In this document: positions 1 through 61,089 of the stretch, in pieces
Layout: every line of letters begins with the position of its first letter
Position numbering within the stretch: the stretch's first letter is position 1
Assembly: GCA_027491415.1 (NCBI GenBank)
Contig: JAOZFH010000013.1
Span: forward strand, 1 to 61,089
Source of the DNA: Thermoproteota archaeon
Lineage (GTDB): Archaea; Korarchaeota; Korarchaeia; Korarchaeales; Korarchaeaceae
Reading direction: 5' to 3'
DNA: 61,089 nucleotides
The notes under the pieces: generated by a model
The model's database searches: none
What the model was told of the DNA's origin: nothing
What the model saw: the letters and a program-made list of their open reading frames with translations, nothing else
Program-made: the position numbers and the translations under genes

Positions 1-1
1 C

Positions 2-1684
2 GGCGAGGACGACGACGGAGATGGCCTGGTGGACGAGGACCCAATCCCGTGGCACGACTACTTCGGTACGGGCCTCCCGTTCTTCACGGGAGACGAGGAC
101 AACGACGGGCTCTTCGACGAGGACCCGGTGAACGGGGCGGACGACGACTTCGACGGGCTGGTGGACGAGGACCCGGCCGGGATAGACAACGACGGGGACG
201 GGCTGGTGGACGAGGACACCGAGATATGGCCGGACTTCGTCGGCAAGGTCAAGGCGCTGATAGACGCCACCGAGTGGTGGGGGTACACCGGAGACGGCTC
301 CGCCGAGGACTTCTGGTTCCACGGCACCCACGTCTCCGAGACGGCTGTCGGCCTCGGCACCAGCATGTGGGGTAAGTACGGAGGCGCGGGGGCAGGGTAC
401 TACTGGCCTCCGATACCGGGCGTCGCCCCTGGGGCGGACCTAGCGATGGTCAGATTCTTCGGCGACCAGGGGTCCTGGGAGGTGAACTACCAGTACGTAG
501 ACGAGTGGTCGGCGTACGCGATGGCCCACAGATCGACCGGCGCGTACATAAACTCCAACTCCTGGGGCTACCCGTCCGGGGGTGAGTACAGCCTCTACGA
601 GGCGTACTGGGACCTGTTCGCCAAGGGAGGCGTCGACTGGGACCTTGACGGCGACCCCGAGCCGCCAATGGTCTGCGTGTTCGCTGCCGGCAACGACGGG
701 CCGGATCCGACCGTGAGCCTAGACGGTCCGGGAATAGCCAAGAACGTCATACAGGTGGGCGCCACGACGAACCCGCCGTTCTTCCCGCCCAACCAGTTCG
801 CCAGCTTCAGCAGCAGGGGCCCGACCGCGGACGGCAGGATAAAGCCGGACGTCGTGGCCCCGGGCTACTACGTTGTGGGGCCCATAACGGGGATGTACAT
901 GTACGGCTGGCTGACCCCTGACCCCGTGCAGGGCCTGCACGCGTGGGCGGCGGGGACCAGCATGGCGACGCCCCAGGTGGCCGGCGCCGCTGCGCTGTGG
1001 GAGGAGACGTTCAGCTTCGCTGGGACACTCTCGCCGTCGGCCGTGAAGGCCCTGATAGTTAACTTCGCAGACTGGATGGGCTACGACCCCACCGCCGACT
1101 CGGACGGAAACGGCAACCCCGACCTCTACGACATGGGCTTTGGCCAGCTCGACTTCTACAATTGGCTCTCATACCCTGGCGTGCTCTTCGTCTGCGACGA
1201 GTGCATGGAGGTCTCTGGAGGGTGGTTCACAACGCTCTACTTCGTAGTTGATGACCCATCAGTGCCACTCAGGGTCACGCTGGCCTGGAGCGATCCGCCG
1301 CAGTGGGCTGCCGGAGTCCCGGCGCTGATCAATGATTTCGACCTGCAGGTGATAGCCCCTGATGGCACCGTTTACAACGGAAACGACCTAACCCCGCCCT
1401 ACGATGACCAGAGGGACAAAGTTAACAACGTCGAGAGGGTCATCATAGACGCCCCCATGGCCGGCAAGTACACCATTAGGGTCTGGGCCCGCAGCACTCC
1501 GATGAGCGACCCGCCGTTCTCGCTGGTCATCTTCGGCGGAGGTATGCCCAAGTTCCCGGGGCCCTTCGGTCCGGGCGTGGGCGGCCTGTACGCCCCGGCC
1601 GCGCTGCCCCTAACGGTGGCCGTGGCCTCCGTGGCCGTGGCCGGCGCGGCCGCGGTCTCCTACCACTGGAGGAGGAGGCACTGA
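2..1684 (+). CDS. Membrane-anchored subtilisin-like (S8) protease, 5' partial
   Basis: The frame is open to the left window edge, so the signal peptide and true start lie outside. The first 60 or so residues are acidic calcium-binding-like repeats of the DxDxDGLVDEDP kind. The S8 catalytic His lies in HGTHV (about base 318), the oxyanion Asn region in AAGNDG (about 680) and the nucleophile Ser in GTSMATPQVAG (about 959). The catalytic Asp motif is not visible and should lie upstream, so the acidic repeats appear to sit between the Asp and His motifs. A beta-rich C-terminal domain (about 1200-1540) resembles the jelly-roll domain of KP-43-type subtilases. The protein ends in a hydrophobic helix followed by HWRRRH, which predicts an extracellular enzyme held by a C-terminal membrane anchor. 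Family assignment is secure; substrate is unknown. Confidence 0.93.
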   Translation, partial: GEDDDGDGLVDEDPIPWHDYFGTGLPFFTGDEDNDGLFDEDPVNGADDDFDGLVDEDPAGIDNDGDGLVDEDTEIWPDFVGKVKALIDATEWWGYTGDGSAEDFWFHGTHVSETAVGLGTSMWGKYGGAGAGYYWPPIPGVAPGADLAMVRFFGDQGSWEVNYQYVDEWSAYAMAHRSTGAYINSNSWGYPSGGEYSLYEAYWDLFAKGGVDWDLDGDPEPPMVCVFAAGNDGPDPTVSLDGPGIAKNVIQVGATTNPPFFPPNQFASFSSRGPTADGRIKPDVVAPGYYVVGPITGMYMYGWLTPDPVQGLHAWAAGTSMATPQVAGAAALWEETFSFAGTLSPSAVKALIVNFADWMGYDPTADSDGNGNPDLYDMGFGQLDFYNWLSYPGVLFVCDECMEVSGGWFTTLYFVVDDPSVPLRVTLAWSDPPQWAAGVPALINDFDLQVIAPDGTVYNGNDLTPPYDDQRDKVNNVERVIIDAPMAGKYTIRVWARSTPMSDPPFSLVIFGGGMPKFPGPFGPGVGGLYAPAALPLTVAVASVAVAGAAAVSYHWRRRH

Positions 1685-1737
1685 GGTCCCCTTCCCCCTC
1701 TCCCCCTCTTTCTCGAACTCCCTCACCCGATGGGGGC

Positions 1738-1746
1738 CTTTTTATC
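1738..1746 (+). promoter_or_regulatory. TATA box for the caspase-like secreted protein gene
   Basis: CTTTTTATC lies just after the subtilase gene. A start of transcription about 27 nt downstream would leave a 5' leader of about 40 nt containing GGTGAAGGA directly before the ATG at 1810. Confidence 0.45.
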
Positions 1747-1809
1747 CACCGGGCGGCCTGCCCGAGGACGATATGCGGGCCGAGCCCGGGGCCAACCAGA
1801 GGTGAAGGA

Positions 1810-2583
1810 ATGACCTCCTCACGAAAGGCTCTGGCGGTCCTCACGGCAGCTTCCGTCCTGCTGACGCTTGGGGCCCACGCAGCGATTCGGGGGGGCGGCG
1901 AGAACCAGCCGGGGGGGTCGGCGCAGGCGGCGCTCTTGGACTCCTTGGCAATAGAGTTTCCCAATCCCGGCCTCGCCGAAGATCTGAGAGAGGCCCTGAG
2001 CGCGGCCAACATGACTCTGGACGTGTTTACACACTGGAACGTCTCCGTCGACCTGTACCGAAGGCTCCCCACGCTTGGTTACAGGCTGATCATACTCCGG
2101 GTCCACACGGCCGCCTACTACGAGGACGGTAGGCCCGTGCACGTGGCCCTGGGGACTGGCGAGCCATTCGCCTCGCACAGGTACGTGGACCTCCAGCTCT
2201 CCAGGAAGATCGGCGCGCTGGTGCTCCTCACGTCGGACGACAGGTACTTCGCAGTCCCGCCGGAGTTCATCCGGTCCGAGATGGAGGGGAACTTTCACGG
2301 GGCCGTGGTAATCATAGCAGGCTGCAAGGGGCTCGTGACAAACGTGACCGCAGAGGCTCTGGTGAGGGGGGGCGCGTCCGTGGTCATAGGTTGGGACGAG
2401 GACGTCACCGCCACTCACACGGACGCGGCCGTGGTCCTGCTGGTCAGGCTCCTTGCTGAAGGGAAGACCGTCGAAGAGGCGGTAACCAAAGTCATGGAGG
2501 TCCTCGGGCCCGATCCCCTGTACGGGGCGCGGCTCAGGTGGTACCCTCAGGACGCTGGGGGCGTCCGACTCATTTCCGGCTGA
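1810..2583 (+). CDS. Secreted protein with caspase/CHAT-like fold
   Basis: 257 residues with an N-terminal signal peptide (hydrophobic stretch residues 8-24 ending in AHA). After it come strand-helix elements typical of clan CD peptidases (C25, CHAT, caspase): a strand ending in a histidine (RVHTAAY), a strand ending in a cysteine (VVIIAGCKG), and the motif LVRGGASVVIGWDEDV followed by a helix LLVRLLAEGKTVEEAV, which closely matches the end of CHAT domains. The usual HG dipeptide is HT here, so catalytic competence is uncertain. It follows a secreted subtilase in the same direction and could be a second secreted protease or a processed partner. Fold assignment comes from motif order only. GGTGAAGGA precedes the ATG. 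Confidence 0.55.
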   Translation: MTSSRKALAVLTAASVLLTLGAHAAIRGGGENQPGGSAQAALLDSLAIEFPNPGLAEDLREALSAANMTLDVFTHWNVSVDLYRRLPTLGYRLIILRVHTAAYYEDGRPVHVALGTGEPFASHRYVDLQLSRKIGALVLLTSDDRYFAVPPEFIRSEMEGNFHGAVVIIAGCKGLVTNVTAEALVRGGASVVIGWDEDVTATHTDAAVVLLVRLLAEGKTVEEAVTKVMEVLGPDPLYGARLRWYPQDAGGVRLISG

Positions 2584-2614
2584 TCGGCCGCCGTTGGGCT
2601 GTGGGCGAGGGAAC

Positions 2615-2622
2615 CTTAAATC
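2615..2622 (+). promoter_or_regulatory. TATA box, leaderless transcript
   Basis: CTTAAATC is centred 26-27 nt before the tandem GTG codons at 2645 and 2648. This spacing is expected if transcription begins at the start codon, and it supports 2645 over an upstream GTG at 2594. Confidence 0.6.
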
Positions 2623-2644
2623 TCCCTTGGGGTCAGGGTCGCCG

Positions 2645-3646
2645 GTGGTGAAGAGGCTCAAGACATCCTCTCTCTACGCGCTGATTCTGACCCTCGTCCT
2701 CGCTGCGCCGATCTCTGGCGTCTCCTCGGTCCTGGCCGCCGAGGGTTCGATCGGGGGAGTTGTCGTGATCGCCAATTCCTACGACGCACAGGCGGCCCAG
2801 GTGATAGTGGAGAGCCTCCAGAGGATCGGCGTTGACGTCGAGGTGCTCTCCCCCGAGCGTGCGGGTGAGGTGGGGGACCGATTCCCCGTGATCCTGGGGG
2901 GGCCCGACGCCTACGAGGGCGCGGGTGAGATCTCGGCCCTGGTACTCAACGACAGCGATGAGGATTGGCTCAGGCAGATGCCCGGGGCCATCCTAGTCTA
3001 CCTAGGATACTGGGGCAACCGGACCGCGGTGGTGATAGCCGGTCAGACCAGGAACGAGACCCTCCTCGCCTCCAAGCTCTACGCGGTCTCCGGCCTCCCA
3101 GGTTCACCTATCTCCGCAATCATGACGAGCCTGGAGGCCAGGGGCGTATCCCCTGGGCAGTACGCGAACTACTCGACCACGATAATCTCGCCCTACGGGG
3201 GCAACGTAACCGGATACATGCTCTACACAGTCTCTTCCGGAAGCCTGGGTGACGTCCCGGCGACCGTCATAGTCCAGAGCGCCGTGAACGTGTACGCTCC
3301 CCAGTCCAACGCCACCAGCGTCGCCTACTACCTCTCCAATGGGACGGTGTGTACCTACGCCTCCATCAGCGGCGCGGGGGTGGGGAGCTTCTCCTCCAAC
3401 CTGTCCTGCCGGCTCTGGGAGCCCCCCAACCTCTCCGAGCAGGAGATCCCGAGGGTCTTGGGGAGGGCCACCGCCGAGTACAGGGAGGTGCCAGCCGGGA
3501 GGTTCCTCTGCGCGAAGTTCGCCCGACAGACCGGAGCCGTGTGGGTGAGCCCCGACGTCCCCATAACGGGAATCGTCGAGGTGATCGACTACCAGCCCGG
3601 AGGGCCCCTCTCAGTCATGTCCCTCGTGAGCTTCTCCTGGGGGTGA
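2645..3646 (+). CDS. Secreted S-layer-like protein
   Basis: 333 residues beginning VVKRLKTSSLYALIL, a clear signal peptide (hydrophobic to about residue 30, ending SVLA). Residues 35-150 form an alternating strand/helix domain with the element VILGGPDAY and later NRTAVVIAGQTRNETLLASKLY. This is the pattern of the nucleotide-binding-like domain of thermococcal S-layer proteins and of cell-wall-binding repeat 2. The second half (about 150-333) is beta-rich with several NxT/S sequons and four cysteines and has no family I recognise. The gene runs into the next regulator gene with a 4 bp gap. Extracellular location is secure; role in the cell envelope is inferred. Confidence 0.6.
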   Translation: MVKRLKTSSLYALILTLVLAAPISGVSSVLAAEGSIGGVVVIANSYDAQAAQVIVESLQRIGVDVEVLSPERAGEVGDRFPVILGGPDAYEGAGEISALVLNDSDEDWLRQMPGAILVYLGYWGNRTAVVIAGQTRNETLLASKLYAVSGLPGSPISAIMTSLEARGVSPGQYANYSTTIISPYGGNVTGYMLYTVSSGSLGDVPATVIVQSAVNVYAPQSNATSVAYYLSNGTVCTYASISGAGVGSFSSNLSCRLWEPPNLSEQEIPRVLGRATAEYREVPAGRFLCAKFARQTGAVWVSPDVPITGIVEVIDYQPGGPLSVMSLVSFSWG

Positions 3647-3650
3647 GGGC

Positions 3651-3977
3651 GTGTCGGACCCCGAGGAGGGGACGATACGAGAGCGGATCGTGAGGCTTCT
3701 CTCCTCCGCGGAGTATCCCATGTCGGCCGCGGAGATCGCCCGGGAGCTCGGCCTGCCGCCCGGGGAGGTGAGGTCGGTCTACGCCCACCTGGAGCACGTG
3801 GCGAAGACGCTGAACGGGATGTACGGCGGCTCCCTGGTGCTCCTCATGGAACCCCCACACTGCAGGAAGTGCGGCTACGTCTTCAAGAGCCTCAAGAAGC
3901 CCAGAAAACCCAGCAGATGCCCGAAGTGTGGTAGCGAGTGGATCGAGCCCCCGAGGTTTATAATCGGCCAGCCCTGA
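3651..3977 (+). CDS. Winged-helix / zinc-ribbon transcriptional regulator (COG3357 type)
   Basis: 108 residues. Residues 7-60 form a helix-turn-helix (MSAAEIARELGLPPGEVRSVYAHLEHV). Residues 70-98 form a zinc ribbon with two Cys pairs, CRKC and CPKC, about 23 residues apart. This two-domain layout is the archaeal COG3357 family of predicted regulators. The GTG start lies 4 bp after the preceding gene behind GGTGAG, so the two are probably co-transcribed, and it might regulate the surface-protein genes. The 3' end overlaps the convergent ECF S-component gene by 20 bp. Targets are unknown. Confidence 0.85.
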   Translation: MSDPEEGTIRERIVRLLSSAEYPMSAAEIARELGLPPGEVRSVYAHLEHVAKTLNGMYGGSLVLLMEPPHCRKCGYVFKSLKKPRKPSRCPKCGSEWIEPPRFIIGQP

Positions 3978-4527
3978 CGGCCTTGACGGGCCTACCCTCG
4001 ACCGTGAGTCCGAGCAGTGCCCCGACCGCTGCCTCCGCCTTGGGAACTAGGATGGAGAACGCCGCGGCGTTGGTGAGCTCGTGGAGGAGGGCGAACGGTA
4101 TGCCTGCGATAAGGGCCGCCTCTACCGGAAAGCCGAACGTCAGGGCGAAGACCACATTGGTGAGGAGATCATAAGCGAGGGTCGTCGAGAACCCTAAGGC
4201 CGCCAGGATGACCCTCGGGGGCCTCTTACCTGCTGTCAGCGACCTTGAGAGCCAGCCCGCAAGAGCGTACATCCACTCTCCCACAATTGTCGCGATCCAA
4301 ATCGTTGGGATAAAACCGTAGGGATTGAAAAAGCCATAAATGAGCCAGGTGAGGGTCGCCACCGCCACACCATCAATGAGTCCCAAACTGAGACCCGCTA
4401 TGAATACGATCGAATCCATGAGCTTGACGTTCGGTATGCCTATCATAGCGAAGTTGGTGGCGATGGCGAGGGCAGAGAGCAGGCCAACCACGGCTGCCCT
4501 CCTGCTAGCCCCGTTGTGGGCCCTCAC
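3958..4527 (-). CDS. ECF transporter S component (substrate-binding membrane subunit)
   Basis: 189 residues with about six hydrophobic helices and short loops, including LSALAIATNFAMIGIP and LDGV-like turns and a cytoplasmic AGKRPPR loop. The overall pattern is that of S components of energy-coupling-factor vitamin transporters. I chose the GTG at 4527 because a GGTGAGGG ribosome-binding site precedes it and the longer reading (from 4587) would overlap the DUF4430 gene with a hydrophilic tail. It lies 19 bp downstream of that gene, so the two form an operon. No T or A subunit is encoded here; it could borrow the energizing module of the operon at 48228-50792. Substrate is not determinable from sequence; the DUF4430 neighbour suggests a corrinoid. 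Confidence 0.7.
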   Translation of the reverse strand: MRAHNGASRRAAVVGLLSALAIATNFAMIGIPNVKLMDSIVFIAGLSLGLIDGVAVATLTWLIYGFFNPYGFIPTIWIATIVGEWMYALAGWLSRSLTAGKRPPRVILAALGFSTTLAYDLLTNVVFALTFGFPVEAALIAGIPFALLHELTNAAAFSILVPKAEAAVGALLGLTVEGRPVKAVRAGRL

Positions 4528-4546
4528 CTGGCCCTCACCACCACAC

Positions 4547-5017
4547 TTACGGCGGGGTCGGCAGAGGGCTCTGAGAAGTATCCTCATAATACCAGAAGAG
4601 AGTCTCCCCGTCCATCACCACGTACCTGTCCGCGGCGATCGGACCCTCCTGCCAGCCTCCCCAGTCGGTCCAAGTCCACCACATCCAGTAATACGGGTTG
4701 CTGTTGGCCACACCATTGATGGACTCAACAAACGCGCCCATGCCCGGGTACTCCGTGTAGTTAACGCTTGCCACGGCCAAGGTCACATCCAGGAGGGTCG
4801 ATCCCTTCTTAACCCGGGTCCCGTTGTGCCAAGTTACCTCTCCGCCCTGGATTCCTATCCCCAAGTTTACAGTAACGTACTCGCCCTCCAGCCCCTGTGT
4901 GAGCTCAGCTATTCTCTGGTTAAGTCTTGTGGCCTCAGATCTGTAGTAGACGGCCAGCATAGAGGCTGAGATGGCCCAAATCAGTAGGAGGACCGACGCG
5001 GCGACCCACTTCTCCAT
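4547..5017 (-). CDS. Membrane-anchored DUF4430 (transcobalamin-like) domain protein
   Basis: 156 residues: an N-terminal membrane helix (residues 5-24), a short coiled segment (RLNQRIAELTQGL), then a DUF4430 domain at about 50-145. The domain is recognised by GSTLLDVTLAVA, the glycine-rich GMGAFVESINGVA, the aromatic YYWMWWTW and the final DGETLFWYYE. DUF4430 resembles the C-terminal domain of transcobalamin and intrinsic factor and is often found with cobalamin or ECF transport genes. Predicted location is the outer face of the membrane, presenting ligand to the S component encoded directly downstream. Ligand identity is inference. Confidence 0.75.
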   Translation of the reverse strand: MEKWVAASVLLLIWAISASMLAVYYRSEATRLNQRIAELTQGLEGEYVTVNLGIGIQGGEVTWHNGTRVKKGSTLLDVTLAVASVNYTEYPGMGAFVESINGVANSNPYYWMWWTWTDWGGWQEGPIAADRYVVMDGETLFWYYEDTSQSPLPTPP

Positions 5018-5047
5018 GGGATCACTGGATGGATTATCCGTCCATAC

Positions 5048-5057
5048 CTATAATAAG
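5048..5057. promoter_or_regulatory. Shared bidirectional TATA element
   Basis: CTATAATAAG reads as a TATA box on both strands. On the minus strand it would start transcription near 5026 for the DUF4430/ECF operon (ATG 5017). On the plus strand it would start near 5080 for the regulator (ATG 5088). The two transcription units therefore share one core promoter, which makes mutual or autoregulated expression likely. Confidence 0.6.
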
Positions 5058-5087
5058 TTTCCACCACTAAAACCTATCCCGAGGGAG

Positions 5088-5741
5088 ATGAAGGAGTCCC
5101 CTGCTCTGGCGGATCTTCTCTCGGCGATCGACGCACTGATTCCGCGAAGGATTGGACCAGAGGCCAAGTTTCGGATAGAACACGTAGTGCTCGCTTTGCT
5201 AAAGTTACACCGTGCCGGGAGAATTGGAAGGCGGAAGCTGGCTTCCGAGCTGGGACTTGGAGAGGGCAGCGTCAGAAGCCTGCTCAAGAGACTAGTGTCC
5301 AGTGGCCTAGCGGAGAGCTCGAGGGCTGGGTGGGGACTGGCCCCCTCTGGAGAGGAACTCGTCGAGTCCCTGAAGAGGTTTTTGGTAGGTCCCATTAGAG
5401 TGAGGGCCGGAAATCTCACTGTGAGTTCCAAAGACGCCGCAGTCCTCGTCAGAGGGGGAGAGAGGGGCGTAACCACTGGGCTGGGGATTCGCGACGCAGC
5501 CTTCAGAGCAGGCGCCGATGGGGCAACCGTTCTCGTGTTGAGGCCGGACGCGGTGTACTTTCCCGATGGGGTGAAGTGCCCGGGTGACCTACAGAAGAAG
5601 GCGAGGGAGATAGCAAAATCCTTGAAAGCAAGAACAGGAGACGCGATTATCATCGGCACATCCAAGAACTACGTACTCGCGGAACTCGGAGCGATCTCCG
5701 GCGCCATCAATCTCCTGAGGAGGATATCCTCTATGGAGTGA
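5088..5741 (+). CDS. Winged-helix regulator with DUF4443-like C-terminal domain
   Basis: 217 residues from the ATG at 5088, which has GAGGGAG directly before it and lies about 35 nt after the TATA element; the longer open frame from 4971 runs back through the divergent promoter and gene and was rejected. Residues 1-95 form a winged helix (RRKLASELGLGEGSVRSLLKRLVSSGL). Residues 105-215 form an alpha/beta domain (VRAGNLTVSSKDAAVLVRGG, then DAIIIGTSKNYVLAELGAISGAINLL) that resembles archaeal DUF4443. Divergence from the DUF4430/ECF operon over a shared promoter suggests that it senses the transported compound and controls that operon, but no ligand can be assigned. Confidence 0.72.
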   Translation: MKESPALADLLSAIDALIPRRIGPEAKFRIEHVVLALLKLHRAGRIGRRKLASELGLGEGSVRSLLKRLVSSGLAESSRAGWGLAPSGEELVESLKRFLVGPIRVRAGNLTVSSKDAAVLVRGGERGVTTGLGIRDAAFRAGADGATVLVLRPDAVYFPDGVKCPGDLQKKAREIAKSLKARTGDAIIIGTSKNYVLAELGAISGAINLLRRISSME

Positions 5742-5787
5742 TGAGATATCCAGCGGAGCTGTGGAGGGGTCCAGATGATCCCCAACC

Positions 5788-6474
5788 TCACTTGGACTTG
5801 GCTGTCAAGGCGTCGGCGATGGCCAGCAGGGCGGCCCTCTCCCAGGAGTCTTGAGGCTGCTCCCAGGCCCTCCTCTCGAGGCCGGCGGCCAGCCTCACGG
5901 CGTAATCCCTCGGGGCTCCCTCGGCGAGGGCCTTGAGACCGATCAGAATGGCCTCCAAGGCCTCGCTGCTCGAGGGCATCCTCAGGACGACGTTGGAGAG
6001 CTCCTCGTAGGCCCTGACCACGTCTCCCCCGTGGGCCATCGCCAGGGCCGTCCTGACCCTGCCGAGCGCCCGGGCCTCCGCCTCCAGGTCCTCCAGCTGG
6101 ATGGCCCTCTTGGATATCTCCCTCTCGAGTTCCACTCTCCGCCGCTCGAGCCTAGAGGAGCCCAACCTCAGGATGGTCCACAGGAAAACCGCCCCTCCCA
6201 GGGCGGCCATGGTCAGGGCACGCTGCACCCAAGGGGCCACCCTCCCGGACGGGAGCAGCATCATCGACGCGATCACTATGGCGGCCAGGATCACCGTGCC
6301 CTCGAGAACCCTCCTGACGAGGCGGTCCACCCTATCTGATATCGAGGCCTCTTCGTCCCTCAGCCTAGATATCGTACTTTCCAAGGAGGCCAGCCTAGAT
6401 TCGAGGTCGTCGACCCTCTTATCGAGCACCGCGAGCGTCAGGCTAAGGTCGGGCCCTGTGGAGTCAGGCGACAT
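5788..6474 (-). CDS. Coiled-coil membrane protein of unknown function
   Basis: 228 residues. Residues 10-50 are a predicted coiled coil (LDKRVDDLESRLASLESTISRL), residues 57-103 hold two membrane helices, and residues 105-135 are a second coiled coil. The C-terminal 100 residues are helical with a TPR-like appearance (VVRAYEELSNVVLRMPSSSEALEAILIGL). I do not recognise the family. It is probably anchored by a helical hairpin with both coiled coils in the cytoplasm. It lies downstream of another small membrane protein in the same direction, separated by about 60 bp that contain a possible TATA element (ATATCTTTTTGG on the minus strand). Confidence 0.7.
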   Translation of the reverse strand: MSPDSTGPDLSLTLAVLDKRVDDLESRLASLESTISRLRDEEASISDRVDRLVRRVLEGTVILAAIVIASMMLLPSGRVAPWVQRALTMAALGGAVFLWTILRLGSSRLERRRVELEREISKRAIQLEDLEAEARALGRVRTALAMAHGGDVVRAYEELSNVVLRMPSSSEALEAILIGLKALAEGAPRDYAVRLAAGLERRAWEQPQDSWERAALLAIADALTAKSK

Positions 6475-6535
6475 TCCCGGTCATCCGCCGCCCGCCACGC
6501 CAAAAAGATATTCCAAGTCCCCCACTTCCCCGGGC

Positions 6536-6931
6536 CTACCTCGACCTCTTGCCCAGGTACCTCTGAAACAGCGCCCTGTGCCTCTGATAAATCTCGGCCC
6601 TGAGCCTGTTGAACTCCTCCTGGGAGATGAGGCCCCCCTCCAGCCGAGACCTCAGGGCCCTCATCTCCTCCATGAACGATATGAACTCGGGGTCGAGCCC
6701 CCTACGGGCGCCTGGCTCCTCGGGCGAGGGGAGGGCGGCCCCCGCGAAGAATGCGGCCGCACCCAAGGCGCCCAGGGCGAGCGGTACCTTGGAGCTCGAC
6801 GCAAGGAACTCCTCAACCAACTCGTTCCGACTCGTCTGAAGGGCTGGGAGAGTTGCTTGCTTGCTTAGGGAGAGCAGGAAAAGGGAAGACACCATTAGGA
6901 TGAGCCCGGCGAGCGCCATGAGAGGACGCAT
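6536..6931 (-). CDS. Small membrane protein with SHOCT-like C-terminus
   Basis: 131 residues with two hydrophobic helices (about 3-22 and 48-68). The charged C-terminal helix pair LRSRLEGGLISQEEFNRLRAEI resembles the SHOCT oligomerisation motif. A T-rich TATA-like element (ATTTTTTTAG on the minus strand, about 6955-6965) lies near 28 nt upstream, so the transcript may be leaderless at the ATG. No enzymatic function is suggested. Confidence 0.65.
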   Translation of the reverse strand: MRPLMALAGLILMVSSLFLLSLSKQATLPALQTSRNELVEEFLASSSKVPLALGALGAAAFFAGAALPSPEEPGARRGLDPEFISFMEEMRALRSRLEGGLISQEEFNRLRAEIYQRHRALFQRYLGKRSR

Positions 6932-7048
6932 TTTCCACCGGAGGCCCCCGGTGGAAACTAAAAAAATCCTTATGCCCCGCCCGGGTTGGTTGGGAGTTCT
7001 ATCAAGCCCGCGCCTTGAGTGACCCCTCCTCCCGGGATAGATCTCCGA

Positions 7049-8008
7049 TCAGGTCCGCCCCAGGAGCTTCCTCAGGAGCCCCACCCAGGCAGACGCTAGG
7101 GCCTCTCTGCTATACCCCCCGCCTCCAACCGCGAGGATTCGGCCTCTCGCGTGCTTTTCGGCGACCTTAACGACCTCTTCGACGAACTTTAGGTAACCCG
7201 ACGCTGTGTAGGACAGATGCGTCAGAGGGTCCGCCGCCAGCCCGTCCGCGCCCGCCTGAAGAACCACGAGCTCGGGCTCCGCCCTGTCGGCGAACTCGGC
7301 CAACTCCTTGGCTGCCTCCGCGAGCTCGTCGTCTCCGGCTCCGGGCGGCAGCGGGACGTTTAGCTTCGTCCCCCTGGCCTCGCCCTCCCCGACCTCGTGC
7401 CTGAACCCCGTGCCGGGGTATAGGTACCTCCCGTCCTCGTGGACGTCGAAGATCCAGACCCTCGGGTCGGCGTAGAACCCGTAGAACACCCCGTCTCCGT
7501 GGTGGGCGTCCACGTCGACGTAGAGGATCCTCTCCACGCCAGCCCGGAGGGCAAACTCGAGGGCGACACCCACGTCGTTGAATACGCAGAAGCCGGCCGC
7601 CCGATTCCTGCGGGCGTGGTGGAGCCCGCCAACGGGGTTGAAGGCCCTCAGGCTCTCTCCACTCAGCACGGCCTCAAGGGCCCTGAGCGTGGCTCCAACG
7701 ACCCAAAGCGAGGCCTCGTACACGCCCGGAAATGCTGGCGTGTCGCCGTAGTCCAGGTAGCCGACCCCGCCCTTGGACACCCGGGCCACGAACTCCACGT
7801 AGTCTGGGTCGTGGAAGAGCTCCACCTCGTCCCTCGACGCCATCCTCGGCCCGCAGACCGTCACCCCCGGGTGGGTGTCCAGGCCCTCCCCCCTGAGGCG
7901 CCTGAGGAAGGCCTCGTACCTGTCCGACCTGAACGGGTGCGGCTCCGGGAAGGAGTACAGCTTCAGTTCGTCCCCCAGGACCAGGCAGAGCCTGCGGGTC
8001 TGGGTCAC
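7049..8008 (-). CDS. Histone-deacetylase-fold amidohydrolase (AcuC/HDAC superfamily)
   Basis: 319 residues with the full set of HDAC motifs: GGLHHARRNRAAGFCVFND (tandem active-site histidines), YVDVDAHHGDGV and FDVHEDG (zinc-binding Asp/His), LVVLQAGADGLAADPL (third metal Asp) and AVGGGGY. Archaeal and bacterial relatives hydrolyse acetyl or other acyl amides, often of polyamines or small amines. The GTG start overlaps the stop of the upstream racemase/OSBS gene by 4 nt (GTGA), so the two are translationally coupled. This points to an N-acylated small-molecule substrate rather than a protein. Confidence 0.93.
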   Translation of the reverse strand: MTQTRRLCLVLGDELKLYSFPEPHPFRSDRYEAFLRRLRGEGLDTHPGVTVCGPRMASRDEVELFHDPDYVEFVARVSKGGVGYLDYGDTPAFPGVYEASLWVVGATLRALEAVLSGESLRAFNPVGGLHHARRNRAAGFCVFNDVGVALEFALRAGVERILYVDVDAHHGDGVFYGFYADPRVWIFDVHEDGRYLYPGTGFRHEVGEGEARGTKLNVPLPPGAGDDELAEAAKELAEFADRAEPELVVLQAGADGLAADPLTHLSYTASGYLKFVEEVVKVAEKHARGRILAVGGGGYSREALASAWVGLLRKLLGRT

Positions 8009-9126
8009 GCCCGTATCTCATCCCTCCTCACGGTGTACTTCTCCACCTTGTCCTCCAGGACTTCCACCCCAATGCCCGGCCCTCTGGGCACGCTCAGCGT
8101 CCCGTCCCCGTTGAGGGACCAGGGCGGCTCCACCAGGTCCTCCTCGTAGTACCTGTCGCTGGCCGATATGTCAGAGGGCATCGTCACGCCCGGGAGGGAG
8201 GCGGCGGCGACCAAGAACGCCCTGCCTATCCCGGTCTCGAGCAGACCCCCAATCCAGAGGGGTCTCCCGGCGGAGGCAGCCCACAGGTCGTGTATCCTCA
8301 GCGACTCCAGCAGCCCCCCAACCCTGGCGGGCTTGAGGTTCAGTATGAGAGCGGAGTCCAGCTGGAGGGCCTCAACCGCGTCGTCGACGCTCTCCACGCT
8401 CTCGTCAAGGCAGAGGGGGGTCTCGAGGCGCCTTGCCAGCTCGGCGTGAGCCAGCAGGTTCCTGGGTCTCAGGGGCTGCTCGATCATCATGAGGCCCAGG
8501 TCGTCCAGGGCTCTCAGCCTCTCGATGCTGGCGAGCGTGTAGGCGCCGTTCGCATCCACCATTAGCCTCAGTTCGGGATGCGCCTCCCTGACGGCCTGAG
8601 CGGGCTGCCTATCCCACCCAGGCCTTATCTTAAGCTTCACCCGCCTGTAGCCCCTATCGAGGTAGGATTCCACCACCCTGAGGGTCTCCTCTACACCCGG
8701 CTGGATGCCCACGCTGACGCCCACCTGAACCCTCTCCTTGGTACCCCCTATCACATCTCTCAGGGACTTACCTTCTAGCTTGGCCTTCAGATCCCAGAGA
8801 GCGAGCTCCAGACCGGCCCTCGCCATCCTGTGCCCCCTTACCCTAGAGACCCTCTCAAGGAAGTCCTCCGGCCCTTCGATCTCCGAGCCAACGATGGGGG
8901 GGGTCAGGAAGTCCCTCAATACGTGCCACGCCGTGGACACGGTCTCGGGGCTGTACCACGGACCGACGGACACGGGCGCCTCACCCCAGCCCACCTCGCC
9001 GCCCCTCTCCTCCACCCTTATCAGAATCGTGTTCCGCACGTTCTCGACGCCGAAGCTCGTCTCGAAGGGCTCCACTAGTCCCATGGCCACGTGAAATATC
9101 TCAACGCTTCGGACGAGCACGCGCAA
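8005..9126 (-). CDS. menC: Enolase-superfamily N-acylamino acid racemase / o-succinylbenzoate synthase
   Basis: 373 residues, the usual length of the NSAR/OSBS family. The capping domain (about 1-120) includes GWGEAPVSVGPWYSPET. The barrel carries KLKI (catalytic Lys on strand 2), VDANG, MIEQP and CLDES (metal ligands), LKPARVGG (second catalytic Lys) and GGLLETGIGR. The family contains both menaquinone-pathway OSBS and N-succinylamino acid racemases. No other men gene is in the window and the coupled downstream gene is an amidohydrolase, so racemase activity is the better guess, and the symbol should be taken as a family name. The start could be TTG 9126 or GTG 9120; the latter lies about 27 nt after TTATTACG. 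Confidence 0.88.
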   Translation of the reverse strand: MRVLVRSVEIFHVAMGLVEPFETSFGVENVRNTILIRVEERGGEVGWGEAPVSVGPWYSPETVSTAWHVLRDFLTPPIVGSEIEGPEDFLERVSRVRGHRMARAGLELALWDLKAKLEGKSLRDVIGGTKERVQVGVSVGIQPGVEETLRVVESYLDRGYRRVKLKIRPGWDRQPAQAVREAHPELRLMVDANGAYTLASIERLRALDDLGLMMIEQPLRPRNLLAHAELARRLETPLCLDESVESVDDAVEALQLDSALILNLKPARVGGLLESLRIHDLWAASAGRPLWIGGLLETGIGRAFLVAAASLPGVTMPSDISASDRYYEEDLVEPPWSLNGDGTLSVPRGPGIGVEVLEDKVEKYTVRRDEIRA

Positions 9127-9175
9127 CCGCCGGGGGAGCTACGTAATAACCCGATCGCCCCAGTCGGCTGAGGGC

Positions 9176-11338
9176 TCAGGGGGGAGGCGCCCCGGGCTGG
9201 CGAGGTTCACCGACGAGGGCCCAGCCGACATCCTTCAGGGCCGTGGGGTCGTCCACCTCGATCAGCACAGTGCACCCAGGCATCCTAGCCGAGAGTTCCC
9301 TCAGGAACGCCCACAAAACCCTTGAACGCACGTCGGGCGGGGCGAGGGTCAGGTCCACCTGCACGACTATCCTCCCGCCGCCGGCCTCCCAGGCAAGGGA
9401 GAGGGGCTCAACGACCTCCGGGGTCGGGGGGACGTGGATGACGACGTAGTCGGCCGCCCGAAGGGCCGCTCTGAGGTCGCCCGGGCCGACCCTGCCTATC
9501 AGCCCGAGTCCGAACTCCGCGCCCTCGGATCTCACCTCGCTGGCGACGGACTCAACGTCGATGGACCTCAGCGTAGGGACGGTCCCCGATATCCTCACGG
9601 CCCTCACGACCCCCGCCAGCTCTCTGGAGACCAGCTCGGCCAGCTGTGCGACGGTAGGGTCCCTGGCCACCAAGACCACCTCGATCTCCCTGGCGAACCC
9701 GGAGACCTCCCTCGCGAGCCCCTCGGCCGAATGGACTCCGCCGATGGTGAGAGCTGGAGATATGGACAGCTCACTCGGCCTGATCGCCTCGAGGGCGCTC
9801 ACCCACTCCGCCGGATCGGAGTCCGGACGAAGCCTCACCAGCAGCCCAACCCTCAGGGACTCCAGGAGGCTCACGGCCCCAACCGGTGGGGCCGCGTAGA
9901 ACACGACGAACGGATCGATCTCCGCTAAGACGGTCACGTCTCTGCCCCTCGCCTCTCTCGGGAGGTCCCTGCGCAGGGAGACGAAGATGCCGCTCTTTCT
10001 GCCCTCTGCGACGGCCCGGAGCATCTCCTCCGTCCTGACCTCCCTGTACATCCCACCGTCGGTGAGCCTGCCAGAGAGCAGGGTTATGCAGTCGGCCAGG
10101 GGGCCGATGCCCACGTGGACTATCTCCCCCTCGGGCACGTTCTCCTCTATCCACCTGGCCAGCTCCCGCACGCAGGGGTTGGTCACGCTGTACAGCCTCC
10201 AGTTGGGTGGTATCACCTCCTCCATGCCGCCTGTCAGCTCCCTGACGACGGGCGTTGGCCCCCCGGACATGGGCCCCAGCGCGCCTCGTCCGGCGAGGGC
10301 GGGGGCGAACGCCGAGGACATCAGGGCGAACGCGGCCACCACTCCCAAGAGGGCCCTGCGGTCCAGGCGGGGGCGGACCATGTCCACCAGCCATCCGAAT
10401 CCAGCGGCGGCGATGGCGCAGTTGACGGGCGGAGAGTGGAGGAAGTACCTCATACCGTATGTGGGGAGGATCGCCAGGAAGGCGGCGCCGACCCCCAAGA
10501 GGATCCTGCCCCCCGCTCCGGCCCTGTAGGCAGCGTATATTCCCAGGGGCAGGAGGAAGAGCACGAAGAGGTCAACCGTCAAGAACCCCAGCGGGACCTT
10601 CCCGCCAGCCGACATCTTCCCGGCCTGGATCGCCTCGCTGTTGGACAGGACGTGGAGGGCCCAGGGCGTGAAGAGGAGGAGCGATACCCCACCGACCTTC
10701 AGGGCCTCCCTGACGTAGCCGGAGTCCAGCGGCAGGGACAGCAGCCCCCCGAGGATCAGCGAGAGGAGGACGACGTACGGGAGGCCCAAGTGAGAGTAAA
10801 GGAAGGCCGTCATCAGTAGGACCGCCGGGACCGTTTTCTTCCGCCAGAAGAGGTAGATGAGGGGCATGAGGAGGGCCATGATCATGGCCGTCGGGGCGAC
10901 TGTGAGCTGCCAGGTCCAGAACCTCGGGTCGGCCGACAGGAGGCCAGCATACACTGCGCCAACCTCGGGGCCGAACATCTTCCTGACCGCGACCCAGGAG
11001 AGGAGGAGCGACGCCGGATACTGGACGAGGGCTATGACCCTGCCGACAGAGACGAAGTCCAGCCCGGTAAGCGAGTGGGTCCACCAGATGATGACGTGGA
11101 GGAGGGGCGGGTAGAGCTGGGGCCTGCCCACGGGGGCGTACTCGTAGTAGTCCCAGAGGACCACCCTCCCGAAGTCGGAGTACATCTTCCCGATCAGCAG
11201 GTGATAGGGGGTATCGTAGGAGAAGGGAAGCTTGTTCCTGTTGACGAGCAGAAGGGTTGCGTGGAGCGCCACCAGTCCGAGGGGAACGATGTCGAGCGGG
11301 TGGACCCTGGGCCAGAGTTCGAGCTTTGGACGCCTCAC
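9176..11338 (-). CDS. GT-C-like polytopic membrane protein with soluble C-terminal domain
   Basis: 720 residues. Residues 10-350 contain about 10-11 membrane helices. The first external loop contains PFSYDTPYHLLIGKMYSDFG, an acidic loop in the position expected for the active-site loop of GT-C lipid-linked glycosyltransferases (Stt3/PMT-like). A middle domain (370-470) follows. The C-terminal 250 residues form an alternating strand/helix domain (LLVRLRPDSDPAEWVSALEAI to VLIEVDDPTALKDVGWAL) that looks like a TIM-barrel or Rossmann-like fold. I do not recognise a specific family; protein or lipid glycosylation is plausible from the layout. A TATA-like CTCTATATCC lies about 38 nt upstream of the GTG start. 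Confidence 0.6.
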   Translation of the reverse strand: MRRPKLELWPRVHPLDIVPLGLVALHATLLLVNRNKLPFSYDTPYHLLIGKMYSDFGRVVLWDYYEYAPVGRPQLYPPLLHVIIWWTHSLTGLDFVSVGRVIALVQYPASLLLSWVAVRKMFGPEVGAVYAGLLSADPRFWTWQLTVAPTAMIMALLMPLIYLFWRKKTVPAVLLMTAFLYSHLGLPYVVLLSLILGGLLSLPLDSGYVREALKVGGVSLLLFTPWALHVLSNSEAIQAGKMSAGGKVPLGFLTVDLFVLFLLPLGIYAAYRAGAGGRILLGVGAAFLAILPTYGMRYFLHSPPVNCAIAAAGFGWLVDMVRPRLDRRALLGVVAAFALMSSAFAPALAGRGALGPMSGGPTPVVRELTGGMEEVIPPNWRLYSVTNPCVRELARWIEENVPEGEIVHVGIGPLADCITLLSGRLTDGGMYREVRTEEMLRAVAEGRKSGIFVSLRRDLPREARGRDVTVLAEIDPFVVFYAAPPVGAVSLLESLRVGLLVRLRPDSDPAEWVSALEAIRPSELSISPALTIGGVHSAEGLAREVSGFAREIEVVLVARDPTVAQLAELVSRELAGVVRAVRISGTVPTLRSIDVESVASEVRSEGAEFGLGLIGRVGPGDLRAALRAADYVVIHVPPTPEVVEPLSLAWEAGGGRIVVQVDLTLAPPDVRSRVLWAFLRELSARMPGCTVLIEVDDPTALKDVGWALVGEPRQPGAPPP

Positions 11339-11602
11339 GGCTGTCCGCCCCAGAGCTTCGCGGGGTGGCGAGGATATAGAGGATCAGCGTGAAACGGGGC
11401 GGAACGGGTCTGAGGATCGTGCCTCCCATCCCGCTGGAGGATTTCCCCTGGGGCAGTCCGCTCTCCGCGCGTCTCGGGCCGGGTGGTGGATTGGGCTCGC
11501 CTCCCGTGCCGTGCCCATGCCGACAAACCGTCAGGGCCCCCGGGCAGGGAGGGCGACCAGCCCAGTCGCCTGCCCACCGAGCCAAACTCAAGCGGTCTCG
11601 GG
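11339..11602. other. Spacer between VapC and GT-C-like gene
   Basis: 264 bp holding the promoter of the GT-C-like gene (TATA-like element near 11372-11381, minus strand). Open frames here overlap each other without any family signature. I see no gene or RNA. Confidence 0.4.
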
Positions 11603-11974
11603 TTACTCCACCCGCCAGAACTTGAGCCCGTACTTCCTGAGCCTGTCGTAGTGGCGGACGTTTCTCGTGAGGAGGGGGACTCCGTTCGCTATGGCCGTGG
11701 CCCCAATGAGTAGGTCTCTGTCGTCCAGAGAGGCGCCCGACCGCCTGAGGTCTCTCCAGATCTCCGTCGCCTTGGACACCACCCTGTTGTCCAGCGGAAC
11801 CACCTCGAATATCTCCTCGAGCAGCCTCTTCGCCAGGGTGGGATCAGCCTTCCCCCTGACGAACTCGTAGAGGGTCACGATGGAGATCTGGCACAGTGCG
11901 TCGGGGAGCTCCTCCCTCCCCCTGTCCACTTCGATCAGGAAGTCTGTGTCTAGAAGGACCCTCTGAGGCCTAAT
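11603..11974 (-). CDS. vapC: VapC-type PIN-domain toxin, probable AUU start
   Basis: 123 residues when read from ATT at 11974. The PIN acidic residues are all present: LLDTDFLI, TLYEFVRG, LDDRDLLIGATA and the TRNVRHYDRL region. The nearest standard start (GTG 11929) would remove the first catalytic Asp. In this frame no ATG, GTG or TTG occurs between an upstream stop and LLDTD, but a strong GGAGGTGA lies 7 nt before the ATT at 11974. The gene overlaps the antitoxin by 25 bp. The domain call is secure; the start codon is inferred from the ribosome-binding site and motif position. Confidence 0.88.
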   Translation of the reverse strand: MRPQRVLLDTDFLIEVDRGREELPDALCQISIVTLYEFVRGKADPTLAKRLLEEIFEVVPLDNRVVSKATEIWRDLRRSGASLDDRDLLIGATAIANGVPLLTRNVRHYDRLRKYGLKFWRVE

Positions 11975-12162
11975 CTCAGCCTCACCTCCTCGTACTCAGC
12001 GTCCATCGGGATCTGCCTAAGCTTCTTGAGGGCCTCCTCAAGCCTCCTCCTGCGCAGCTCCTCCGCAAGCTCCAGCAGAAACTCGTCCCAGGACTTGTCA
12101 CCCTTCAGCGAGGCAAGCAGCCTTTTGGTCTCCGGCCTGACGCTTATCGTGGTGACCCCCAC
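11950..12162 (-). CDS. vapB: VapB-type antitoxin
   Basis: 70 residues from GTG 12162, which has GGGGGGAGG just upstream. The N-terminus TTISVRPETKRLLASLKG is a ribbon-helix-helix-like DNA-binding segment of archaeal VapB antitoxins, followed by a charged helical tail (KSWDEFLLELAEELRRRRLEEAL) expected to wrap the toxin. It overlaps the PIN toxin gene downstream, the standard order. A TATA box (CCTTAATTAACC, minus strand) lies about 35 nt before the start; the repressor probably binds there. Confidence 0.85.
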   Translation of the reverse strand: MGVTTISVRPETKRLLASLKGDKSWDEFLLELAEELRRRRLEEALKKLRQIPMDAEYEEVRLRLGLRGSF

Positions 12163-12192
12163 GCGGCCTCCCCCCGTGATTCCGGGCACCCG

Positions 12193-12203
12193 GTTAATTA
12201 AGG
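12193..12203 (-). promoter_or_regulatory. TATA box of the vapBC operon
   Basis: The minus strand reads CCTTAATTAACCG with a palindromic TTAATTAA core. Transcription would start near 12170, shortly before GTG 12162. The palindrome is a natural candidate for autoregulation by the antitoxin. Confidence 0.5.
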
Positions 12204-12216
12204 ATTATCATTATCA

Positions 12217-14313
12217 TTACCAATTTTCGATATATCTATTAATAATCAACCGACGACCTGGCCGCTCTGAGCGAGTTAGCCTCACCAGGGCCCTGAACGG
12301 CCTGGCCGCCCTGTCGAGCCACGCGAGGTACCTCTCCACCGAGTAGCCCCCGGGGCCCAGGTCGACCGGGTAGGGGGTCCTGGCCTCCACGTACCTGACG
12401 GCCCCCGCCGACCCCGTTTCGGGTCTGAGCCCCCGAGCCGCCACGACGTGGGACGGGGATCTCTCATACCCTCTTGGATCTCTGGACAGCCTCCTCTCCA
12501 CGACGAGGTCGGCGAGGTCCACCTCGCCCCGAGCCAGCCTCTGGGCCCAGGCTCCGAAGACTTCGACGGCCCTGATCGACGCCCCCTCGAGTTCCCCGGG
12601 TGACTCGGCCCGCTCCAGCTCGGACAGGGCCTCCATCGCCGCCTTCCGAACCACCTGCGGCGCGTCCCTCCTGGCGAACTCCAGCCCCTTCACCTTGAAC
12701 GCGCCCCACTCAGTCTCTCCAGACAGAAGCCTCCCCAGGTACTTGGAGGGCACCCCCTCGCCCGTCGTGACGCCCGAGAAGAAGGCGACCCACTCGTACT
12801 CGGCCTCCACCTTCAGACCGTATCCGGTCTCCCGCTCCACGATGCGAACGAGCTCTTCGACGCTGCCGGCCTCGGGGGTGGGCTGGACGAACAGGGAGTC
12901 AACCAACACGTGGAGCACCCTGTAGCCAGCCCCCTCGGCGGCCCTGACGGCCCTCCTGGCGACGTCCCTCGCCAGGGCGGTGACGCACTCGTAGGCCTCT
13001 ATGCTCCCGAACCTGGCGTTCCTGTACCCCAGGTAGCCGAAGCACGCCACGAGCACCCACTTGACCGCAGCCTGGGCGGACTCATACCTCTCGGCGTCCG
13101 CACCCCCGAGCCGGGCCAGCTCCCTCAGCCTGGCCCTCCTATCCACGAGCCTCCCGACGGCCTCTGAGACGAGCCCCCTCCTGTCGAGGCATATCAAGTG
13201 GCCGACCTCCGGGACCTCCCTGCGGGGGCCGGGGCACGAGGGGTCGTTCACCGTCTCGGGGCTCACGTTCTCCCTGGCGATTATGGAGGGGTAGAGTGAG
13301 TTGAAGTCGAGCTGGTAGACGTCCCAGTAGACCCCGGGCCTGGGGGTGAGCACGAGCCCGCCCCTGTCGGCGGCCAGCAGCCGGGAGGGGCTCTTCCAAG
13401 ACTCAACGAACCTCCTCGCCTCCGGTATCAGGTACCTCCTGCGGAGGGCCTCGAAGGCCTCCGCACTGGTGAGCACCTGGCCGATGGTGGCGTCGACCAC
13501 CCGGCTCAGCGGGAGGGCGGAGAGGCGGGACCACTCCACGGCCCCCCAGAGGCCGATCCCCAGGGGAGGGGGCCTGCGCAGGACGACCGCGCCGGCGGCC
13601 TCCGGCCCCCCGGCCACCCCCGGGACCCTCAGGGCCAGCTCGGCCCAGCCCGGCGAGTCGAACGCGACCACGTGTGGGAGGAGCGACTTTATGGCGTCCG
13701 CCAGCTCTCCGGACCTGGCCCTCTCCACCGATAGCTCGATCGGCTCCCCCTGGGGAGGGGAGAGCCTGACCCGATCCACGGTCTCCCAAGAGGGAGCGTT
13801 CGGCGCGCCGGCCCACCCCAGGAAGGACACCCTCACGGCCCTGAGCTCAGGGACCTCGTATGGGACGGAGCCGGGGTCCTCCAGGGGCCTCACCTCCCCG
13901 CCCCTCACCTCGACCCAGGAGCACGCCGTCGCCCCCCTGGCCCGTATCGCCCTCTGGATCAGGGAGGGGAACCTGTTCCACGCCTCCGCCAGGCCCAGCT
14001 CTTGAGCCCTCCTCAGTATCAGGCGGGCCTCCCTCGGCCCGCAGTCCACGACTAGGACGTCGGCCTCCTCCCTGTACCTCGGGGGCAGGAGCCACCGCTC
14101 CACTTCGACCGAGAGGACGCCCTCTAGCTCGGACAGGGAGTCCGCCAGCCTCTCGAGGCCGACGGACCTCGGCGTGAGGTAGAGCCTCTCCCTAGCCGGC
14201 ACCTCCGCCATGGACGGGTCGCCGGACTCGCCCAGGAGGGTCAGCCTCAGCGACTCCCCGTCCACCCGGGCATCCAGGAGCCAGCCCCTCAAGCCTGGCG
14301 CGACGGCCCCCAA
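12217..14313 (-). CDS. Family B DNA polymerase, PolB2 type with altered active sites
   Basis: 698 residues. Polymerase motif A is intact (DFNSLYPSII, about residue 334). Motif B (about 420) is KWVLVACFGYLGYRNARFG; the usual Asn of the KxxxNSxYG motif is replaced. Motif C (about 471) reads HVLVDSLFV, where the canonical YGDTDS has lost its first Asp but kept the second, metal-binding one. The N-terminal exonuclease region lacks a clear ExoI DxE, so proofreading is probably absent. These substitutions match the archaeal PolB2 (Dpo2) group, whose members show weak or specialised synthesis. It begins with TTG and stands alone; there is no operon partner. Confidence 0.82.
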   Translation of the reverse strand: MGAVAPGLRGWLLDARVDGESLRLTLLGESGDPSMAEVPARERLYLTPRSVGLERLADSLSELEGVLSVEVERWLLPPRYREEADVLVVDCGPREARLILRRAQELGLAEAWNRFPSLIQRAIRARGATACSWVEVRGGEVRPLEDPGSVPYEVPELRAVRVSFLGWAGAPNAPSWETVDRVRLSPPQGEPIELSVERARSGELADAIKSLLPHVVAFDSPGWAELALRVPGVAGGPEAAGAVVLRRPPPLGIGLWGAVEWSRLSALPLSRVVDATIGQVLTSAEAFEALRRRYLIPEARRFVESWKSPSRLLAADRGGLVLTPRPGVYWDVYQLDFNSLYPSIIARENVSPETVNDPSCPGPRREVPEVGHLICLDRRGLVSEAVGRLVDRRARLRELARLGGADAERYESAQAAVKWVLVACFGYLGYRNARFGSIEAYECVTALARDVARRAVRAAEGAGYRVLHVLVDSLFVQPTPEAGSVEELVRIVERETGYGLKVEAEYEWVAFFSGVTTGEGVPSKYLGRLLSGETEWGAFKVKGLEFARRDAPQVVRKAAMEALSELERAESPGELEGASIRAVEVFGAWAQRLARGEVDLADLVVERRLSRDPRGYERSPSHVVAARGLRPETGSAGAVRYVEARTPYPVDLGPGGYSVERYLAWLDRAARPFRALVRLTRSERPGRRLIINRYIENW

Positions 14314-14519
14314 GAGAAGATTAGGAAATCGGGCCCTGAGATCCCGGGCTGGTTCCGGCGAAAGTTTCCGGCGAGGCCGATGGACTCTGGGGGTTCCCTC
14401 TTGACGGACTTCCAGTCGGATAGATCCGAACGCAGGTCAATCTCGACGATGTCGAACACGTCGTCAGGTGTAGGGCTCGAAGGGGGATCTCTTCACACCC
14501 CTCACCTCAGACGCGAGAT

Positions 14520-14943
14520 TTACCCTCCCCCGGGGTCTTTCCCGACCCTCCTGCCGCTGGCCAAGAGCTCCACGGTCCTCTCTGCCCAGGAGACGAAGCT
14601 CTTCGCCCGCTCAACGAGCTCAGCCACCTCTTCTCTCGATACGGTGAAGATCGGGGCGTAGCCCCTCCTCCCTCGCCTGCCTGAGCAGGTTCAGGGTTCG
14701 GCCCAGCTCGCGATCCCCGAGCCCCTCGCGTATCACCCTCAGGCCGAACTTGTAGGCCACGCCCTCGTGGGTCCTGACGTGTGAACCCAGCATCAAGAGG
14801 ACCGCCCTCGCCGAGTTGAACGCGGCGTAGTACGCCCTGCTCACCGCGTCCGAGAGAAAGCCAGACCTGAGAAGGTGATCCGCGCTCCTCAGCTTCTCCC
14901 TGGAGAGCTCGAGGAGGATCCTCGCCTCGGTCAGCTGGTCCAT
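14520..14943 (-). pseudogene. HEPN-domain protein, frameshifted
   Basis: The first 92 residues (MDQLTEARILLELSREKL, AYYAAFNSARAVLLMLGSH, RTHEGVAYKFGLRVI) are a typical HEPN domain. The frame then ends early at 14620. One base later the reading continues as GYAPIFTVSREEVAELVERA and KSFVSWAERTVELL, the expected HEPN C-terminal helix, to a TAA at 14520. The total is 3n+1, so one extra base lies in the G-rich stretch at about 14661-14675. Its first codon overlaps the MNT gene by 13 bp, the usual arrangement. It is either decayed or affected by a consensus error. Confidence 0.75.
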
Positions 14944-15251
14944 ATCACCACGCCCTCCTCCCTGGCCCTCTTGATAACCTCCCAGCGGGCCTCTGAGTAC
15001 TCCCTCTCCAACACCACGAGCACGGTCACCGGCACCCAGGTGTCCGCGTAGACATCCGCCGCCTCGGACGCCTCCACTCGGGCCCTGGGTAGGAGGTCGT
15101 CCTCCACGACCAGCATCAGGTCGAGGTCGCTCTCCGGCCCAGCGTCCCCCCTGGCCGCGCTGCCGAACAGCACGAGCCTCAGCGCCCCCGGAACCCTGGA
15201 GAGCCTTTAGGAGGCCTTCTCTAGTGCCAACCTCCCCCGCAGGAGAAACAT
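14931..15251 (-). pseudogene. MNT-type nucleotidyltransferase with in-frame TAA
   Basis: The core LFGSAARGDAGPESDLDLMLVVE has the GSx9DxD nucleotidyltransferase motif. The promoter-matched ATG at 15251 (27 nt after CTTTTTAA on the minus strand) reads 14 codons, hits TAA at 15207-15209, then continues in the same frame as RLSRVPGALRLVLFGSAARG. A restart at GTG 15173 would begin one residue before the catalytic loop, removing the N-terminal helix. One nonsense change therefore separates promoter and start from the domain. With the frameshifted HEPN gene downstream, this toxin-antitoxin pair looks inactivated. Confidence 0.7.
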
Positions 15252-15275
15252 CCGTCGGCTTGACCCGCCGTCCGG

Positions 15276-15283
15276 TTAAAAAG
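15276..15283 (-). promoter_or_regulatory. TATA box of the MNT/HEPN pair
   Basis: CTTTTTAA on the minus strand, 27 nt before the ATG at 15251. It marks the original start of the nucleotidyltransferase gene now interrupted by TAA. Confidence 0.5.
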
Positions 15284-15360
15284 TCCCCGCGGGATCGCCG
15301 CGTCGGCGAGGCCCCGGGCCCGAAACTTTCCCCACAGGATACCGGTGACCCCTGACCCCG

Positions 15361-15369
15361 GTTTACTTT
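15361..15369 (+). promoter_or_regulatory. TATA box for the RecA-like gene
   Basis: GTTTACTTT would place the transcript start near 15390, a few bases before ATG 15396, which has GTTGGGGGG directly upstream. Confidence 0.45.
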
Positions 15370-15395
15370 TCTCGCGTCCCCCGGGAGTTGGGGGG

Positions 15396-16097
15396 ATGCT
15401 CCCCCTCGCCTCAGCCGGCGGGCGCGCCGGGGTGATCGTGAGGACGGGCGTGGAGGGACTCGACAGGCTGCTCGGCGGGGGGATCGAGGAGCGCTCGCTG
15501 ACCGAGTTCTACTCCCCCAGCGTCAGGATCGTCGGCCTGCTCTACCACAGGATAGCGGTGCTGGCCTCGGCCAAGGGGAGGACGCTGGCGGTCCACGTGC
15601 AGGACTTCGGCGGCCTGGACCCCTACATGCTCAGGTCCATGGCCAGGAGGATCGGCGCGGACTGGCGGACGGTGGAGGAGAACCTCATGGTGGCCCGGGC
15701 GTTCAAGCTCGAGGACGCCCTCGACCTGCTCTCAAGGGCGTCCCGAGAGGAGTCGGAGTTCGCCCTGGTCTTCGACCCCTACCTGCACGTGGACTGGCGG
15801 GAGGCCTGGACGGCCACGCGCTTGACCCAGGCGCTCAGGGAGCTGGCCGCGGACAGGACCGTGGTCTCGTTTAACAGGTGCTCCCTCGACGGGCGGGGGT
15901 GGTCGCCCCTGGGCGGAACCTACCACGCCCACTCGATCCACGCCGTCGTGAGGCTGGACCCGCGCCCCAGGGGGCTGGTGAGGGCCACGCTGGTCAAGCA
16001 CCCGTCCAGGCCCCAGGCCTCGGAGTGGCTGACCGTAGGGGAGCTGGGGGGCGCGTCGCCTTGGGAAGGTCTGCCCCGACTCTCAGAGTGGCTGTGA
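15396..16097 (+). CDS. RecA/RadA-superfamily protein lacking a Walker A motif
   Basis: 233 residues. The opening IVRTGVEGLDRLLGGGIEERSLTEFYSP is the hallmark entry of RadA/RadB/KaiC ATPases (a GLDxLLGGGI turn followed by the first strand). Where the P-loop GxxGSGKT should follow, the sequence is EFYSPSVRIVGLL. A Walker B-like strand FALVFDPYL and later strands TVVSFNRC and HAVVRLD are retained. It is therefore likely an inactive ATPase paralogue acting as a regulator or scaffold, like other archaeal RadA paralogues. The stop overlaps the next gene start by 4 bp. Confidence 0.7.
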   Translation: MLPLASAGGRAGVIVRTGVEGLDRLLGGGIEERSLTEFYSPSVRIVGLLYHRIAVLASAKGRTLAVHVQDFGGLDPYMLRSMARRIGADWRTVEENLMVARAFKLEDALDLLSRASREESEFALVFDPYLHVDWREAWTATRLTQALRELAADRTVVSFNRCSLDGRGWSPLGGTYHAHSIHAVVRLDPRPRGLVRATLVKHPSRPQASEWLTVGELGGASPWEGLPRLSEWL

Positions 16098-16351
16098 GGA
16101 GGGAGCTGGAGAGGCTCCGGAGGGTTGCGAGGGCGGAGCGCGACCCCAGGATTAGGAGGGAACTCGAGAGGCTGCTGGAGGGTGGGGAGATCCTGCTGGA
16201 CGCCTTCGGCTCGGGCCCCGAGTTCCCCACGGACGCCTGGGAGGTCGCCTTGCTCGGGGTCATCGTGGGCCTGGCCCTGAGGGTGGCCGAGCTGGAGCGG
16301 GCCGCCGAGTGGCGGGGCTCGGAGAGGGCATCGCCGGACTCGGGCGGTTAA
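16094..16351 (+). CDS. Small helical protein coupled to the RecA-like gene
   Basis: 85 residues, all helical: a charged segment rich in Arg/Glu (RRELERLRRVARAERDPRIRR) and a hydrophobic helix WEVALLGVIVGLALRVAELE. GTG at 16094 overlaps the preceding stop (GTGA); GTG 16088 is a possible alternative. No family is recognised. Coupling suggests a partner of the RecA-like protein. Confidence 0.55.
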   Translation: MRRELERLRRVARAERDPRIRRELERLLEGGEILLDAFGSGPEFPTDAWEVALLGVIVGLALRVAELERAAEWRGSERASPDSGG

Positions 16352-16385
16352 TAAGGTTCGGCCATAGGAGGGGGCAGGTGGTGCG

Positions 16386-16710
16386 GTGGGGAAGGCCGCC
16401 GTGTTCATTGACGGGGGCTACATGAGGGCGGTGCTGAGGCACCTCGGGGAGCCCAGGATAGACTACGAGAAGCTCTCCGACAGGGTCTGCGGCAATCTGG
16501 AGAGGTTGAGAACCTACTACTACGACTGCCTTCCTCACCTGGCCGAGCGCCCGGGGGACGAGGACAGGGAGAGGTACGCCAGGATGGAGAGGTTCCTGAA
16601 CACGCTCAGGGGACTCCCCAGGTCGAGGTCAGGCTGGGAAAGCAGGTGGTTCGACAGATGGGTGGGGGGCCGAGAGGTACGAGCAGAAGCAGCGCGCGCC
16701 CCGTCAGTCC
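16386..16710 (+). pseudogene. NYN-domain (LabA/PIN-like) protein remnant
   Basis: GTG 16386 begins GKAAVFIDGGYMRAVLRHLG, the NYN N-terminus with the first catalytic Asp. The frame is good to LNTLRGLP, then shifts at about 16612-16620 to continue as QVEVRLGKQVVRQMGGG, and shifts again near 16672 to give AERYEQKQ. The family continues YEQKGVD with a second catalytic Asp; here sequence homology stops at YEQK where the convergent triosephosphate isomerase gene ends. Two single-base losses and a missing C-terminal half make this a dead gene. A TATA-like TTAATAAG lies near 16350. Confidence 0.7.
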
Positions 16711-17387
16711 TCTGGCGCCATGGCGCCCCTCGCAAGTTCCAGCAGCTTCTCCCTTGGCCTGGGCGCCCTGGCCACCGCCGAGGCGAGGAGGACGGCGTCC
16801 ACGCCCAGCTCAAAGGCCCTCCTGACGTCTTCCCCCGTGGACACGCCAGCCCCGCAGATCACGGCGACTTCCTCGAACTTCGAGCGTACCGCGTTCACCG
16901 TCCTAGTGACCGCCTCGGGTCTGGCCTTTGACACCGACACCCCGGTTCCTATGAGTTCTGGGGGCTCGAAGGCCACCGCCGTCGGCTTGAGCGCCGCGGC
17001 GGCAAGCGACTCCTCGGGATCCCCGGCGCAGACTATCGAGGCCAGGCCCTCTCCCCTCAGCATCCGGACGGCCGCGCGGACATCGGCCAGCCTCATCCTC
17101 CTCTCGCTGTGGTTGATGAGCGAGCCCTTCAGGCCGTACTCCCTGAGGAGCCTGGGGCTCACGTGCCCGGTCCTGGCTCCCGGCTCCACGGGATCCACGT
17201 GCTGGGCGAAGACGGGTATGTCCACCTCTCTCGCCACCGCCCAGGCGTCCATGAGGGATGGGGCTATGCCAAAGGCCACGCCCGTCTCCCTGCCAACCTC
17301 CTCCGCCAGCCTGGCTATCTGAACGGCCCTCTGACCGATCGCCTCCCTGTAGAGCTTCAGGTTCACGATGATGTCGGGGAGGATCAT
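16704..17387 (-). CDS. tpiA: Triosephosphate isomerase, archaeal short type
   Basis: 227 residues, the archaeal length (bacterial enzymes have about 250). It interconverts dihydroxyacetone phosphate and glyceraldehyde 3-phosphate in glycolysis and gluconeogenesis. Motifs: IVNLKLY (Asn/Lys of the active site), FAQHVDPVEPGARTGHVSP, SLINHSERR (catalytic His), AFEPPELIGTG (catalytic Glu and loop 6) and CGAGVSTGEDV (phosphate-binding loop 7). ATG 17387 is set by a TATA box (CTTATTTG, 17410-17417) 26-27 nt upstream, giving a leaderless mRNA; the longer frame from 17471 starts upstream of that promoter and was rejected. Confidence 0.96.
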   Translation of the reverse strand: MILPDIIVNLKLYREAIGQRAVQIARLAEEVGRETGVAFGIAPSLMDAWAVAREVDIPVFAQHVDPVEPGARTGHVSPRLLREYGLKGSLINHSERRMRLADVRAAVRMLRGEGLASIVCAGDPEESLAAAALKPTAVAFEPPELIGTGVSVSKARPEAVTRTVNAVRSKFEEVAVICGAGVSTGEDVRRAFELGVDAVLLASAVARAPRPREKLLELARGAMAPED

Positions 17388-17409
17388 CGCGTCCCCCTTG
17401 GATGGGAGA

Positions 17410-17417
17410 CAAATAAG
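17410..17417 (-). promoter_or_regulatory. TATA box of tpiA
   Basis: CTTATTTG on the minus strand, centred 26-27 nt before the ATG at 17387, which predicts a leaderless transcript. Confidence 0.6.
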
Positions 17418-17506
17418 CGGCGGTGGTGGGGGTCCCGACGTCCTGAGCCGGGGGGTAGAGGAGGGGGCCAATGGGGCGTGGGTCGGCGCTTAGGGGGTAA
17501 GGTCCT

Positions 17507-19471
17507 TCACCGGGCGGCTTCGGCCTTGGATCTCGACTCCTGAGCCGCCCTCAGCTTTTCAGCCAGCCTTGCCACCATCCGCTCGTAGGCGCCTCGGAAG
17601 CTCCTGTAGAACAGCTTCATGAGGTCGTAGACTATCAGCACGAAGAAGACCAGGAGAACGAGCAGCACGATCCGATCCGCCAGCTCTCCGAGGCCCGGCA
17701 GGCTAGAGACCCTCGGCGGGGCTATCCACATGAGGACGGTCAGGAAGCTCAGGTAGAGGAGGTCCACCAAGGCCCTGTTCACCGCGGCCTCCGTGACGGC
17801 GCCGAGCTTCCTCACCAGCCAGCCCGAGGTCAGGTCAACGAGATACTTGAGGGCCATCAGGATCCTGTACCCGAAGTAGACGACCGCCACCAGCTCGGCG
17901 AAGGCCAGCAGGTCGGCGGGCACTATTTGGAAGGGGCCTATCGTGATAGGCCCAAACCCGGCCAGCAGCCTCTCAACGACCCTGATTATGAACAGGGCTA
18001 AGGTGAGCTTGATTGCGCTGGACAGGAGCGTTCCGAGGGCCCTTTCCGCCCTCCTCAGCCTGCGCCTCCTGCTCACCGGCCTGGCCTCCACCTTCGGGGT
18101 GGGTTCTCTCCTCTCGGGCCTCTCAAAGGGGGCCCTCTTCCCGGGCTCGGGCCTTGTGAAGACCGTCCAAATCATAGCCGCCGAGAAAGCCGGGGGAATC
18201 GCCGCCATGTAAATCAGGAAGAGGTCTAGTCTGCCGGCGATCGCCGTCAGGGCAGCGACCAGGAGCCTGACATCCCTCCCGGCTGGGCTCCACGCCCGCA
18301 TCTCGACGACCCGGGGGTCCTCTCCCCAGCCGGCCAGGTGTGAGACATAGCTCGTGATGAAGACGTTCCCGGCCGCGGCGGCCACCGTGAGAAGGCCAAA
18401 CCTGTCAAGGGGCCACATCACAAGGCCAGAGGCGGCCACCAAGGCCAGGTCGGCGTACCTGTCGAGAAAGGCGTCGAACACCTTCCCGAACTTGCTGGCT
18501 CTCTGGAAGAGCCTGGCTACCTCGCCGTCCACGCCGTCGAGTATTGAAGAGAGCTGGATGAGTATTCCCCCTATCACCGCCCTCCCCAGCGCGATCAGAA
18601 CCGCGCCGCCGACGCACGTCAGGAATGAGACCGCCGAGATCAGGTTTGGGCTTATCGAGATGCCGCGCAGGAACAGCCAGACAGAGACCCTCGTGGAGAG
18701 GGGCCTGTTCATGTATCTGGACACCGGCCCGTCGCCAGGCTTCAGGAGGCTCCTCCTGAGGAGCTTGGGCAGGAGCTTTCGGGCCTCTCCCAGCTCCTCA
18801 GGCGTATCCACGTCCATCCAGAGCAGGCCCGTGACGTCGACGTAGTCTACCTCGCCCTTCCTAATGGCCCTCCTAAGCGCGTCGGCAACGGTGGCCTTCG
18901 GGCCTATCTCTGCTATGGTCTCCTCCACTATCCTCCTGGCGCCGACGGAGCAGTAGAAGAGGCCCGTGTCCACCCCGTAGTAGGGGGGAGCCTTCTTGCC
19001 GACCTGCTCCACCCTGCCCTCCCGGACGACGACCTTCAGGCCCTCCTCGATCTTGTCCCAGGGCGGGTTCCTGTCGAGACAGAGTGTGAACGCGGCGCCC
19101 CCTCCCTTCCTCAAGAGCCTCCTGAGGATGTCCGGTTCGAATATGTGGTCCGACATGAGGAGCAGGAACTCCTCGGAGTTCAGGGCCTCCATGCCAGCCC
19201 TCAGCGAGTAGAGGTTCCCAAAGCCCTCCTCGGCGTCCGTGGCGACTATCTCAACCGAGTCTCCGTATCTCTCGCGGAAGGCTTCCACGAGGCTGGGCCT
19301 CGTGACTATCACGACCCTCTGTATGCCCTCCTCCCTGAGCCACCTCAGAGTCAGGTCCATTATCGCCAGACCCGGGGCCAGCTCGAACAGGGACTTCGGC
19401 ATCTCCCGCGAGTAGGGCTCCATTCGAGTTGCCCTTCCCGCCGCCAGAATCAGAGCTGGGGGGCGCCTCAC
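17507..19471 (-). CDS. Nucleotidyltransferase / CDP-alcohol phosphotransferase fusion (IPCT/DIPPS type) with extra membrane domain
   Basis: 654 residues. Residues 1-230 are a sugar-phosphate nucleotidyltransferase (LILAAGRATRM, LLLMSDHIF, MDVDTPEELG). Residues 245-430 are a CDP-alcohol phosphatidyltransferase with the motif DGVDGEVARLF...GKVFDAFLDRYAD and several membrane helices. This fusion matches CTP:inositol-1-phosphate cytidylyltransferase/di-myo-inositol-phosphate-phosphate synthase of hyperthermophiles. After a basic, proline-rich linker (about 435-470), a further 180 residues carry about four membrane helices and a coiled basic tail, which the usual enzyme lacks. GTG 19471 lies 26 nt after TTTAATG; ATG 19495 is the alternative. 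Confidence 0.82.
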   Translation of the reverse strand: MRRPPALILAAGRATRMEPYSREMPKSLFELAPGLAIMDLTLRWLREEGIQRVVIVTRPSLVEAFRERYGDSVEIVATDAEEGFGNLYSLRAGMEALNSEEFLLLMSDHIFEPDILRRLLRKGGGAAFTLCLDRNPPWDKIEEGLKVVVREGRVEQVGKKAPPYYGVDTGLFYCSVGARRIVEETIAEIGPKATVADALRRAIRKGEVDYVDVTGLLWMDVDTPEELGEARKLLPKLLRRSLLKPGDGPVSRYMNRPLSTRVSVWLFLRGISISPNLISAVSFLTCVGGAVLIALGRAVIGGILIQLSSILDGVDGEVARLFQRASKFGKVFDAFLDRYADLALVAASGLVMWPLDRFGLLTVAAAAGNVFITSYVSHLAGWGEDPRVVEMRAWSPAGRDVRLLVAALTAIAGRLDLFLIYMAAIPPAFSAAMIWTVFTRPEPGKRAPFERPERREPTPKVEARPVSRRRRLRRAERALGTLLSSAIKLTLALFIIRVVERLLAGFGPITIGPFQIVPADLLAFAELVAVVYFGYRILMALKYLVDLTSGWLVRKLGAVTEAAVNRALVDLLYLSFLTVLMWIAPPRVSSLPGLGELADRIVLLVLLVFFVLIVYDLMKLFYRSFRGAYERMVARLAEKLRAAQESRSKAEAAR

Positions 19472-19492
19472 AGGGCCGCCCGGAAGGCCCCG

Positions 19493-19499
19493 CATTAAA
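19493..19499 (-). promoter_or_regulatory. TATA-like element of the IPCT/DIPPS-type gene
   Basis: TTTAATG on the minus strand, about 26 nt before GTG 19471. A second possible element, CTTATTTTATG near 19527-19537, would instead favour the ATG at 19495. Confidence 0.4.
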
Positions 19500-20132
19500 C
19501 CCTTTGCCCACGCTCAATTTACAGACATAAAATAAGCCCTGTGGGCACGAGGGAGCCGCAGATTGTGGAACTGGTCGCCCGCGCGCATCAACCCCCCATA
19601 TTTTCTCGGTGACGTCATCAGCGATAAGAGGTTCCCGTCTTGACCGTTTTCAATCGAGGTCGAGTTGTACCTGCCCCCTCGCCCTCTCGGTGATCCCCTC
19701 CTTGACCTCGCACGAGTCAGGGCAGGGGTACGTCTGGATCCCTCCGGGGGTGAGGGGTGGGCCGAGACTCAGAGGGGCTTCAGCGGCTTCCGTCGGGAGT
19801 TCGAGAGGTCTGGAAACGATCCGGCCGGGTAAACTCAGCTGCAGAGTCGGCAAGGTGGCCGGGCCAGAGCTGAGACGGGTCGAGGAGCGTCTGGCGGACT
19901 TCGGCCTTCCGCGGAGGCGGCGCTGTCGAACGACTGCGAGTCGGATCTGGCCGCCGTCCGAGAGGCGCTGGGCGAGCCTGAGACCAGTGGAGATCGACTT
20001 TAGAGGCGGGAGTCCCTCCTAAAGGAGGGAAGAGAGTGGCAGGGGCCGTTCGGCGGTACCGACAGGCGGTGTCCGGAGGTTCAGGCTGGGAGGGTGGGGA
20101 GGAGAGAAGGGAGGGGGGAGCGGTCGCCCCAA
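19496..20132. other. Gene-poor interval with decayed coding remnant
   Basis: 637 bp without a convincing intact gene. On the plus strand, 19849-20040 reads as amphipathic helical sequence broken across frames: GPELRRVEERLADFGL in one, then AEAALSNDCESDLAAVREALGEP in another, ending in an in-frame TAG followed by RRESLLKEGREW. This suggests a dead gene rather than a spacer. I cannot name the family. The minus strand near 19660-19750 contains YPCPDSCEVKEGITERARGQ before a stop, also unassigned. Confidence 0.3.
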
Positions 20133-21842
20133 TCACGAGGGCGGGGCGAAGATGGAGAACTTCCTCAGCCTGGCCCTCAGCTCCATCAGGGCGATCACGT
20201 TGATGGCCGATATCGAGCCGACGACCCTGGTCCCCTCCTCGACGACGGGCAGGCAGGCGACGCCGTACTCGTACATCTTGTGAACGGCAGCCTCTACCGG
20301 TTCCTCCGGCTCCACGAATGGGTATCCGAGCCTCGCGACGTCCCCGACCATCGTCTTCTCCCAGAGCTCCGGCGCAAGCCTCTCGACGTCCTCCACCTCG
20401 ATGACGCCGATCACCCTGCCATTCTCGACGACTGGGTAGGTGAGGAACTCCGGGTGCTTGATCAGGATCTCGTCGACGAACTCCTTCAGGGTCGCCCTAG
20501 CGTCGACCGTCGGAGGGGCGGGGCCCATGACCTCCCTCACGGGGATGTCTCCGATGTCCTGGAGGCCGATCCTCTCCATCAGCCTCTGGTTCTTGGGCAG
20601 GGAGGTCGGACCCGAGATGAGGTAGGCCGCGGCCGAGGCGACGATGCTCGGGATCAGGTAGAACTCGGAGCCGGTGGTCTCGGCCACGAAGGCCACGGAG
20701 GTCAGCGGGGTCTTGAAGCCGGCCGACAGCATGGCCGACATGCCCAGGGCCACGAAGAGGTCCTCGTTCCTCCCAAGCGTCTGCCCCCAGACTGCCCCGA
20801 GGGCGGAGCCCATCACGATCGTGGGTATGAAGACGCCCCCCACCCCGGCACCTCCGAGGGTCAGGGCCGTGGTGAGCGCCTTGAGGAGGAGCATTGTCGC
20901 GAAGAACTCGGCGCCCCAGCGGGAAGCCAGGGCGCCCCTCACGAGGTCGTAGCTGGTGCCCAGGGGGTGGGGCCCTCCGAAGAAGGTCACCGAGGTGAGA
21001 CCGATCAGGCCAACCCCGAGCCCGCTGAGGAAACCCCTAAGGGTGTACGGCGTGTCCTCTCCCCAGACCGACTCCACGGCATTGATGAGTTTCACAAATC
21101 CGACCGAGGCCGCCCCGGCGACCAGACCCTCGGCTACGGCGAAGAGCACTATGAAGAGGTCAACCGAGGCGTACACCGAGGGGTAGCGGAATATGGGCTT
21201 CGTGCCGAGTATCGAACACAGGGTCAGGTAAGAGGCCACAGAGGCGACCAGGGCGGGCACGACCGCCTTGTGCTCCAGTCCCTCCTTGTACGGGACCTCC
21301 AAGGCGAAGATCAGGCCGGTCAGCGGGGCCTTGAAGACGGCGCCTATGCCGGCGGCCGCGCCGGTCATCAGGAGGATCCTCCTGTCGGTGCGAACGCCGA
21401 GCCTCCTTATCAGCCGCTCGAGGGCCACCCCAACCCCGCCGCCTATGTGAATGCTCGGCCCTTCCAGGCCGGCGCTTCCCCCCAGCCCTATCGTTGTCGC
21501 GGACGCGACGGCCTTGGGCATGAGGTCCCTTATCTCCAGCCTCCCATTCCTCTCGTGGTAGGCCTCGAGGACCTCCTCAGTGCCGTGCATGTCGGGATCA
21601 ATCGTCAGCCTGTCCCTGATCACCCCGGTAAGGGTCAGTCCCGCCACCGGAGCCATGAGCGCAAGGAGGGGGTACCTGACCATCAGCTCCTGTAGCGCCT
21701 CCCAGGGTCTAGCGACGGCGAAGTCGAGGCCTGCGACGGCGACCCCAGTGGCCACCCCGATCAGGGCGGCCGTTACGAACCACTTGGCGAGGTTGGCCCC
21801 CAGGATCTTGGGACCCCCGGGGAAGGAGCGGAGCGGTATCAT
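20133..21842 (-). CDS. ClC-family chloride channel/transporter with CBS pair
   Basis: 569 residues. The membrane part (about 10-420) has GSAGLEGPSIHIGGG, whose Glu corresponds to the gating glutamate of ClC proteins, and GAGVGGVFIPTIVMGSALGA, the GxFxP anion-binding motif. The first anion motif GSGIP is replaced by a variant around DMHGTEEVLEAYH, as in other archaeal CBS-containing members. Residues 430-560 form two CBS domains (VREVMGPAPPTVDARATL; VGDVARLGYPFVEPEEPVEAAV), likely sensing adenine nucleotides. The ATG overlaps the stop of the upstream EamA gene (ATGA). Confidence 0.95.
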   Translation of the reverse strand: MIPLRSFPGGPKILGANLAKWFVTAALIGVATGVAVAGLDFAVARPWEALQELMVRYPLLALMAPVAGLTLTGVIRDRLTIDPDMHGTEEVLEAYHERNGRLEIRDLMPKAVASATTIGLGGSAGLEGPSIHIGGGVGVALERLIRRLGVRTDRRILLMTGAAAGIGAVFKAPLTGLIFALEVPYKEGLEHKAVVPALVASVASYLTLCSILGTKPIFRYPSVYASVDLFIVLFAVAEGLVAGAASVGFVKLINAVESVWGEDTPYTLRGFLSGLGVGLIGLTSVTFFGGPHPLGTSYDLVRGALASRWGAEFFATMLLLKALTTALTLGGAGVGGVFIPTIVMGSALGAVWGQTLGRNEDLFVALGMSAMLSAGFKTPLTSVAFVAETTGSEFYLIPSIVASAAAYLISGPTSLPKNQRLMERIGLQDIGDIPVREVMGPAPPTVDARATLKEFVDEILIKHPEFLTYPVVENGRVIGVIEVEDVERLAPELWEKTMVGDVARLGYPFVEPEEPVEAAVHKMYEYGVACLPVVEEGTRVVGSISAINVIALMELRARLRKFSIFAPPS

Positions 21843-22752
21843 CCAGCATCACCTCCGTAGGCGTCGGTCGAGTCCCTGCTCTCGGGCCCCTGGCTCGCTG
21901 AGAGTGGGATTGACGTGAGTATAAGGGCTGCCCCTGCCGCCTGCGCGGGGGTTAGCCCCTCGCCGAGCATGGCCCAAGAGAAGGCAGCGGCGAAGACCGG
22001 CTCGGCGAGGAGCCCCAGAGCGGCCGACTCCGGAGGAATCCTGGCCTGAGCCCACGCCTGGAGGAAGAACGCGAGCGCCGTGGCCAGGAGACCCGTGTAG
22101 GCCGCCGAGGCCGCTGCCGGCCATGTGGTCGGGAGTGACCTCTCGCCAAGCAGGGGAGAGAGGAGGGTCGCGAGGACGGGTGTCGGGAGGAACTGGCTCA
22201 GCGCCAGGCTGGCGGGGTCCGTGGACCTCGCCATGCGGTCCACGGCAACGACCTGCGCGGCCCATATGAACGCGCAGACCAGAGTAAGAGCGTCGCCCCT
22301 CGACAGGGGGATACCCCAGATGGCCCCGGTCAGCAGTCCGAGTCCGATTACGCCGAGGGAGACTGCCAGAATCGACCTGAAGGTGGGCCTCCTCCGGAAC
22401 GCGAGGAACTCTATAGCCGGTACCAGCGGGGCGTTGAGGCCGGTTATGAAGGCAGACTTGGTGGCCGAGGTGCCGGCCAGCCCCTCCAGCTGAAAGGCGA
22501 ACCCCAGGAACACCAGCACTCCGGTGGCCACGCCCCACTGAGTCACCTGGGGCCTCCTGCCGGTCAGCCTCATCCCACCCCAGAGGGCCACCGACGCGAG
22601 AGCGAACCTGGCGGCGAGAAAGGGCATCGGATCGGAGGTCTGGAAGGCGTGCTTCATCGCCGGGAATGTGCCCCCCAGAGGGCCGCCACCCCGAGTATCC
22701 CGGCGATGCCCTGAAGCCTCTGACGGCGAAGGCCGCGGAGACCTGTCCTCAA
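21839..22752 (-). pseudogene. EamA/DMT-family transporter, frameshifted near the N-terminus
   Basis: From ATG 22657 the frame encodes 272 residues with about nine membrane helices in two EamA halves. The first helix is in another frame: TTG 22752 reads RRQRLQGIAGILGVAALWG and then loses frame in a six-G run at about 22670; one more G would restore GGTFPAMKHAF. The decayed second copy at 24140-24420 reads GIAG...TGTFPAIKHAF in one frame across this point, which supports a one-base loss here. A TATA box (22781-22790) fits the TTG start. The remaining ORF might still be translated from 22657 but would lack helix 1. It is coupled to the ClC gene. Confidence 0.75.
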
Positions 22753-22780
22753 CCCGACTCTCGCCAGAGAGCCCCCGGCA

Positions 22781-22790
22781 CGATTAATTC
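22781..22790 (-). promoter_or_regulatory. TATA box of the EamA gene (copy 1)
   Basis: GAATTAATCG on the minus strand, placing transcription start a few bases before TTG 22752. The equivalent element of the decayed copy lies at 24412-24424, at nearly the same distance from the GIAG codons (about 80 versus 77 bp). Confidence 0.5.
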
Positions 22791-22848
22791 TTTCCCACCG
22801 GTCGTCCCCAGGACGGAAGCCGAACGTCTCCAGAACGCTCAGGTTTGA

Positions 22849-22960
22849 CTACAGGGCCAGATCCCCCCTGATGACGGTGACGGCACCTCCCCCTATCCAG
22901 GCCGGCACTATCTCCCCCGGGGGCTCCCGGGTGAGGGCGTCAGTGATGCAAAACTTTTCA
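22849..22960 (-). pseudogene. PhzF-family remnant with internal deletion
   Basis: On the minus strand FCITDALTREP matches the start of the intact PhzF gene (VCVIDAFTRDP). It is followed almost directly by AWIGGGAVTVIRGDLAL and a stop, matching its C-terminus (AWIGGEAVTVIRGELAL). About 250 intervening codons are missing. It is the partner left behind by a duplication of the PhzF-EamA block. Confidence 0.75.
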
Positions 22961-23110
22961 CAGGCCACCCAAGTAAGGGGGACCATTTCTGGTAGCTGCC
23001 GGCGTTCGTCGCCGGGAGGCGGAGGGTCGAGGGTCTCCGGGGAAATACGATCAACGTTTTTACGTCCTGAGTGAATGATACGATGGCGATCCGCGGGGGA
23101 ATCGGGCAGA

Positions 23111-23500
23111 ATGACCAGGATAGACCTCACACGAGTTATGGAGGCTTTGATTCGGAGAGAGGAGATCCTATTCGCCTACATCTTCGGCTCAGCCGCCGAG
23201 CAGAGGGACTCGGAACTCAGCGATGTGGACATCGCAGTCTACCTGGACCCCTCTCTGCCGCGGACTAGGATGCTGGAGATATTGGCTGAGATCGCGAGCG
23301 AGCTCGAGCCTGGGCTCAAGGTGGACCTCGTCCTCCTCAACACGGCGTCGCCGAGCCTGGCCTTCGAGGCGATAAGGGGGAAGCCGGTCGTCGTCAGGGA
23401 CGAGGGCGCGCTGAAGGAGTTCGTCTACAGAACCCTCAAGGTGTATCACGACAGGAGGTACTACGACTTGAGATGGGCGAGGGCGGTCCTAGCGAGGTGA
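23111..23500 (+). CDS. mntA: MntA-type nucleotidyltransferase antitoxin
   Basis: 129 residues. YIFGSAAEQRDSELSDVDIAVYLD holds the GSx9DxD catalytic motif, and VDLVLLN gives the third acidic residue. MntA antitoxins neutralise HepT by adding AMP to a tyrosine of the toxin. ATG 23111 is preceded by a weak GGGAATCGGGCAGA. Three in-frame or nearby ATGs at 23071-23084 are upstream alternatives; a TATA-like GTTTTTACG at 23054-23062 gives a start near 23085 and favours 23111. The HepT gene follows with no gap. Confidence 0.88.
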   Translation: MTRIDLTRVMEALIRREEILFAYIFGSAAEQRDSELSDVDIAVYLDPSLPRTRMLEILAEIASELEPGLKVDLVLLNTASPSLAFEAIRGKPVVVRDEGALKEFVYRTLKVYHDRRYYDLRWARAVLAR

Positions 23501-23506
23501 GTGAGG

Positions 23507-23944
23507 ATGTACTTTGCTGAGAAAGTGTCCAGAAAGATAGCCGTCCTTGAGAGAGCGTTGGGCTACCTCAGATCCAGGGCAGACGTGACTCCTGAGCAGA
23601 TCGAGGAAAACTATGAACTGAGGAGCGCCTTGGAGAGGAACTTCCAGGTCGCGATAGAGGCGGCGCTGGACATAGGAGAGATGATAATCGCTGAGGAGGG
23701 ACTCCCCAGGCCAGAGGAGTACAGGGGGGTATTCCTAGAGCTCGGGAGGGCGGGCATACTCCCGAAGGATTTTGCAGAGAGGATAGCGCCCATGGCTGGC
23801 TTCAGGAACGTGCTGGTACACCAGTACGATGTGGTGGAGCCAGAGCGTCTGTGCGAGTTTCTGAGAGATAGGCTCGCCGATCTGGAGGACTTCCTCAAGT
23901 GTGTGAGGGCCTACATGAGGAGGAAGGGCGTCGCCCAGCCCTAA
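23507..23944 (+). CDS. hepT: HepT-type (DUF86) HEPN toxin
   Basis: 145 residues. The helical HEPN fold has ERNFQVAIEAALDIGEMIIAE followed by the RNase motif RX4HXY in RNVLVHQY, intact here; the tyrosine is the AMP acceptor in studied MntA/HepT pairs. ATG 23507 lies six bases after the antitoxin stop (GTG 23501 directly abuts it). In contrast to the pair at 14520-15251, both members of this one are intact, and it sits between the two copies of the PhzF-EamA duplication. Confidence 0.9.
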   Translation: MYFAEKVSRKIAVLERALGYLRSRADVTPEQIEENYELRSALERNFQVAIEAALDIGEMIIAEEGLPRPEEYRGVFLELGRAGILPKDFAERIAPMAGFRNVLVHQYDVVEPERLCEFLRDRLADLEDFLKCVRAYMRRKGVAQP

Positions 23945-24139
23945 TCGCTTTCGGAGACGGTGCTGGAGATGCACCCCTATTGACAGGTCCTGGCTTAAGC
24001 GGCTCCGAGGTGAGCCGATGCCTCCCCGTGCGAGGTCGGGCCAGGGGGATGTAGGTCGAGAGCAGCACAGCGCCAAGCCCGATACCCTACCTTGAGATTT
24101 TCCCCGGGCCCCTCCCACCCCCCGGCGCGGCGCTTCAAT

Positions 24140-24420
24140 TCGGGATGATGACAAGGAGACGCGCGTGGCGACCCCCCTGACGTGCTACCCCGAGCCTCCT
24201 GCCTGCCAGCTTGGCCCCGCCCAGATGGCCGCCGACGCGAACGCGAACCTGGCGGCGAGAGGGCGCTGGGTCGGACATCTGGAAGGCGTGCTTTATCGCC
24301 GGAAAAGTCCCGGTCCTGAGCGCGGCGGCGGTAAGTGTTCCCGCGATCCCGGAGGCCGCCCCGGCAGATCGCCCGCCGCCCCTCTAGTTCAACTCCAGGC
24401 CGCGGTCGGCGGGCCGATTA
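24140..24420 (-). pseudogene. EamA transporter remnant (copy 2)
   Basis: The plus-strand stretch 24218-24310 aligns with 22577-22670 at roughly 80 percent identity by eye. On the minus strand it reads GIAGTLTAAALRTGTFPAIK and HAFQMSDP in one frame, then LAARFAFASAAIW in another before stops. Only the first 80-90 codons survive. The TATA box TTAATCGG (24412-24420) is retained. It lies just downstream of the intact PhzF gene, so the ancestral block was transcribed PhzF then EamA. Confidence 0.72.
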
Positions 24421-24451
24421 ATGCTTTCTCCTCCTCGGCCCCCCACAGGGG

Positions 24452-25312
24452 TCAGGCAACCCTCCTGGCCTGACCGGGTTCGAGGGCCAGCTCTCCCCTG
24501 ATGACGGTGACGGCCTCTCCCCCTATCCAGGCCCGCCCTCCCTCGTCAACCCACGCCCTGACGACGCCGACCCTGCCGAAGGCGTGCCCCTGCCTGACCT
24601 CCACGGCCTCCAGCCTCATGTATGAGCTGGCGTACGCGGCGAGGCAGGCGGCGCCGGTGCCCGTGACCGGATCTTCCTCCACGCCTATGGCCGGGGCGAA
24701 AGCCCTCGCCACGAACTCGCCCGAGCCAGAGAAGGTGTAGATCCCCACGGCGCCTAGATCCACGCTTAGCGCCCTTATGGACTCGAATTTCGGCCTAGCG
24801 GAGAGGATGGCCTCCACAGACTTCAGGGGAACCATCAGCCAAGGGAGGCCGACCGACACCCGGGCGACCGGGATGGCGTGATCCACGTTCGCTGGGTCGA
24901 CCCCGAGCGCCTCAGCAACCCGGGCCCTCTCCACCTCGAGCGGCCTTACTCTGGTCTCGGCCATCCGTATAGCATACGTGGGATCTCCTCCCACGCTGGC
25001 CACCAGCTCGCCAGCATTCGTGGTTACCCTCATCAGCCCCTCTCTGACGAGTCCCACCTCGTGGAGCGCGTGGAGAGCGGCTACGGTGCCGTGCCCACAG
25101 GCGTCCACCTCCACCCCCGTGGGCGTGACGAACCTGAACCGCGGGACCCCTCCTACCGGCCTGTACACAAACACGGTCTCTGAGCTGGCTATCTCGCCGG
25201 GGAGTCTCCTGACAACGCCGTCAGGTAGGGCGTCGGCCCAGTAGACGACGCCTGCCCGGTTCCCACCGAAGGGGTCTCGGGTGAAGGCGTCGATGACGCA
25301 GACCCTGATCAA
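24452..25312 (-). CDS. PhzF-family isomerase (DapF-like fold)
   Basis: 286 residues. Motifs: VCVIDAFTRDPFGGNRAGVV at the start, ASSETVF with the conserved catalytic Glu, DACGHGTVAAL and EEDPVTGTGAACLAAY (the two helix-capping glycine-rich loops of the family). Members catalyse proton-shift isomerisations of varied small molecules; the substrate here is unknown. TTG 25312 lies a few bases after the predicted transcription start of a TATA box at 25341-25350; GTG 25324 lies upstream of it. A broken copy exists at 22849-22960. Confidence 0.9.
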   Translation of the reverse strand: MIRVCVIDAFTRDPFGGNRAGVVYWADALPDGVVRRLPGEIASSETVFVYRPVGGVPRFRFVTPTGVEVDACGHGTVAALHALHEVGLVREGLMRVTTNAGELVASVGGDPTYAIRMAETRVRPLEVERARVAEALGVDPANVDHAIPVARVSVGLPWLMVPLKSVEAILSARPKFESIRALSVDLGAVGIYTFSGSGEFVARAFAPAIGVEEDPVTGTGAACLAAYASSYMRLEAVEVRQGHAFGRVGVVRAWVDEGGRAWIGGEAVTVIRGELALEPGQARRVA

Positions 25313-25339
25313 GGGCCCACCCACCCGCCGCGCCGCCCC

Positions 25340-25350
25340 ATATCTAATAA
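25340..25350. promoter_or_regulatory. TATA element between phzF-like gene and sirtuin remnant
   Basis: ATATCTAATAA on the plus strand and TTATTAGATAT on the minus strand. It fits the PhzF start on the minus strand (about 33 nt) and the TTG that opens the sirtuin remnant at 25376 on the plus strand. Confidence 0.45.
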
Positions 25351-25375
25351 CTGCGGGCGAGCCAAAAAGGGGCCT

Positions 25376-25600
25376 TTGGTCGCCGGGACTGATCTGCGCA
25401 GGGCCGCCGAGATCCTAGCGTCTTCCTCTCGAGCGGTTGCGTACACGGGAGCTGGCGCGCGCGGCGACCCCCTGAGGCCTTCAGTAGGGACCCAAGGAGG
25501 GTCTGGGAGTGGTACGCCTGGGGGTAAGGAAGGTGCTCTCTACGGTGCCCACGTGGCCCACAGAGTGCACGAGGGGACCTCGAACTTGCCCAACCTACTG
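25376..25600 (+). pseudogene. Sir2/sirtuin N-terminal remnant
   Basis: TTG 25376 reads DLRRAAEILASSSRAVAYTGAG, the start of a sirtuin up to the NAD-binding GAG. The expected continuation is in another frame: PEAFSRDPRRVWEWYAWG, matching the sirtuin segment where a phenylalanine-rich and VWEWY stretch follows the GAG loop. Later codons degrade further and no catalytic HG or zinc cysteines follow. It is a dead fragment of about 75 codons. Confidence 0.6.
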
Positions 25601-25649
25601 CTCCTGGGAGCGCGGCCCTTTAATTTGGAGTTCGATCCGGGGATTTCAC

Positions 25650-25859
25650 GTGGACCCGTCGATCCTGCACGACATGATGTCCATGCTCATCATCGTGCTC
25701 GGGCTCGTGATAGTCATACTACTACTCAAGGCCGTGCTGATGCTACTCATCCCTGGGGCCGTGGGGGTGGCTGTGTACTGGCTTACGGGGAACCTCAGGT
25801 GGGCGGCGCTGGCTTTCCTAGCCGTAATAATAATCGAGGTACTGAAGGGAAAGAAGTGA
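25650..25859 (+). CDS. Small membrane protein
   Basis: 69 residues: MDPSILHDMMSM, then two hydrophobic helices (LIIVLGLVIVILLLKAVLML and AVGVAVYWL...WAALAFLAVIIIEVL) and KGKK. GTG 25650 is placed by CTTTAATT at 25618-25625, 28 nt upstream, so the mRNA is leaderless. No family is recognised. It ends 6 bp from the convergent stop of the giant DUF11 gene. Confidence 0.6.
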   Translation: MDPSILHDMMSMLIIVLGLVIVILLLKAVLMLLIPGAVGVAVYWLTGNLRWAALAFLAVIIIEVLKGKK

Positions 25860-25865
25860 GGGGCT

Positions 25866-28800
25866 TCAGACCCCCTCACTCGATACTGCCATCTGGAAGC
25901 CCACCTCTCTCTCGGTGAGGACACCTCTGGAGACCATCTCCTCGACAAACTCCCTCGGGGTCTTCACGTCGAGGGAAACCTCGGCGCCGGCCTCCCTCAG
26001 GGCCTCTCTTGAGGATATCAGCGACCTGGCGTTCATGGCCATGGCCATCGCGAGGGACTCGGCCTCGTCCCGGTCAACGCCAAGGCTCTCGGCCAACTCC
26101 CTGACGATTCTTGCGGTCCCAGCCTCGGCGGTAACATCCTGAACCTTCAGCACGCCTGTGGATAACAGACGCCCAACGCTCGCCCCCACGGTCGGATCAG
26201 AGAGCAGGATTGATGCGGTCCTCCTGGGTGTGTATATCCTCCACGCCCTAGAGACCCCGTCCTCGCCCAGCGATAGAATCAGGCTCTTCAGGGACTCCCT
26301 GTCGACAACCACGGGCCTGCTCCTGATCGGAAGGAACGCCAGGATGATCAACATCCCTGAGAGTGCTGTGGGGATTATAGACGAGCAGCACTCCGCCCCC
26401 TTCCCCCCGACGAGGACTCTGTTGCATCCGGCGTCGTTCACGGTGACGGTGTAGGCTATCCTGACTGTCCCCCCGGGACCCAGGCTCAGGTTGAGGATGA
26501 GCCTCCCCGACTCCACCCTCGCCTCGGCGGGGCCCCCCACCTCGATGCTGTCCGGATTCAGGACCCACCCCTCGGGGAGCAGGTCCACGAGCTCACCTGA
26601 GAAGGTCCCGTTCCCCCTGTTCACAACTGTAACGACTATTCTGGCCGTGTCCCCGCTCTTCACCTCATTGGGGCAGGCCTTGGACACCTCTATGAGCGGG
26701 ACGTAGGTTGGCCTCACGTAGACCAGCGCGGTGGCGTTGGACTCGTCGGCCGCCGCCACGTTGACCATGTCACCCTCCAGCAACGTGACCTTTGCCTCCA
26801 GCGTGAGGTTTACGCACTCCCCGGGGGCCAGAGGACCCACCCTCCAGTCAGTCTGTCCGAGCGGCTGGAGGCCTTCCGGCAGGAGATCGACCACGTGGAC
26901 CTCCTCAGAAGGCGCGTTGCCAACGTTGCAGACGGTTATGCGGAATCTCACAACTTGCCCTCTCCTGGCCACTACCGGGTCGGCGACCTTTCCAACGTAC
27001 ATCAGCGGCCTGGGCTGGGTCTGATTGCCAGGGGAGACCGACGGCGGCTGGGTGGGTGGGGGAGTTGGGGAACTCGGCGGCGGGGGCGGCGGAGTGGTGG
27101 TCGGGGGCTGCTGCGGGGTCGGGGGCGGCACGGCGAGTAACACGTCGGAGTCTCCGACGGGGCCGCAGGAGCATGTCCAGTTCACCTCACCCCTGTTCCT
27201 CATGTATCCGAGCCCGGAGACCTCAACGGCGAACTCCAGGGTGAGATGCTCGCCGGGGTCGAGCGACTGGGTGGTCCTCCAGATGAGCTCCCTACCCACC
27301 CTCACAGGGTCTGGGGCCGAGACCCCCCCGATCCTGGTGGATCCGGGGACGTATCGCACGCTGTCTGGCATCAGGTCCCTGAAGGTCAGGTTCAAGGCCG
27401 TCGCGTTTCCTTGATTGGTCACCATGAGGTACACCCTGACCCTCGAACCCTGGGTCACAACCGAGGATCCGAAGGTCTTCCTGAGTCGAAGCGTCGCGTA
27501 AGATGCGGAGAGCTTCGCGCTGGCCGTGCTCGAGCTCCGTCCCCCGGCCCCGTCCTCGCCATAGCCGGTGACCCAGTTCACGCACCCGCCGGTCCCGCAG
27601 GCCGCCCTAACGGTGAAGTTCACCTTTATGGCCTCGCCGGGGTTCAGCGTCAAGCCCAGATTCCAGATCAGCGTGTTGCCCGAGATGGTTGGATCAGGCG
27701 TGGAGATTACCTCTCCAGTCGAGCCGTTCACCACCACCGTCGTGTTGGGGACGTACTCGAGTCCCTCGGGAAGGTCGTCCACTATCGTGACGTTGTACAT
27801 GTGACCGAGGCCCCTGTTCCAGAAGGTCACGCTCACCGCGACCTCGGAGCACTCCGTCGTCTCGGCAGGAACGAACTCCTTCGCGATCTCTGGGACCGGG
27901 GACCTCACAACTTCGATTCCGCAGGAGTCGCCGTCTAGGTACTCCGCGCCCGTCTCCGGGTTGGCCTCCCTCCCGCATGAATCGAGATACGCGAGGGTCG
28001 CGTTCACATAAGCCCTCGCGCGGTCCGGCGTGAGGGCCCTTATCGTGACGGTGAAGTCCCTCTCCTCCGTCTCACCGGGCTGCATGTCGTCCAGGGTCCA
28101 CGTTATCCTGTGCAGTGCGGGATCGTAGCTCCCTCCCTCCGAGCCAACGTAATCCACGAAATCGGGTAGGTCAACCCAGTAGGTGAGGTTGTGCGCGGTG
28201 CCCCCGTCGGGTAGGCTCTGCAGCCTGACCGTGAAGTTCAGCAGGTCTCCGGGCTCGGGGGAGATCGGGCAGCCCCCGGAGTGTGACACGAGCGAGATAG
28301 AGACGTTCGGGTAGAGGAGCCCCACCTCGGCCGAGTCGGCCACTCGCTCGCACGTGAACCCCCCGCACCCCCAGCTGACCTCTACGTAGTCCCTCATGAC
28401 CTGGCAGCCGGTGGCGTTGGCCCTGATCAGTACCGCGAAGCTCTCGCCCGGGCCGAGGGAGGGAACGCTCCACACCACTCGATTCGGGGAGGAGCTGACC
28501 CTCACGTCGGACCTGTTGTCGTAGGAGTACTCCATGCCCGTGAGTATGTCGGTGACGTTGACGTCCCTGGCCGTCCCGTTTCCGCCGTTCGAGACCACTA
28601 TCGTCCACTCAGCCAGGTCTCCCCAGTCTCTCCTCTGCTGGAGAGGCTCCTTGGAGACGTTTACTGCCGGGATGAGGACCTGCAGGGGGCCAACAGGATC
28701 GGAGTCGGAGAGAAACTCGCCGCAGGCGCCGTACCAGCTGCCTCGGGCCTCGAAGGTCCCGCCGGGCGCGGAGCAGCAGCCGGCGCTCAGGAGGAACTCG

Positions 28801-31800
28801 ACGTTTATGGACTCTCCCGGCTCCACTTTCACACCAGACAGCTCCCACAGCAGCTCGACGGTCCCTCCGGCGGCCGAGACCAAAGGGTCGACGTGGAGGA
28901 CGGTGCCGTTCGGGAGCGTGACGTTTGCGGAGCCATTCACGTAGGAGGCGCAGGACGACTGCGGGAACCTGTACGCAAGCCTGACCGGCATGGAGGAGTT
29001 GAACCCGTAGGCCGCCCCGTCCCCGGTGTTCGTGACGGTGAAGTTCACACTCTCGACCGCGCACCTCTCCAGCCTCCCGTCGAAGCCGTTGGCCACGTCT
29101 ATCCCGGCCACAGCCCTCTCAACGCTCACCCAGGACTGGACCTCGTTTCCTGAGCAGAATACGCCGTCGCAGCCCCACCTGAAGCTGGCGGCGTTGCTAT
29201 ACTGGAGCGGGCAGCCGGTGGCGTTTGCCCTCACGCGAATGTCCAGGCTCTCCCCCGGCTCGAGCGGGTCCGCGACTAGGCTGATGTTCCACGTTATCAC
29301 CCCGTCCGATAAGGAGGTGGGGGTCACGTTGGCTCCAGCGAACTCCAGGCCGCCCCCGAGGGAGTCGGTGATTGTGACGAAGTAGGCCGCCCCGTCCCCC
29401 GTGTTCGTGACGGTCAGGTCCCACACGAGTTCTCCCCACCTGTCGACCCTCCCGGCGGGGGCCACCAGGACCTTCTGGCTATTCGAGAGGTCGGGCCTCA
29501 TGTCCGAAGCGGAGAATACCGTGATGTTGGTGTAGTTTTGGCTGCACGCATCCCAGTAAGTGAAGTTGACAACCTCCCTCGTGGGGGCCAGGCTGCAGTT
29601 GGCGTGCACCCTAAAGCTCAGGGAAACGTCCGCCCCCATCGGGACGGCCACGTCCTTCAGAGTCCATATGATCGTCCTGTGCGACCCGCCCTGCACTCCG
29701 GTGAAGTTGCTGGGAACGTTGGCGTAGGACGGCCCGCCCGATACGGAGATGTTTGCGCTGACGTTGCCGTCTGGCAGCACGTCGATCGGTTCAAGACCGA
29801 ATGGAAGCGTTTCATTGAACGAAATTCCATACATGGTTGCCCCGTTGTTGTGTACTGTGATCGTGATCGTCTTGTTTCCACAGACCTCAAAGCTCCTCGG
29901 ACTCTTGTCTATGGCGGAGGGCAGCCCGCAGGCCAGCACCTCGGCCTCGGCCGACGCCGGTTCGGAGCATGCAGGCCCGCACCCCCAGTAGGCTGCGACC
30001 GTGTCGGTGGCGTTTGGAGGAGGACACTCGACGAGCCTTGCCCTCAGATCAACCGCGAAGGCCTCTCCAGGATCGAGGGAGATGTTCGTCCACGTCAGAT
30101 CGGTGTGGCTCCCCGGCACCACCTCAGTCGCGTTGGGCGGCGGGTCCGCGTCGACGTACTCGAACCTCGAGTTCAGGCGGTCCACCAAGGTCACGTTGGG
30201 GGCGGTGGCGTTCCCCACGTTGGACACCCTGAGGGTCCAGGTCACGGTCTGATTGATGTCGGCGTACTGGCTCTCGGGCTCCTTGGTAACTCGGAGGACT
30301 GGGACGAGCACCTCGTCCCTCCCGGACCTGCTCCCGTCTCTGTCCTCTCCGCAGGAGTTCACGAACCCGTCGGTCTGAATCGTGTGGTCTGCCCTAGCGA
30401 GTGTGCAGTCTGGGGAGGTGACGTTGTAGCTGACCTCGAAGTAATCTCCGGGATCGAGCCTCCACGTGTCGTTGATGACGTACCACCGAATCCCCCCTCC
30501 CGAAGGCTCCTCGACCCACACGTACGCGGTGACGCCCGGGGGCGGGGGATCCATGTACGCGTAGACGGGGAGGTACGTGTCCGTGCCCTCCGAACTGTCG
30601 TGGAACCGGACGACCGTGTTCTCCTCGAGCGGGGTGGCCGCCTGCACCCCCGTGGCCAGCGTTTCGCTGACCACCAGCTGCCCGTCCGGAACGCGCAGGG
30701 GAAGGCAGGGGTCGGGATTCCTGATCCTGAACCTCCAGGTGGCCTGCCCGCAGGCCTCAGCCGTGTCGTCGAGTATTCGGACGCTTATTCGGCTCGGGTT
30801 GCTGCGGAGGTATGAGGTGCCGTTGTACCACTCCTCCTCGTACACGCAGCCCTCGCAGCCGTCCCGCACCCCGACGTGGAGGTAGGCCCTGCTGGCGCAG
30901 TCCACCACATCGGCGGTGATGGAGATGCTCAGGGAGCCCCCGGGTGGGATGTCGTCGAGAGATCCGCCCTCGGAGGTTGGGCGCCACTCCAGCACCCTCC
31001 CCGTGACGGCGTCCGGATCCGGCGTTGCCGAGACGTAGGATGCGGCGGGGGGGAGTTCTACCGTGACGCCCACGTTTCTGGCGTCGGAGTCACCCACGTT
31101 GACCACATCCACGTTCCAGACTATCCGGTCTCCCCTCTCACCGCAAACCCTAGGGTCGGCCTGCACCGTGAGGTCCGGCCTCCTTAGCGCGTAGTCGGCG
31201 GAACCGGACGTCAGGATCTCCGCGGCCTGCTCCGCGCAGGGCTTGTCGTAGGTGACCCTCATGGTCGAGCGCCCTCCCCCGTCGCTGCACGGGCAGCTCG
31301 CGATCGCTCCGAACGTGATGTTGACCTCCTCCTCCCTCTGGAGTGTGGAGAACGCCGTACCGGAGAGGTCCCAGACCACCCACCTCAGTGCCGGGTCCAC
31401 CTGGGCTGGAGACAGGGGAGTCGAGTAGGTGGAGTTGAACGCCCTCGCCGTGGCCGATGAGTTGTAGTAGAAGCAGGGGGGGAGGGTGTAGTTCACCGTG
31501 ACGTTGTAGACGTCGATCGGGCCGACGTTCTTCACCACGGCGGTCACGTTGGCACCGCCGCACAGGTCCACGGGGTTCGGCTCCAGGTCGTCGGTCGCGT
31601 ACAGCTCGCCATCCGGGACGACTACGTCTGAGTCGTCCCACACGACCTGACAGGGCTGGGAGCAGCAGCCCCACGATGCGTTCACCAGGTCGGTCAGGCC
31701 CGAGCAGGCCACCATCTTGGCGCGGAGCGTGATGTTCACCATGTCTCCGGGGTCGAGGGTCCCGTTCGTTAAGGTGACGGTCCTCCCGTCGGCCGAGACC

Positions 31801-34460
31801 GTCGTGAGCCAGCCCGCGGGGGTCGTGCTGGCGCTGTACCTGAGCCCGCCCCCGAGGTGGTCGACCACCGTGACGTTTCTCGCGGTTCCATTGCCAGAGT
31901 TGTAGAGCCAGATCCTCCACTCGACCGTCTGGGAGACCGCGTAGATCCTCTCGGGCTCCTTGTAGATCACCAGGTATGGCCTGAGCGTGGGCTGACCGCC
32001 GCTGGTGTAGACCTCATGCCAGACGCACTGACACTGCGGCTCACACGCGCCCACGGCCTGACACTTGTCCGAGTAATCTAGGGTGGACCTGTAAACGTAT
32101 CCGGACCTTACCGGGCAGCACGGGGTCACGTTGTAGTAGATCGTGAACCCAGTGTCGACCACCGAGAGCTGGGGGACGTTTGTGACGTTCCAGATCAGCA
32201 GGTCCCCCTGGAGGATTGGGTCAACCCCGGTCAGGACAGTCCCGTTGTCGAACTCCACCACGGAGGGGCCCAGGAACTCAAGTCCAGAGGGAACCTCGCT
32301 CGTGACGGTCAGGTTGTACCCGGGCGAGGACGCGGTGGCCCCAGAGACCCTGACCCTCCTCTCCTCAAGCCCGCAGACGTCCGTGTACGGTGGGCGAGAC
32401 TCCGATATCCCCAGGTGGGGCCTCCCGACCTCCACGTATGCGGCCCACCTCTCCTCCCCCCCGCAACCCAGGTTCGTCCCGTCAGAGGCCGTGGCGTTGA
32501 GGGAGAGCCCCATCCTGTCGTGGAGGTACCCGCCAGCCGTGCACCTCACCCTCACCGGGTAGGATATCTCCAGCGTGTCCCCGGGGCTAGTCACGAAGTT
32601 CAGCTCGCTCAGGTTCCAGTAGATGCACGCGCTCGTCTGGAGGTAGGGCTCCAGCGTGACCTCCGTCCCGTTGGGGAGGGTGACCCTGGTTGGCCCAACG
32701 TAGGTCTCCTCGAGGTCGCCCGTCTCCGCGGCGCAGTGGGAGAACGTGACGTTGGAGAGAGTGGAGTTCATGCCGTCCACGTTGAACGTCACGCGGGTCG
32801 TGTACTCCAGCGGGTCGCACGCCTCCACGGAGGAAGAGTTGGCCTCGCCCCTCACGAGGAAGCAGTCCGTCTCGTTCGAGCAGGTGAGCCTGATCGAGTG
32901 GGAGTCGGAGGACGAGGTAGAGCAGCTGGCGCAGCATGTGAGCTCCACATCCGCGGAGTTCGCGCCCCAGTCGCCGCACGACGAGCCCTCGGATCTCTGG
33001 ACGGTGACGTTGATCGTGACGTTCTGAGCCCTCAGGTCCCACGAGATCACTCCACCCGCCGTCGAGTTGGGCTGAGGCTCCGCAGACACGAGGCTCAGGT
33101 GTTCGGGCAGCCTGTCAGTGACCCTGATCCTCGGGGACGGGCATGGGTCCGCCCCGTAGACGTGGACGGTCAGGGTGTAGTTTGACGCCGAGGAGTTGAG
33201 GACCTCGTGGGGGCCGTCCTTCGCGACGGATACTGACGGGGAGGAGGTGGGGATCTGGAAGAAGTCCACGCCCGCCCTCCAGGGCTTGTTGCACTGATCC
33301 TTGTACGTTGGAAGGAACACCACCGTGCCAGACCCGCTCGCGCCGCAGTCGGCCGTGACGTTGAACGAAATGCGCTTGAGGCCGCCGGCAGGGAGGTCTC
33401 CCAGGTGAAAGGTCAGCTCGCTGCCGCGAACATCCGGTTGAGGGGACCCGGTACCCGAGACGTAGTTCAGTCCGCTCGGCAGCCTCAGCGTCACGTTGAG
33501 GGACCTGGCCGCCCCATCCCCCACGTTCTCAACGGCGACCACCACCTCGGACTCCTCGCAGGGTGTGACCGGCGACGGGGCCACCGACTGACCGGCCATC
33601 AAGATCCTCGGAGTCTTGGGTTCGAGTATTATTGAGGCCACGGCCCAGTCGCCGTGGCACTGGCCAGAGCAGGTGACGTAGGCGCTTGCGTTGTCGACCA
33701 GGCCCTCGCACCCGTCCACGGACGCCGCCAGGGTGACCTCGAAGACCTCCCCAACCGCGAGGGAGATGTTGGTCCAGTACATCCTGCCGTCCGTAGTGAA
33801 ACCGTCGGGGTCCGGGACCGCCCCAAGGTACCCAAGGGAGCTGCCGAGCCGGTCCACGAGCGTGACGTTTACCGCCCGGACGAAGCCCACGTTCTTCACT
33901 CGGAGCTTCCACTGGACGACGTCGCCCACCTCCGCCTCCTGGGTGATTGGCGTCTTCTCCACGATTAGCGCGGGTCTGAGGACTTGGAAGGGGTCGGACT
34001 CGTCCGAGGAGGCGTAGGTGTTCCCCTCCTCGTCCTCGTACGTGACCGCCGCCCTGAGGTACGGGCTATCGGGAGAGGAGCAGCTGGATGAGAGGTTGAA
34101 CCCAACTGTGAGATGCTCCCCGGGCTCCAGAGGGTCGAACCCGACGTTGGATAGGTTCCAGATCAGCTCTCCCCCGGAGACCGTCGGATCGACCTGCGTG
34201 CCATTAACGTACCCCGTTCCCCACACGTAGGAGACGCCGACCGGCTGGGTCACCGCGACCACGACGTTCGTGGCGTTTCCATCCCCCGTGTTCGAGAGCC
34301 TCACAGTGAAGTTGGCGGGGATGCACTCGCCCACCTTGTCGGGAGCGAGGGCGGAGATCTCGACGTTGGGCGCAGGCCCCTGGGACTGGATTACCGACAG
34401 GGAGGGCAGCTGAGTCAAGATCAAGGTCAGGGCAGCCAGGGCCCTGAGCCGGTAATCCAA
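25866..34460 (-). CDS. Giant multi-domain DUF11 surface protein with cytoplasmic PIN-like tail
   Basis: 2864 residues. A signal peptide (1-28) is followed by about 20 tandem Ig-like DUF11 domains of 110-140 residues, each recognisable by NVGxGxAxNVTVxDxLPxGL and ending in PGExxxFxxx. Most have cysteine pairs and many NxT/S sequons, suggesting disulfides and heavy N-glycosylation. A proline/threonine-rich linker lies at about 2443-2478, two more DUF11 domains follow, then a membrane helix (2688-2712). The last 150 residues face the cytoplasm and look PIN-like: VVVDRESLKSLI, IYTPRRTASILL, DRDEAESLAMAMAMNARSLIS, TPREFVEEMVSRGVL. Part of the acidic set is missing. TTG 34460 follows GGAGGT located in the end of the upstream gene, so the pair is coupled. 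Confidence 0.9.
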   Translation of the reverse strand: MDYRLRALAALTLILTQLPSLSVIQSQGPAPNVEISALAPDKVGECIPANFTVRLSNTGDGNATNVVVAVTQPVGVSYVWGTGYVNGTQVDPTVSGGELIWNLSNVGFDPLEPGEHLTVGFNLSSSCSSPDSPYLRAAVTYEDEEGNTYASSDESDPFQVLRPALIVEKTPITQEAEVGDVVQWKLRVKNVGFVRAVNVTLVDRLGSSLGYLGAVPDPDGFTTDGRMYWTNISLAVGEVFEVTLAASVDGCEGLVDNASAYVTCSGQCHGDWAVASIILEPKTPRILMAGQSVAPSPVTPCEESEVVVAVENVGDGAARSLNVTLRLPSGLNYVSGTGSPQPDVRGSELTFHLGDLPAGGLKRISFNVTADCGASGSGTVVFLPTYKDQCNKPWRAGVDFFQIPTSSPSVSVAKDGPHEVLNSSASNYTLTVHVYGADPCPSPRIRVTDRLPEHLSLVSAEPQPNSTAGGVISWDLRAQNVTINVTVQRSEGSSCGDWGANSADVELTCCASCSTSSSDSHSIRLTCSNETDCFLVRGEANSSSVEACDPLEYTTRVTFNVDGMNSTLSNVTFSHCAAETGDLEETYVGPTRVTLPNGTEVTLEPYLQTSACIYWNLSELNFVTSPGDTLEISYPVRVRCTAGGYLHDRMGLSLNATASDGTNLGCGGEERWAAYVEVGRPHLGISESRPPYTDVCGLEERRVRVSGATASSPGYNLTVTSEVPSGLEFLGPSVVEFDNGTVLTGVDPILQGDLLIWNVTNVPQLSVVDTGFTIYYNVTPCCPVRSGYVYRSTLDYSDKCQAVGACEPQCQCVWHEVYTSGGQPTLRPYLVIYKEPERIYAVSQTVEWRIWLYNSGNGTARNVTVVDHLGGGLRYSASTTPAGWLTTVSADGRTVTLTNGTLDPGDMVNITLRAKMVACSGLTDLVNASWGCCSQPCQVVWDDSDVVVPDGELYATDDLEPNPVDLCGGANVTAVVKNVGPIDVYNVTVNYTLPPCFYYNSSATARAFNSTYSTPLSPAQVDPALRWVVWDLSGTAFSTLQREEEVNITFGAIASCPCSDGGGRSTMRVTYDKPCAEQAAEILTSGSADYALRRPDLTVQADPRVCGERGDRIVWNVDVVNVGDSDARNVGVTVELPPAASYVSATPDPDAVTGRVLEWRPTSEGGSLDDIPPGGSLSISITADVVDCASRAYLHVGVRDGCEGCVYEEEWYNGTSYLRSNPSRISVRILDDTAEACGQATWRFRIRNPDPCLPLRVPDGQLVVSETLATGVQAATPLEENTVVRFHDSSEGTDTYLPVYAYMDPPPPGVTAYVWVEEPSGGGIRWYVINDTWRLDPGDYFEVSYNVTSPDCTLARADHTIQTDGFVNSCGEDRDGSRSGRDEVLVPVLRVTKEPESQYADINQTVTWTLRVSNVGNATAPNVTLVDRLNSRFEYVDADPPPNATEVVPGSHTDLTWTNISLDPGEAFAVDLRARLVECPPPNATDTVAAYWGCGPACSEPASAEAEVLACGLPSAIDKSPRSFEVCGNKTITITVHNNGATMYGISFNETLPFGLEPIDVLPDGNVSANISVSGGPSYANVPSNFTGVQGGSHRTIIWTLKDVAVPMGADVSLSFRVHANCSLAPTREVVNFTYWDACSQNYTNITVFSASDMRPDLSNSQKVLVAPAGRVDRWGELVWDLTVTNTGDGAAYFVTITDSLGGGLEFAGANVTPTSLSDGVITWNISLVADPLEPGESLDIRVRANATGCPLQYSNAASFRWGCDGVFCSGNEVQSWVSVERAVAGIDVANGFDGRLERCAVESVNFTVTNTGDGAAYGFNSSMPVRLAYRFPQSSCASYVNGSANVTLPNGTVLHVDPLVSAAGGTVELLWELSGVKVEPGESINVEFLLSAGCCSAPGGTFEARGSWYGACGEFLSDSDPVGPLQVLIPAVNVSKEPLQQRRDWGDLAEWTIVVSNGGNGTARDVNVTDILTGMEYSYDNRSDVRVSSSPNRVVWSVPSLGPGESFAVLIRANATGCQVMRDYVEVSWGCGGFTCERVADSAEVGLLYPNVSISLVSHSGGCPISPEPGDLLNFTVRLQSLPDGGTAHNLTYWVDLPDFVDYVGSEGGSYDPALHRITWTLDDMQPGETEERDFTVTIRALTPDRARAYVNATLAYLDSCGREANPETGAEYLDGDSCGIEVVRSPVPEIAKEFVPAETTECSEVAVSVTFWNRGLGHMYNVTIVDDLPEGLEYVPNTTVVVNGSTGEVISTPDPTISGNTLIWNLGLTLNPGEAIKVNFTVRAACGTGGCVNWVTGYGEDGAGGRSSSTASAKLSASYATLRLRKTFGSSVVTQGSRVRVYLMVTNQGNATALNLTFRDLMPDSVRYVPGSTRIGGVSAPDPVRVGRELIWRTTQSLDPGEHLTLEFAVEVSGLGYMRNRGEVNWTCSCGPVGDSDVLLAVPPPTPQQPPTTTPPPPPPSSPTPPPTQPPSVSPGNQTQPRPLMYVGKVADPVVARRGQVVRFRITVCNVGNAPSEEVHVVDLLPEGLQPLGQTDWRVGPLAPGECVNLTLEAKVTLLEGDMVNVAAADESNATALVYVRPTYVPLIEVSKACPNEVKSGDTARIVVTVVNRGNGTFSGELVDLLPEGWVLNPDSIEVGGPAEARVESGRLILNLSLGPGGTVRIAYTVTVNDAGCNRVLVGGKGAECCSSIIPTALSGMLIILAFLPIRSRPVVVDRESLKSLILSLGEDGVSRAWRIYTPRRTASILLSDPTVGASVGRLLSTGVLKVQDVTAEAGTARIVRELAESLGVDRDEAESLAMAMAMNARSLISSREALREAGAEVSLDVKTPREFVEEMVSRGVLTEREVGFQMAVSSEGV

Positions 34461-34463
34461 GGA

Positions 34464-34946
34464 TCAGACCTCCTGGCCGAGGTACATCCTCAGGACCCCC
34501 TCCAGGTCCCCCCGGAGGTTCGAGTCGCTGGCCCTCGACAGGACCCTCGACAGAGCCTCTCCAAGAACCCTTTCGTCTGGGTGTCTCGCTACGGCCTCCT
34601 CCACGGCGGCGCGGAGTTCGGAGGGAGTCTTGCACGTGGCCAAGGCTTCCTCGACCTCGTCGGCCAACGTGACCCACTCCCCCAGCCGGGGGTCCACCAC
34701 GAGGAGGTACAGCCCCGCGCCCACGAGGGCCGACCCCGCGGCCCCGACGAGGAGGTAGGCCGTCCCGAGACCCAACACTATCCAAGACAAGAGCGTGAGG
34801 AAAACCCCGACGGCGACCAAGGCGGCCCCCATGAAGCGATACCGCCTCGCAGTCTCCCGGATTTCCTCCAACCTCTTAAGGAGGATCCGCTTGCGCTCCG
34901 CCTGGAGGAGCGCGGCCTCCTGCCCCTTAGACGATATCAATATCAC
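34464..34946 (-). CDS. Membrane partner of the giant surface protein
   Basis: 160 residues: an N-terminal amphipathic helix (AALLQAERKRILLKRLEEIRETARRY), two adjoining membrane helices (about 38-82) and a C-terminal helical domain (DEVEEALATCKTPSELRAAVEEAVARHPDERVL). Its stop lies 3 bp before the giant gene start and its last codons contain that gene's ribosome-binding site, so it should be made together with it. It may anchor or signal for the giant protein's cytoplasmic tail. TTTTATTAAG near 34977-34986 is its TATA box. No known family. Confidence 0.65.
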   Translation of the reverse strand: MILISSKGQEAALLQAERKRILLKRLEEIRETARRYRFMGAALVAVGVFLTLLSWIVLGLGTAYLLVGAAGSALVGAGLYLLVVDPRLGEWVTLADEVEEALATCKTPSELRAAVEEAVARHPDERVLGEALSRVLSRASDSNLRGDLEGVLRMYLGQEV

Positions 34947-35197
34947 CCCAGAGCCGGGTTCGACGACTCTACCTCCTACTTAATAAAACTGATCCACCTC
35001 AGCGCTGATCCGTTAACTCCGCTGACTCAATTGGGGGCTGCCGAGACGGGCCTTCACGTGGCGGGGGATTCTCCTGCAGGTTGCGATTCGCTCTCCGGCC
35101 CACCGAGCCTCCACCCGCTCCGTGAGGTAGGCCGCGGCGAGTGCGGCGGGGGGCTATCCTTATCTCCCCGCAGGGTCTCGAGAGTCGGGTGAGCGGG

Positions 35198-36154
35198 ATG
35201 GGCAGCAGGAGGGGAATCGCGGTCTTTCTCGCAGTTCTGATCCTCGGCGTGACCATCAGCTACGCCCTCCCCAGGTTCATTCCCAGGTTTTCCCTGACCA
35301 AGAGAGTCGCCCTCCTCGAGCTGTCCGGCGTGATCTCATACGGCGACTCAGCCTCGCTCCTAGGGGGAGGGAGAATCACCCCAGATGGCGTCAGGGAGAT
35401 GGTCGACATCGTGAGGGGTGACCCCTCGTTCGCGGCCGTCGTCCTGGTGATAAACAGCCCCGGCGGCAGCGCCGCGGCCTCAGAGGAGATCTACGGGATC
35501 CTCAGTGGGCTCTCCAGAGACCTTCCGGTCGTGGCCTACATAGGGGAGTACGGGGCCTCCGGGGGGTACTACGTGGCCCTGGCCGCGGACGAGATAGTGG
35601 CCTCCCCCGCCGCCCTGACCGGGTCCGTGGGGGCCGTCTCGATACTGCTCAACTACGCCGGCCTGGCGGAGAAGCTCGGCGTCAAGGGGGAGACATTCAA
35701 GAGCGGGGAGCTCAAGGACGTGGGGAACCCCTGGAGGGAGATGACCGCCGAGGAGCGGGCGCTGATGCAGTCCCTCATCGACTCCTCGGCCGAGCTCTTC
35801 AGGCAGAGGGTCTGGGAGATCAGGGGGAGCAAAATCAGAGACTGGGAGGGGGTGATCACGGCCAGGCCGTACACCGGAACCCAGGCGCTCGAGGTCGGCC
35901 TGGTGGACAGGGTCGGAACGCTCGACGACGCCGTCAATCTAGCGAGGCAGATGGCGGGCCTGCCGAAGGACGCCCCGGCCGAGGTGGTTAGGCCGCCGGC
36001 TCCTGGGTTACTCGACCTCCTGCTGGGCGGGACACCCTCGGGGGTGAGGAGGGTGAAACTCAGCTACGAGCTGCTCTGGATGTGGCCGCTGCCTTCCGGG
36101 CTGGAGGAGCTGGCCGTTGGCCCGTCGCGCCTGGCGGCCCCCGTGGGCGGGTAG
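35198..36154 (+). CDS. sppA: Signal peptide peptidase SppA (S49)
   Basis: 318 residues with an N-terminal membrane helix (6-24). The crotonase-fold core includes VVLVINSPGGSAAASEEIY, GEYGASGGYYVALAADEIVA with the nucleophile Ser in GASGG, GSVGAVSILLNY, and KGETFKSGELKDVGNPWREM with the general-base Lys. This is the short archaeal form of SppA, which cleaves released signal peptides in the membrane. ATG 35198 is preferred; GTG 35189 lies closer to the expected leaderless position after CTATCCTTATC at 35153-35163. The C-terminal 60 residues (after APAEVVRPP) are an unassigned extension. Confidence 0.92.
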   Translation: MGSRRGIAVFLAVLILGVTISYALPRFIPRFSLTKRVALLELSGVISYGDSASLLGGGRITPDGVREMVDIVRGDPSFAAVVLVINSPGGSAAASEEIYGILSGLSRDLPVVAYIGEYGASGGYYVALAADEIVASPAALTGSVGAVSILLNYAGLAEKLGVKGETFKSGELKDVGNPWREMTAEERALMQSLIDSSAELFRQRVWEIRGSKIRDWEGVITARPYTGTQALEVGLVDRVGTLDDAVNLARQMAGLPKDAPAEVVRPPAPGLLDLLLGGTPSGVRRVKLSYELLWMWPLPSGLEELAVGPSRLAAPVGG

Positions 36155-36194
36155 CGGGGGCAGAGTTTAATTCTCCCCTCCCGCCCACCGGCGC

Positions 36195-36812
36195 GTGCGG
36201 CTTGACGACCTGCCGAGGGAGTTCGTGGAGGCCCTTTTCTGGGCCAGACGTCGCCTCGTGGAGGGGGCGGCGCGGGGGAGGTTCGACCCCGCCGAGCTTC
36301 TCAGGCTCGCCCCCCGGATGGCGCCCATGGTCGCGACCCACGGGCCGGCCGGTCTGAACGTCGCGCCCTTCATGGTCGGGTTCGCCGTCAGGGAGGAGCT
36401 GCTGGACGAGACCATTTCTGAGCTGAGGAGTTTCCTCGAGGCGGGAGGTGAGACCTCAGACGCGGCCAGAATCCTGCTCAGGCTCGTCTACGACCCCGAG
36501 AGGGTGGATCCCCTCACGCTGGTGACCCACCTCATGTCCAAGGGGAGGACGTGGGAGAACGTGAGGGCGACCGGAGAGGCCTCGCTGGGCTTCCTGATCC
36601 CGCCTGACGAGGGGGCCTACGAGGTGAAGGCGTCGGCGGAGATCCACGAGTCGGGTCCGTGGTACGAGTACACGAACCTGCTGCACGACGTCATGCACGC
36701 AAGGCCGGGCGAGGAGAGGACCCACCCGTGGTGCCCCGCCCTCGTCTTCAGGGTGAGGGAGATCTACGACAAGGGGTACAGGGCCCTCGGCAGGAGGATC
36801 TTTCCGCTCTAG
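36195..36812 (+). CDS. Conserved-looking protein of unknown function
   Basis: 205 residues, mixed helix and strand, no membrane segment. The last third contains a dense run of His, Trp and Tyr residues (EIHESGPWYEYTNLLHDVMHARPGEERTHP is the region; key residues are the His at each end and the WYEY block), which could bind metal. GTG 36195 lies 26 nt after TTTAATTC at 36166-36173, so the transcript is leaderless. I do not recognise the family. Confidence 0.6.
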   Translation: MRLDDLPREFVEALFWARRRLVEGAARGRFDPAELLRLAPRMAPMVATHGPAGLNVAPFMVGFAVREELLDETISELRSFLEAGGETSDAARILLRLVYDPERVDPLTLVTHLMSKGRTWENVRATGEASLGFLIPPDEGAYEVKASAEIHESGPWYEYTNLLHDVMHARPGEERTHPWCPALVFRVREIYDKGYRALGRRIFPL

Positions 36813-36833
36813 GGCGAGGTGGTCGAGGCCAGG

Positions 36834-37319
36834 TCATATCTCCAGCTCAGGCTCGCGCTCAGGCCCCGGCCGCCTCTCGGCCCGCCTCCCCAGGAACCCG
36901 CCAGCCACGCCGACGACGGACAGGGTGAGCCCCAGCGCCGACGCCGAGGCCAGCAGCAGCACCCTCAGGATGGGGGGGACCCGCCTGAGCCCCACGTACG
37001 CCTCCGTGAAGTTCCCCCTCACCTCCAGCTCGTGGAGCCCGGCCGGGACCTCCACGGTGATCCGGCTCCCGGAGCCGGCGGGCCTGCCGTCCAGGTAGAC
37101 CTGCACCTCGCCGTCAGCCTCGACCCAGGCCATCAGGCCCCGCGGGGACTCCAGCGTCAGGCCCGCCGCCCCTCCCTCCGGGTAGATCCTCTCCCCGCCC
37201 CCGTAGTGAGGCACCATCTGGGGGTAGAGGAACACGTAGTAGATGACCCCCAGCCCTCCCAGCACGAACAGCGCGCCGCCCAGGACCGCCAGGGCGGCCC
37301 TCGCTGACCTGGATGCCAT
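36834..37319 (-). CDS. Two-helix membrane protein with external beta domain
   Basis: 161 residues. Helices at about 8-30 and 117-142 flank an external segment with strand patterns (VEADGEVQVYLDGRPAGSG; EVPAGLHELEVRGNFTEAYVGLR) like a small PEGA or Ig-like domain, and a charged cytoplasmic tail ends the protein. ATG 37319 lies 26 nt after CTTATTTTC on the minus strand. Function unknown. Confidence 0.6.
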   Translation of the reverse strand: MASRSARAALAVLGGALFVLGGLGVIYYVFLYPQMVPHYGGGERIYPEGGAAGLTLESPRGLMAWVEADGEVQVYLDGRPAGSGSRITVEVPAGLHELEVRGNFTEAYVGLRRVPPILRVLLLASASALGLTLSVVGVAGGFLGRRAERRPGPEREPELEI

Positions 37320-37340
37320 CCCGGGGGGCGGGCGCCGGCC

Positions 37341-37388
37341 GAAAATAAGTGAGCCCCACCCGGCCGGATCGCAGTCGGCCCTTTATTG
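37341..37388. promoter_or_regulatory. Back-to-back promoters of the membrane protein and AOR genes
   Basis: CTTATTTTC (minus strand, 37341-37349) is 26 nt before ATG 37319. CTTTATTG (plus strand, 37381-37388) is 27-28 nt before ATG 37412. Both predict leaderless transcripts. Confidence 0.6.
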
Positions 37389-37411
37389 AAGACCCCGAGC
37401 GGAGCCGGGGG

Positions 37412-39193
37412 ATGGCCCTGACTCTCCCGGGGTACGGAGAGATCGTCACGGTGAACCTCTCGACCCGAGAGGTCTCCGTGAGTCCCACTCCAGAGTCCCT
37501 GGCCCTCAGGTACGTTGGTGGAAAGGGGATCGGGCTCAGGATGCTGTACGACATGACGTCGCCGTCGACCGACCCCTTGGGACCGGAGAACCCCCTGATC
37601 CTGGCAATCGGTCCCCTGACGGGAACTGCTGTTCCATTCTCCGGAAAGGCGGCGTTCTCGTTCAAGTCTCCACAGACCGGCGTGCTGGGGGAGTCGATCG
37701 TCGGTGGGACGCTGGGGGCGGCGCTCAGGTGGGTGGGCGTGACCGCCTTGGTCGTCAAGGGAGCCTCACGGGACCCTGTCTACCTTCTCCTGACGCCCGA
37801 GGGGGTCGAAGTCAGGGGCGCCCGGAAGCTGTGGGGCCTCGGCATATACGAGACCACCGACCTCCTCAAGGAGGAGCACGGGAGGATCGCCAGCGTCGCC
37901 GCGATAGGGCCGGCGGGAGAGAGCCTGGTCAGCTTCGCCTGCGTGGGGAACGAGTACTGGAGGCAGGCTGGCAGAACTGGGGCGGGGGCGGTCATGGGCT
38001 CCAAGAAGCTGAAGGCCATAGTCGTGGCGCACGATGGCCCAGACTGGGACGCCCACGATCCCGACGGCGTACGCCAGCTCGCGGCCTCGATGATGCCAAG
38101 GGTGAGGGAGGGCCTGAAGTCCTACTTCGAGCGCGGGACCCCGGGCATAGTGGAGCTGGCCAACCGCATGGGCTTCTTTCCCAGCCTGTACTGGTCCCAG
38201 GGGTCCATCGAGGGGTGGGAGGGCCTCAGCTGGGACGCCCTCCGGGAGATATTCCTGGGCCCCAGGGGGTGCGCCGGGTGCCCGACGCCCTGCGGCAGGC
38301 TGGCCGAGGTCGACGGGGGCAGGCACGCCGGGGCGAGGGCGGAGGTGGAATACGAGACCCTCTTCGCGCTGGGCGGGCTCGTCGGCGTGACGGACGTCAG
38401 GGAGGTGACCTGGCTCAACAGCCTGGCCGACGACCTCGGCCTAGACACCATATCGCTGGGAAACGTGCTGGGGTTCGCTATCGAGGCCCATCGCAGGGGA
38501 AGGCTGGACCCGGGGTTCGGGCTGGATTACGGGGACTCTGAGGCCCTCGGCAGGCTCACGGAGATGATAGCCAGGAGGGAGGGCGTGGGAGACCTGCTGG
38601 CCGGTGGGGTCAGGAGGGCGGCCGAGTCCCTCGGGCTTCAGGATATGGCTGTCCACGTGAAGGGGCTGGAGCCCTCCGGCTATGACCCAAGGACCCTGAA
38701 GGGGATGATCGTCTCCTTCGGGGTCAGCTCCCGCGGCGCCTGCCACCTTCGCCTGATGGGCTACTACGCCGACATCAGAGGGTTCGGGGGAGGGCCAGAC
38801 GAGGTAACAGAGGAGAAAATGGCAGCAATAGCCGACCTGGAGGAGAGGGGAGTCATGATGGACTCTCTCCTGCTCTGCAAGTTCTCCAGGACTGTGATGC
38901 TCTGGGGGGAGATGGCCGAGTTCTACAGGCTGGTCACTGGTGTAGACGTGGGCGAGGATGGACTGAGAGAGGCCGCCAAGAGGATCATCGACCTCTCCAG
39001 GTGGTTCAATGTAAGAGAGGGCGTTAACAGGGGGCACGATAGGCTCCCCAGGAGGCTCGTGGACGAGCCGCTCGCCCTCGACGGGGCTGAGAGGAGGATA
39101 ACCGAAGAAGAGGTCGAGAAGTCGCTCGACCTGTACTACCGCCTGAGTGGGTGGGACGGGCAGGGAGTCCCCACAAGGCCGCCCGAAGACTAG
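37412..39193 (+). CDS. aor: Tungsten-containing aldehyde:ferredoxin oxidoreductase
   Basis: 593 residues, typical of the AOR family. It oxidises aldehydes to acids with ferredoxin, using a tungsten bis-pterin and one 4Fe-4S cluster. Signatures: GYGEIVTVNLSTREV at the start, LRYVGGKGIGLRMLYD, RTGAGAVMGSKKLKAI, cluster ligands CxxCxxxC in CAGCPTPC (about residue 287) and a fourth Cys in LLLCKF (about 489). The subfamily (AOR, FOR, GOR or WOR4/5) cannot be fixed by eye. It is monocistronic behind a leaderless promoter. The open frame from 37349 extends upstream of that promoter and was rejected. Confidence 0.95.
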   Translation: MALTLPGYGEIVTVNLSTREVSVSPTPESLALRYVGGKGIGLRMLYDMTSPSTDPLGPENPLILAIGPLTGTAVPFSGKAAFSFKSPQTGVLGESIVGGTLGAALRWVGVTALVVKGASRDPVYLLLTPEGVEVRGARKLWGLGIYETTDLLKEEHGRIASVAAIGPAGESLVSFACVGNEYWRQAGRTGAGAVMGSKKLKAIVVAHDGPDWDAHDPDGVRQLAASMMPRVREGLKSYFERGTPGIVELANRMGFFPSLYWSQGSIEGWEGLSWDALREIFLGPRGCAGCPTPCGRLAEVDGGRHAGARAEVEYETLFALGGLVGVTDVREVTWLNSLADDLGLDTISLGNVLGFAIEAHRRGRLDPGFGLDYGDSEALGRLTEMIARREGVGDLLAGGVRRAAESLGLQDMAVHVKGLEPSGYDPRTLKGMIVSFGVSSRGACHLRLMGYYADIRGFGGGPDEVTEEKMAAIADLEERGVMMDSLLLCKFSRTVMLWGEMAEFYRLVTGVDVGEDGLREAAKRIIDLSRWFNVREGVNRGHDRLPRRLVDEPLALDGAERRITEEEVEKSLDLYYRLSGWDGQGVPTRPPED

Positions 39194-39255
39194 CCGGTCT
39201 CCGGGACTTGGAATTTAAATCTCGACGCCGGCTCGATCAGGCCGGATGGGGCCCC

Positions 39256-39547
39256 GTGGTTAAACAAGAGCGTGAGAGGGTGTCTGGACTCGCCTTAGCG
39301 GTGGCGATGTTTATCGGGGCCGATGTGGGGCTCATCTTTGGCGAGCCGGACATCGGGAGAGCGGGAGGGGTCCGTCCTGCTGGCGGCCCTCTTCGGGACC
39401 ATCTTCATCGGGTGTAGCCTGAGCATGCCGCTAGAAGTCAGGGCCAGTGGGAGTGGGACCAAGAAGAACCCAGTGATGAGGACGAGCGCAGGGGGCCAGG
39501 TCGTAGAGCACCCGACCAGAGCCGTATCCGCCCGGAGAGGACCCTAG
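39256..39547 (+). pseudogene. Small two-helix membrane protein, apparent frameshift
   Basis: ATTTAAAT (39223-39230) is 29 nt before GTG 39256, which reads VKQERERVSGLALAVAMFIG, a first membrane helix, and stops at 39417 after 53 residues. One base out of frame, the sequence from about 39360 reads REGSVLLAALFGTIFIGCSL, a second membrane helix, and continues to 39547. The shift falls in the purine-rich stretch at 39357-39372. Either the short product is real or one base was gained. Confidence 0.45.
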
Positions 39548-39612
39548 AGGCGGAGTAGCGGACCGCAACCCTTATGGGCCAACAGGCCACGCGCAGGAGG
39601 GGAGGGCGCACC

Positions 39613-40329
39613 TTGGGCCGCCTCGTGCCCTGGAGGCTCGTGGCGGACTGGAGGTGCCTCGCCTGCGGGGCGTGCTGCACCCGCTTCAGGATCCCCCTGA
39701 GGCCTGACGAGGCCGTCTCTATAGCGAGGTCGATCGGGGAGTGGGCCGTGGAGGTCAGGGCTGGGAGGCCCTACCTGGCGAGGGTCGGGGGGAGGTGCGC
39801 CTTCCTCTCCGGAGACGGGAGGTGCCTCCTCCATCCACTCGGGCTTAAGCCCAGGGCGTGCAAGGTCTGGCCCTTCAGCGTGAGCAGGGAGCCAGTGCAC
39901 GGCCTACGGGACCTGGCGAGGTTCGAGCACCTGGGGCGCACCTGGTACGTCTACGCGGACCCCAGGTGCCCGGGGCTGAAGCTGGGAGAGCCAGGGGACA
40001 GGCTGAGAGGGGAGGTTATCCCAGAGGTCGTGGAGATCTGGGCCGGAGTCAGAACGAGGCAGGAGGCGAGCACCTCCGCGCTTCCGGCCGAAGTGGGGAC
40101 GACGGAGATCCCATCAGCCCCGTTGGTCGCCCGGGGTGTGGTCGACCTAATCAGCGGGTCGGGCTCGCACCTCGGTACATCCCTCGCTCGATCCTGGGGC
40201 GGCCGAGAAGCTCGTCGCTCGCTTCGGCCGCCATCGGGAGAGGGGGCCATGGACCTGTCGCCCACCCCGGTCACCCCACCCGGGGGCGCTGCTGGGAGGC
40301 AACGGATGAGATTCCCGCAGCGCCCCTGA
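39613..40329 (+). CDS. YkgJ-family cysteine-cluster protein
   Basis: 238 residues from TTG 39613, which follows GGAGGGG and fits a CTTATG element near 39571; ATG 39574 overlaps that element and is less likely. The YkgJ pattern is present: CLACGACC (CxxCxxCC), GRCAFLSGDGRCLLHPLG and KPRACKVWPF, followed by CPG. The family is thought to bind zinc or an iron-sulfur cluster and appears in flagellin methylation and other contexts. The C-terminal 90 residues (after EVVEIWAGV) are low-complexity and unlike the family, perhaps read-through into non-coding sequence. Confidence 0.82.
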   Translation: MGRLVPWRLVADWRCLACGACCTRFRIPLRPDEAVSIARSIGEWAVEVRAGRPYLARVGGRCAFLSGDGRCLLHPLGLKPRACKVWPFSVSREPVHGLRDLARFEHLGRTWYVYADPRCPGLKLGEPGDRLRGEVIPEVVEIWAGVRTRQEASTSALPAEVGTTEIPSAPLVARGVVDLISGSGSHLGTSLARSWGGREARRSLRPPSGEGAMDLSPTPVTPPGGAAGRQRMRFPQRP

Positions 40330-40608
40330 AGATCGCTTTAGTTCATCCGCTGCACTTAGGCGGGAGGGACTCAGGGGAGTCGCCCTCTCTAGGCTCAAGA
40401 AGGCTAAGAGGTTTGCTGAAGTGGCTGTGGAGAAATCTGGAAGGGGGATACAGGGATACTACGAGATGCGCTCAAGGCGCGCGATCGCCGCGGTCCCAGA
40501 GTAGCTCTCAGGGTGCTCTCAGGGTGCTCCGGGCTCAGCGGGAGGGGGGTTGGCAGGGTCCCCGGGGGATGGAAGCTCGGAGAGCCTGAGTAGTGAGCCT
40601 TACTCCTC
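40330..40608. other. Interval with short decayed coding remnant
   Basis: 279 bp. The plus strand from about 40345 to 40503 reads GLRGVALSRLKKAKRFAEVA, VEKSGRGIQGYYEMRSRRA and ends with TAG, helical and coding-like, but has no usable start codon. CTTTAGTT at 40335-40342 could be its old TATA box. It may be the end of a HEPN or PaREP1-like protein; I cannot be sure. Confidence 0.25.
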
Positions 40609-41196
40609 TCAGGGTGTCACCACCTCCCCCAACTCCACTAGCACCGCCCCCGCCTTGAGCATATCCTCCAGGGCCCGCTCGCTGTTCCCCGGCTCGACAT
40701 CCACCCCCTTTACCGCGTCGGTCAGGACGAAGACCTCGAAGCCCAGCCGGAGCCCGTCCAGCACGGTGGCCCTCACGCAGTAGTCGGTGGCAACCCCGCC
40801 CACGAACAGCCTCCTCACCCCGAGGGCCCTCAGCCCCTCAGCCATGTCGGTGCCTTCGAAGCCGGAGTACGCCTCCCTGTCCGGCTCGGTCGCCTTGGAA
40901 ACGATGATGGTCCCCTCCGGGAGCCTGAGGTCGGGGTGGAACTCCGCGCCCTCCGTGCCCCTAACGCAGTGAGGCGGCCAAGGTCCCCTGGGCCTGAAGC
41001 TGATGTGGTTCGGCGGGTGCCAGTCCCTCGTCGCCACCACGGGCCTCCCCAGCCTGTCGAACAGCTCGATGTAGGAGTTGAGCACCGGAACGACCTCGTC
41101 CCCGCTCGGCACGGGGAGCGCGCCGCCGGGCATGAAGTCCCTCTGCACGTCCACTATGACGAGCGCGGACCTCCTCGTGATGGCCACCTTGGCCAT
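40609..41196 (-). CDS. pncA: Nicotinamidase / isochorismatase-family hydrolase
   Basis: 195 residues. It converts nicotinamide to nicotinate in NAD salvage. Active-site features: VDVQRDF (catalytic Asp), TRDWHPPNHISF and PPHCV (metal-binding Asp and His residues), IVSKATEPD (catalytic Lys) and GVATDYCVRATVLDG (nucleophile Cys with the preceding cis-peptide). ATG 41196 lies about 30 nt after TTATTACTT on the minus strand; the longer frame to 41274 begins upstream of that box. Confidence 0.95.
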   Translation of the reverse strand: MAKVAITRRSALVIVDVQRDFMPGGALPVPSGDEVVPVLNSYIELFDRLGRPVVATRDWHPPNHISFRPRGPWPPHCVRGTEGAEFHPDLRLPEGTIIVSKATEPDREAYSGFEGTDMAEGLRALGVRRLFVGGVATDYCVRATVLDGLRLGFEVFVLTDAVKGVDVEPGNSERALEDMLKAGAVLVELGEVVTP

Positions 41197-41324
41197 TCTC
41201 GATCCCGCGCCCAAGGCGGTTCGACAAGTAATAACGGGTACAGCCGCGGTCTCGGCCGCTGATCGTCCACCCAAGCTCGCGCGCTTTAAGGCCTTCCGGG
41301 TGGGTACTAACTCAGGTGGGTTGA

Positions 41325-41801
41325 GTGGAGCGAGAGGAGTTCCTGAGGTTCGTCGGGAGGCAGAAGGCCCTGGAGAGGGAGATCGTCTCCCAGGCGAACG
41401 AGTCCGTCGAGCGGGTGAAGAACCCCCTGGTGAAGGAACTCATAAGGGGAATAGCCCTCGACTCGATGAAGCACGAGAACATCCTCTCGGCCATCGAGGC
41501 CAGGATGGCGGGCTCAACGCCCTTCCTCACGGAGGAGGAGCGCGACGCCATCAGGGGGGCCATTGAGAGGCACATCGAGATGGAGAGGGAGGCCATAGAG
41601 AGGTACTCCGAGGTTCTCAAGGGGCTGGAGGACGAGAGGCTCAGGTTCCTTATCGAGTACATCCTCGAGGACGAGCGCCGCCACCACGCCCTCCTTCTGA
41701 GGATCCAGAAGCTGGTGGTGGAGCCGGAGACCCTCACGGATCAGGACCTGGCCTACATAATGTGGTTCGACGCCCTCTTCCACGGAACGCCGGGCGGCTG
41801 A
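41325..41801 (+). CDS. Ferritin-like / rubrerythrin-type four-helix protein
   Basis: 158 residues, four long helices. Potential di-iron ligands are EREIVSQANES, DSMKHENIL, EMEREAIERY and EDERRHHALL, matching the E...ExxH spacing of rubrerythrin-like helices. It lacks the rubredoxin domain of true rubrerythrin. The expected role is iron-dependent redox or peroxide handling. GTG 41325 is preceded by GGTGGGTTGA; CTTTAAGG at 41284-41291 may be the TATA box. Confidence 0.75.
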   Translation: MEREEFLRFVGRQKALEREIVSQANESVERVKNPLVKELIRGIALDSMKHENILSAIEARMAGSTPFLTEEERDAIRGAIERHIEMEREAIERYSEVLKGLEDERLRFLIEYILEDERRHHALLLRIQKLVVEPETLTDQDLAYIMWFDALFHGTPGG

Positions 41802-42128
41802 GCCTATAGCGCCGGGTGGAGGTCGTCCACAGCTCCGAGCGGTTCATAACGGGCCTCAAGCGCCCCTTGAGCATCCGGCTTGGGCGAAGGGGCTCAACCT
41901 CCGCCGCCACCACACCTCGGCGGCAGAGCAGGGGGAGGGTGCCCCTGATAAGCGGTCTTGGAGGGTGCGAGGCGCAGGGCGGTTTGCGGCCGGTATGCTT
42001 CATGGGACGGGGCCCGAGCGGATGTTGGCACCCTGTCAGCCCCGAACCCCCCTCCGCCGCCGGCCGATCAGTCGGAAGCCGTGCGGCCTTTAATTCTTCA
42101 GACCCGCGAGATCGATCTCGAGTTGGCC
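41802..42128. other. Non-coding interval with promoter
   Basis: 327 bp. The only clear element is CTTTAATT (42088-42095), the TATA box of the acylphosphatase-domain gene. An open frame from 41816 crosses the interval but has no recognisable signature. Confidence 0.35.
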
Positions 42129-42680
42129 GTGAGGAGGAGGCTCCTGATAAGGGGCTCCAGAGTGCAAGACATAGGATATCGAATGTTCCTGCTCAACCTG
42201 GCGACCGAGCGCGGGTTGACCGGCTTTCGGGCCAGGAACGTGGACGGAAACGCCGTAGAGGTCATCTACGAGGGAGAAGAGGAGGCGGTGCTCGGCTTCG
42301 AGGACGACGTTCGGAGACTCGCCCCCGAGGGAGCCGAGGTCGAGGGTCTCGAGTTCTGGGACTACGACGGCCCCGTCCCAGACATTGAGAGGTTCAGGTC
42401 CCACTTCGCCACCCTGCAGCTGGGCAAGATCATAGAGGTGGGGCTGGCGATGATACGCCGTCAGGACGAGACCATAGCCGAGATAAGGGCCTTCCGGGAG
42501 GAGAGCTCCTCCAACCAGCGCGCGATGCTGGAGAAGCAGGACCTGATGCTCAGGAAGCAGGACGAGACCATAGCCGAGATAAGGGCCCTGAGGGACGCAG
42601 TAACCGAACTCCTGGACGAGAGGCTCAGAAAGCTCGAGGAGGACGTGAGGGAGATAAAGGCAAGGCTAGGCCTGATCTGA
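42129..42680 (+). CDS. Acylphosphatase-domain / coiled-coil fusion protein
   Basis: 183 residues. Residues 1-85 resemble acylphosphatase: RRLLIRGSRVQDIGYRMFLLN, with the catalytic Arg in GYR, and ARNVDGNAVEVIYEGEEEAV, with the candidate catalytic Asn. The usual RGxVQGVGFR has SRVQDIGYR, so activity is uncertain. Residues 100-183 form a coiled coil containing two copies of QDETIAEIRA (about 28 residues apart). Acylphosphatases are normally about 90-residue single domains, so the extension is unusual. GTG 42129 or TTG 42123 both fit the TATA box at 42088. Confidence 0.7.
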   Translation: MRRRLLIRGSRVQDIGYRMFLLNLATERGLTGFRARNVDGNAVEVIYEGEEEAVLGFEDDVRRLAPEGAEVEGLEFWDYDGPVPDIERFRSHFATLQLGKIIEVGLAMIRRQDETIAEIRAFREESSSNQRAMLEKQDLMLRKQDETIAEIRALRDAVTELLDERLRKLEEDVREIKARLGLI

Positions 42681-42895
42681 GGCAGATCGCTGGCCGCAAT
42701 GTCCGCCGGCGGCCTTGTCGCGCATTTCCACGCGGAACTCAAAGTCTCCCGCAGCAGAGTCGTATCCCACTGCGTACAGGCGAGACCCAGATGCGCACGC
42801 CGAGAAGGCGCTGTTCGGGCCCGGTCCCATGTCCTCCCTGACGATCCAGTTGATCCCCGGCTGAACAAACCTGGCGACGGCTGGCCCGGGGTCAT
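42680..42895 (-). pseudogene. Beta-propeller-like protein fragment
   Basis: On the minus strand, 42890 to 42680 reads FVQPGINWIVREDMGPGPNS, AFSACASGSRLYAVGYDSAA and GDFEFRVEMRD in one open frame with no start. The W...G...AF.C..G..LYAVGYD...FRVE pattern is one blade of archaeal kelch-like or delta-propeller repeats. The rest of the gene is absent, so this is a relic. Confidence 0.4.
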
Positions 42896-43040
42896 AGGTG
42901 GGGAGAAGTTAGGAGTAGTGAGATTAGGGCCAATGAGATCGAGGCCTTCTGAGTCACCCTGATCGGTACGATCGGGCGCTCCCTCCGTGACAGATTTATC
43001 GTCGAATCCCTCGACCTCTTAGAGATGCCCGCGGGTGGGC

Positions 43041-43109
43041 CATGATGAGGATGGGCCCGTCGCGGCCGGACCACGGCGTCAGCCGAGAGGTGGAGGGGAG
43101 GTACGAATG
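43041..43109 (+). CDS. Possible 22-codon leader ORF
   Basis: ATG 43041 opens MMRMGPSRPDHGVSREVEGRYE, ending in TGA that overlaps the ATG of the glycosylase gene (ATGA). Its last codons contain that gene's GGAGGGGAGG ribosome-binding site. A GATTTATCG element at 42991-42999 could provide the promoter. It might be a translational leader; there is no independent evidence of expression. Confidence 0.25.
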
Positions 43110-44078
43110 AGCGAGAGCGTCGGGCGTCCCATCTCCGAGTTCCCCGTGGCGTTCCGGCCGGTGGCGCCCTTCTCGTTCAGCCCCCACCTGGAGAGGTTCA
43201 CCGCACCCGGTTTGCCCACCCCGTACCTGTATGACCCTGGCGAGCGCAGGCTCTCGCTCCTCGTTCTGGCCGAGGGTAGGCTCCTCCCGGTCAGCCTGAC
43301 CTTGGAGGGAGAGCCCTGGAGTCCCCTGATTCGAGGGCGGATCTGGGCCCCCACCAAGCGGGAGGCGGAGGCGGGCCGGCGCGCCCTTGAGGAAGTGGTC
43401 AGGGCGAGGTTCGACTACGAGAGGTTCGCCAAGGAGGTCTGCGGGCTGGACGCGGGCCTATGCGAACTCGTGAGGAGGTACCCAGGTCTCCGGCCGGGGA
43501 GGTGCCTCAGCCTCTACGCCGCCCTCGTGGACAGCGTCGTCAAGCAGAGGATCGCCCTCCGCGCCGCCCTGAGGGTGTACTCGAGGCTCGTCCAGCGCTA
43601 CGGCGCGAGGGTGGAGGCGGCCGGCGAGACCTTCTACTGGCATCCCCTGCCCGAGAGGCTGGCCGACGAGGATCCGGCCAGGCTGAGGGAGCTGGGCCTT
43701 ACCCGGGTCAAGGCTAGGGCCCTGGTGGAGGTCGCCAGGGCCGAGGTGGAGGGCAGGCTGCCAGGCCTCGAGGAGGCCCTGAGGGACCCCGAGTCGACCG
43801 TCGAGGGCCTGACCAACCTATACGGCGTCGGGGAGTGGACCGCCCAGCTGGCCCTGGCAATGGTCGCCCCTGACTTCCCCCTGGGCCCACTCGGCGATCT
43901 CGCGGTGGCGAGGGGACTGGCCCTAGTCGTTGGGGCTGACAGAGGTCGTGAGCTGGCGCGGAGGGTGGTTGAGGGGCTGCCGGGGCTGGGGGGCCTGGTG
44001 CTGTACCTGGCGGCCTTCGACTACGAGGGGAGGAGGGGCGGACGCGGCTCGCCCCCGCGGGCGTCCCGTGGAACCTAG
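43107..44078 (+). CDS. AlkA/OGG-like HhH-GPD DNA glycosylase
   Basis: 323 residues. The N-terminal beta domain (1-110) resembles that of AlkA. The HhH-GPD domain follows: LSLYAALVDSVVKQRIALRAALRVYSRL, LGLTRVKARALVEVA, then the hairpin LTNLYGVGEWTAQLALAM and the catalytic Asp in GPLGDLAVARGL. It is expected to remove alkylated or oxidised bases in base-excision repair. ATG 43107 has GGAGGGGAGGT upstream. No Fe-S cysteine cluster is present, unlike EndoIII. Confidence 0.88.
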   Translation: MSESVGRPISEFPVAFRPVAPFSFSPHLERFTAPGLPTPYLYDPGERRLSLLVLAEGRLLPVSLTLEGEPWSPLIRGRIWAPTKREAEAGRRALEEVVRARFDYERFAKEVCGLDAGLCELVRRYPGLRPGRCLSLYAALVDSVVKQRIALRAALRVYSRLVQRYGARVEAAGETFYWHPLPERLADEDPARLRELGLTRVKARALVEVARAEVEGRLPGLEEALRDPESTVEGLTNLYGVGEWTAQLALAMVAPDFPLGPLGDLAVARGLALVVGADRGRELARRVVEGLPGLGGLVLYLAAFDYEGRRGGRGSPPRASRGT

Positions 44079-44173
44079 TCAGGTCAACGACCCTGATGCC
44101 ACGCGCGGCCCCCGCGCCCCAGCTGGGCTGGGGCTGCCTAGAAAAAAGTGGGGGACTGGGACCCACTCACAGA

Positions 44174-45202
44174 TCACACGCCGGGATCTCCGCTCATTGT
44201 GAGCGCCATGACCGCCATCTTCGCGTAGAGGTTGTCCTCCGCCTGCTCGTAGATGACGGAGTTGGGGCCGTCCATGACCTCGTCGGTCGCCTCCTCGCCC
44301 CTGAACACCGGCAACACGTGGGTCACGATGGCCCCGGGCTCCATCAGGTCGTCTACCAGCTCCTGGGTCAGCATCCAGTCCCTGTACTTCCTGTGGATCT
44401 CAAGCTCCCTCTCCAGGCCGAACTGAGACAGCCCAACCTGCCCGAGCTGCCAGGTGTGCCAGCTCCTCGGAAAGACCGCGTGGGCTCCCTTGAGGGCCTC
44501 CTTGTAGTCGTTCACTATCTCGAAGCTCCCCCCGCTCTCTTTGGCGTTCTCCCTCACCCAGCCCATGATCTTGGGGTCGAGCTCGAACCCGGGCGGGTGC
44601 GCCAGCACCACGTCCATCCCGAACCTGCTGGCTATGAGCAGGTCGGCGTGTATGCTGCACGGGCCCCTGATCTTGGAGGCGTAGGCCCACATGACCACGA
44701 ACTTCTTGCCCTGGAGCCTCTTGAGCTTCTCCCGCATTACCATAATGTCGCCGAGGGCCTGGGTCGGGTGGAACATGTCGTCGGCCATGTTTATGACGGG
44801 CTTCTTCGCCACTCGGGCGAACTCCCTTATCACCGGGTTTCCCGTGCCGTACTTGAAGTCGATCACCTTGTCCAGGAGCCTAACGCCGATGCCGTGGGCG
44901 TAGATGTCGTACATCTTGGCGACGTCCTTCACGGCCTCCCCTGCACCGAGCCTGGTGGTGCTCACGTCCACGTAGACCCCGTGCCCGCCCAAGAGGGTGG
45001 CGCCCGCCTCGAAGGCCCCCCTGGTCCTGGTGGAGGGCGCGAAGAACACCATGAAGAAGTTCTTGTTCTTCAGGACTGGCGGAAACTCCCTCCCCGCCCT
45101 ACCGATCTGCTTGTACCTCGCGGCGACCCTCAGGGCCTCCTCGATCTCGTCCATCGTCCACTCCTGGGTCGTGATAAGGTCCTTCATGTAGAGGTCGACC
45201 AT
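44174..45202 (-). CDS. YgeW-like carbamoyltransferase
   Basis: 342 residues of the aspartate/ornithine carbamoyltransferase superfamily. Carbamoyl-phosphate binding motif FAPSTRTRGAFEAG, and HPTQALGD. The ornithine-binding HCLP loop is replaced by THVLPVFRG. The stretches KKFVVMWAYASK, FGMDVVLAHPPGFELDP and AHAVFPRSWHTW match the YgeW/knotted carbamoyltransferase subgroup better than ArgF, so the amino-acid substrate is probably not ornithine. ATG 45202 has GGGGTGA upstream and a TATA box (GCTTAATACTG, 45238-45248). It lies downstream of TrpB2 in the same direction but with its own promoter. Confidence 0.82.
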   Translation of the reverse strand: MVDLYMKDLITTQEWTMDEIEEALRVAARYKQIGRAGREFPPVLKNKNFFMVFFAPSTRTRGAFEAGATLLGGHGVYVDVSTTRLGAGEAVKDVAKMYDIYAHGIGVRLLDKVIDFKYGTGNPVIREFARVAKKPVINMADDMFHPTQALGDIMVMREKLKRLQGKKFVVMWAYASKIRGPCSIHADLLIASRFGMDVVLAHPPGFELDPKIMGWVRENAKESGGSFEIVNDYKEALKGAHAVFPRSWHTWQLGQVGLSQFGLERELEIHRKYRDWMLTQELVDDLMEPGAIVTHVLPVFRGEEATDEVMDGPNSVIYEQAEDNLYAKMAVMALTMSGDPGV

Positions 45203-45355
45203 GGGGTTTCACCCCGACGACGACCCTGCGACGGCTCAGTATTAAGCCGCCCGGGTGCCGCGTTGACGTGGGTCTCCTCCGTGAGATCGGGCTTCTGGTC
45301 CGCAATAAGAAAGTGTGATGAGGGTGGGGCCCACCAGAGCCCCTCGGCACCGGTC

Positions 45356-46660
45356 TCACAGCCCGAGGACCTGCGCGTATCCCTGGAGGTCCAGGAGACC
45401 GTGGCCGGAGTAGTTGAAGAGTATGACCTCCTCCCTGCCCTCTCTCTTCGCCCTCAGGGCCTCCTCCACCGCGGCCTTGACGGCGTGGGCCGTCTCCGGC
45501 GCGGGTATCAGCCCCTCAGTCATCGCGAAGATCCTTGCCGCCTCAAAGACCTCCTCCTGCGGGTACGCCGCGGCCTCGATCACCCCCTTCCTCTTCAGGA
45601 GCGAGACCGTGGGGGCGGCCCCGTGGTACCTCAGCCCGCCGGCGTGTATCGGCGGAGGGACGAAGTCGTGGCCGAGCGTGTACATCATTATGAGGGGAGT
45701 CGTGCCCGCGGCGTCGCCGAAGTCGTACCTGTACTCCCCCTGCGTGAGCGACGGACACGCCTTCGGCTCCGCGGCTATGACCCTGTAGCTCGCCCTGCCC
45801 TCCAAGATCTCCCTGATGAACGGGAACGTCAGTCCGGCGAAGTTGCTCCCCCCTCCGACGCAGCCTATCAGCACGTCGACATCCTCCCCGGCGAGCTCCA
45901 TCTGCCTCCTAGCCTCCTCGCCTATCACCGTCTGGTGCAGGAGCACGTGGTGGAGGACGCTTCCGAGCGAGTACTTCGCCCGGTCGTCGGCCACGGCCGC
46001 CTCTATGGCCTCGCTTATCGCTATCCCCAGCGAGCCGGGGTGCTCCGGATCCTCCTCCAGGAACCTCCTGCCGGCCTGGGTCCTGTCGCTCGGTGATGGA
46101 ACCACCTCTGCCCCGTAGAGCTTCATGACGTACTTCCTGTAGGGCTTCTGGTCGTAGGAGATCCTGACCATGAACACCAGGGCCCTTATCCCGTTCAGCG
46201 CCGTCGCCAGCGACAGGGCGGAGCCCCACTGCCCCGCGCCCGTCTCGGTGGTGAGGTACTCCAGGCCCTCCCTCGCCGCGTAGAACGCCTGGGCGAGGGC
46301 CGTGTTCAGCTTGTGGCTCCCCGTGGGGCTGAGGTCCTCCCTCTTGTAGTAGATCCTGGCCGGGGTCCTGAGGTACCGCTCCAGCCTCCTTGCCCTGTAG
46401 ATCGGCGTTGGCCTCCCTATCCTCAAGTAGAGCCCCCTGAGCTCCTCGGGTATGTCTATGAACCTCTCCCTGGAGAACTCCTGCCTCACGCACTCTCTTG
46501 GGAAGAGGGGCTCGAAGGCCTCCGGTCCGAGGGGCTCCCTCGTCTCAGGGTGGACGTAGGGCGGCAGGTCCGGGAGGTCCGCCGTTACGTTGTACCACCT
46601 CCTTGGGAGCTCCTCCTGGGGGAGATCTATCCTGTCGGGCGGGGTTCCACCCGCGCTCAT
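45356..46660 (-). CDS. trpB2: Tryptophan synthase beta-like protein TrpB2
   Basis: 434 residues, the longer TrpB2 form with an N-terminal extension containing WYNVTADLP and [13 protein letters not shown]. The PLP lysine lies in GSHKLNTA (about residue 117); the phosphate loop is [11 protein letters not shown]; the C-terminus is [12 protein letters not shown]. TrpB2 enzymes work without TrpA and have been reported to use O-phosphoserine with indole to form tryptophan. The ATG overlaps the stop of the SerK-like gene upstream by 4 nt, which links the two functionally. No trpA or other trp gene is in the window. Confidence 0.95.
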
Positions 46661-47097
46661 ATCCCATCACGCTCCCTCGGCAGAGATAGGAGGTCGCGGA
46701 GAGGCACGTCCACCTCTGGCAGGTCGATCGGTAAGACGTGCCTAGTGGTCTTCGGTGGGAGCAGCCTCCCAGACGCCGCGGTGACCCTAACGAGTCCCTT
46801 TGAGACCGGTACGTCGAGCCTCCTGGGCCTCACTTCCACTTCCGGCGAGGAGTAGTTCACCAGCGCCGCCGGAACGGCCCTCGCGCCGAGCGACCGGAGC
46901 GCGGCCAGCCTGTGGTGGCCGTCAAGCAGGGCCCCCGTCTGGCGATCCACGAGAACAGGGATCCTGAGGACTCCGTCTTCCAGGATCTCGCGACCGAGGT
47001 GGCGCCTTCTGGCGGGAATGGTCATCTCATGGGGTCTCAGTGAGTAGATGGGAACTAAGGAGACGTCGACGGAAAGGTCCCCGGACGTGAGGGTCAC
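46657..47097 (-). CDS. ParB/Srx-fold protein resembling ADP-dependent serine kinase SerK
   Basis: 146 residues. The core [20 protein letters not shown] has the DGHHR motif of the ParB/sulfiredoxin superfamily, followed by [13 protein letters not shown], a feature of the archaeal free-serine kinase SerK, which makes O-phosphoserine. Known SerK proteins are longer (about 240 residues), so this may be a minimal relative or another ParB-fold enzyme. It is translationally coupled (ATGA) to trpB2. GTG 47097 is the first usable start; a TATA box is not obvious. Confidence 0.65.
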
Positions 47098-47555
47098 GAG
47101 GGATGAGGGCGTCCTCGACGCCGGGCGGACGGACCTACTCGCGCGACCAAACTAGATCCCCCACATTCCATCCCTCCCTGGTCTGGGGGTGTTGGCCGGG
47201 ACGCAGGGCAGAGACTAAAAAGTGTTTCGGTCGGCCGTCTCGGCCCCGCGTCGGTCGGAGGGCCGGGCATCCACCAGCCCCCTCTTCGACCAGGCAGGTG
47301 CTCTCTCGAGGGTCGCGGCGGAAGGGCGGCGAGACGGGTTCATCAACCCAATGTCGGAGGGTAGTTCTATGAAAAGCATCGCGTGAGGCCAATCCGAGGA
47401 CGGGAGAAGTTCTAACGCGGCTTGTTTTTAGCGTGAGAGCCGGTTGGTCGATCCCTCGAGCGGTCAGCCCGGGCGTTCGCTTCGATCGTCGAAGGTAACC
47501 TTAATTTTATCTCGCATCTGTCGAACTCCACTCCAATCTACCCGTGGTGAGAACG
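47098..47555. other. Divergent intergenic region before the ECF operon
   Basis: 458 bp. Holds a TATA element for the ECF operon (CTTAATTTTATC, about 47499-47510), whose transcript would begin near 47532 and carry GTGGTGAG before ATG 47556. A second T-rich element (TTGTTTTTAGC, about 47422) has no gene after it. I see no riboswitch or tRNA, though the length would allow a leader RNA. Confidence 0.4.
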
Positions 47556-48158
47556 ATGGCCAAGACCGTGTGGGATAGGGAGCCGGGCGAGATCCGCAGG
47601 CCCGGCACGATTCACATAGCCATCATGGCCCTGTTGATAGGAGTGGGCGCGGTCGCCGGTACCTTCGGTAGCCTATCGGTGCCACTGGGATACGGCGTCA
47701 CCGGATTCTGGCCCGGCGTCGCCGTTCAGGCCGTCGGCGGCATCTGGTTCGGCATGTGGGGTGTGATAGCGGGATTCCTGTTCCCGTTCATCTCCAACTC
47801 CCTCGCCGGCGCCCCGCTGTACGTGAGCTTCGCCTACCTGCCATCCAACCTGATCCAAGGCCTGCTACCCGCCTGGGCCTTCAGGTACTTCAAGGCCGAC
47901 CCCAGCCTCAAGAGCGGGCGCGACTGGATCCTCTTCCTCGTCTTCGGCGTCATCGTCAACAACATCCTCGGCGCGGCCTGGGCCGTGACCGCCCTGCAGT
48001 GGTTCGGCCTCATCACCGTCGAGTCCGTCCCGCTGTTCTTCTCCGGGTGGACCATAGGAAACGGGGTGCCGGCCCTGATATTCGGCGCCATCCTGCTGAA
48101 GGCGCTCTCGCCGCTGGTTGTGAAACACAGGTCCTTCGTCAAGGGCTGGTGGGCCTGA
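47556..48158 (+). CDS. ECF transporter S component
   Basis: 200 residues with about five to six membrane helices. The first, HIAIMALLIGVGAVAGTFGSLS, is followed by AVQAVGGIWFGMWGVIAGFLFPFISNSLAG, a layout common to ECF S components of the QueT/vitamin type. It begins the operon S-T-A-A'. ATG 47556 follows GTGGTGAG. The substrate cannot be assigned. A six-T run at 48178-48183 after the stop may terminate part of the transcripts. Confidence 0.75.
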   Translation: MAKTVWDREPGEIRRPGTIHIAIMALLIGVGAVAGTFGSLSVPLGYGVTGFWPGVAVQAVGGIWFGMWGVIAGFLFPFISNSLAGAPLYVSFAYLPSNLIQGLLPAWAFRYFKADPSLKSGRDWILFLVFGVIVNNILGAAWAVTALQWFGLITVESVPLFFSGWTIGNGVPALIFGAILLKALSPLVVKHRSFVKGWWA

Positions 48159-48177
48159 GAGCCCCCGCTCCCCAACC

Positions 48178-48183
48178 TTTTTT
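48178..48183 (+). terminator. Poly-T tract after the S-component gene
   Basis: Six consecutive T residues 20 bp after the stop and before the T-component gene, suitable as a partial archaeal terminator. It might let the S component be made in excess over T and A. Confidence 0.35.
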
Positions 48184-48227
48184 GGACCCAACGGCGATCT
48201 GGGAGTCAGTGGAGAGAGTGAGGTGAG

Positions 48228-49079
48228 ATGCCCACCAAGATGAGGAGATCCCTGCTGGGGTATCTCCCCGTGGACTCGCCCATCTTCAGCCTGCACCCGA
48301 TGACCAGGCTCCTGTTCCTCCTGATAGTCAGCGCCTACCCCATGATAGTGAGGCTGCCGGAGCTGAACGTCGCAGGCTCGATCTTCATGCTCGCGCTGTT
48401 CAGGGTCTCGAAGGTGGACCTCAGGGTGATCAAGAACTACAAGATGGCCTTCGTCAACCTGTTCTTCGTCATAGCCATCGCCTACACGTTCTTCGGAGGC
48501 TACAACCCGGACTACAGGGTGCTGATCGAGCTGGGACCGGTGAAGGTGTGCTGGGAGAACCTCAGGTGGGCCATGGTGGTGTACATTCAGCTGATCTTCG
48601 CCATCCTGATCATGATCTTCTTCCTCAGCACCATGAGGGAGAGGGACATAGTGGTGGGGCTCAGGGCCCTCAGGGTGCCCTTCGTGCTGGCCTACATGGC
48701 CGGCCTGGCCCTCAGGTCGATTGGCCTCTCGATAATAGACTTCAACACGATAAGGGAGGCCGAGAAGGCACGAGCCCTCGACCTGCAGGCCCTCCCCTTC
48801 TCCGAGAAGGTGAAGAAGTTCGGCATGTACATAGTCCCTCTGGTCGCGCTCGCCATAAGGAGGTCGGACGAGGTGTCCAACGCCCTCGACTCCAGGGGGT
48901 TCAGGTTCACGGGGCTGAAGTCGGGCAAGAGAACCGACTACATCCTGTCCAAGTACAGGATGACCAAGCTCGACTACGCGGTCCTGGCCGGTATGGGCGT
49001 GTTCCTCGCTGGAATCATCCTGATCAGCATCTACACCGACTGGCTCGCGCTGGAGAGCTCCCTTCTCTACCGGATATGA
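48228..49079 (+). CDS. ecfT: ECF transporter T component (EcfT/CbiQ family)
   Basis: 283 residues, five or six membrane helices. The two coupling motifs that contact the ATPases are EAEKARALD and NALDSRGFR (Ala-x-x-Ala/Ser-Arg-Gly type). It links the S component to the ATPase pair. ATG 48228 follows GTGAGGTGAG, and the ATPase gene starts within a few bases of the stop. Confidence 0.9.
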   Translation: MPTKMRRSLLGYLPVDSPIFSLHPMTRLLFLLIVSAYPMIVRLPELNVAGSIFMLALFRVSKVDLRVIKNYKMAFVNLFFVIAIAYTFFGGYNPDYRVLIELGPVKVCWENLRWAMVVYIQLIFAILIMIFFLSTMRERDIVVGLRALRVPFVLAYMAGLALRSIGLSIIDFNTIREAEKARALDLQALPFSEKVKKFGMYIVPLVALAIRRSDEVSNALDSRGFRFTGLKSGKRTDYILSKYRMTKLDYAVLAGMGVFLAGIILISIYTDWLALESSLLYRI

Positions 49080-49083
49080 GGTG

Positions 49084-49950
49084 ATGGGGTTGGCGGAACC
49101 GATCATCAGGGTCGAGGGGCTCAAGTGGAAGTACGAGGGCTCTAGGGACTGGGTCCTCAAGGGCGTGGACCTGGAGATCCACCAGGGGGAGTTCGTCGGA
49201 ATAGTGGGCCCCAACGACTCCGGCAAGACGACTCTGGCCATGAGCCTGAACGGACTCGTGCCCAACAACTACCCCGGCGTGATGGAGGGCCGGGTCGTCG
49301 TGGACGGGATGGACACCAGGGAGCACTCCGTCGCCGAGATAGCCGAGAGCGTGGGCTTCGTGTTCCCGGACCCGGAGAGCCAGTTCCTCTCGATGACGGT
49401 CGAGGAGGAGGTCGTCTTCGCCCTAGAGAACCGAGGGCTCCCGAGGGAGGAGATAGAGGAGAGGATGTGGTGGGCCTTAGAACTCACGAACATCCCGGAG
49501 GACTACCTGGAGAAGCCCCCCTACGAGCTCAGCGGCGGGGAGAAGCAGAGGGTGGCCATAGCGAGCGTGCTGGCCATGAGGCCAAAGATAATCGTGCTGG
49601 ACGAGCCGACCTCCATGCTGGACCCGATAGGCAAGACCGAGGTGATAGAGGTCCTGACGGAGATGAAGAGGAGGTACAACGCCACCGTGATCGTCATAGA
49701 GCACAGGCTGGAGGACATCGCCCCGCTGGCGGACAAGATGGTCCTCGTCTACCGCGGGACGATACCGAAGGTCGCTCCGCCGAGGGAGTTCTTCCAGGAC
49801 GTCGACTTCCTGCTTGAGCACGACGTGTTCCCGCCGGACGTGATGGTGCTGGCCAACGAGCTGAGGAGGCGCGGGCTGTACGACGGCCCGGTGCCCATGA
49901 CCGTGGACGAGGCCGAGAGCATAGTGAGGGGGATCCTGGGGAGGAGGTGA
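49084..49950 (+). CDS. ecfA1: ECF transporter ATPase A
   Basis: 288 residues. Walker A GPNDSGKTT, Q-loop FPDPESQF, canonical signature LSGGEKQRVAIAS, Walker B IIVLDEPTSMLD and H-loop IEHRLED. The C-terminal 60 residues carry the helical extension of ECF ATPases. ATG 49084 is preferred to GTG 49081 because of its GAGGTG spacing. Its stop overlaps the next ATPase by 4 bp. Confidence 0.93.
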   Translation: MGLAEPIIRVEGLKWKYEGSRDWVLKGVDLEIHQGEFVGIVGPNDSGKTTLAMSLNGLVPNNYPGVMEGRVVVDGMDTREHSVAEIAESVGFVFPDPESQFLSMTVEEEVVFALENRGLPREEIEERMWWALELTNIPEDYLEKPPYELSGGEKQRVAIASVLAMRPKIIVLDEPTSMLDPIGKTEVIEVLTEMKRRYNATVIVIEHRLEDIAPLADKMVLVYRGTIPKVAPPREFFQDVDFLLEHDVFPPDVMVLANELRRRGLYDGPVPMTVDEAESIVRGILGRR

Positions 49951-50792
49951 CGGGCGTGGGAGAGGCTGTGAGGGTAGATCACATCAGCTACGTGTACCCC
50001 GACGGGACCGTGGGGCTGAAGGAGGCCGCGCTTACGATACAGGAGGGCGAGTTCCTTGCGTTCATAGGCCAGAACGGCTCCGGGAAGACCACGCTGAGCA
50101 AGAACATCTCCGGCCTGCTCAAGCCCACCACCGGTGACGTCTGGGTTTTCGGGAGGAACACCAGGGAGGCGCCGATGTCCGAGCTGGCGACCCTCGTGGG
50201 GTACATCTTCCAGAACCCGGACCACCAGCTGTTCAACCAGACCGTGTACGACGAGATAGCCTACGGCCCGAGGAACCTGAAGCTCCCGGAGGAGGAGGTC
50301 GAAGAGCGCGTGACGGAGGCCATGAGGATCGTCGGATTGGACGAGTCCTACAGGGAGGAGCACCCGTTCTTCCTGAGCAAGGGGCTCAGACAGAGGGTCG
50401 CGATAGCCAGCATACTGGCCATGAGGCCGAAGGTCATCATAGTGGACGAGCCCACCACGGGGCAGGACTTCAAGCAGTCAATAGACATCATGGACTTCCT
50501 GACTATGCTGAACAGGGAGCACGGGCACACGATCATCATAATCACCCACGACATGCCCATCGTGGCCAAGTACGCGGAGAGGACCGTCGCCATGGCCGAC
50601 GGCAGGATTCTGCTGGACGGTCCCACGAGGGAGGTCTTCGCCCAGGCCGAGGCGCTGGCCCAGGCCAACATCAAGCCCCCGCAGATAACGAGGCTGGCCC
50701 AGAGGCTCGGCGACCTGGGGATACCTCCAAACGTGCTGTCCATCGAGGAGATGGCCGACCTGATAGAGTCAGCCCTGAAGGGGAGGGAGTAA
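49947..50792 (+). CDS. ecfA2: ECF transporter ATPase A'
   Basis: 281 residues. Walker A GQNGSGKTT, Q-loop FQNPDHQLF, Walker B VIIVDEPTTGQD and H-loop ITHDM. The signature is LSKGLRQRVAIAS instead of LSGGQ, so the heterodimer probably has one standard and one altered ATP site. GTG 49947 overlaps the previous stop (GTGA); GTG 49956 is possible. A six-T tract follows the stop. Confidence 0.92.
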   Translation: MTGVGEAVRVDHISYVYPDGTVGLKEAALTIQEGEFLAFIGQNGSGKTTLSKNISGLLKPTTGDVWVFGRNTREAPMSELATLVGYIFQNPDHQLFNQTVYDEIAYGPRNLKLPEEEVEERVTEAMRIVGLDESYREEHPFFLSKGLRQRVAIASILAMRPKVIIVDEPTTGQDFKQSIDIMDFLTMLNREHGHTIIIITHDMPIVAKYAERTVAMADGRILLDGPTREVFAQAEALAQANIKPPQITRLAQRLGDLGIPPNVLSIEEMADLIESALKGRE

Positions 50793-50805
50793 CCCTCCTG
50801 CCGCC

Positions 50806-50811
50806 TTTTTT
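50806..50811 (+). terminator. Poly-T terminator of the ECF operon
   Basis: Six T residues 14 bp after the stop of the last ATPase gene, followed by about 80 bp without coding signals before the next promoter. Confidence 0.45.
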
Positions 50812-50893
50812 GGATCTCCTCGGAACTAGAGGCCTCGCCCTCCGCCGGCCGCCTAGGGGCCCGACAGGCGACTGAACGCCCGACCTTAGATAC

Positions 50894-50902
50894 GTTAAAA
50901 TT
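50894..50902 (+). promoter_or_regulatory. TATA box of the RAM/ABC operon
   Basis: GTTAAAATT is centred 27 nt before GTG 50925, predicting a leaderless transcript and selecting GTG 50925 over ATG 50934. Confidence 0.6.
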
Positions 50903-50924
50903 GGCCAGTCACACCTCTGCCTCG

Positions 50925-51221
50925 GTGGAGCGCATGTACGAGATGAGGAGGTACGCGAGGGCCTTCGTCCTGCTGTCCACGGAGCTCGGCAAGGAGAAGG
51001 AGGTCATCAAGAGGGTCATGGAACTCCCGGAGGTCGAGGAGGCCCACATAGTCCCCGGAGACTACGACGTGCTCGCCGTGCTCAGGGTGAGGCGGGACAT
51101 CGTGGCCCCCTCCGAGGAGGAGGTCATGGACGTCGTGCTGGACAAGATAGCCAGGATACCGGGGGTGAAGGACACCCACACGATCATTCCCACCCACTCC
51201 TTCACGAAGAGACAGGAGTGA
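50925..51221 (+). CDS. Stand-alone Lrp/AsnC ligand-binding (RAM) domain protein
   Basis: 98 residues. The fold is that of the AsnC/Lrp C-terminal domain: ARAFVLLSTELGKEKEVIKR, MELPEVEEAHIVPGDYDVLAVLRV, ARIPGVKDTHTIIP. There is no helix-turn-helix, so it is a stand-alone sensor that could form octamers with full-length Lrp proteins. It begins a four-gene operon and overlaps the ABC ATPase start by 4 bp (GTGA). Confidence 0.88.
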   Translation: MERMYEMRRYARAFVLLSTELGKEKEVIKRVMELPEVEEAHIVPGDYDVLAVLRVRRDIVAPSEEEVMDVVLDKIARIPGVKDTHTIIPTHSFTKRQE

Positions 51222-52153
51222 GGGGGCGGTCAGTTCAAGTGGGATCCGTCATAGAGGTCAGCGGGCTCAACAAGCGGTTCGGCCGCGTCGAGGCCCTCCG
51301 CGAGGCGTCATTTGAGGTCAGAGAGGGGTCGGTGACCGGGCTGCTGGGCCCGAACGGGGCCGGGAAGACCACGACTCTCAAGATTCTCGTGGGGCTCCTG
51401 AGGCCAGACTCCGGCGAGGTGCGCGTCCTGAGGATGGATCCATGGGAGGAGGGACACAGGGTCAGGCAGAGGGTCGGTATACTGCACGAGCGGCCCATCT
51501 ACCCCGGGGATGTGGATGTCTGGAGGCTGCTCCGCTACGCAGCCCGGGTCAGGGGCCTCCACCCCGCCGACGCCCGGAGGGCCGCCAGGCTCGCTGGGCT
51601 AGGCGAGCACCTCGATCGGAGGGTGTCGGCCCTGAGCAGGGGGTACCTACAGAGGCTGGGCCTGGCGCTTGCGGTGATGGGGGAGCCCGACCTACTGCTG
51701 CTGGACGAGCCCACGGCGAACCTTGACCCGGCGGCCAGAATGGAGATACTCGACCTGATAGCCACGCTCAGGAGGGAGCTCGGCGTGACCATGTTGGTCT
51801 CCTCTCACATCATCCCGGAGCTCGAGCTCGTGTGCGATTCGGCGGCCTTCATCTCGGAGGGTCGTATCCTCGACTACGGCCCGCTTGAGGAGCTGGCCGG
51901 GAGGTATGGGACCGAGGCCCGCGTGATCCTCAGGTCCCCGAGGCCAAGGGAGGTGGCCTCCAGGCTCATCTCGCTCGAGTTTGTGGAGGCCGTCGAGGTC
52001 AGGGATCGGACCGTCACGGTCAGGGTGGCGCCCGGTTCCCTGAGCCTCGTTCAGGCCGAGATCTCAGCGCTTGCTGGCGTGGAGGTGGTGTCGTCGGGGA
52101 GGGCTGGGCTAATGGACCTGTACAGGAGGGTGGTGCTCGGTGAGGCTGCTTGA
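51218..52153 (+). CDS. ABC transporter ATPase (ABC-2 exporter type)
   Basis: 311 residues. Walker A GPNGAGKTT, signature LSRGYLQRLGLALA (Gln kept, second Gly replaced by Arg), Walker B LLLLDEPTANLDP and switch VSSHIIPELE. The C-terminal 90 residues form an ACT-like or DUF4162-type domain (EARVILRSPRPREVASRLISL). It should power the permease encoded next. GTG 51218 is coupled to the RAM gene; GTG 51239 is an alternative. Confidence 0.93.
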   Translation: MRGRSVQVGSVIEVSGLNKRFGRVEALREASFEVREGSVTGLLGPNGAGKTTTLKILVGLLRPDSGEVRVLRMDPWEEGHRVRQRVGILHERPIYPGDVDVWRLLRYAARVRGLHPADARRAARLAGLGEHLDRRVSALSRGYLQRLGLALAVMGEPDLLLLDEPTANLDPAARMEILDLIATLRRELGVTMLVSSHIIPELELVCDSAAFISEGRILDYGPLEELAGRYGTEARVILRSPRPREVASRLISLEFVEAVEVRDRTVTVRVAPGSLSLVQAEISALAGVEVVSSGRAGLMDLYRRVVLGEAA

Positions 52154-52892
52154 GGTCCTAGAGGAGTACCTCTCGGTGTCGCTGGGTCGCAACGTATATG
52201 CCATCCCGCTCGGAGCCTTCGCGGCCTCCCTGGGGGCCGGGCTATTCGGGCTGGGGGCCGCTGTGTCTCAGGTCGCCTTGTTCCCGGGTAAGATTCCCAC
52301 AAACGCCCTCAGCGTGAGCCTGATATTCTCCCACCTAATCTTCGGCCTGGTCGCGTTCTCCCTGGCGGGGATACTCGCGGGAGAGCTGAGGTCGGAGGCC
52401 GCGTTTCACCTGAGCCTCCCGATTAGGAGGGAGGAGTACGCTGCCGCCTGGCTGGCTGCCGTTGCCTGGGTCCCCGTGGCTCTGGAGGTCATCTCCCCCC
52501 TGGTGCCTGTCGCCGTTCTGGATCCGAGACTCGTAACGAGCGTCGTCGTGGAGCCTTTGGTGTACAGGGCGGTCGAAGACGCTCTGGTGTTTGGTACGAT
52601 GTTGTGGGTAGCCCTGCTCAAGAGAAAGGGGTTCGTGACGGTCTACGGGCTGGCCGTGATCCTGCTCCTGCCGATGTTGGTGGGCATAGCCCTCGCCACA
52701 ACGGGCGCGTTCACGGGCCAGCCAACCCCGCTTGTCAGGGTCCTCAGGGACGTCCTGCCAGCCTCGGCGTCCGCGGTCGGCGCATGGGCCCCTGGGCCCT
52801 GGTGGGAGCCGATCCTCGTCGCGGGCGCGCTGGCGGCTGTCACGCAGGCTGGGTTCGTCGCCTGGGTGGGACGGAGACTGGAGGTGACGTGA
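52140..52892 (+). CDS. ABC-2-type permease
   Basis: 250 residues with about six membrane helices. The order (short cytoplasmic start LLEVLEEYLSVSLGRNVY, helix pair, charged loop SLPIRREEYAAAW, further helices) is that of ABC-2 exporters. It overlaps the ATPase gene by 14 bp. Cargo is unknown; the exported protein encoded next is a candidate partner. Confidence 0.75.
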   Translation: MRLLEVLEEYLSVSLGRNVYAIPLGAFAASLGAGLFGLGAAVSQVALFPGKIPTNALSVSLIFSHLIFGLVAFSLAGILAGELRSEAAFHLSLPIRREEYAAAWLAAVAWVPVALEVISPLVPVAVLDPRLVTSVVVEPLVYRAVEDALVFGTMLWVALLKRKGFVTVYGLAVILLLPMLVGIALATTGAFTGQPTPLVRVLRDVLPASASAVGAWAPGPWWEPILVAGALAAVTQAGFVAWVGRRLEVT

Positions 52893-53633
52893 TTGTCCGC
52901 TCTCAGGGCCGCCGGCGCACTCACGATCTGCCTCGCCCTCGGTGGCTTCCTGGCGCTGGTCGCGGCGAACAAGGCGGGGGCCAGCCACCTTTCGCCGGTG
53001 GACGCCAGGGTGGGGTGCTACGCCTCCGGGGACAAGGTCGTCGTGATCGCGTCGAGCGAAGAGGTGGAGGTGGGAGAGGTGGAGGGGATACGCATGCTCG
53101 TGGGGGCCTCAGTCCCGCAGGTGTTCGTGGCCCTTCCACAGCCCACGAACTACACGACCCCGCCCCCGACAGCCCAGGCCGGGCTGATGCCCCCTCCGCC
53201 GCCGACCGTGGGGCCCAGGTACGTGGACGGCGAGGTCGTGCTCGTCGACGCGAGGGAGGGAAGGGCCCTCGGCCTCCCGTGGGCCGTGCTGTCCGACGAT
53301 CCGGTTAGGCTGGCCCAGAGGGTGGAGGAGCTTGCGGCGGCGAGCTCGCAGCTGGAGAGCCCCAGGTGGGCCCCGGGAGACTACCTCAAGGGGGAGGTCG
53401 CGGTTCCCTCACCCGGAAAGTGGTATGCCGTTGTGGTGGCCGTGGCGGAGGCTGATTCACCTATTCCCGCCAACGCAACCGTGGACTGCGGCGTCTTCCT
53501 CGACCTAGAGGCAAAGGTGTACCCCGGGCTCAACCAGGCGCTCAGGTCAGCCTACCTGGCCGTCGCCGGGATCCTGCTGATCCTGCTGGACCGCGTCAGG
53601 TCGGGGAGGGAGGAATGGTCCACCCGGGCCTGA
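52893..53633 (+). CDS. Exported/membrane protein of the ABC operon
   Basis: 246 residues. An N-terminal hydrophobic segment (ALTICLALGGFLALVAA) and a C-terminal helix (AYLAVAGILLILLDRV) bracket an external domain with proline-rich PQPTNYTTPPPTAQAGL and PPPPPTVGPRYVDGEVVLVD. TTG 52893 directly follows the permease stop. No family is recognised; it is probably an accessory subunit of the exporter. Confidence 0.6.
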   Translation: MSALRAAGALTICLALGGFLALVAANKAGASHLSPVDARVGCYASGDKVVVIASSEEVEVGEVEGIRMLVGASVPQVFVALPQPTNYTTPPPTAQAGLMPPPPPTVGPRYVDGEVVLVDAREGRALGLPWAVLSDDPVRLAQRVEELAAASSQLESPRWAPGDYLKGEVAVPSPGKWYAVVVAVAEADSPIPANATVDCGVFLDLEAKVYPGLNQALRSAYLAVAGILLILLDRVRSGREEWSTRA

Positions 53634-53658
53634 GACCGCGGGGAGCGGGGCGAGTGGG

Positions 53659-54642
53659 TCAGAGCCTAGTTCCCTCCTCACGCTGAGCTAGGGCCCAGTA
53701 GGCCGCGTAGAGGGCCAGCCCTGTGAGAGCCAGCGGCCCTCCCAGGTTGATCTGCGTCCTGACTGGGACCCTCACCGCGGCGCTGAACTCGGCGCTCGCA
53801 ACGGTCTCCGAGATCCGCGACGACAGCTCGGAGAGGGTCTCTACGAGGTCCCCCACAGTCCCCACGGTGTGCTGAGCTCCGCCCGTCTCACTGGCGATGA
53901 GTCGAGTCTCCTCCTCCCCCTCCGACCCGGACTCGCCTATGAAGACCGTGTGAATGGGGACGCTCAGCTCCCTGAAGGATTCGAGGAGGTGCCTGTACTC
54001 GGTTCGATCCGCTGGGAGTCCGTCAGTCAGCATAACCACGGCGCAGGTCGCGTTGAACGCCCTGTACGCTCGCACCCACGACAGGGCCGACATAAGGGGG
54101 TAGGAGTACATGGTCCCGCCGGACGCCCTCAAGTCTCCGATGGCCGCCTCCAGCTCGGACCTGTTTCCCGTTGGGGGGACGGAGAGCTCGACCCTGTCTG
54201 AGAAGGCTATGAGCCCGACGTCCACGCTCTCGGGGAGCCCGCCCACGAACTTCAGCGCGGCCTCCCTGGCGGCGTCAAGCTTGACCCCCCCGGGTATGGG
54301 CTCCCCCATGCTTCCGGAGACGTCCACCACTAGAACGACCGCCGGCCTGGCCACCTTGTAGGCTGCCTCTACCTCCCCGGAGGCCTGAACCGTTACCTCC
54401 CTCTCGACGGTCACGGAGGGGGACAGGAGGCCAATCGTGAGCGCGACCAGGGAAGCGGCCAGGACGGCGTTCCTCGGCCTCCTCTTCCGGCCCTCAGCCG
54501 GGCGGAGTAGTCCCGCAAGAGGGTAGGTGACCGTGAGGGGAGGTGAGCCAGCGAGGCGCCTCCTCAGCGCGAGGCCCGCTATCGGGGCGGCCACTACGAC
54601 CGCCGCGACCCAGACGCTCACCCCCAGCTCCAAGTCACGCAC
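53659..54642 (-). CDS. VWA-domain membrane protein (BatA-like)
   Basis: 327 residues. Membrane helices near residues 8-25 and 56-75 and at the C-terminus flank a von Willebrand A domain. The MIDAS is complete: DVSGSMGEP, TMYSYPLMSAL and MLTDGLP. It overlaps the preceding VWA gene by 8 bp. With DUF58 and MoxR proteins these form the Bat-type cluster thought to assemble or protect surface or metal-containing complexes. Confidence 0.88.
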   Translation of the reverse strand: MRDLELGVSVWVAAVVVAAPIAGLALRRRLAGSPPLTVTYPLAGLLRPAEGRKRRPRNAVLAASLVALTIGLLSPSVTVEREVTVQASGEVEAAYKVARPAVVLVVDVSGSMGEPIPGGVKLDAAREAALKFVGGLPESVDVGLIAFSDRVELSVPPTGNRSELEAAIGDLRASGGTMYSYPLMSALSWVRAYRAFNATCAVVMLTDGLPADRTEYRHLLESFRELSVPIHTVFIGESGSEGEEETRLIASETGGAQHTVGTVGDLVETLSELSSRISETVASAEFSAAVRVPVRTQINLGGPLALTGLALYAAYWALAQREEGTRL

Positions 54643-55576
54643 CCCCCGCGAGCGCCAAGATCAGGAGCAGCGCCGCCGCTGTCGCTAGCGCGCCCCTGGG
54701 CTCACTGGCGTCCACGACCTCGACCTCGACGTAGGCCCTTCCAGCCGCCTTGAGAGCCTCGTACTTGGCCTCCCTGGCAACCTCGGCGGCCAGCGACCCC
54801 AAGGCGGTGGCATCGACCTCGTCGATCCACCTGAACTCCCCTCCCGCCTCTCTCGCCAGTTCGGCGGTCACGGCGGGATCGGCGCTGACCCCCTGGCCAA
54901 CCTGAACGGCCAGAAGCGGAAGTCCCGCCTCGCGAAGGCTCCTGGCCGCCTCGACGGGGTCCGTACCCCCGTTGTTCCCCCCGTCGGATATCAGGACGAC
55001 GGCCGCAGGCCTGCCTGAGGCCCTTGTGGCGGCGAGGGCCGTCACCAGCGCGTCCCCTATCGAGGTGTAGTTCCTGTCGGCCCTCAGCTCCGGGAGAGAT
55101 TGGAGAGCTTCGCCCGCCGGCCCGGAATAGATCACCTCGGCGTCACCCGCGAAGGCCACCAGCGTCACTAGGTCGCCCGGGGATAGGGACTGGAGCACAC
55201 CCCTGACCACCTCCCTTGCCGCCTCGATCCTCGTCCCCGCGCCCATGGGGTAGCTCATGCTCCTGGACAAGTCGACGAGGATCACCAGCTGCGCCTCCGC
55301 CCTCGAGAGCAGGGGGCTGTCGGGGGTGACGGGCACCCTCTCGACCTTGACGACGTACGGTCCCGACACCAGGAGGGCTATCATCACCGCCAGCGCCGCT
55401 CGGGCGGCCAGGGAGGCGATCAGGAGTCTACGACCCCTCGAGGGGGTGGCTGATCCCATGGCGGACTCGACCGACCGCATCAGGTCGAAGGCCCTCCTCG
55501 ACAGGGCGAAGAGCGCGGCCAGAGCCACGGGGGCCGCGATGAGGGCCTCCGGCCTCTCCAGTCCAAGGCTAGTCAT
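54635..55576 (-). CDS. VWA-domain membrane protein (BatB-like)
   Basis: 313 residues with N-terminal helices (8-28, 52-72), the MIDAS motif DLSRSMSYP, later NYTSIGDAL and VLISDGGNNGG, and a C-terminal helix (ATAAALLLILALAGG). It is a second VWA protein of the same cluster, differing from its neighbour in domain length and loop sequence. ATG 55576 overlaps the upstream gene by 8 bp. Confidence 0.87.
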   Translation of the reverse strand: MTSLGLERPEALIAAPVALAALFALSRRAFDLMRSVESAMGSATPSRGRRLLIASLAARAALAVMIALLVSGPYVVKVERVPVTPDSPLLSRAEAQLVILVDLSRSMSYPMGAGTRIEAAREVVRGVLQSLSPGDLVTLVAFAGDAEVIYSGPAGEALQSLPELRADRNYTSIGDALVTALAATRASGRPAAVVLISDGGNNGGTDPVEAARSLREAGLPLLAVQVGQGVSADPAVTAELAREAGGEFRWIDEVDATALGSLAAEVAREAKYEALKAAGRAYVEVEVVDASEPRGALATAAALLLILALAGGA

Positions 55577-56522
55577 TGGGCCCCTCCCCCCGCCCCGCCC
55601 CAGGACCCTGGCAGGGTCCCCGCGATTGATCGCCCTGCGCCGCCCTGCTCAGGGCCTCGATCAGGGCCCTGAGCTGCGACACCTGCCCGCCGAACCGGCC
55701 GGCGTCGCGTGGGCTTAGAGAGGAGACGCCCGAGACGAACCGTGCAACGCCCGGAGAAGACAGCACCTCAAGGGCCTCCTGTGGGGACAGCCTGCCGTCC
55801 CTGGCTGCCGCAGCTGCGCTGAGCGCCTTCTGCGCCGCCTCCGGGTTGCTCTCCACCAGGGAGAAGAGGGCCAGGATCACGTCCAGCTCCCTGGCCAGCG
55901 CCTCCAGCCTCCCCCTGGACTCGTTCAGGATCTCGGCGTGCGACGGCGAGAGGAGGGCGGAGTCGTCCACCGATGAGAGGTTCAGCAGGGCCTCTCTCAC
56001 CATCTCCCTGGCGCGCCTCACGTCCGCCGCAACCTCCGACCACTCGGCCAGGGCGGCCTGGACGTCCCCCGACGTCAGGTTGCCCACGGCCCTCCAGACG
56101 CCGGGTCGAACCGCGTCCAAGATAGAGGCGGCCCGGGCGGACGAGTCCGCCGCCACGGCGGCGTGGCGATAGGCCCTGACCGCGGCCAGCACCCTCGAGG
56201 AGAGCCCGGTGCCCCCAGACTCCTCGGCCGCCCTCCCCGCCCTGGCCAGCATCTCTAGGGACCTGGCCGCGGCCCCCCTTACGAGGGCTACGGCGGAGGG
56301 ATCCACCTCCACCCAGAGCGAGTCGTAGGCCAAGGCGGAGGAGTTCTCCAGCGCTCCTGCGGCCAGCTCACCGCCCGGAACGACGAGCGTCATGTCCTCC
56401 GGGTCCACGGCGCCTGAGGGGGCTATGAGGGGCCAGAAGAAGGCCAGGGCGATCAGCGTCAGGGCTAGGGCGACTGGGATCTCGGGCCTGACCCTGCCGA
56501 GGATCGGCGGCGAGGGGCTCAC
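55569..56522 (-). CDS. Helical exported protein of the Bat-type cluster
   Basis: 317 residues: one membrane helix near the start (VALALTLIALAFFWPLIAPS) and then almost entirely helices with repeated Ala/Arg/Glu patterns outside the membrane. Occupies the position of BatC/BatD-like components between DUF58 and VWA genes. GTG 56522 is placed by TATA box CCTAAATA (56546-56553, minus strand) 27 nt upstream and by GGGAGGTC; the frame to 56669 overlaps the DUF58 gene and was rejected. The TATA box gives this gene and the VWA pair an internal promoter. Confidence 0.68.
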   Translation of the reverse strand: MSPSPPILGRVRPEIPVALALTLIALAFFWPLIAPSGAVDPEDMTLVVPGGELAAGALENSSALAYDSLWVEVDPSAVALVRGAAARSLEMLARAGRAAEESGGTGLSSRVLAAVRAYRHAAVAADSSARAASILDAVRPGVWRAVGNLTSGDVQAALAEWSEVAADVRRAREMVREALLNLSSVDDSALLSPSHAEILNESRGRLEALARELDVILALFSLVESNPEAAQKALSAAAAARDGRLSPQEALEVLSSPGVARFVSGVSSLSPRDAGRFGGQVSQLRALIEALSRAAQGDQSRGPCQGPGAGRGEGPND

Positions 56523-56545
56523 CGGGACCTCCCGGCGGCCGGCCG

Positions 56546-56553
56546 TATTTAGG
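56546..56553 (-). promoter_or_regulatory. Internal TATA box of the VWA genes
   Basis: CCTAAATA on the minus strand, 27 nt before GTG 56522 in the 49 bp between the DUF58 gene and the helical-protein gene. Confidence 0.55.
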
Positions 56554-56571
56554 TTAACCAGCCCGGGGCCA

Positions 56572-57498
56572 TCAGGCGCGAGCCGCCCGGGCCGCCTCCA
56601 CCCTGCCGGCCCCCTCCCTAGCGGAGCGGTAGAGCCAGGCCAGGTCGGTGGCCGCGGATCTGCACCCACCCAGTCCGACGAACTCGACGTGCGGGACGGC
56701 CCACCTCCTCAGGGTCGCGAACACCTCGGCCCTGTGGCGTGACAGCCTCTCCGAGAGGAGCCGCCAGCCATCGACGCCCTCCACGAGGACCGAGCCGTTC
56801 TCCGGGTCCACCAGCTCGGCGGTCCCCCCACGTGGCAGGGAGATCTCCGAGGGGTGCGACGAGATCGCAACGCCAAGTCCCCAGCCGACGGCGGAGAGGG
56901 CCGACGCCAGACCCTCAAACTCCCCCGGGTCGTGGGCCAGGTCGGTGATGAGCACGAGCGAGGCGCGCCTGCGGGAGAGCGAGGCAGCCGCCCGGGCGAC
57001 CCGGCGGAGGTCGACCGCGCCACCCGGCTCCGGCGTCTCGCAGAGTTCCTTAACAGCCGCCAGGGCGAGTTCCGACGGCGGCAGCCTCAGGGCGGTGAGC
57101 CGATCGCCGAGGATCAGGAGGGTCGTGACGTCTCCCAGCCAGCTAGCCAGCGAGGTCAAGAACGAGAGGGCGTAGAGCGCGGCGTGGAGCTTCTCACCGA
57201 AATCCATGGAGGGGGACGCGTCGAGGGCCAGCACAACCTCGAGCTGACGCTCGGCCCGCCTCTCTCGAACGAGGAGCCTCATCCCGCCGTCCGATCCAAT
57301 GGACCGGCTCGAGAGCCTCCAGTCAATCAGCCTGAAGTCGTCACCGGGCTGGTAATCCCTGTAGTCGTCCCACTCGAGGCCGATCCCCCTGGCCCTTATC
57401 GGGGTGACGCCCACAGCGAGCGAGTCGGCGTGGACCCTGGCCATCTCGACGATGGCGACGGCCTCCCGGCAGACCCTCCTGGTCCCTTCCCTCGGCAC
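56572..57498 (-). CDS. DUF58 protein
   Basis: 308 residues. The DUF58 signature GIGLEWDDYRDYQPGDDFRL and IDWRLSSRS is followed by a VWA-like core with a partial MIDAS (ALDASPSMDFGEKL; VLITDLAHDPGEF). DUF58 proteins are encoded beside MoxR ATPases and are thought to be their substrates or adaptors. GTG 57498 follows GGGGGAGGGGAA and a TATA box (GCTTAACTTTT). Confidence 0.92.
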   Translation of the reverse strand: MPREGTRRVCREAVAIVEMARVHADSLAVGVTPIRARGIGLEWDDYRDYQPGDDFRLIDWRLSSRSIGSDGGMRLLVRERRAERQLEVVLALDASPSMDFGEKLHAALYALSFLTSLASWLGDVTTLLILGDRLTALRLPPSELALAAVKELCETPEPGGAVDLRRVARAAASLSRRRASLVLITDLAHDPGEFEGLASALSAVGWGLGVAISSHPSEISLPRGGTAELVDPENGSVLVEGVDGWRLLSERLSRHRAEVFATLRRWAVPHVEFVGLGGCRSAATDLAWLYRSAREGAGRVEAARAARA

Positions 57499-57527
57499 TT
57501 CCCCTCCCCCCGGGACCAAAAGTTAAG

Positions 57528-57560
57528 CGGCTCGCGCGGCCGGGGGTCACCTTTTTTTTC
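57528..57560. promoter_or_regulatory. Divergent promoters of the DUF58 and PRC-barrel/MoxR operons
   Basis: GCTTAACTTTT (minus strand, 57528-57538) serves the DUF58 operon. A T-rich element CTTTTTTTTC (plus strand, 57551-57560) is 27 nt before GTG 57583 of the PRC-barrel gene. The short shared region would coordinate the two halves of the cluster. Confidence 0.5.
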
Positions 57561-57582
57561 GTCGCGATGGGGGGCTCCACCC

Positions 57583-58281
57583 GTGAGATTCTACTCCGGC
57601 CGCGAGCTGTCCGGCGCGCCCGTGGTCGACAGCGAGGGGCTGGTTTACGGGCGGGCCTCGGGGCTTGAGGTCTCTGAGAGCGGGCTGCTCCTCAGGGTGA
57701 CGGAGGTAGTCAGGGACCCTGAGACGGGGAGGGAGATGACCCACGAGAAGGGCCTCGTCCCCGTCGAGGAGATATCCACGATAGCCGAGGGCCCCGGTGG
57801 ACCGATAGTACTCCTCTCCACCCCGCGGGAGGCCTCCTACCGGGGGGTGAGGGTGGGGGAGCCCGCCCCCGCGGACCTGGAGAGGGCCGTCGGCAGGGTG
57901 GCCGTCACGCTGGACGGCAGGGTTCTCGGAACCGTCTCGGAGATCGTGGTCGGTCCGGGGATCCCGGGCCTCAGGGTCAGGGCGTCGGCGGGCGAGGTGG
58001 CGTGGCTGAGGTTCCTCAGGGACCTAAGGTCGAGGCGCCCCGGGCTCGCCGCGAGGCTGGAGGCGAGGGTGGACCCGTACAAGAACCCGAGGGTGCCCGC
58101 CGAGAGGCTGGACGACCTGCTCAGGGCGCTCAGGGAGGAGGGCGCCGGCGAGGAGGAGGTGGAGGCGCTGAGGGGGTACGTGGAGGAGGTCGAGTCCGCC
58201 TCCGTGGACGTCCCCTGGCCGAGGGTCGAGCGGGTGGGCGACGTGGTCCTGGTGGAGGGGGGCGAGTGGGTTGGACCCTGA
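57583..58281 (+). CDS. PRC-barrel-like protein
   Basis: 232 residues. The N-terminus RFYSGRELSGAPVVDSEGLVYGR is typical of PRC-barrel beta domains (GxxVxDxxGxxxG), and a second barrel-like unit follows (VAVTLDGRVLGTVSEIVVGP). The C-terminus is helical. It overlaps the MoxR gene by 11 bp. PRC-barrel proteins mediate protein or RNA contacts, so it may be an adaptor of MoxR. Confidence 0.75.
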   Translation: MRFYSGRELSGAPVVDSEGLVYGRASGLEVSESGLLLRVTEVVRDPETGREMTHEKGLVPVEEISTIAEGPGGPIVLLSTPREASYRGVRVGEPAPADLERAVGRVAVTLDGRVLGTVSEIVVGPGIPGLRVRASAGEVAWLRFLRDLRSRRPGLAARLEARVDPYKNPRVPAERLDDLLRALREEGAGEEEVEALRGYVEEVESASVDVPWPRVERVGDVVLVEGGEWVGP

Positions 58282-59326
58282 CGTCGCCGACGTGGCGAGC
58301 CGGATACTGGACAGGCTGGCCAGCGTCCTGATTGGCATGGGGGAGGAGGTCAGGCTCACCTTGGTGGCCCTCCTCGCGAACGGGCACGTCATTCTGGAGG
58401 GCGTCCCCGGCGTCGCCAAGACCACCGCGGTCAGGGGGCTGGCTAGGCTCCTGGGCCTGGACGGCCTGAGGGTCGAGCTGGACGGAGTTCCCTTCCGGGG
58501 CCTCAGCAGGGTCCAGTGCACCCCCGACCTGATGCCCTCCGACGTGACGGGGAGCCTCGTGTTCAACCCGAAGGAGCTGAGGTTCGAGCCCAGGTTTGGG
58601 CCGGTCTTCTCCTACGTGTTGCTGGCCGACGAGATCAATAGGGCCATCCCCAGGACTCAGTCGGCCCTCCTCCAGGCCATGCAGGAGAGGGAGGTCACCA
58701 TAGGCGACAGGACCTACCCCCTAGAGGACAGGGCCAGGGGGAAGTTCTTCTTCGTCCTCGCGACCCAGAACCCGGTCGAGCAGGAGGGAACGTATCCTCT
58801 GCCGGAGGCCCAGCTGGACAGGTTCCTCATGAGGGTGATCGTCGGATACCCGAGGAACCTGGAGGAGGAGAAGGCGGTGCTGAGGCTCCACTCCAAGAGG
58901 CTGACGGAGCCCGTGTTTGATCTCGAGCCGATCGTGGAGCCTGAGTGGGTCGTGAGGGCGCAGGAGGAGATAGCGAGAGGAGTCGAGGCGTCTGAGGAGA
59001 CCCTAGAGTACGTGACCAGGCTGGTCCGCTACACCAGGCCGGAGTCCTTCGAGCCGGTCAGGGGCCTGCTGACCCTTGGGGCCAGCCCTCGGGCTGGGAT
59101 AGCCCTGCTCCGGGCAGCAAAAGCTCACGCTGCCCTCAGGGGGTCGGACACGGCGGATCCTGATGACGTCGACGCGGTGGCCTTCGCTGTCCTGAACCAC
59201 AGGCTGATTCCAGACCCGAGGAGGCTGGTGGAGCTCAGGCTCTCGGGGGAGGGCTACTCCTCCCGGTACGAGCTAGTGAGGGAGGCCATAGGTCTGGCCT
59301 CGAGGGCCGCGAGAGAGGCCCTCTGA
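58271..59326 (+). CDS. moxR: MoxR-family AAA+ ATPase
   Basis: 351 residues. Walker A GVPGVAKTT, Walker B LLADEINRAIPRTQ, sensor 1 LATQNPVEQEGTYPLPEAQLDRFL with the Arg finger, and the C-terminal lid to RYELVREAIGLASRAA. MoxR ATPases act as chaperones with DUF58/VWA proteins. TTG 58271 overlaps the PRC-barrel gene; the MoxR and DUF58/VWA genes are transcribed divergently. Confidence 0.95.
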   Translation: MDPDVADVASRILDRLASVLIGMGEEVRLTLVALLANGHVILEGVPGVAKTTAVRGLARLLGLDGLRVELDGVPFRGLSRVQCTPDLMPSDVTGSLVFNPKELRFEPRFGPVFSYVLLADEINRAIPRTQSALLQAMQEREVTIGDRTYPLEDRARGKFFFVLATQNPVEQEGTYPLPEAQLDRFLMRVIVGYPRNLEEEKAVLRLHSKRLTEPVFDLEPIVEPEWVVRAQEEIARGVEASEETLEYVTRLVRYTRPESFEPVRGLLTLGASPRAGIALLRAAKAHAALRGSDTADPDDVDAVAFAVLNHRLIPDPRRLVELRLSGEGYSSRYELVREAIGLASRAAREAL

Positions 59327-59765
59327 GGTCTCAAAGGCAAAGGCATTTTTAGACGGTCACCTCGCCAGTGAGGCCGGACCGCCTCTAATCGACGTCGGGC
59401 ATATATCTGTCGCGATACAGGGGGCGCGACGCCAGTCGAGTGGGAGTCCACCTACTCCGAGACCGAGGGCGAGGAGCACGCCGAGTCGGTCCTGCAGATC
59501 GTAAAAGAGGCCTCAGACCGCCCGGGAATCCGGGGCGTACACGGGGGGCAAGCGCGGTGACTAATGTGAATTAACGGTGTGGATCCGCTCTTGCCATTGT
59601 CAGCCTAGGGATGTTGTCGGAGAGGGCGGGGCGGTCTCTGAACCTGGCTACACCCCCTGCGTCCATCCACAGCCGTCGAGCCCCTCCTCCGGAGTACGCC
59701 TTACCCAACTTTATTACTCGCCCAGCGAGATCTAACCCAGCGATGGACCTAGCCGGTGATCGATC
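59327..59765. other. Interval with promoter and short coding remnant
   Basis: 439 bp. The plus strand at 59440-59560 reads EWESTYSETEGEEHAESVLQ and IVKEASDRPG before TGA, coding-like but without a start or family. The TATA box CTTTATTAC (59709-59717) belongs to the DUF3782 gene; ATG 59743 lies about 30 nt after it and opens a 15-codon ORF that overlaps the gene start. Confidence 0.3.
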
Positions 59766-60542
59766 TTGTCTTCAACAGACTCCACGCTGAAGGAGAGGAT
59801 CCTGAACCTCCTCAAGCGGGATGAGGAGTTCAGGTACGCGGTCGCTGGGCTCATAGGCTACGGCGACGTGCTAGATCGGATGAGGGAGCACGACCGGAAG
59901 TTCAACGAGATACTGGAGGAGCTCAGGGCCCACAGGCGCCTGCTGGAAGGACACGAGAGGAGGTTCGAGGGCATAGAGGCCAGGCTGGCGGAGCACGACA
60001 GGAAGTTCAACGAGATACTGGCCCAGATCGCCGAGATCAGGGAGAGACAGGCGGAGCACGACAGGAAGTTCAACGAGATACTGGAGCGGATGGAGGGTCT
60101 GGAGAGGGAGTTGGAGAGGGTACGGATGAGGGTGGAGGTCACCATTGGGAGCATGGGCAGGAGGTGGGGCAGGGACCTGGAGAGGACCACGCTTGAGATA
60201 TTCAGGGAGGCGCTGGAGAGGGAGGGGATAGAGCCGGGGAGGGTCGAGAGGTTCGTCAGGGTGGACGAGGACGGCTCGGTGACCGGGGTCAAGGGCAGGA
60301 GGGTCGAGGCCGACATCGTCGTGAGGGACGGCAGGCTCTACATCCTCGAGGTCAAGTCCCACGCCAGCCTGGACGACGTGGAGTGGTTCCACCAGGTGTC
60401 ACTCTGGGTCGAGAGGTTCATGGGGAGGAAGGCCGACAGGCTCATCCTGGTCGCCGTCAACGTGGACGACGACGCCCTGGAGAGGGCCCGAGAGCTCGGC
60501 ATGGGGGTGATCTTCGGGAACGTGATCAGGCTGACCGACTGA
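59766..60542 (+). CDS. DUF3782-type protein with PD-(D/E)XK nuclease-like domain
   Basis: 258 residues. Residues 35-120 are a coiled coil with three copies of EHDRKFNEIL separated by 20-40 residues. The C-terminal domain (about 130-258) has EADIVVRDGRLYILEVKSHA, the D...ExK motif of PD-(D/E)XK nucleases, and ends in VIFGNVIRL. Such proteins are abundant and multi-copy in thermophilic archaea; their substrate is unknown. TTG 59766 follows GGTGATCGATC. Confidence 0.8.
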   Translation: MSSTDSTLKERILNLLKRDEEFRYAVAGLIGYGDVLDRMREHDRKFNEILEELRAHRRLLEGHERRFEGIEARLAEHDRKFNEILAQIAEIRERQAEHDRKFNEILERMEGLERELERVRMRVEVTIGSMGRRWGRDLERTTLEIFREALEREGIEPGRVERFVRVDEDGSVTGVKGRRVEADIVVRDGRLYILEVKSHASLDDVEWFHQVSLWVERFMGRKADRLILVAVNVDDDALERARELGMGVIFGNVIRLTD

Positions 60543-60707
60543 CCCCAAGCCTCCGCGCCTGGGCCCGCGCGCGAACGCCGCGTCCGCTACGGCTGGGCAT
60601 ACGGGGTGGGACGACCTCGAGCTCGCCCTCCGGGCCCTCAGTCACGCGTCCCGCCACGCCCGCGGCGCGCTCGGCCCGCCGTCCCAGGCCGCGCGGATCC
60701 CGCAAGC

Positions 60708-60715
60708 CTTAATTC
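60708..60715 (+). promoter_or_regulatory. TATA box of the partial HTH gene
   Basis: CTTAATTC, about 29 nt before GTG 60741, predicting a leaderless transcript. Confidence 0.5.
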
Positions 60716-60740
60716 CGTAGGGCGTCGGGCACCTCGGACG

Positions 60741-61089
60741 GTGGAGTTGGGTAAGAGGAGGGTGAGGCTCAGCGACGAGGGCCGCGCCCTGATAATGTGG
60801 TGGCACCTGCTCAGAGGGATGCTCGTCAGGTCGGGCTCGAGCAAGCTCTACCACTTCTCAAAGGCCGCCTACCACGCTCAGAAGCTGGTGAGGAAGAGGA
60901 TGAAGGCCGACGAGGCTGAGAGGCTCGGCCTCACCAAATCAGAGTACGTCATGCTCCTCACCATGGCCAAGGGGAGCGAGTTCACCGTGAGGGAGCTGGC
61001 CGAGGCCACCGGCCTGAGCGAGAGCACCGTGAGGAAGAACCTCAAGACCTTCGTCAGGGCCGGAGTGGCCGAGGAGGACGCCTCCCAGA
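60741..61089 (+). CDS. Helix-turn-helix transcriptional regulator, 3' partial
   Basis: 116 codons to the right edge, no stop. GTG 60741 reads MELGKRRVRLSDEGRALIMW, followed by a basic helical region (SSKLYHFSKAAYHAQKLVRK) and a winged helix (FTVRELAEATGLSESTVRKNLKTF). The HTH resembles MarR/ArsR-like archaeal regulators; the N-terminal region is unassigned. Confidence 0.75.
   Translation, partial: MELGKRRVRLSDEGRALIMWWHLLRGMLVRSGSSKLYHFSKAAYHAQKLVRKRMKADEAERLGLTKSEYVMLLTMAKGSEFTVRELAEATGLSESTVRKNLKTFVRAGVAEEDASQ

What the first reader, a model, noticed from the sequence alone, without database searches (positions are those of the whole stretch)
25866..34946. Giant DUF11 surface protein with a PIN-like cytoplasmic tail and a coupled membrane partner
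Seen: signal peptide, about 20 tandem DUF11-like domains, a proline linker, one membrane helix, then 150 cytoplasmic residues with the strand/helix order of a PIN domain (VVVD at the start, EAES in the middle, TPREF...GVL at the end). The fourth acidic position is SSRE rather than an Asp. The 160-residue two-helix protein directly upstream is coupled by a ribosome-binding site inside its last codons. Inference: an envelope-spanning device that links an outer stalk to an RNA-binding or (pseudo)nuclease module inside the cell. I know of no described system with this layout.
Basis: partly seen in the sequence, partly recalled or inferred. Interest (0 to 1): 0.82.

Follow-up and report, generated by a model that had tools for sequence, protein, structure and literature searches.

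The report
Giant archaeal surface protein, pseudo-PIN tail
A giant surface protein of a korarchaeon-like archaeon ends inside the cell in a degenerate nuclease-fold (PIN) domain; its relatives sit in a conserved envelope gene set next to membrane-bound DNA-binding-type proteins, pointing to an undescribed system that may link the cell surface to gene regulation.

Summary
Window 25866-34460(-) encodes 2864 aa: signal peptide, DUF11 repeats (15 significant stretches), Pro linker, two more DUF11/CARDB-like domains, one TM helix, 152 cytoplasmic residues. A 160-aa two-TM protein lies directly upstream, with AGGAGGT overlapping its last codons.

The tail is a PIN-fold domain: profile-profile match to the same genome's PIN proteins (hhalign 95%, E 3e-8; shuffled null best 0.15), and Foldseek hits dominated by VapC/Nob1-type PINs. 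It is degenerate: only the first Asp is universal, the second acid is lost, the fourth mostly lost, and one lineage lacks the C-terminal half. Nuclease activity is unlikely.

The tail occurs in giant surface proteins across the phylum (19 of 29 genomes). Most lie in a cassette A-B-C-D(-E): two surface proteins, the giant stalk-tail, a two-TM protein with a winged helix, and a membrane protein with tandem winged helices. Methanococcus-like archaea have A-B-C with the tail on a separate membrane protein, sometimes followed by E. The window copy is a divergent member whose partner has no recognisable winged helix; in the sister species tail and partner decayed together while the stalk stayed intact.

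Most likely mechanism: a dead PIN domain docking membrane regulators to a surface stalk. Function is inferred.

The parts
25866..34460 (-). Giant stalk gene (type C), 2864 aa, TTG start
   Evidence: open frame; DUF11 15 significant stretches, E 1e-108
34380..34460 (-). Signal peptide, residues 1-27
   Evidence: hydrophobic N-terminus; the equivalent segment is kept in the sister species
27129..34379 (-). Extracellular DUF11-like stalk, residues 28-2444
27006..27128 (-). Proline-rich linker, residues 2445-2485
26391..27005 (-). Two membrane-proximal DUF11/CARDB-like domains, residues 2486-2690
   Evidence: best DUF7507 and CARDB stretches 2488-2575; DUF11 at 26739-26996
26325..26390 (-). Single transmembrane helix, residues 2691-2712
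25869..26324 (-). Cytoplasmic degenerate PIN-fold tail, residues 2713-2864
   Evidence: homologues in 19 of 29 phylum genomes, hhalign to PIN E 3e-8, Foldseek top hits PIN/VapC
34464..34946 (-). Two-TM membrane partner, 160 aa (P0002)
   Evidence: 35% identical homologue directly after the tail gene in G006; decayed in G001
34468..34474 (-). Shine-Dalgarno AGGAGGT inside the last codons of the partner gene

Best explanation
An envelope-spanning adaptor. SHOWN by sequence: an extracellular DUF11 stalk anchored by one TM carries a cytoplasmic PIN-fold domain that has lost most of its catalytic acids; relatives lie in a conserved cassette whose neighbouring gene products are membrane-embedded proteins with cytoplasmic winged helices (D: two TM + wHTH; E: TM + tandem wHTH). 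INFERRED: the dead PIN domain does not cut RNA but serves as a cytoplasmic docking or dimerisation surface for the co-encoded two-TM partner. In the full cassette, assembly or disturbance of the surface layer (A, B and stalk C) would be passed through the stalk-tail to D and E and so to transcription, perhaps of the surface genes themselves. In the window copy the two-TM partner P0002 has the same position and general anatomy as D but no recognisable wHTH, so here the pair more likely anchors or regulates the stalk than binds DNA itself.
For: PIN fold: hhalign of all tails against 11 PIN proteins of the same genome prob 95, E 3.1e-8, score 52; 40 column shuffles best E 0.15, reversed profile 0.33, three unrelated families 0.31-0.56; PDB profile hit 2lcq (Nob1 PIN) E 0.0012; Foldseek with the window tail: top nine hits all PIN, best PAE0151 prob 0.92; with a relative's tail (pLDDT 78) top hit a VapC toxin prob 0.98 and nearly all of the first 24 PIN. 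Degeneracy. Cassette: D = two TM + wHTH (MarR_2 E 3.6e-6, HTH_24 E 1.6e-5; D to D-prime hhalign E 2e-16), E tandem wHTH (HTH_20 3e-19; HTH_24 4e-18). Independent lineage: methanogen-like genomes with A-B-C, the tail on a separate one-TM protein (hhalign E 3.7e-8) and in two genomes E next door (blastp 1e-13 to 1e-19, extending beyond the wHTH part). Reverse search from the methanogen tails finds this genome's own C61 tail, E 6e-5. Tail-partner linkage: homologous partner adjacent in G006; in sister species G001 tail and partner both decayed while the stalk ORF stays open with dN/dS 0.29.
Against: No wHTH is detectable in P0002, and its homology to D is weak (hhalign prob 18-25%, TM region only). 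Subfamily 3 carries the tail but has no cassette neighbours. Tailless DUF11 proteins exist (G001; contigs C36 and C30 of this genome), so the stalk can work without the tail. No physical interaction, expression or DNA-binding data. Gene adjacency may reflect shared expression only. AlphaFold model of the window tail has low confidence (pLDDT 60).
Confidence: 0.5

Rival explanations
1. Structural anchor only: the degenerate PIN domain and the two-TM protein hold a giant stalk in the membrane or help its assembly and export; the winged-helix genes are in the operon merely to regulate it from the promoter side and do not touch the tail.
For: In the window and in G006 the partner has no recognisable wHTH; subfamily 3 has the tail with no neighbours; G026 and others differ in E; tailless stalk retained in G001.
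Against: D is itself a membrane protein with a cytoplasmic wHTH in all 15 s1/s2 loci whose downstream gene could be read, which is unusual for a plain operon repressor; E is kept together with the cassette in two distant archaeal groups.
Confidence: 0.3
2. Membrane-tethered ribonuclease or RNA-binding module: the PIN domain still acts on RNA, either alone or by completing the active site of another PIN protein, as SMG5 does for SMG6 (PMC12923823).
For: First Asp invariant in all 26 tails and the third acid present as D/E in part of subfamily 1, including the window; two members keep an Asp at position four; the genome encodes about 30 other PIN proteins.
Against: Second acid lost in nearly all tails, fourth mostly lost, and the g3 tails end before strand 4; no antitoxin-type neighbour. 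The invariant Asp may be structural.
Confidence: 0.12
3. Decaying remnant: the window copy is on its way to loss, as in the sister species, and has no current function.
For: Sister species G001 has only a broken tail and a broken partner; the window partner lacks a wHTH.
Against: Frame open over 2864 codons, intact SD and partner ORF; a homologous intact pair in another genus; wider family intact in most genomes.
Confidence: 0.08

Closest known systems
PIN-domain nucleases (VapC toxins, Nob1; Pfam PF01850)
   Same: Same fold and strand/helix order; profile-profile and structural matches
   Different: Catalytic tetrad incomplete, C-terminal half missing in one lineage, fused to a TM helix and a giant surface stalk, no antitoxin partner
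DUF11 (PF01345) surface repeat proteins of archaea and bacteria
   Same: Extracellular repeat stalk, signal peptide, C-terminal TM
   Different: Ordinary members end in a few basic residues after the TM, as do the C36 and C30 proteins of this genome; this one carries a folded cytoplasmic domain
Membrane-anchored one-component transcription regulators (ToxR-like; membrane-bound archaeal wHTH proteins)
   Same: Genes D and E of the cassette: TM helices plus cytoplasmic winged helices
   Different: Sensor stalk and DNA-binding part lie on separate proteins, with a pseudo-PIN tail as the possible link (comparison from general knowledge)
TbsP-type regulators (Pfam PF19138 TbsP_N)
   Same: Three tails give weak matches to TbsP_N, best E 3e-4, and in G019, G015 and G016 the tail is the listed match in the whole genome
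   Different: All below the curated cut-off and covering about 45 residues; a lead only

Membership tests
PIN-domain superfamily | PIN alpha/beta fold and order of elements | tested here: met
   hhalign E 3e-8 against null 0.15; Foldseek hits mainly PIN; AF2 models of modest confidence
PIN-domain nuclease (VapC/Nob1) | Four conserved catalytic acidic residues | tested here: not met
   Acid 1 in all tails; acid 2 lost in nearly all; acid 3 in part; acid 4 in two or three
PIN-domain nuclease (VapC/Nob1) | Metal-dependent RNase activity | not testable with these tools
   needs protein
VapBC toxin-antitoxin | Adjacent small antitoxin gene | tested here: not met
   Neighbours are two-TM proteins, wHTH membrane proteins or surface proteins
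DUF11 (PF01345) surface proteins | Significant DUF11 repeats | tested here: met
   E 1e-108, 15 stretches
TbsP_N (PF19138) | Score above the curated cut-off | tested here: not met
   Best 21.3 bits, cut-off 27.1
Membrane-anchored transcription regulator (partner gene) | TM helices plus a DNA-binding wHTH in the partner | tested here: inconclusive
   Met for D and E in relatives; not detected in the window partner P0002
S-layer protein | Forms the regular surface lattice | not testable with these tools
   Gene A is the most conserved surface protein of the cassette but its role is unknown

The most novel reading that the evidence does not exclude
A previously undescribed archaeal envelope-to-chromosome signalling apparatus, old enough to be shared by korarchaeon-like and methanogen-like archaea: a surface layer complex (A-B-C) reads its own assembly state and passes it through a catalytically dead PIN domain to membrane-bound winged-helix regulators.
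Probability: 0.35. Interest if true: 0.9.

Novelty: categorically new. Interest (0 to 1): 0.74.

Why it matters
Archaea have few known ways to sense the state of their cell envelope. A conserved cassette that physically spans from a giant surface stalk to a cytoplasmic pseudo-nuclease domain and membrane-held DNA-binding-type proteins would give a concrete, testable candidate. It would also be a use of the PIN fold, known as a nuclease, as a non-enzymatic membrane adaptor. The methanogen-like versions would put it within reach of cultivable organisms. I found no description of it in the papers I could search, which are an incomplete library.

Tried and rejected
Single-sequence Pfam and PDB searches with the window tail gave no meaningful hit; only family profiles did. 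The search for related loci failed on the diverse tail and gene B alignments; a narrower alignment worked but gave only four further tails usable for structure prediction, because loci of the fetch from genomes are not on the list structure prediction accepts, so I did not submit them. TbsP_N as the true family: searched in 198 further genomes, nothing at E 1e-6, kept as a lead. P0002 as an ordinary D protein: only weak TM-region similarity. PIN-like part in the two-TM protein of G077: suggestive against the whole tail family (prob 74%, E 2.8e-5) but not against PIN proteins, not relied on. Literature: no paper on the cassette; the archaeal dark-matter and membrane-protein surveys (PMC4158269, PMC5898192), searched by keyword, show no such system.

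Full report
OBSERVATION. The frame 25866-34460(-) is open for 2864 codons from a TTG start, with a signal peptide, DUF11 repeats (E 1e-108, 15 significant stretches), a proline linker at residues 2445-2485, one TM helix at 2691-2712 and a 152-residue cytoplasmic tail. One correction: two DUF11/CARDB-like domains lie between linker and TM. The 160-aa upstream protein (34464-34946) has two TM helices; AGGAGGT at 34468-34474 overlaps its last codons and the next start follows after 7 nt, so the two genes are very probably co-translated.

THE TAIL IS A FAMILY. A protein search of 61 genomes found tail homologues in six other genomes and in a second giant gene of the same genome (contig C61, 3124 aa). 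A profile of the first seven tails matched 19 of 29 genomes of the phylum. Reading the loci shows the tail at the very C-terminus of long open frames, after a TM and basic residues. Three subfamilies: s1 (window, C61, G004, G006, G012, G013, G015, G016, G017, G019, G026), s2 (G003, G007, G008, G009, G011, G022) and s3 (about 1260-1320 aa, beta-helix plus DUF11 stalk, beside a topoisomerase gene). In s2 the one stalk scanned (2547 aa, G003) has no significant DUF11; in the G015 3258-aa stalk only one DUF11 stretch is significant. So the stalk varies while the tail persists.

THE TAIL IS PIN-LIKE. Against 11 PIN proteins of the same genome the tail profile scores hhalign probability 95, E 3.1e-8; the best of 40 column-shuffled controls was 0.15, the reversed profile 0.33, and three unrelated families 0.31-0.56 (these E-values are for a single comparison). 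s1 drives this (E 8e-8); s3 (0.0025) and s2 (0.012) alone are weak. A PDB profile search finds 2lcq, the Nob1 PIN domain, at E 0.0012. The AF2 model of the window tail is of low confidence (pLDDT 60) but has the b-a-b-a-a-b-a-a order, and its top nine Foldseek hits are PIN proteins; the tail of G016 gives pLDDT 78 and a top hit to a VapC toxin with probability 0.98, E 7e-3. No Foldseek hit passes E 1e-3, so the fold claim rests on agreement of several lines.

IT IS PROBABLY NOT A NUCLEASE. In the joint alignment with real PIN proteins the first Asp (VVVD) is present in every tail. The second acid is replaced by S, D, Q, K, R or N in nearly all. The third is D or E in 7 of 11 s1 tails, including the window (GVDRDEAESL). 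The fourth is Asp only in C61, G004 and one s3 member; the window has SSR. The tails of G012, G013, G015, G016 and G019 stop before the fourth strand.

THE CASSETTE. In s1 and s2 the tail gene C is preceded by A (about 700-750 aa, alignment mean column identity 55%) and B (about 220-260 aa, one TM) wherever the contig reaches far enough, and followed by D: two TM helices and a C-terminal winged helix (MarR_2 E 3.6e-6, HTH_24 E 1.6e-5). The D of s2 is longer but homologous over TM and wHTH parts (hhalign E 2e-16). C61, G004, G017 and G008 also have E, a membrane protein with two winged helices. The window copy and G006 differ: no A or B was seen beside them, and the partner is P0002-like, upstream in the window and downstream in G006. 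P0002 resembles D only weakly, in the TM part (prob 18-25%).

A SECOND LINEAGE. Gene A has homologues in 12 genomes outside the phylum. In several of them A-B-C is followed by a one-TM protein of about 450-530 aa whose cytoplasmic end matches the tails (hhalign E 3.7e-8); there the tail is on its own membrane protein rather than on the stalk. In G217 and G234 an E-like protein with tandem winged helices follows (similarity to the korarchaeal E of C61 extends beyond the wHTH part). A search from these tails finds the C61 tail of the window's own genome. Thus tail and stalk are fused in one group and separate in the other, and tail and E travel together in both.

SISTER SPECIES. In G001 (same genus) the stalk's first 1500 residues are 86% identical and under purifying selection (dN/dS 0.29, SppA control 0.24), with signal peptide and TM kept but no tail; a tail fragment with stops lies 7 kb away and P0002 is at 32% identity with stops. 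Tail and partner were lost together and the stalk was kept, which fits a functional pair, though it is one case.

MECHANISM. I favour a docking role for the dead PIN domain. PIN domains commonly dimerise (general knowledge), and an inactive PIN can act by pairing with another, as SMG5 does with SMG6 (PMC12923823). Where the partner carries a winged helix, the simplest reading is a surface-to-transcription link; where it does not, as in the window, an anchoring or assembly role is as likely. Direct evidence for any interaction is missing.

ORGANISM. Related contigs are titled Thermoproteota or Crenarchaeota archaeon MAGs. That G090/G200/G217/G234 are Methanocaldococcus-like is inferred from gene order beside a citramalate-synthase-like gene, also from memory.

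Noticed in passing
window 23075-23944 (+): Polbeta nucleotidyltransferase gene followed directly by a HepT-like gene: a MntA-HepT type toxin-antitoxin pair.
   Followed up: partly
window 25376-25918 (+): ORF whose start (RRAAEILASSSRAVAYTGAG) resembles a sirtuin N-terminus by eye; no Pfam match at 1e-3. Possibly a gene remnant.
   Followed up: partly
window 11603-11929 (-): PIN-domain protein (PF01850 E 8e-9), one of 31 PIN matches in this genome.
   Followed up: no
window 12217-14313 (-): DNA polymerase family B match over part of a 698-aa ORF.
   Followed up: no
L132:3079-3615(+) (G077): Two-TM protein after a tail protein whose cytoplasmic part looks PIN-like itself (prob 74% against all tails, not against PIN proteins): possible pseudo-PIN pair.
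   Followed up: partly
L060, L062-L065, L067-L069, L072, L075: Subfamily 3 tail proteins (beta-helix plus DUF11 in the one scanned), with a topoisomerase gene next to them where the contig reaches and no cassette partners.
   Followed up: no
L018 (contig C36) and L019 (contig C30): Further DUF11 proteins of the same genome (724, 826, 1649 aa) that end in short basic tails without the PIN-like domain.
   Followed up: no
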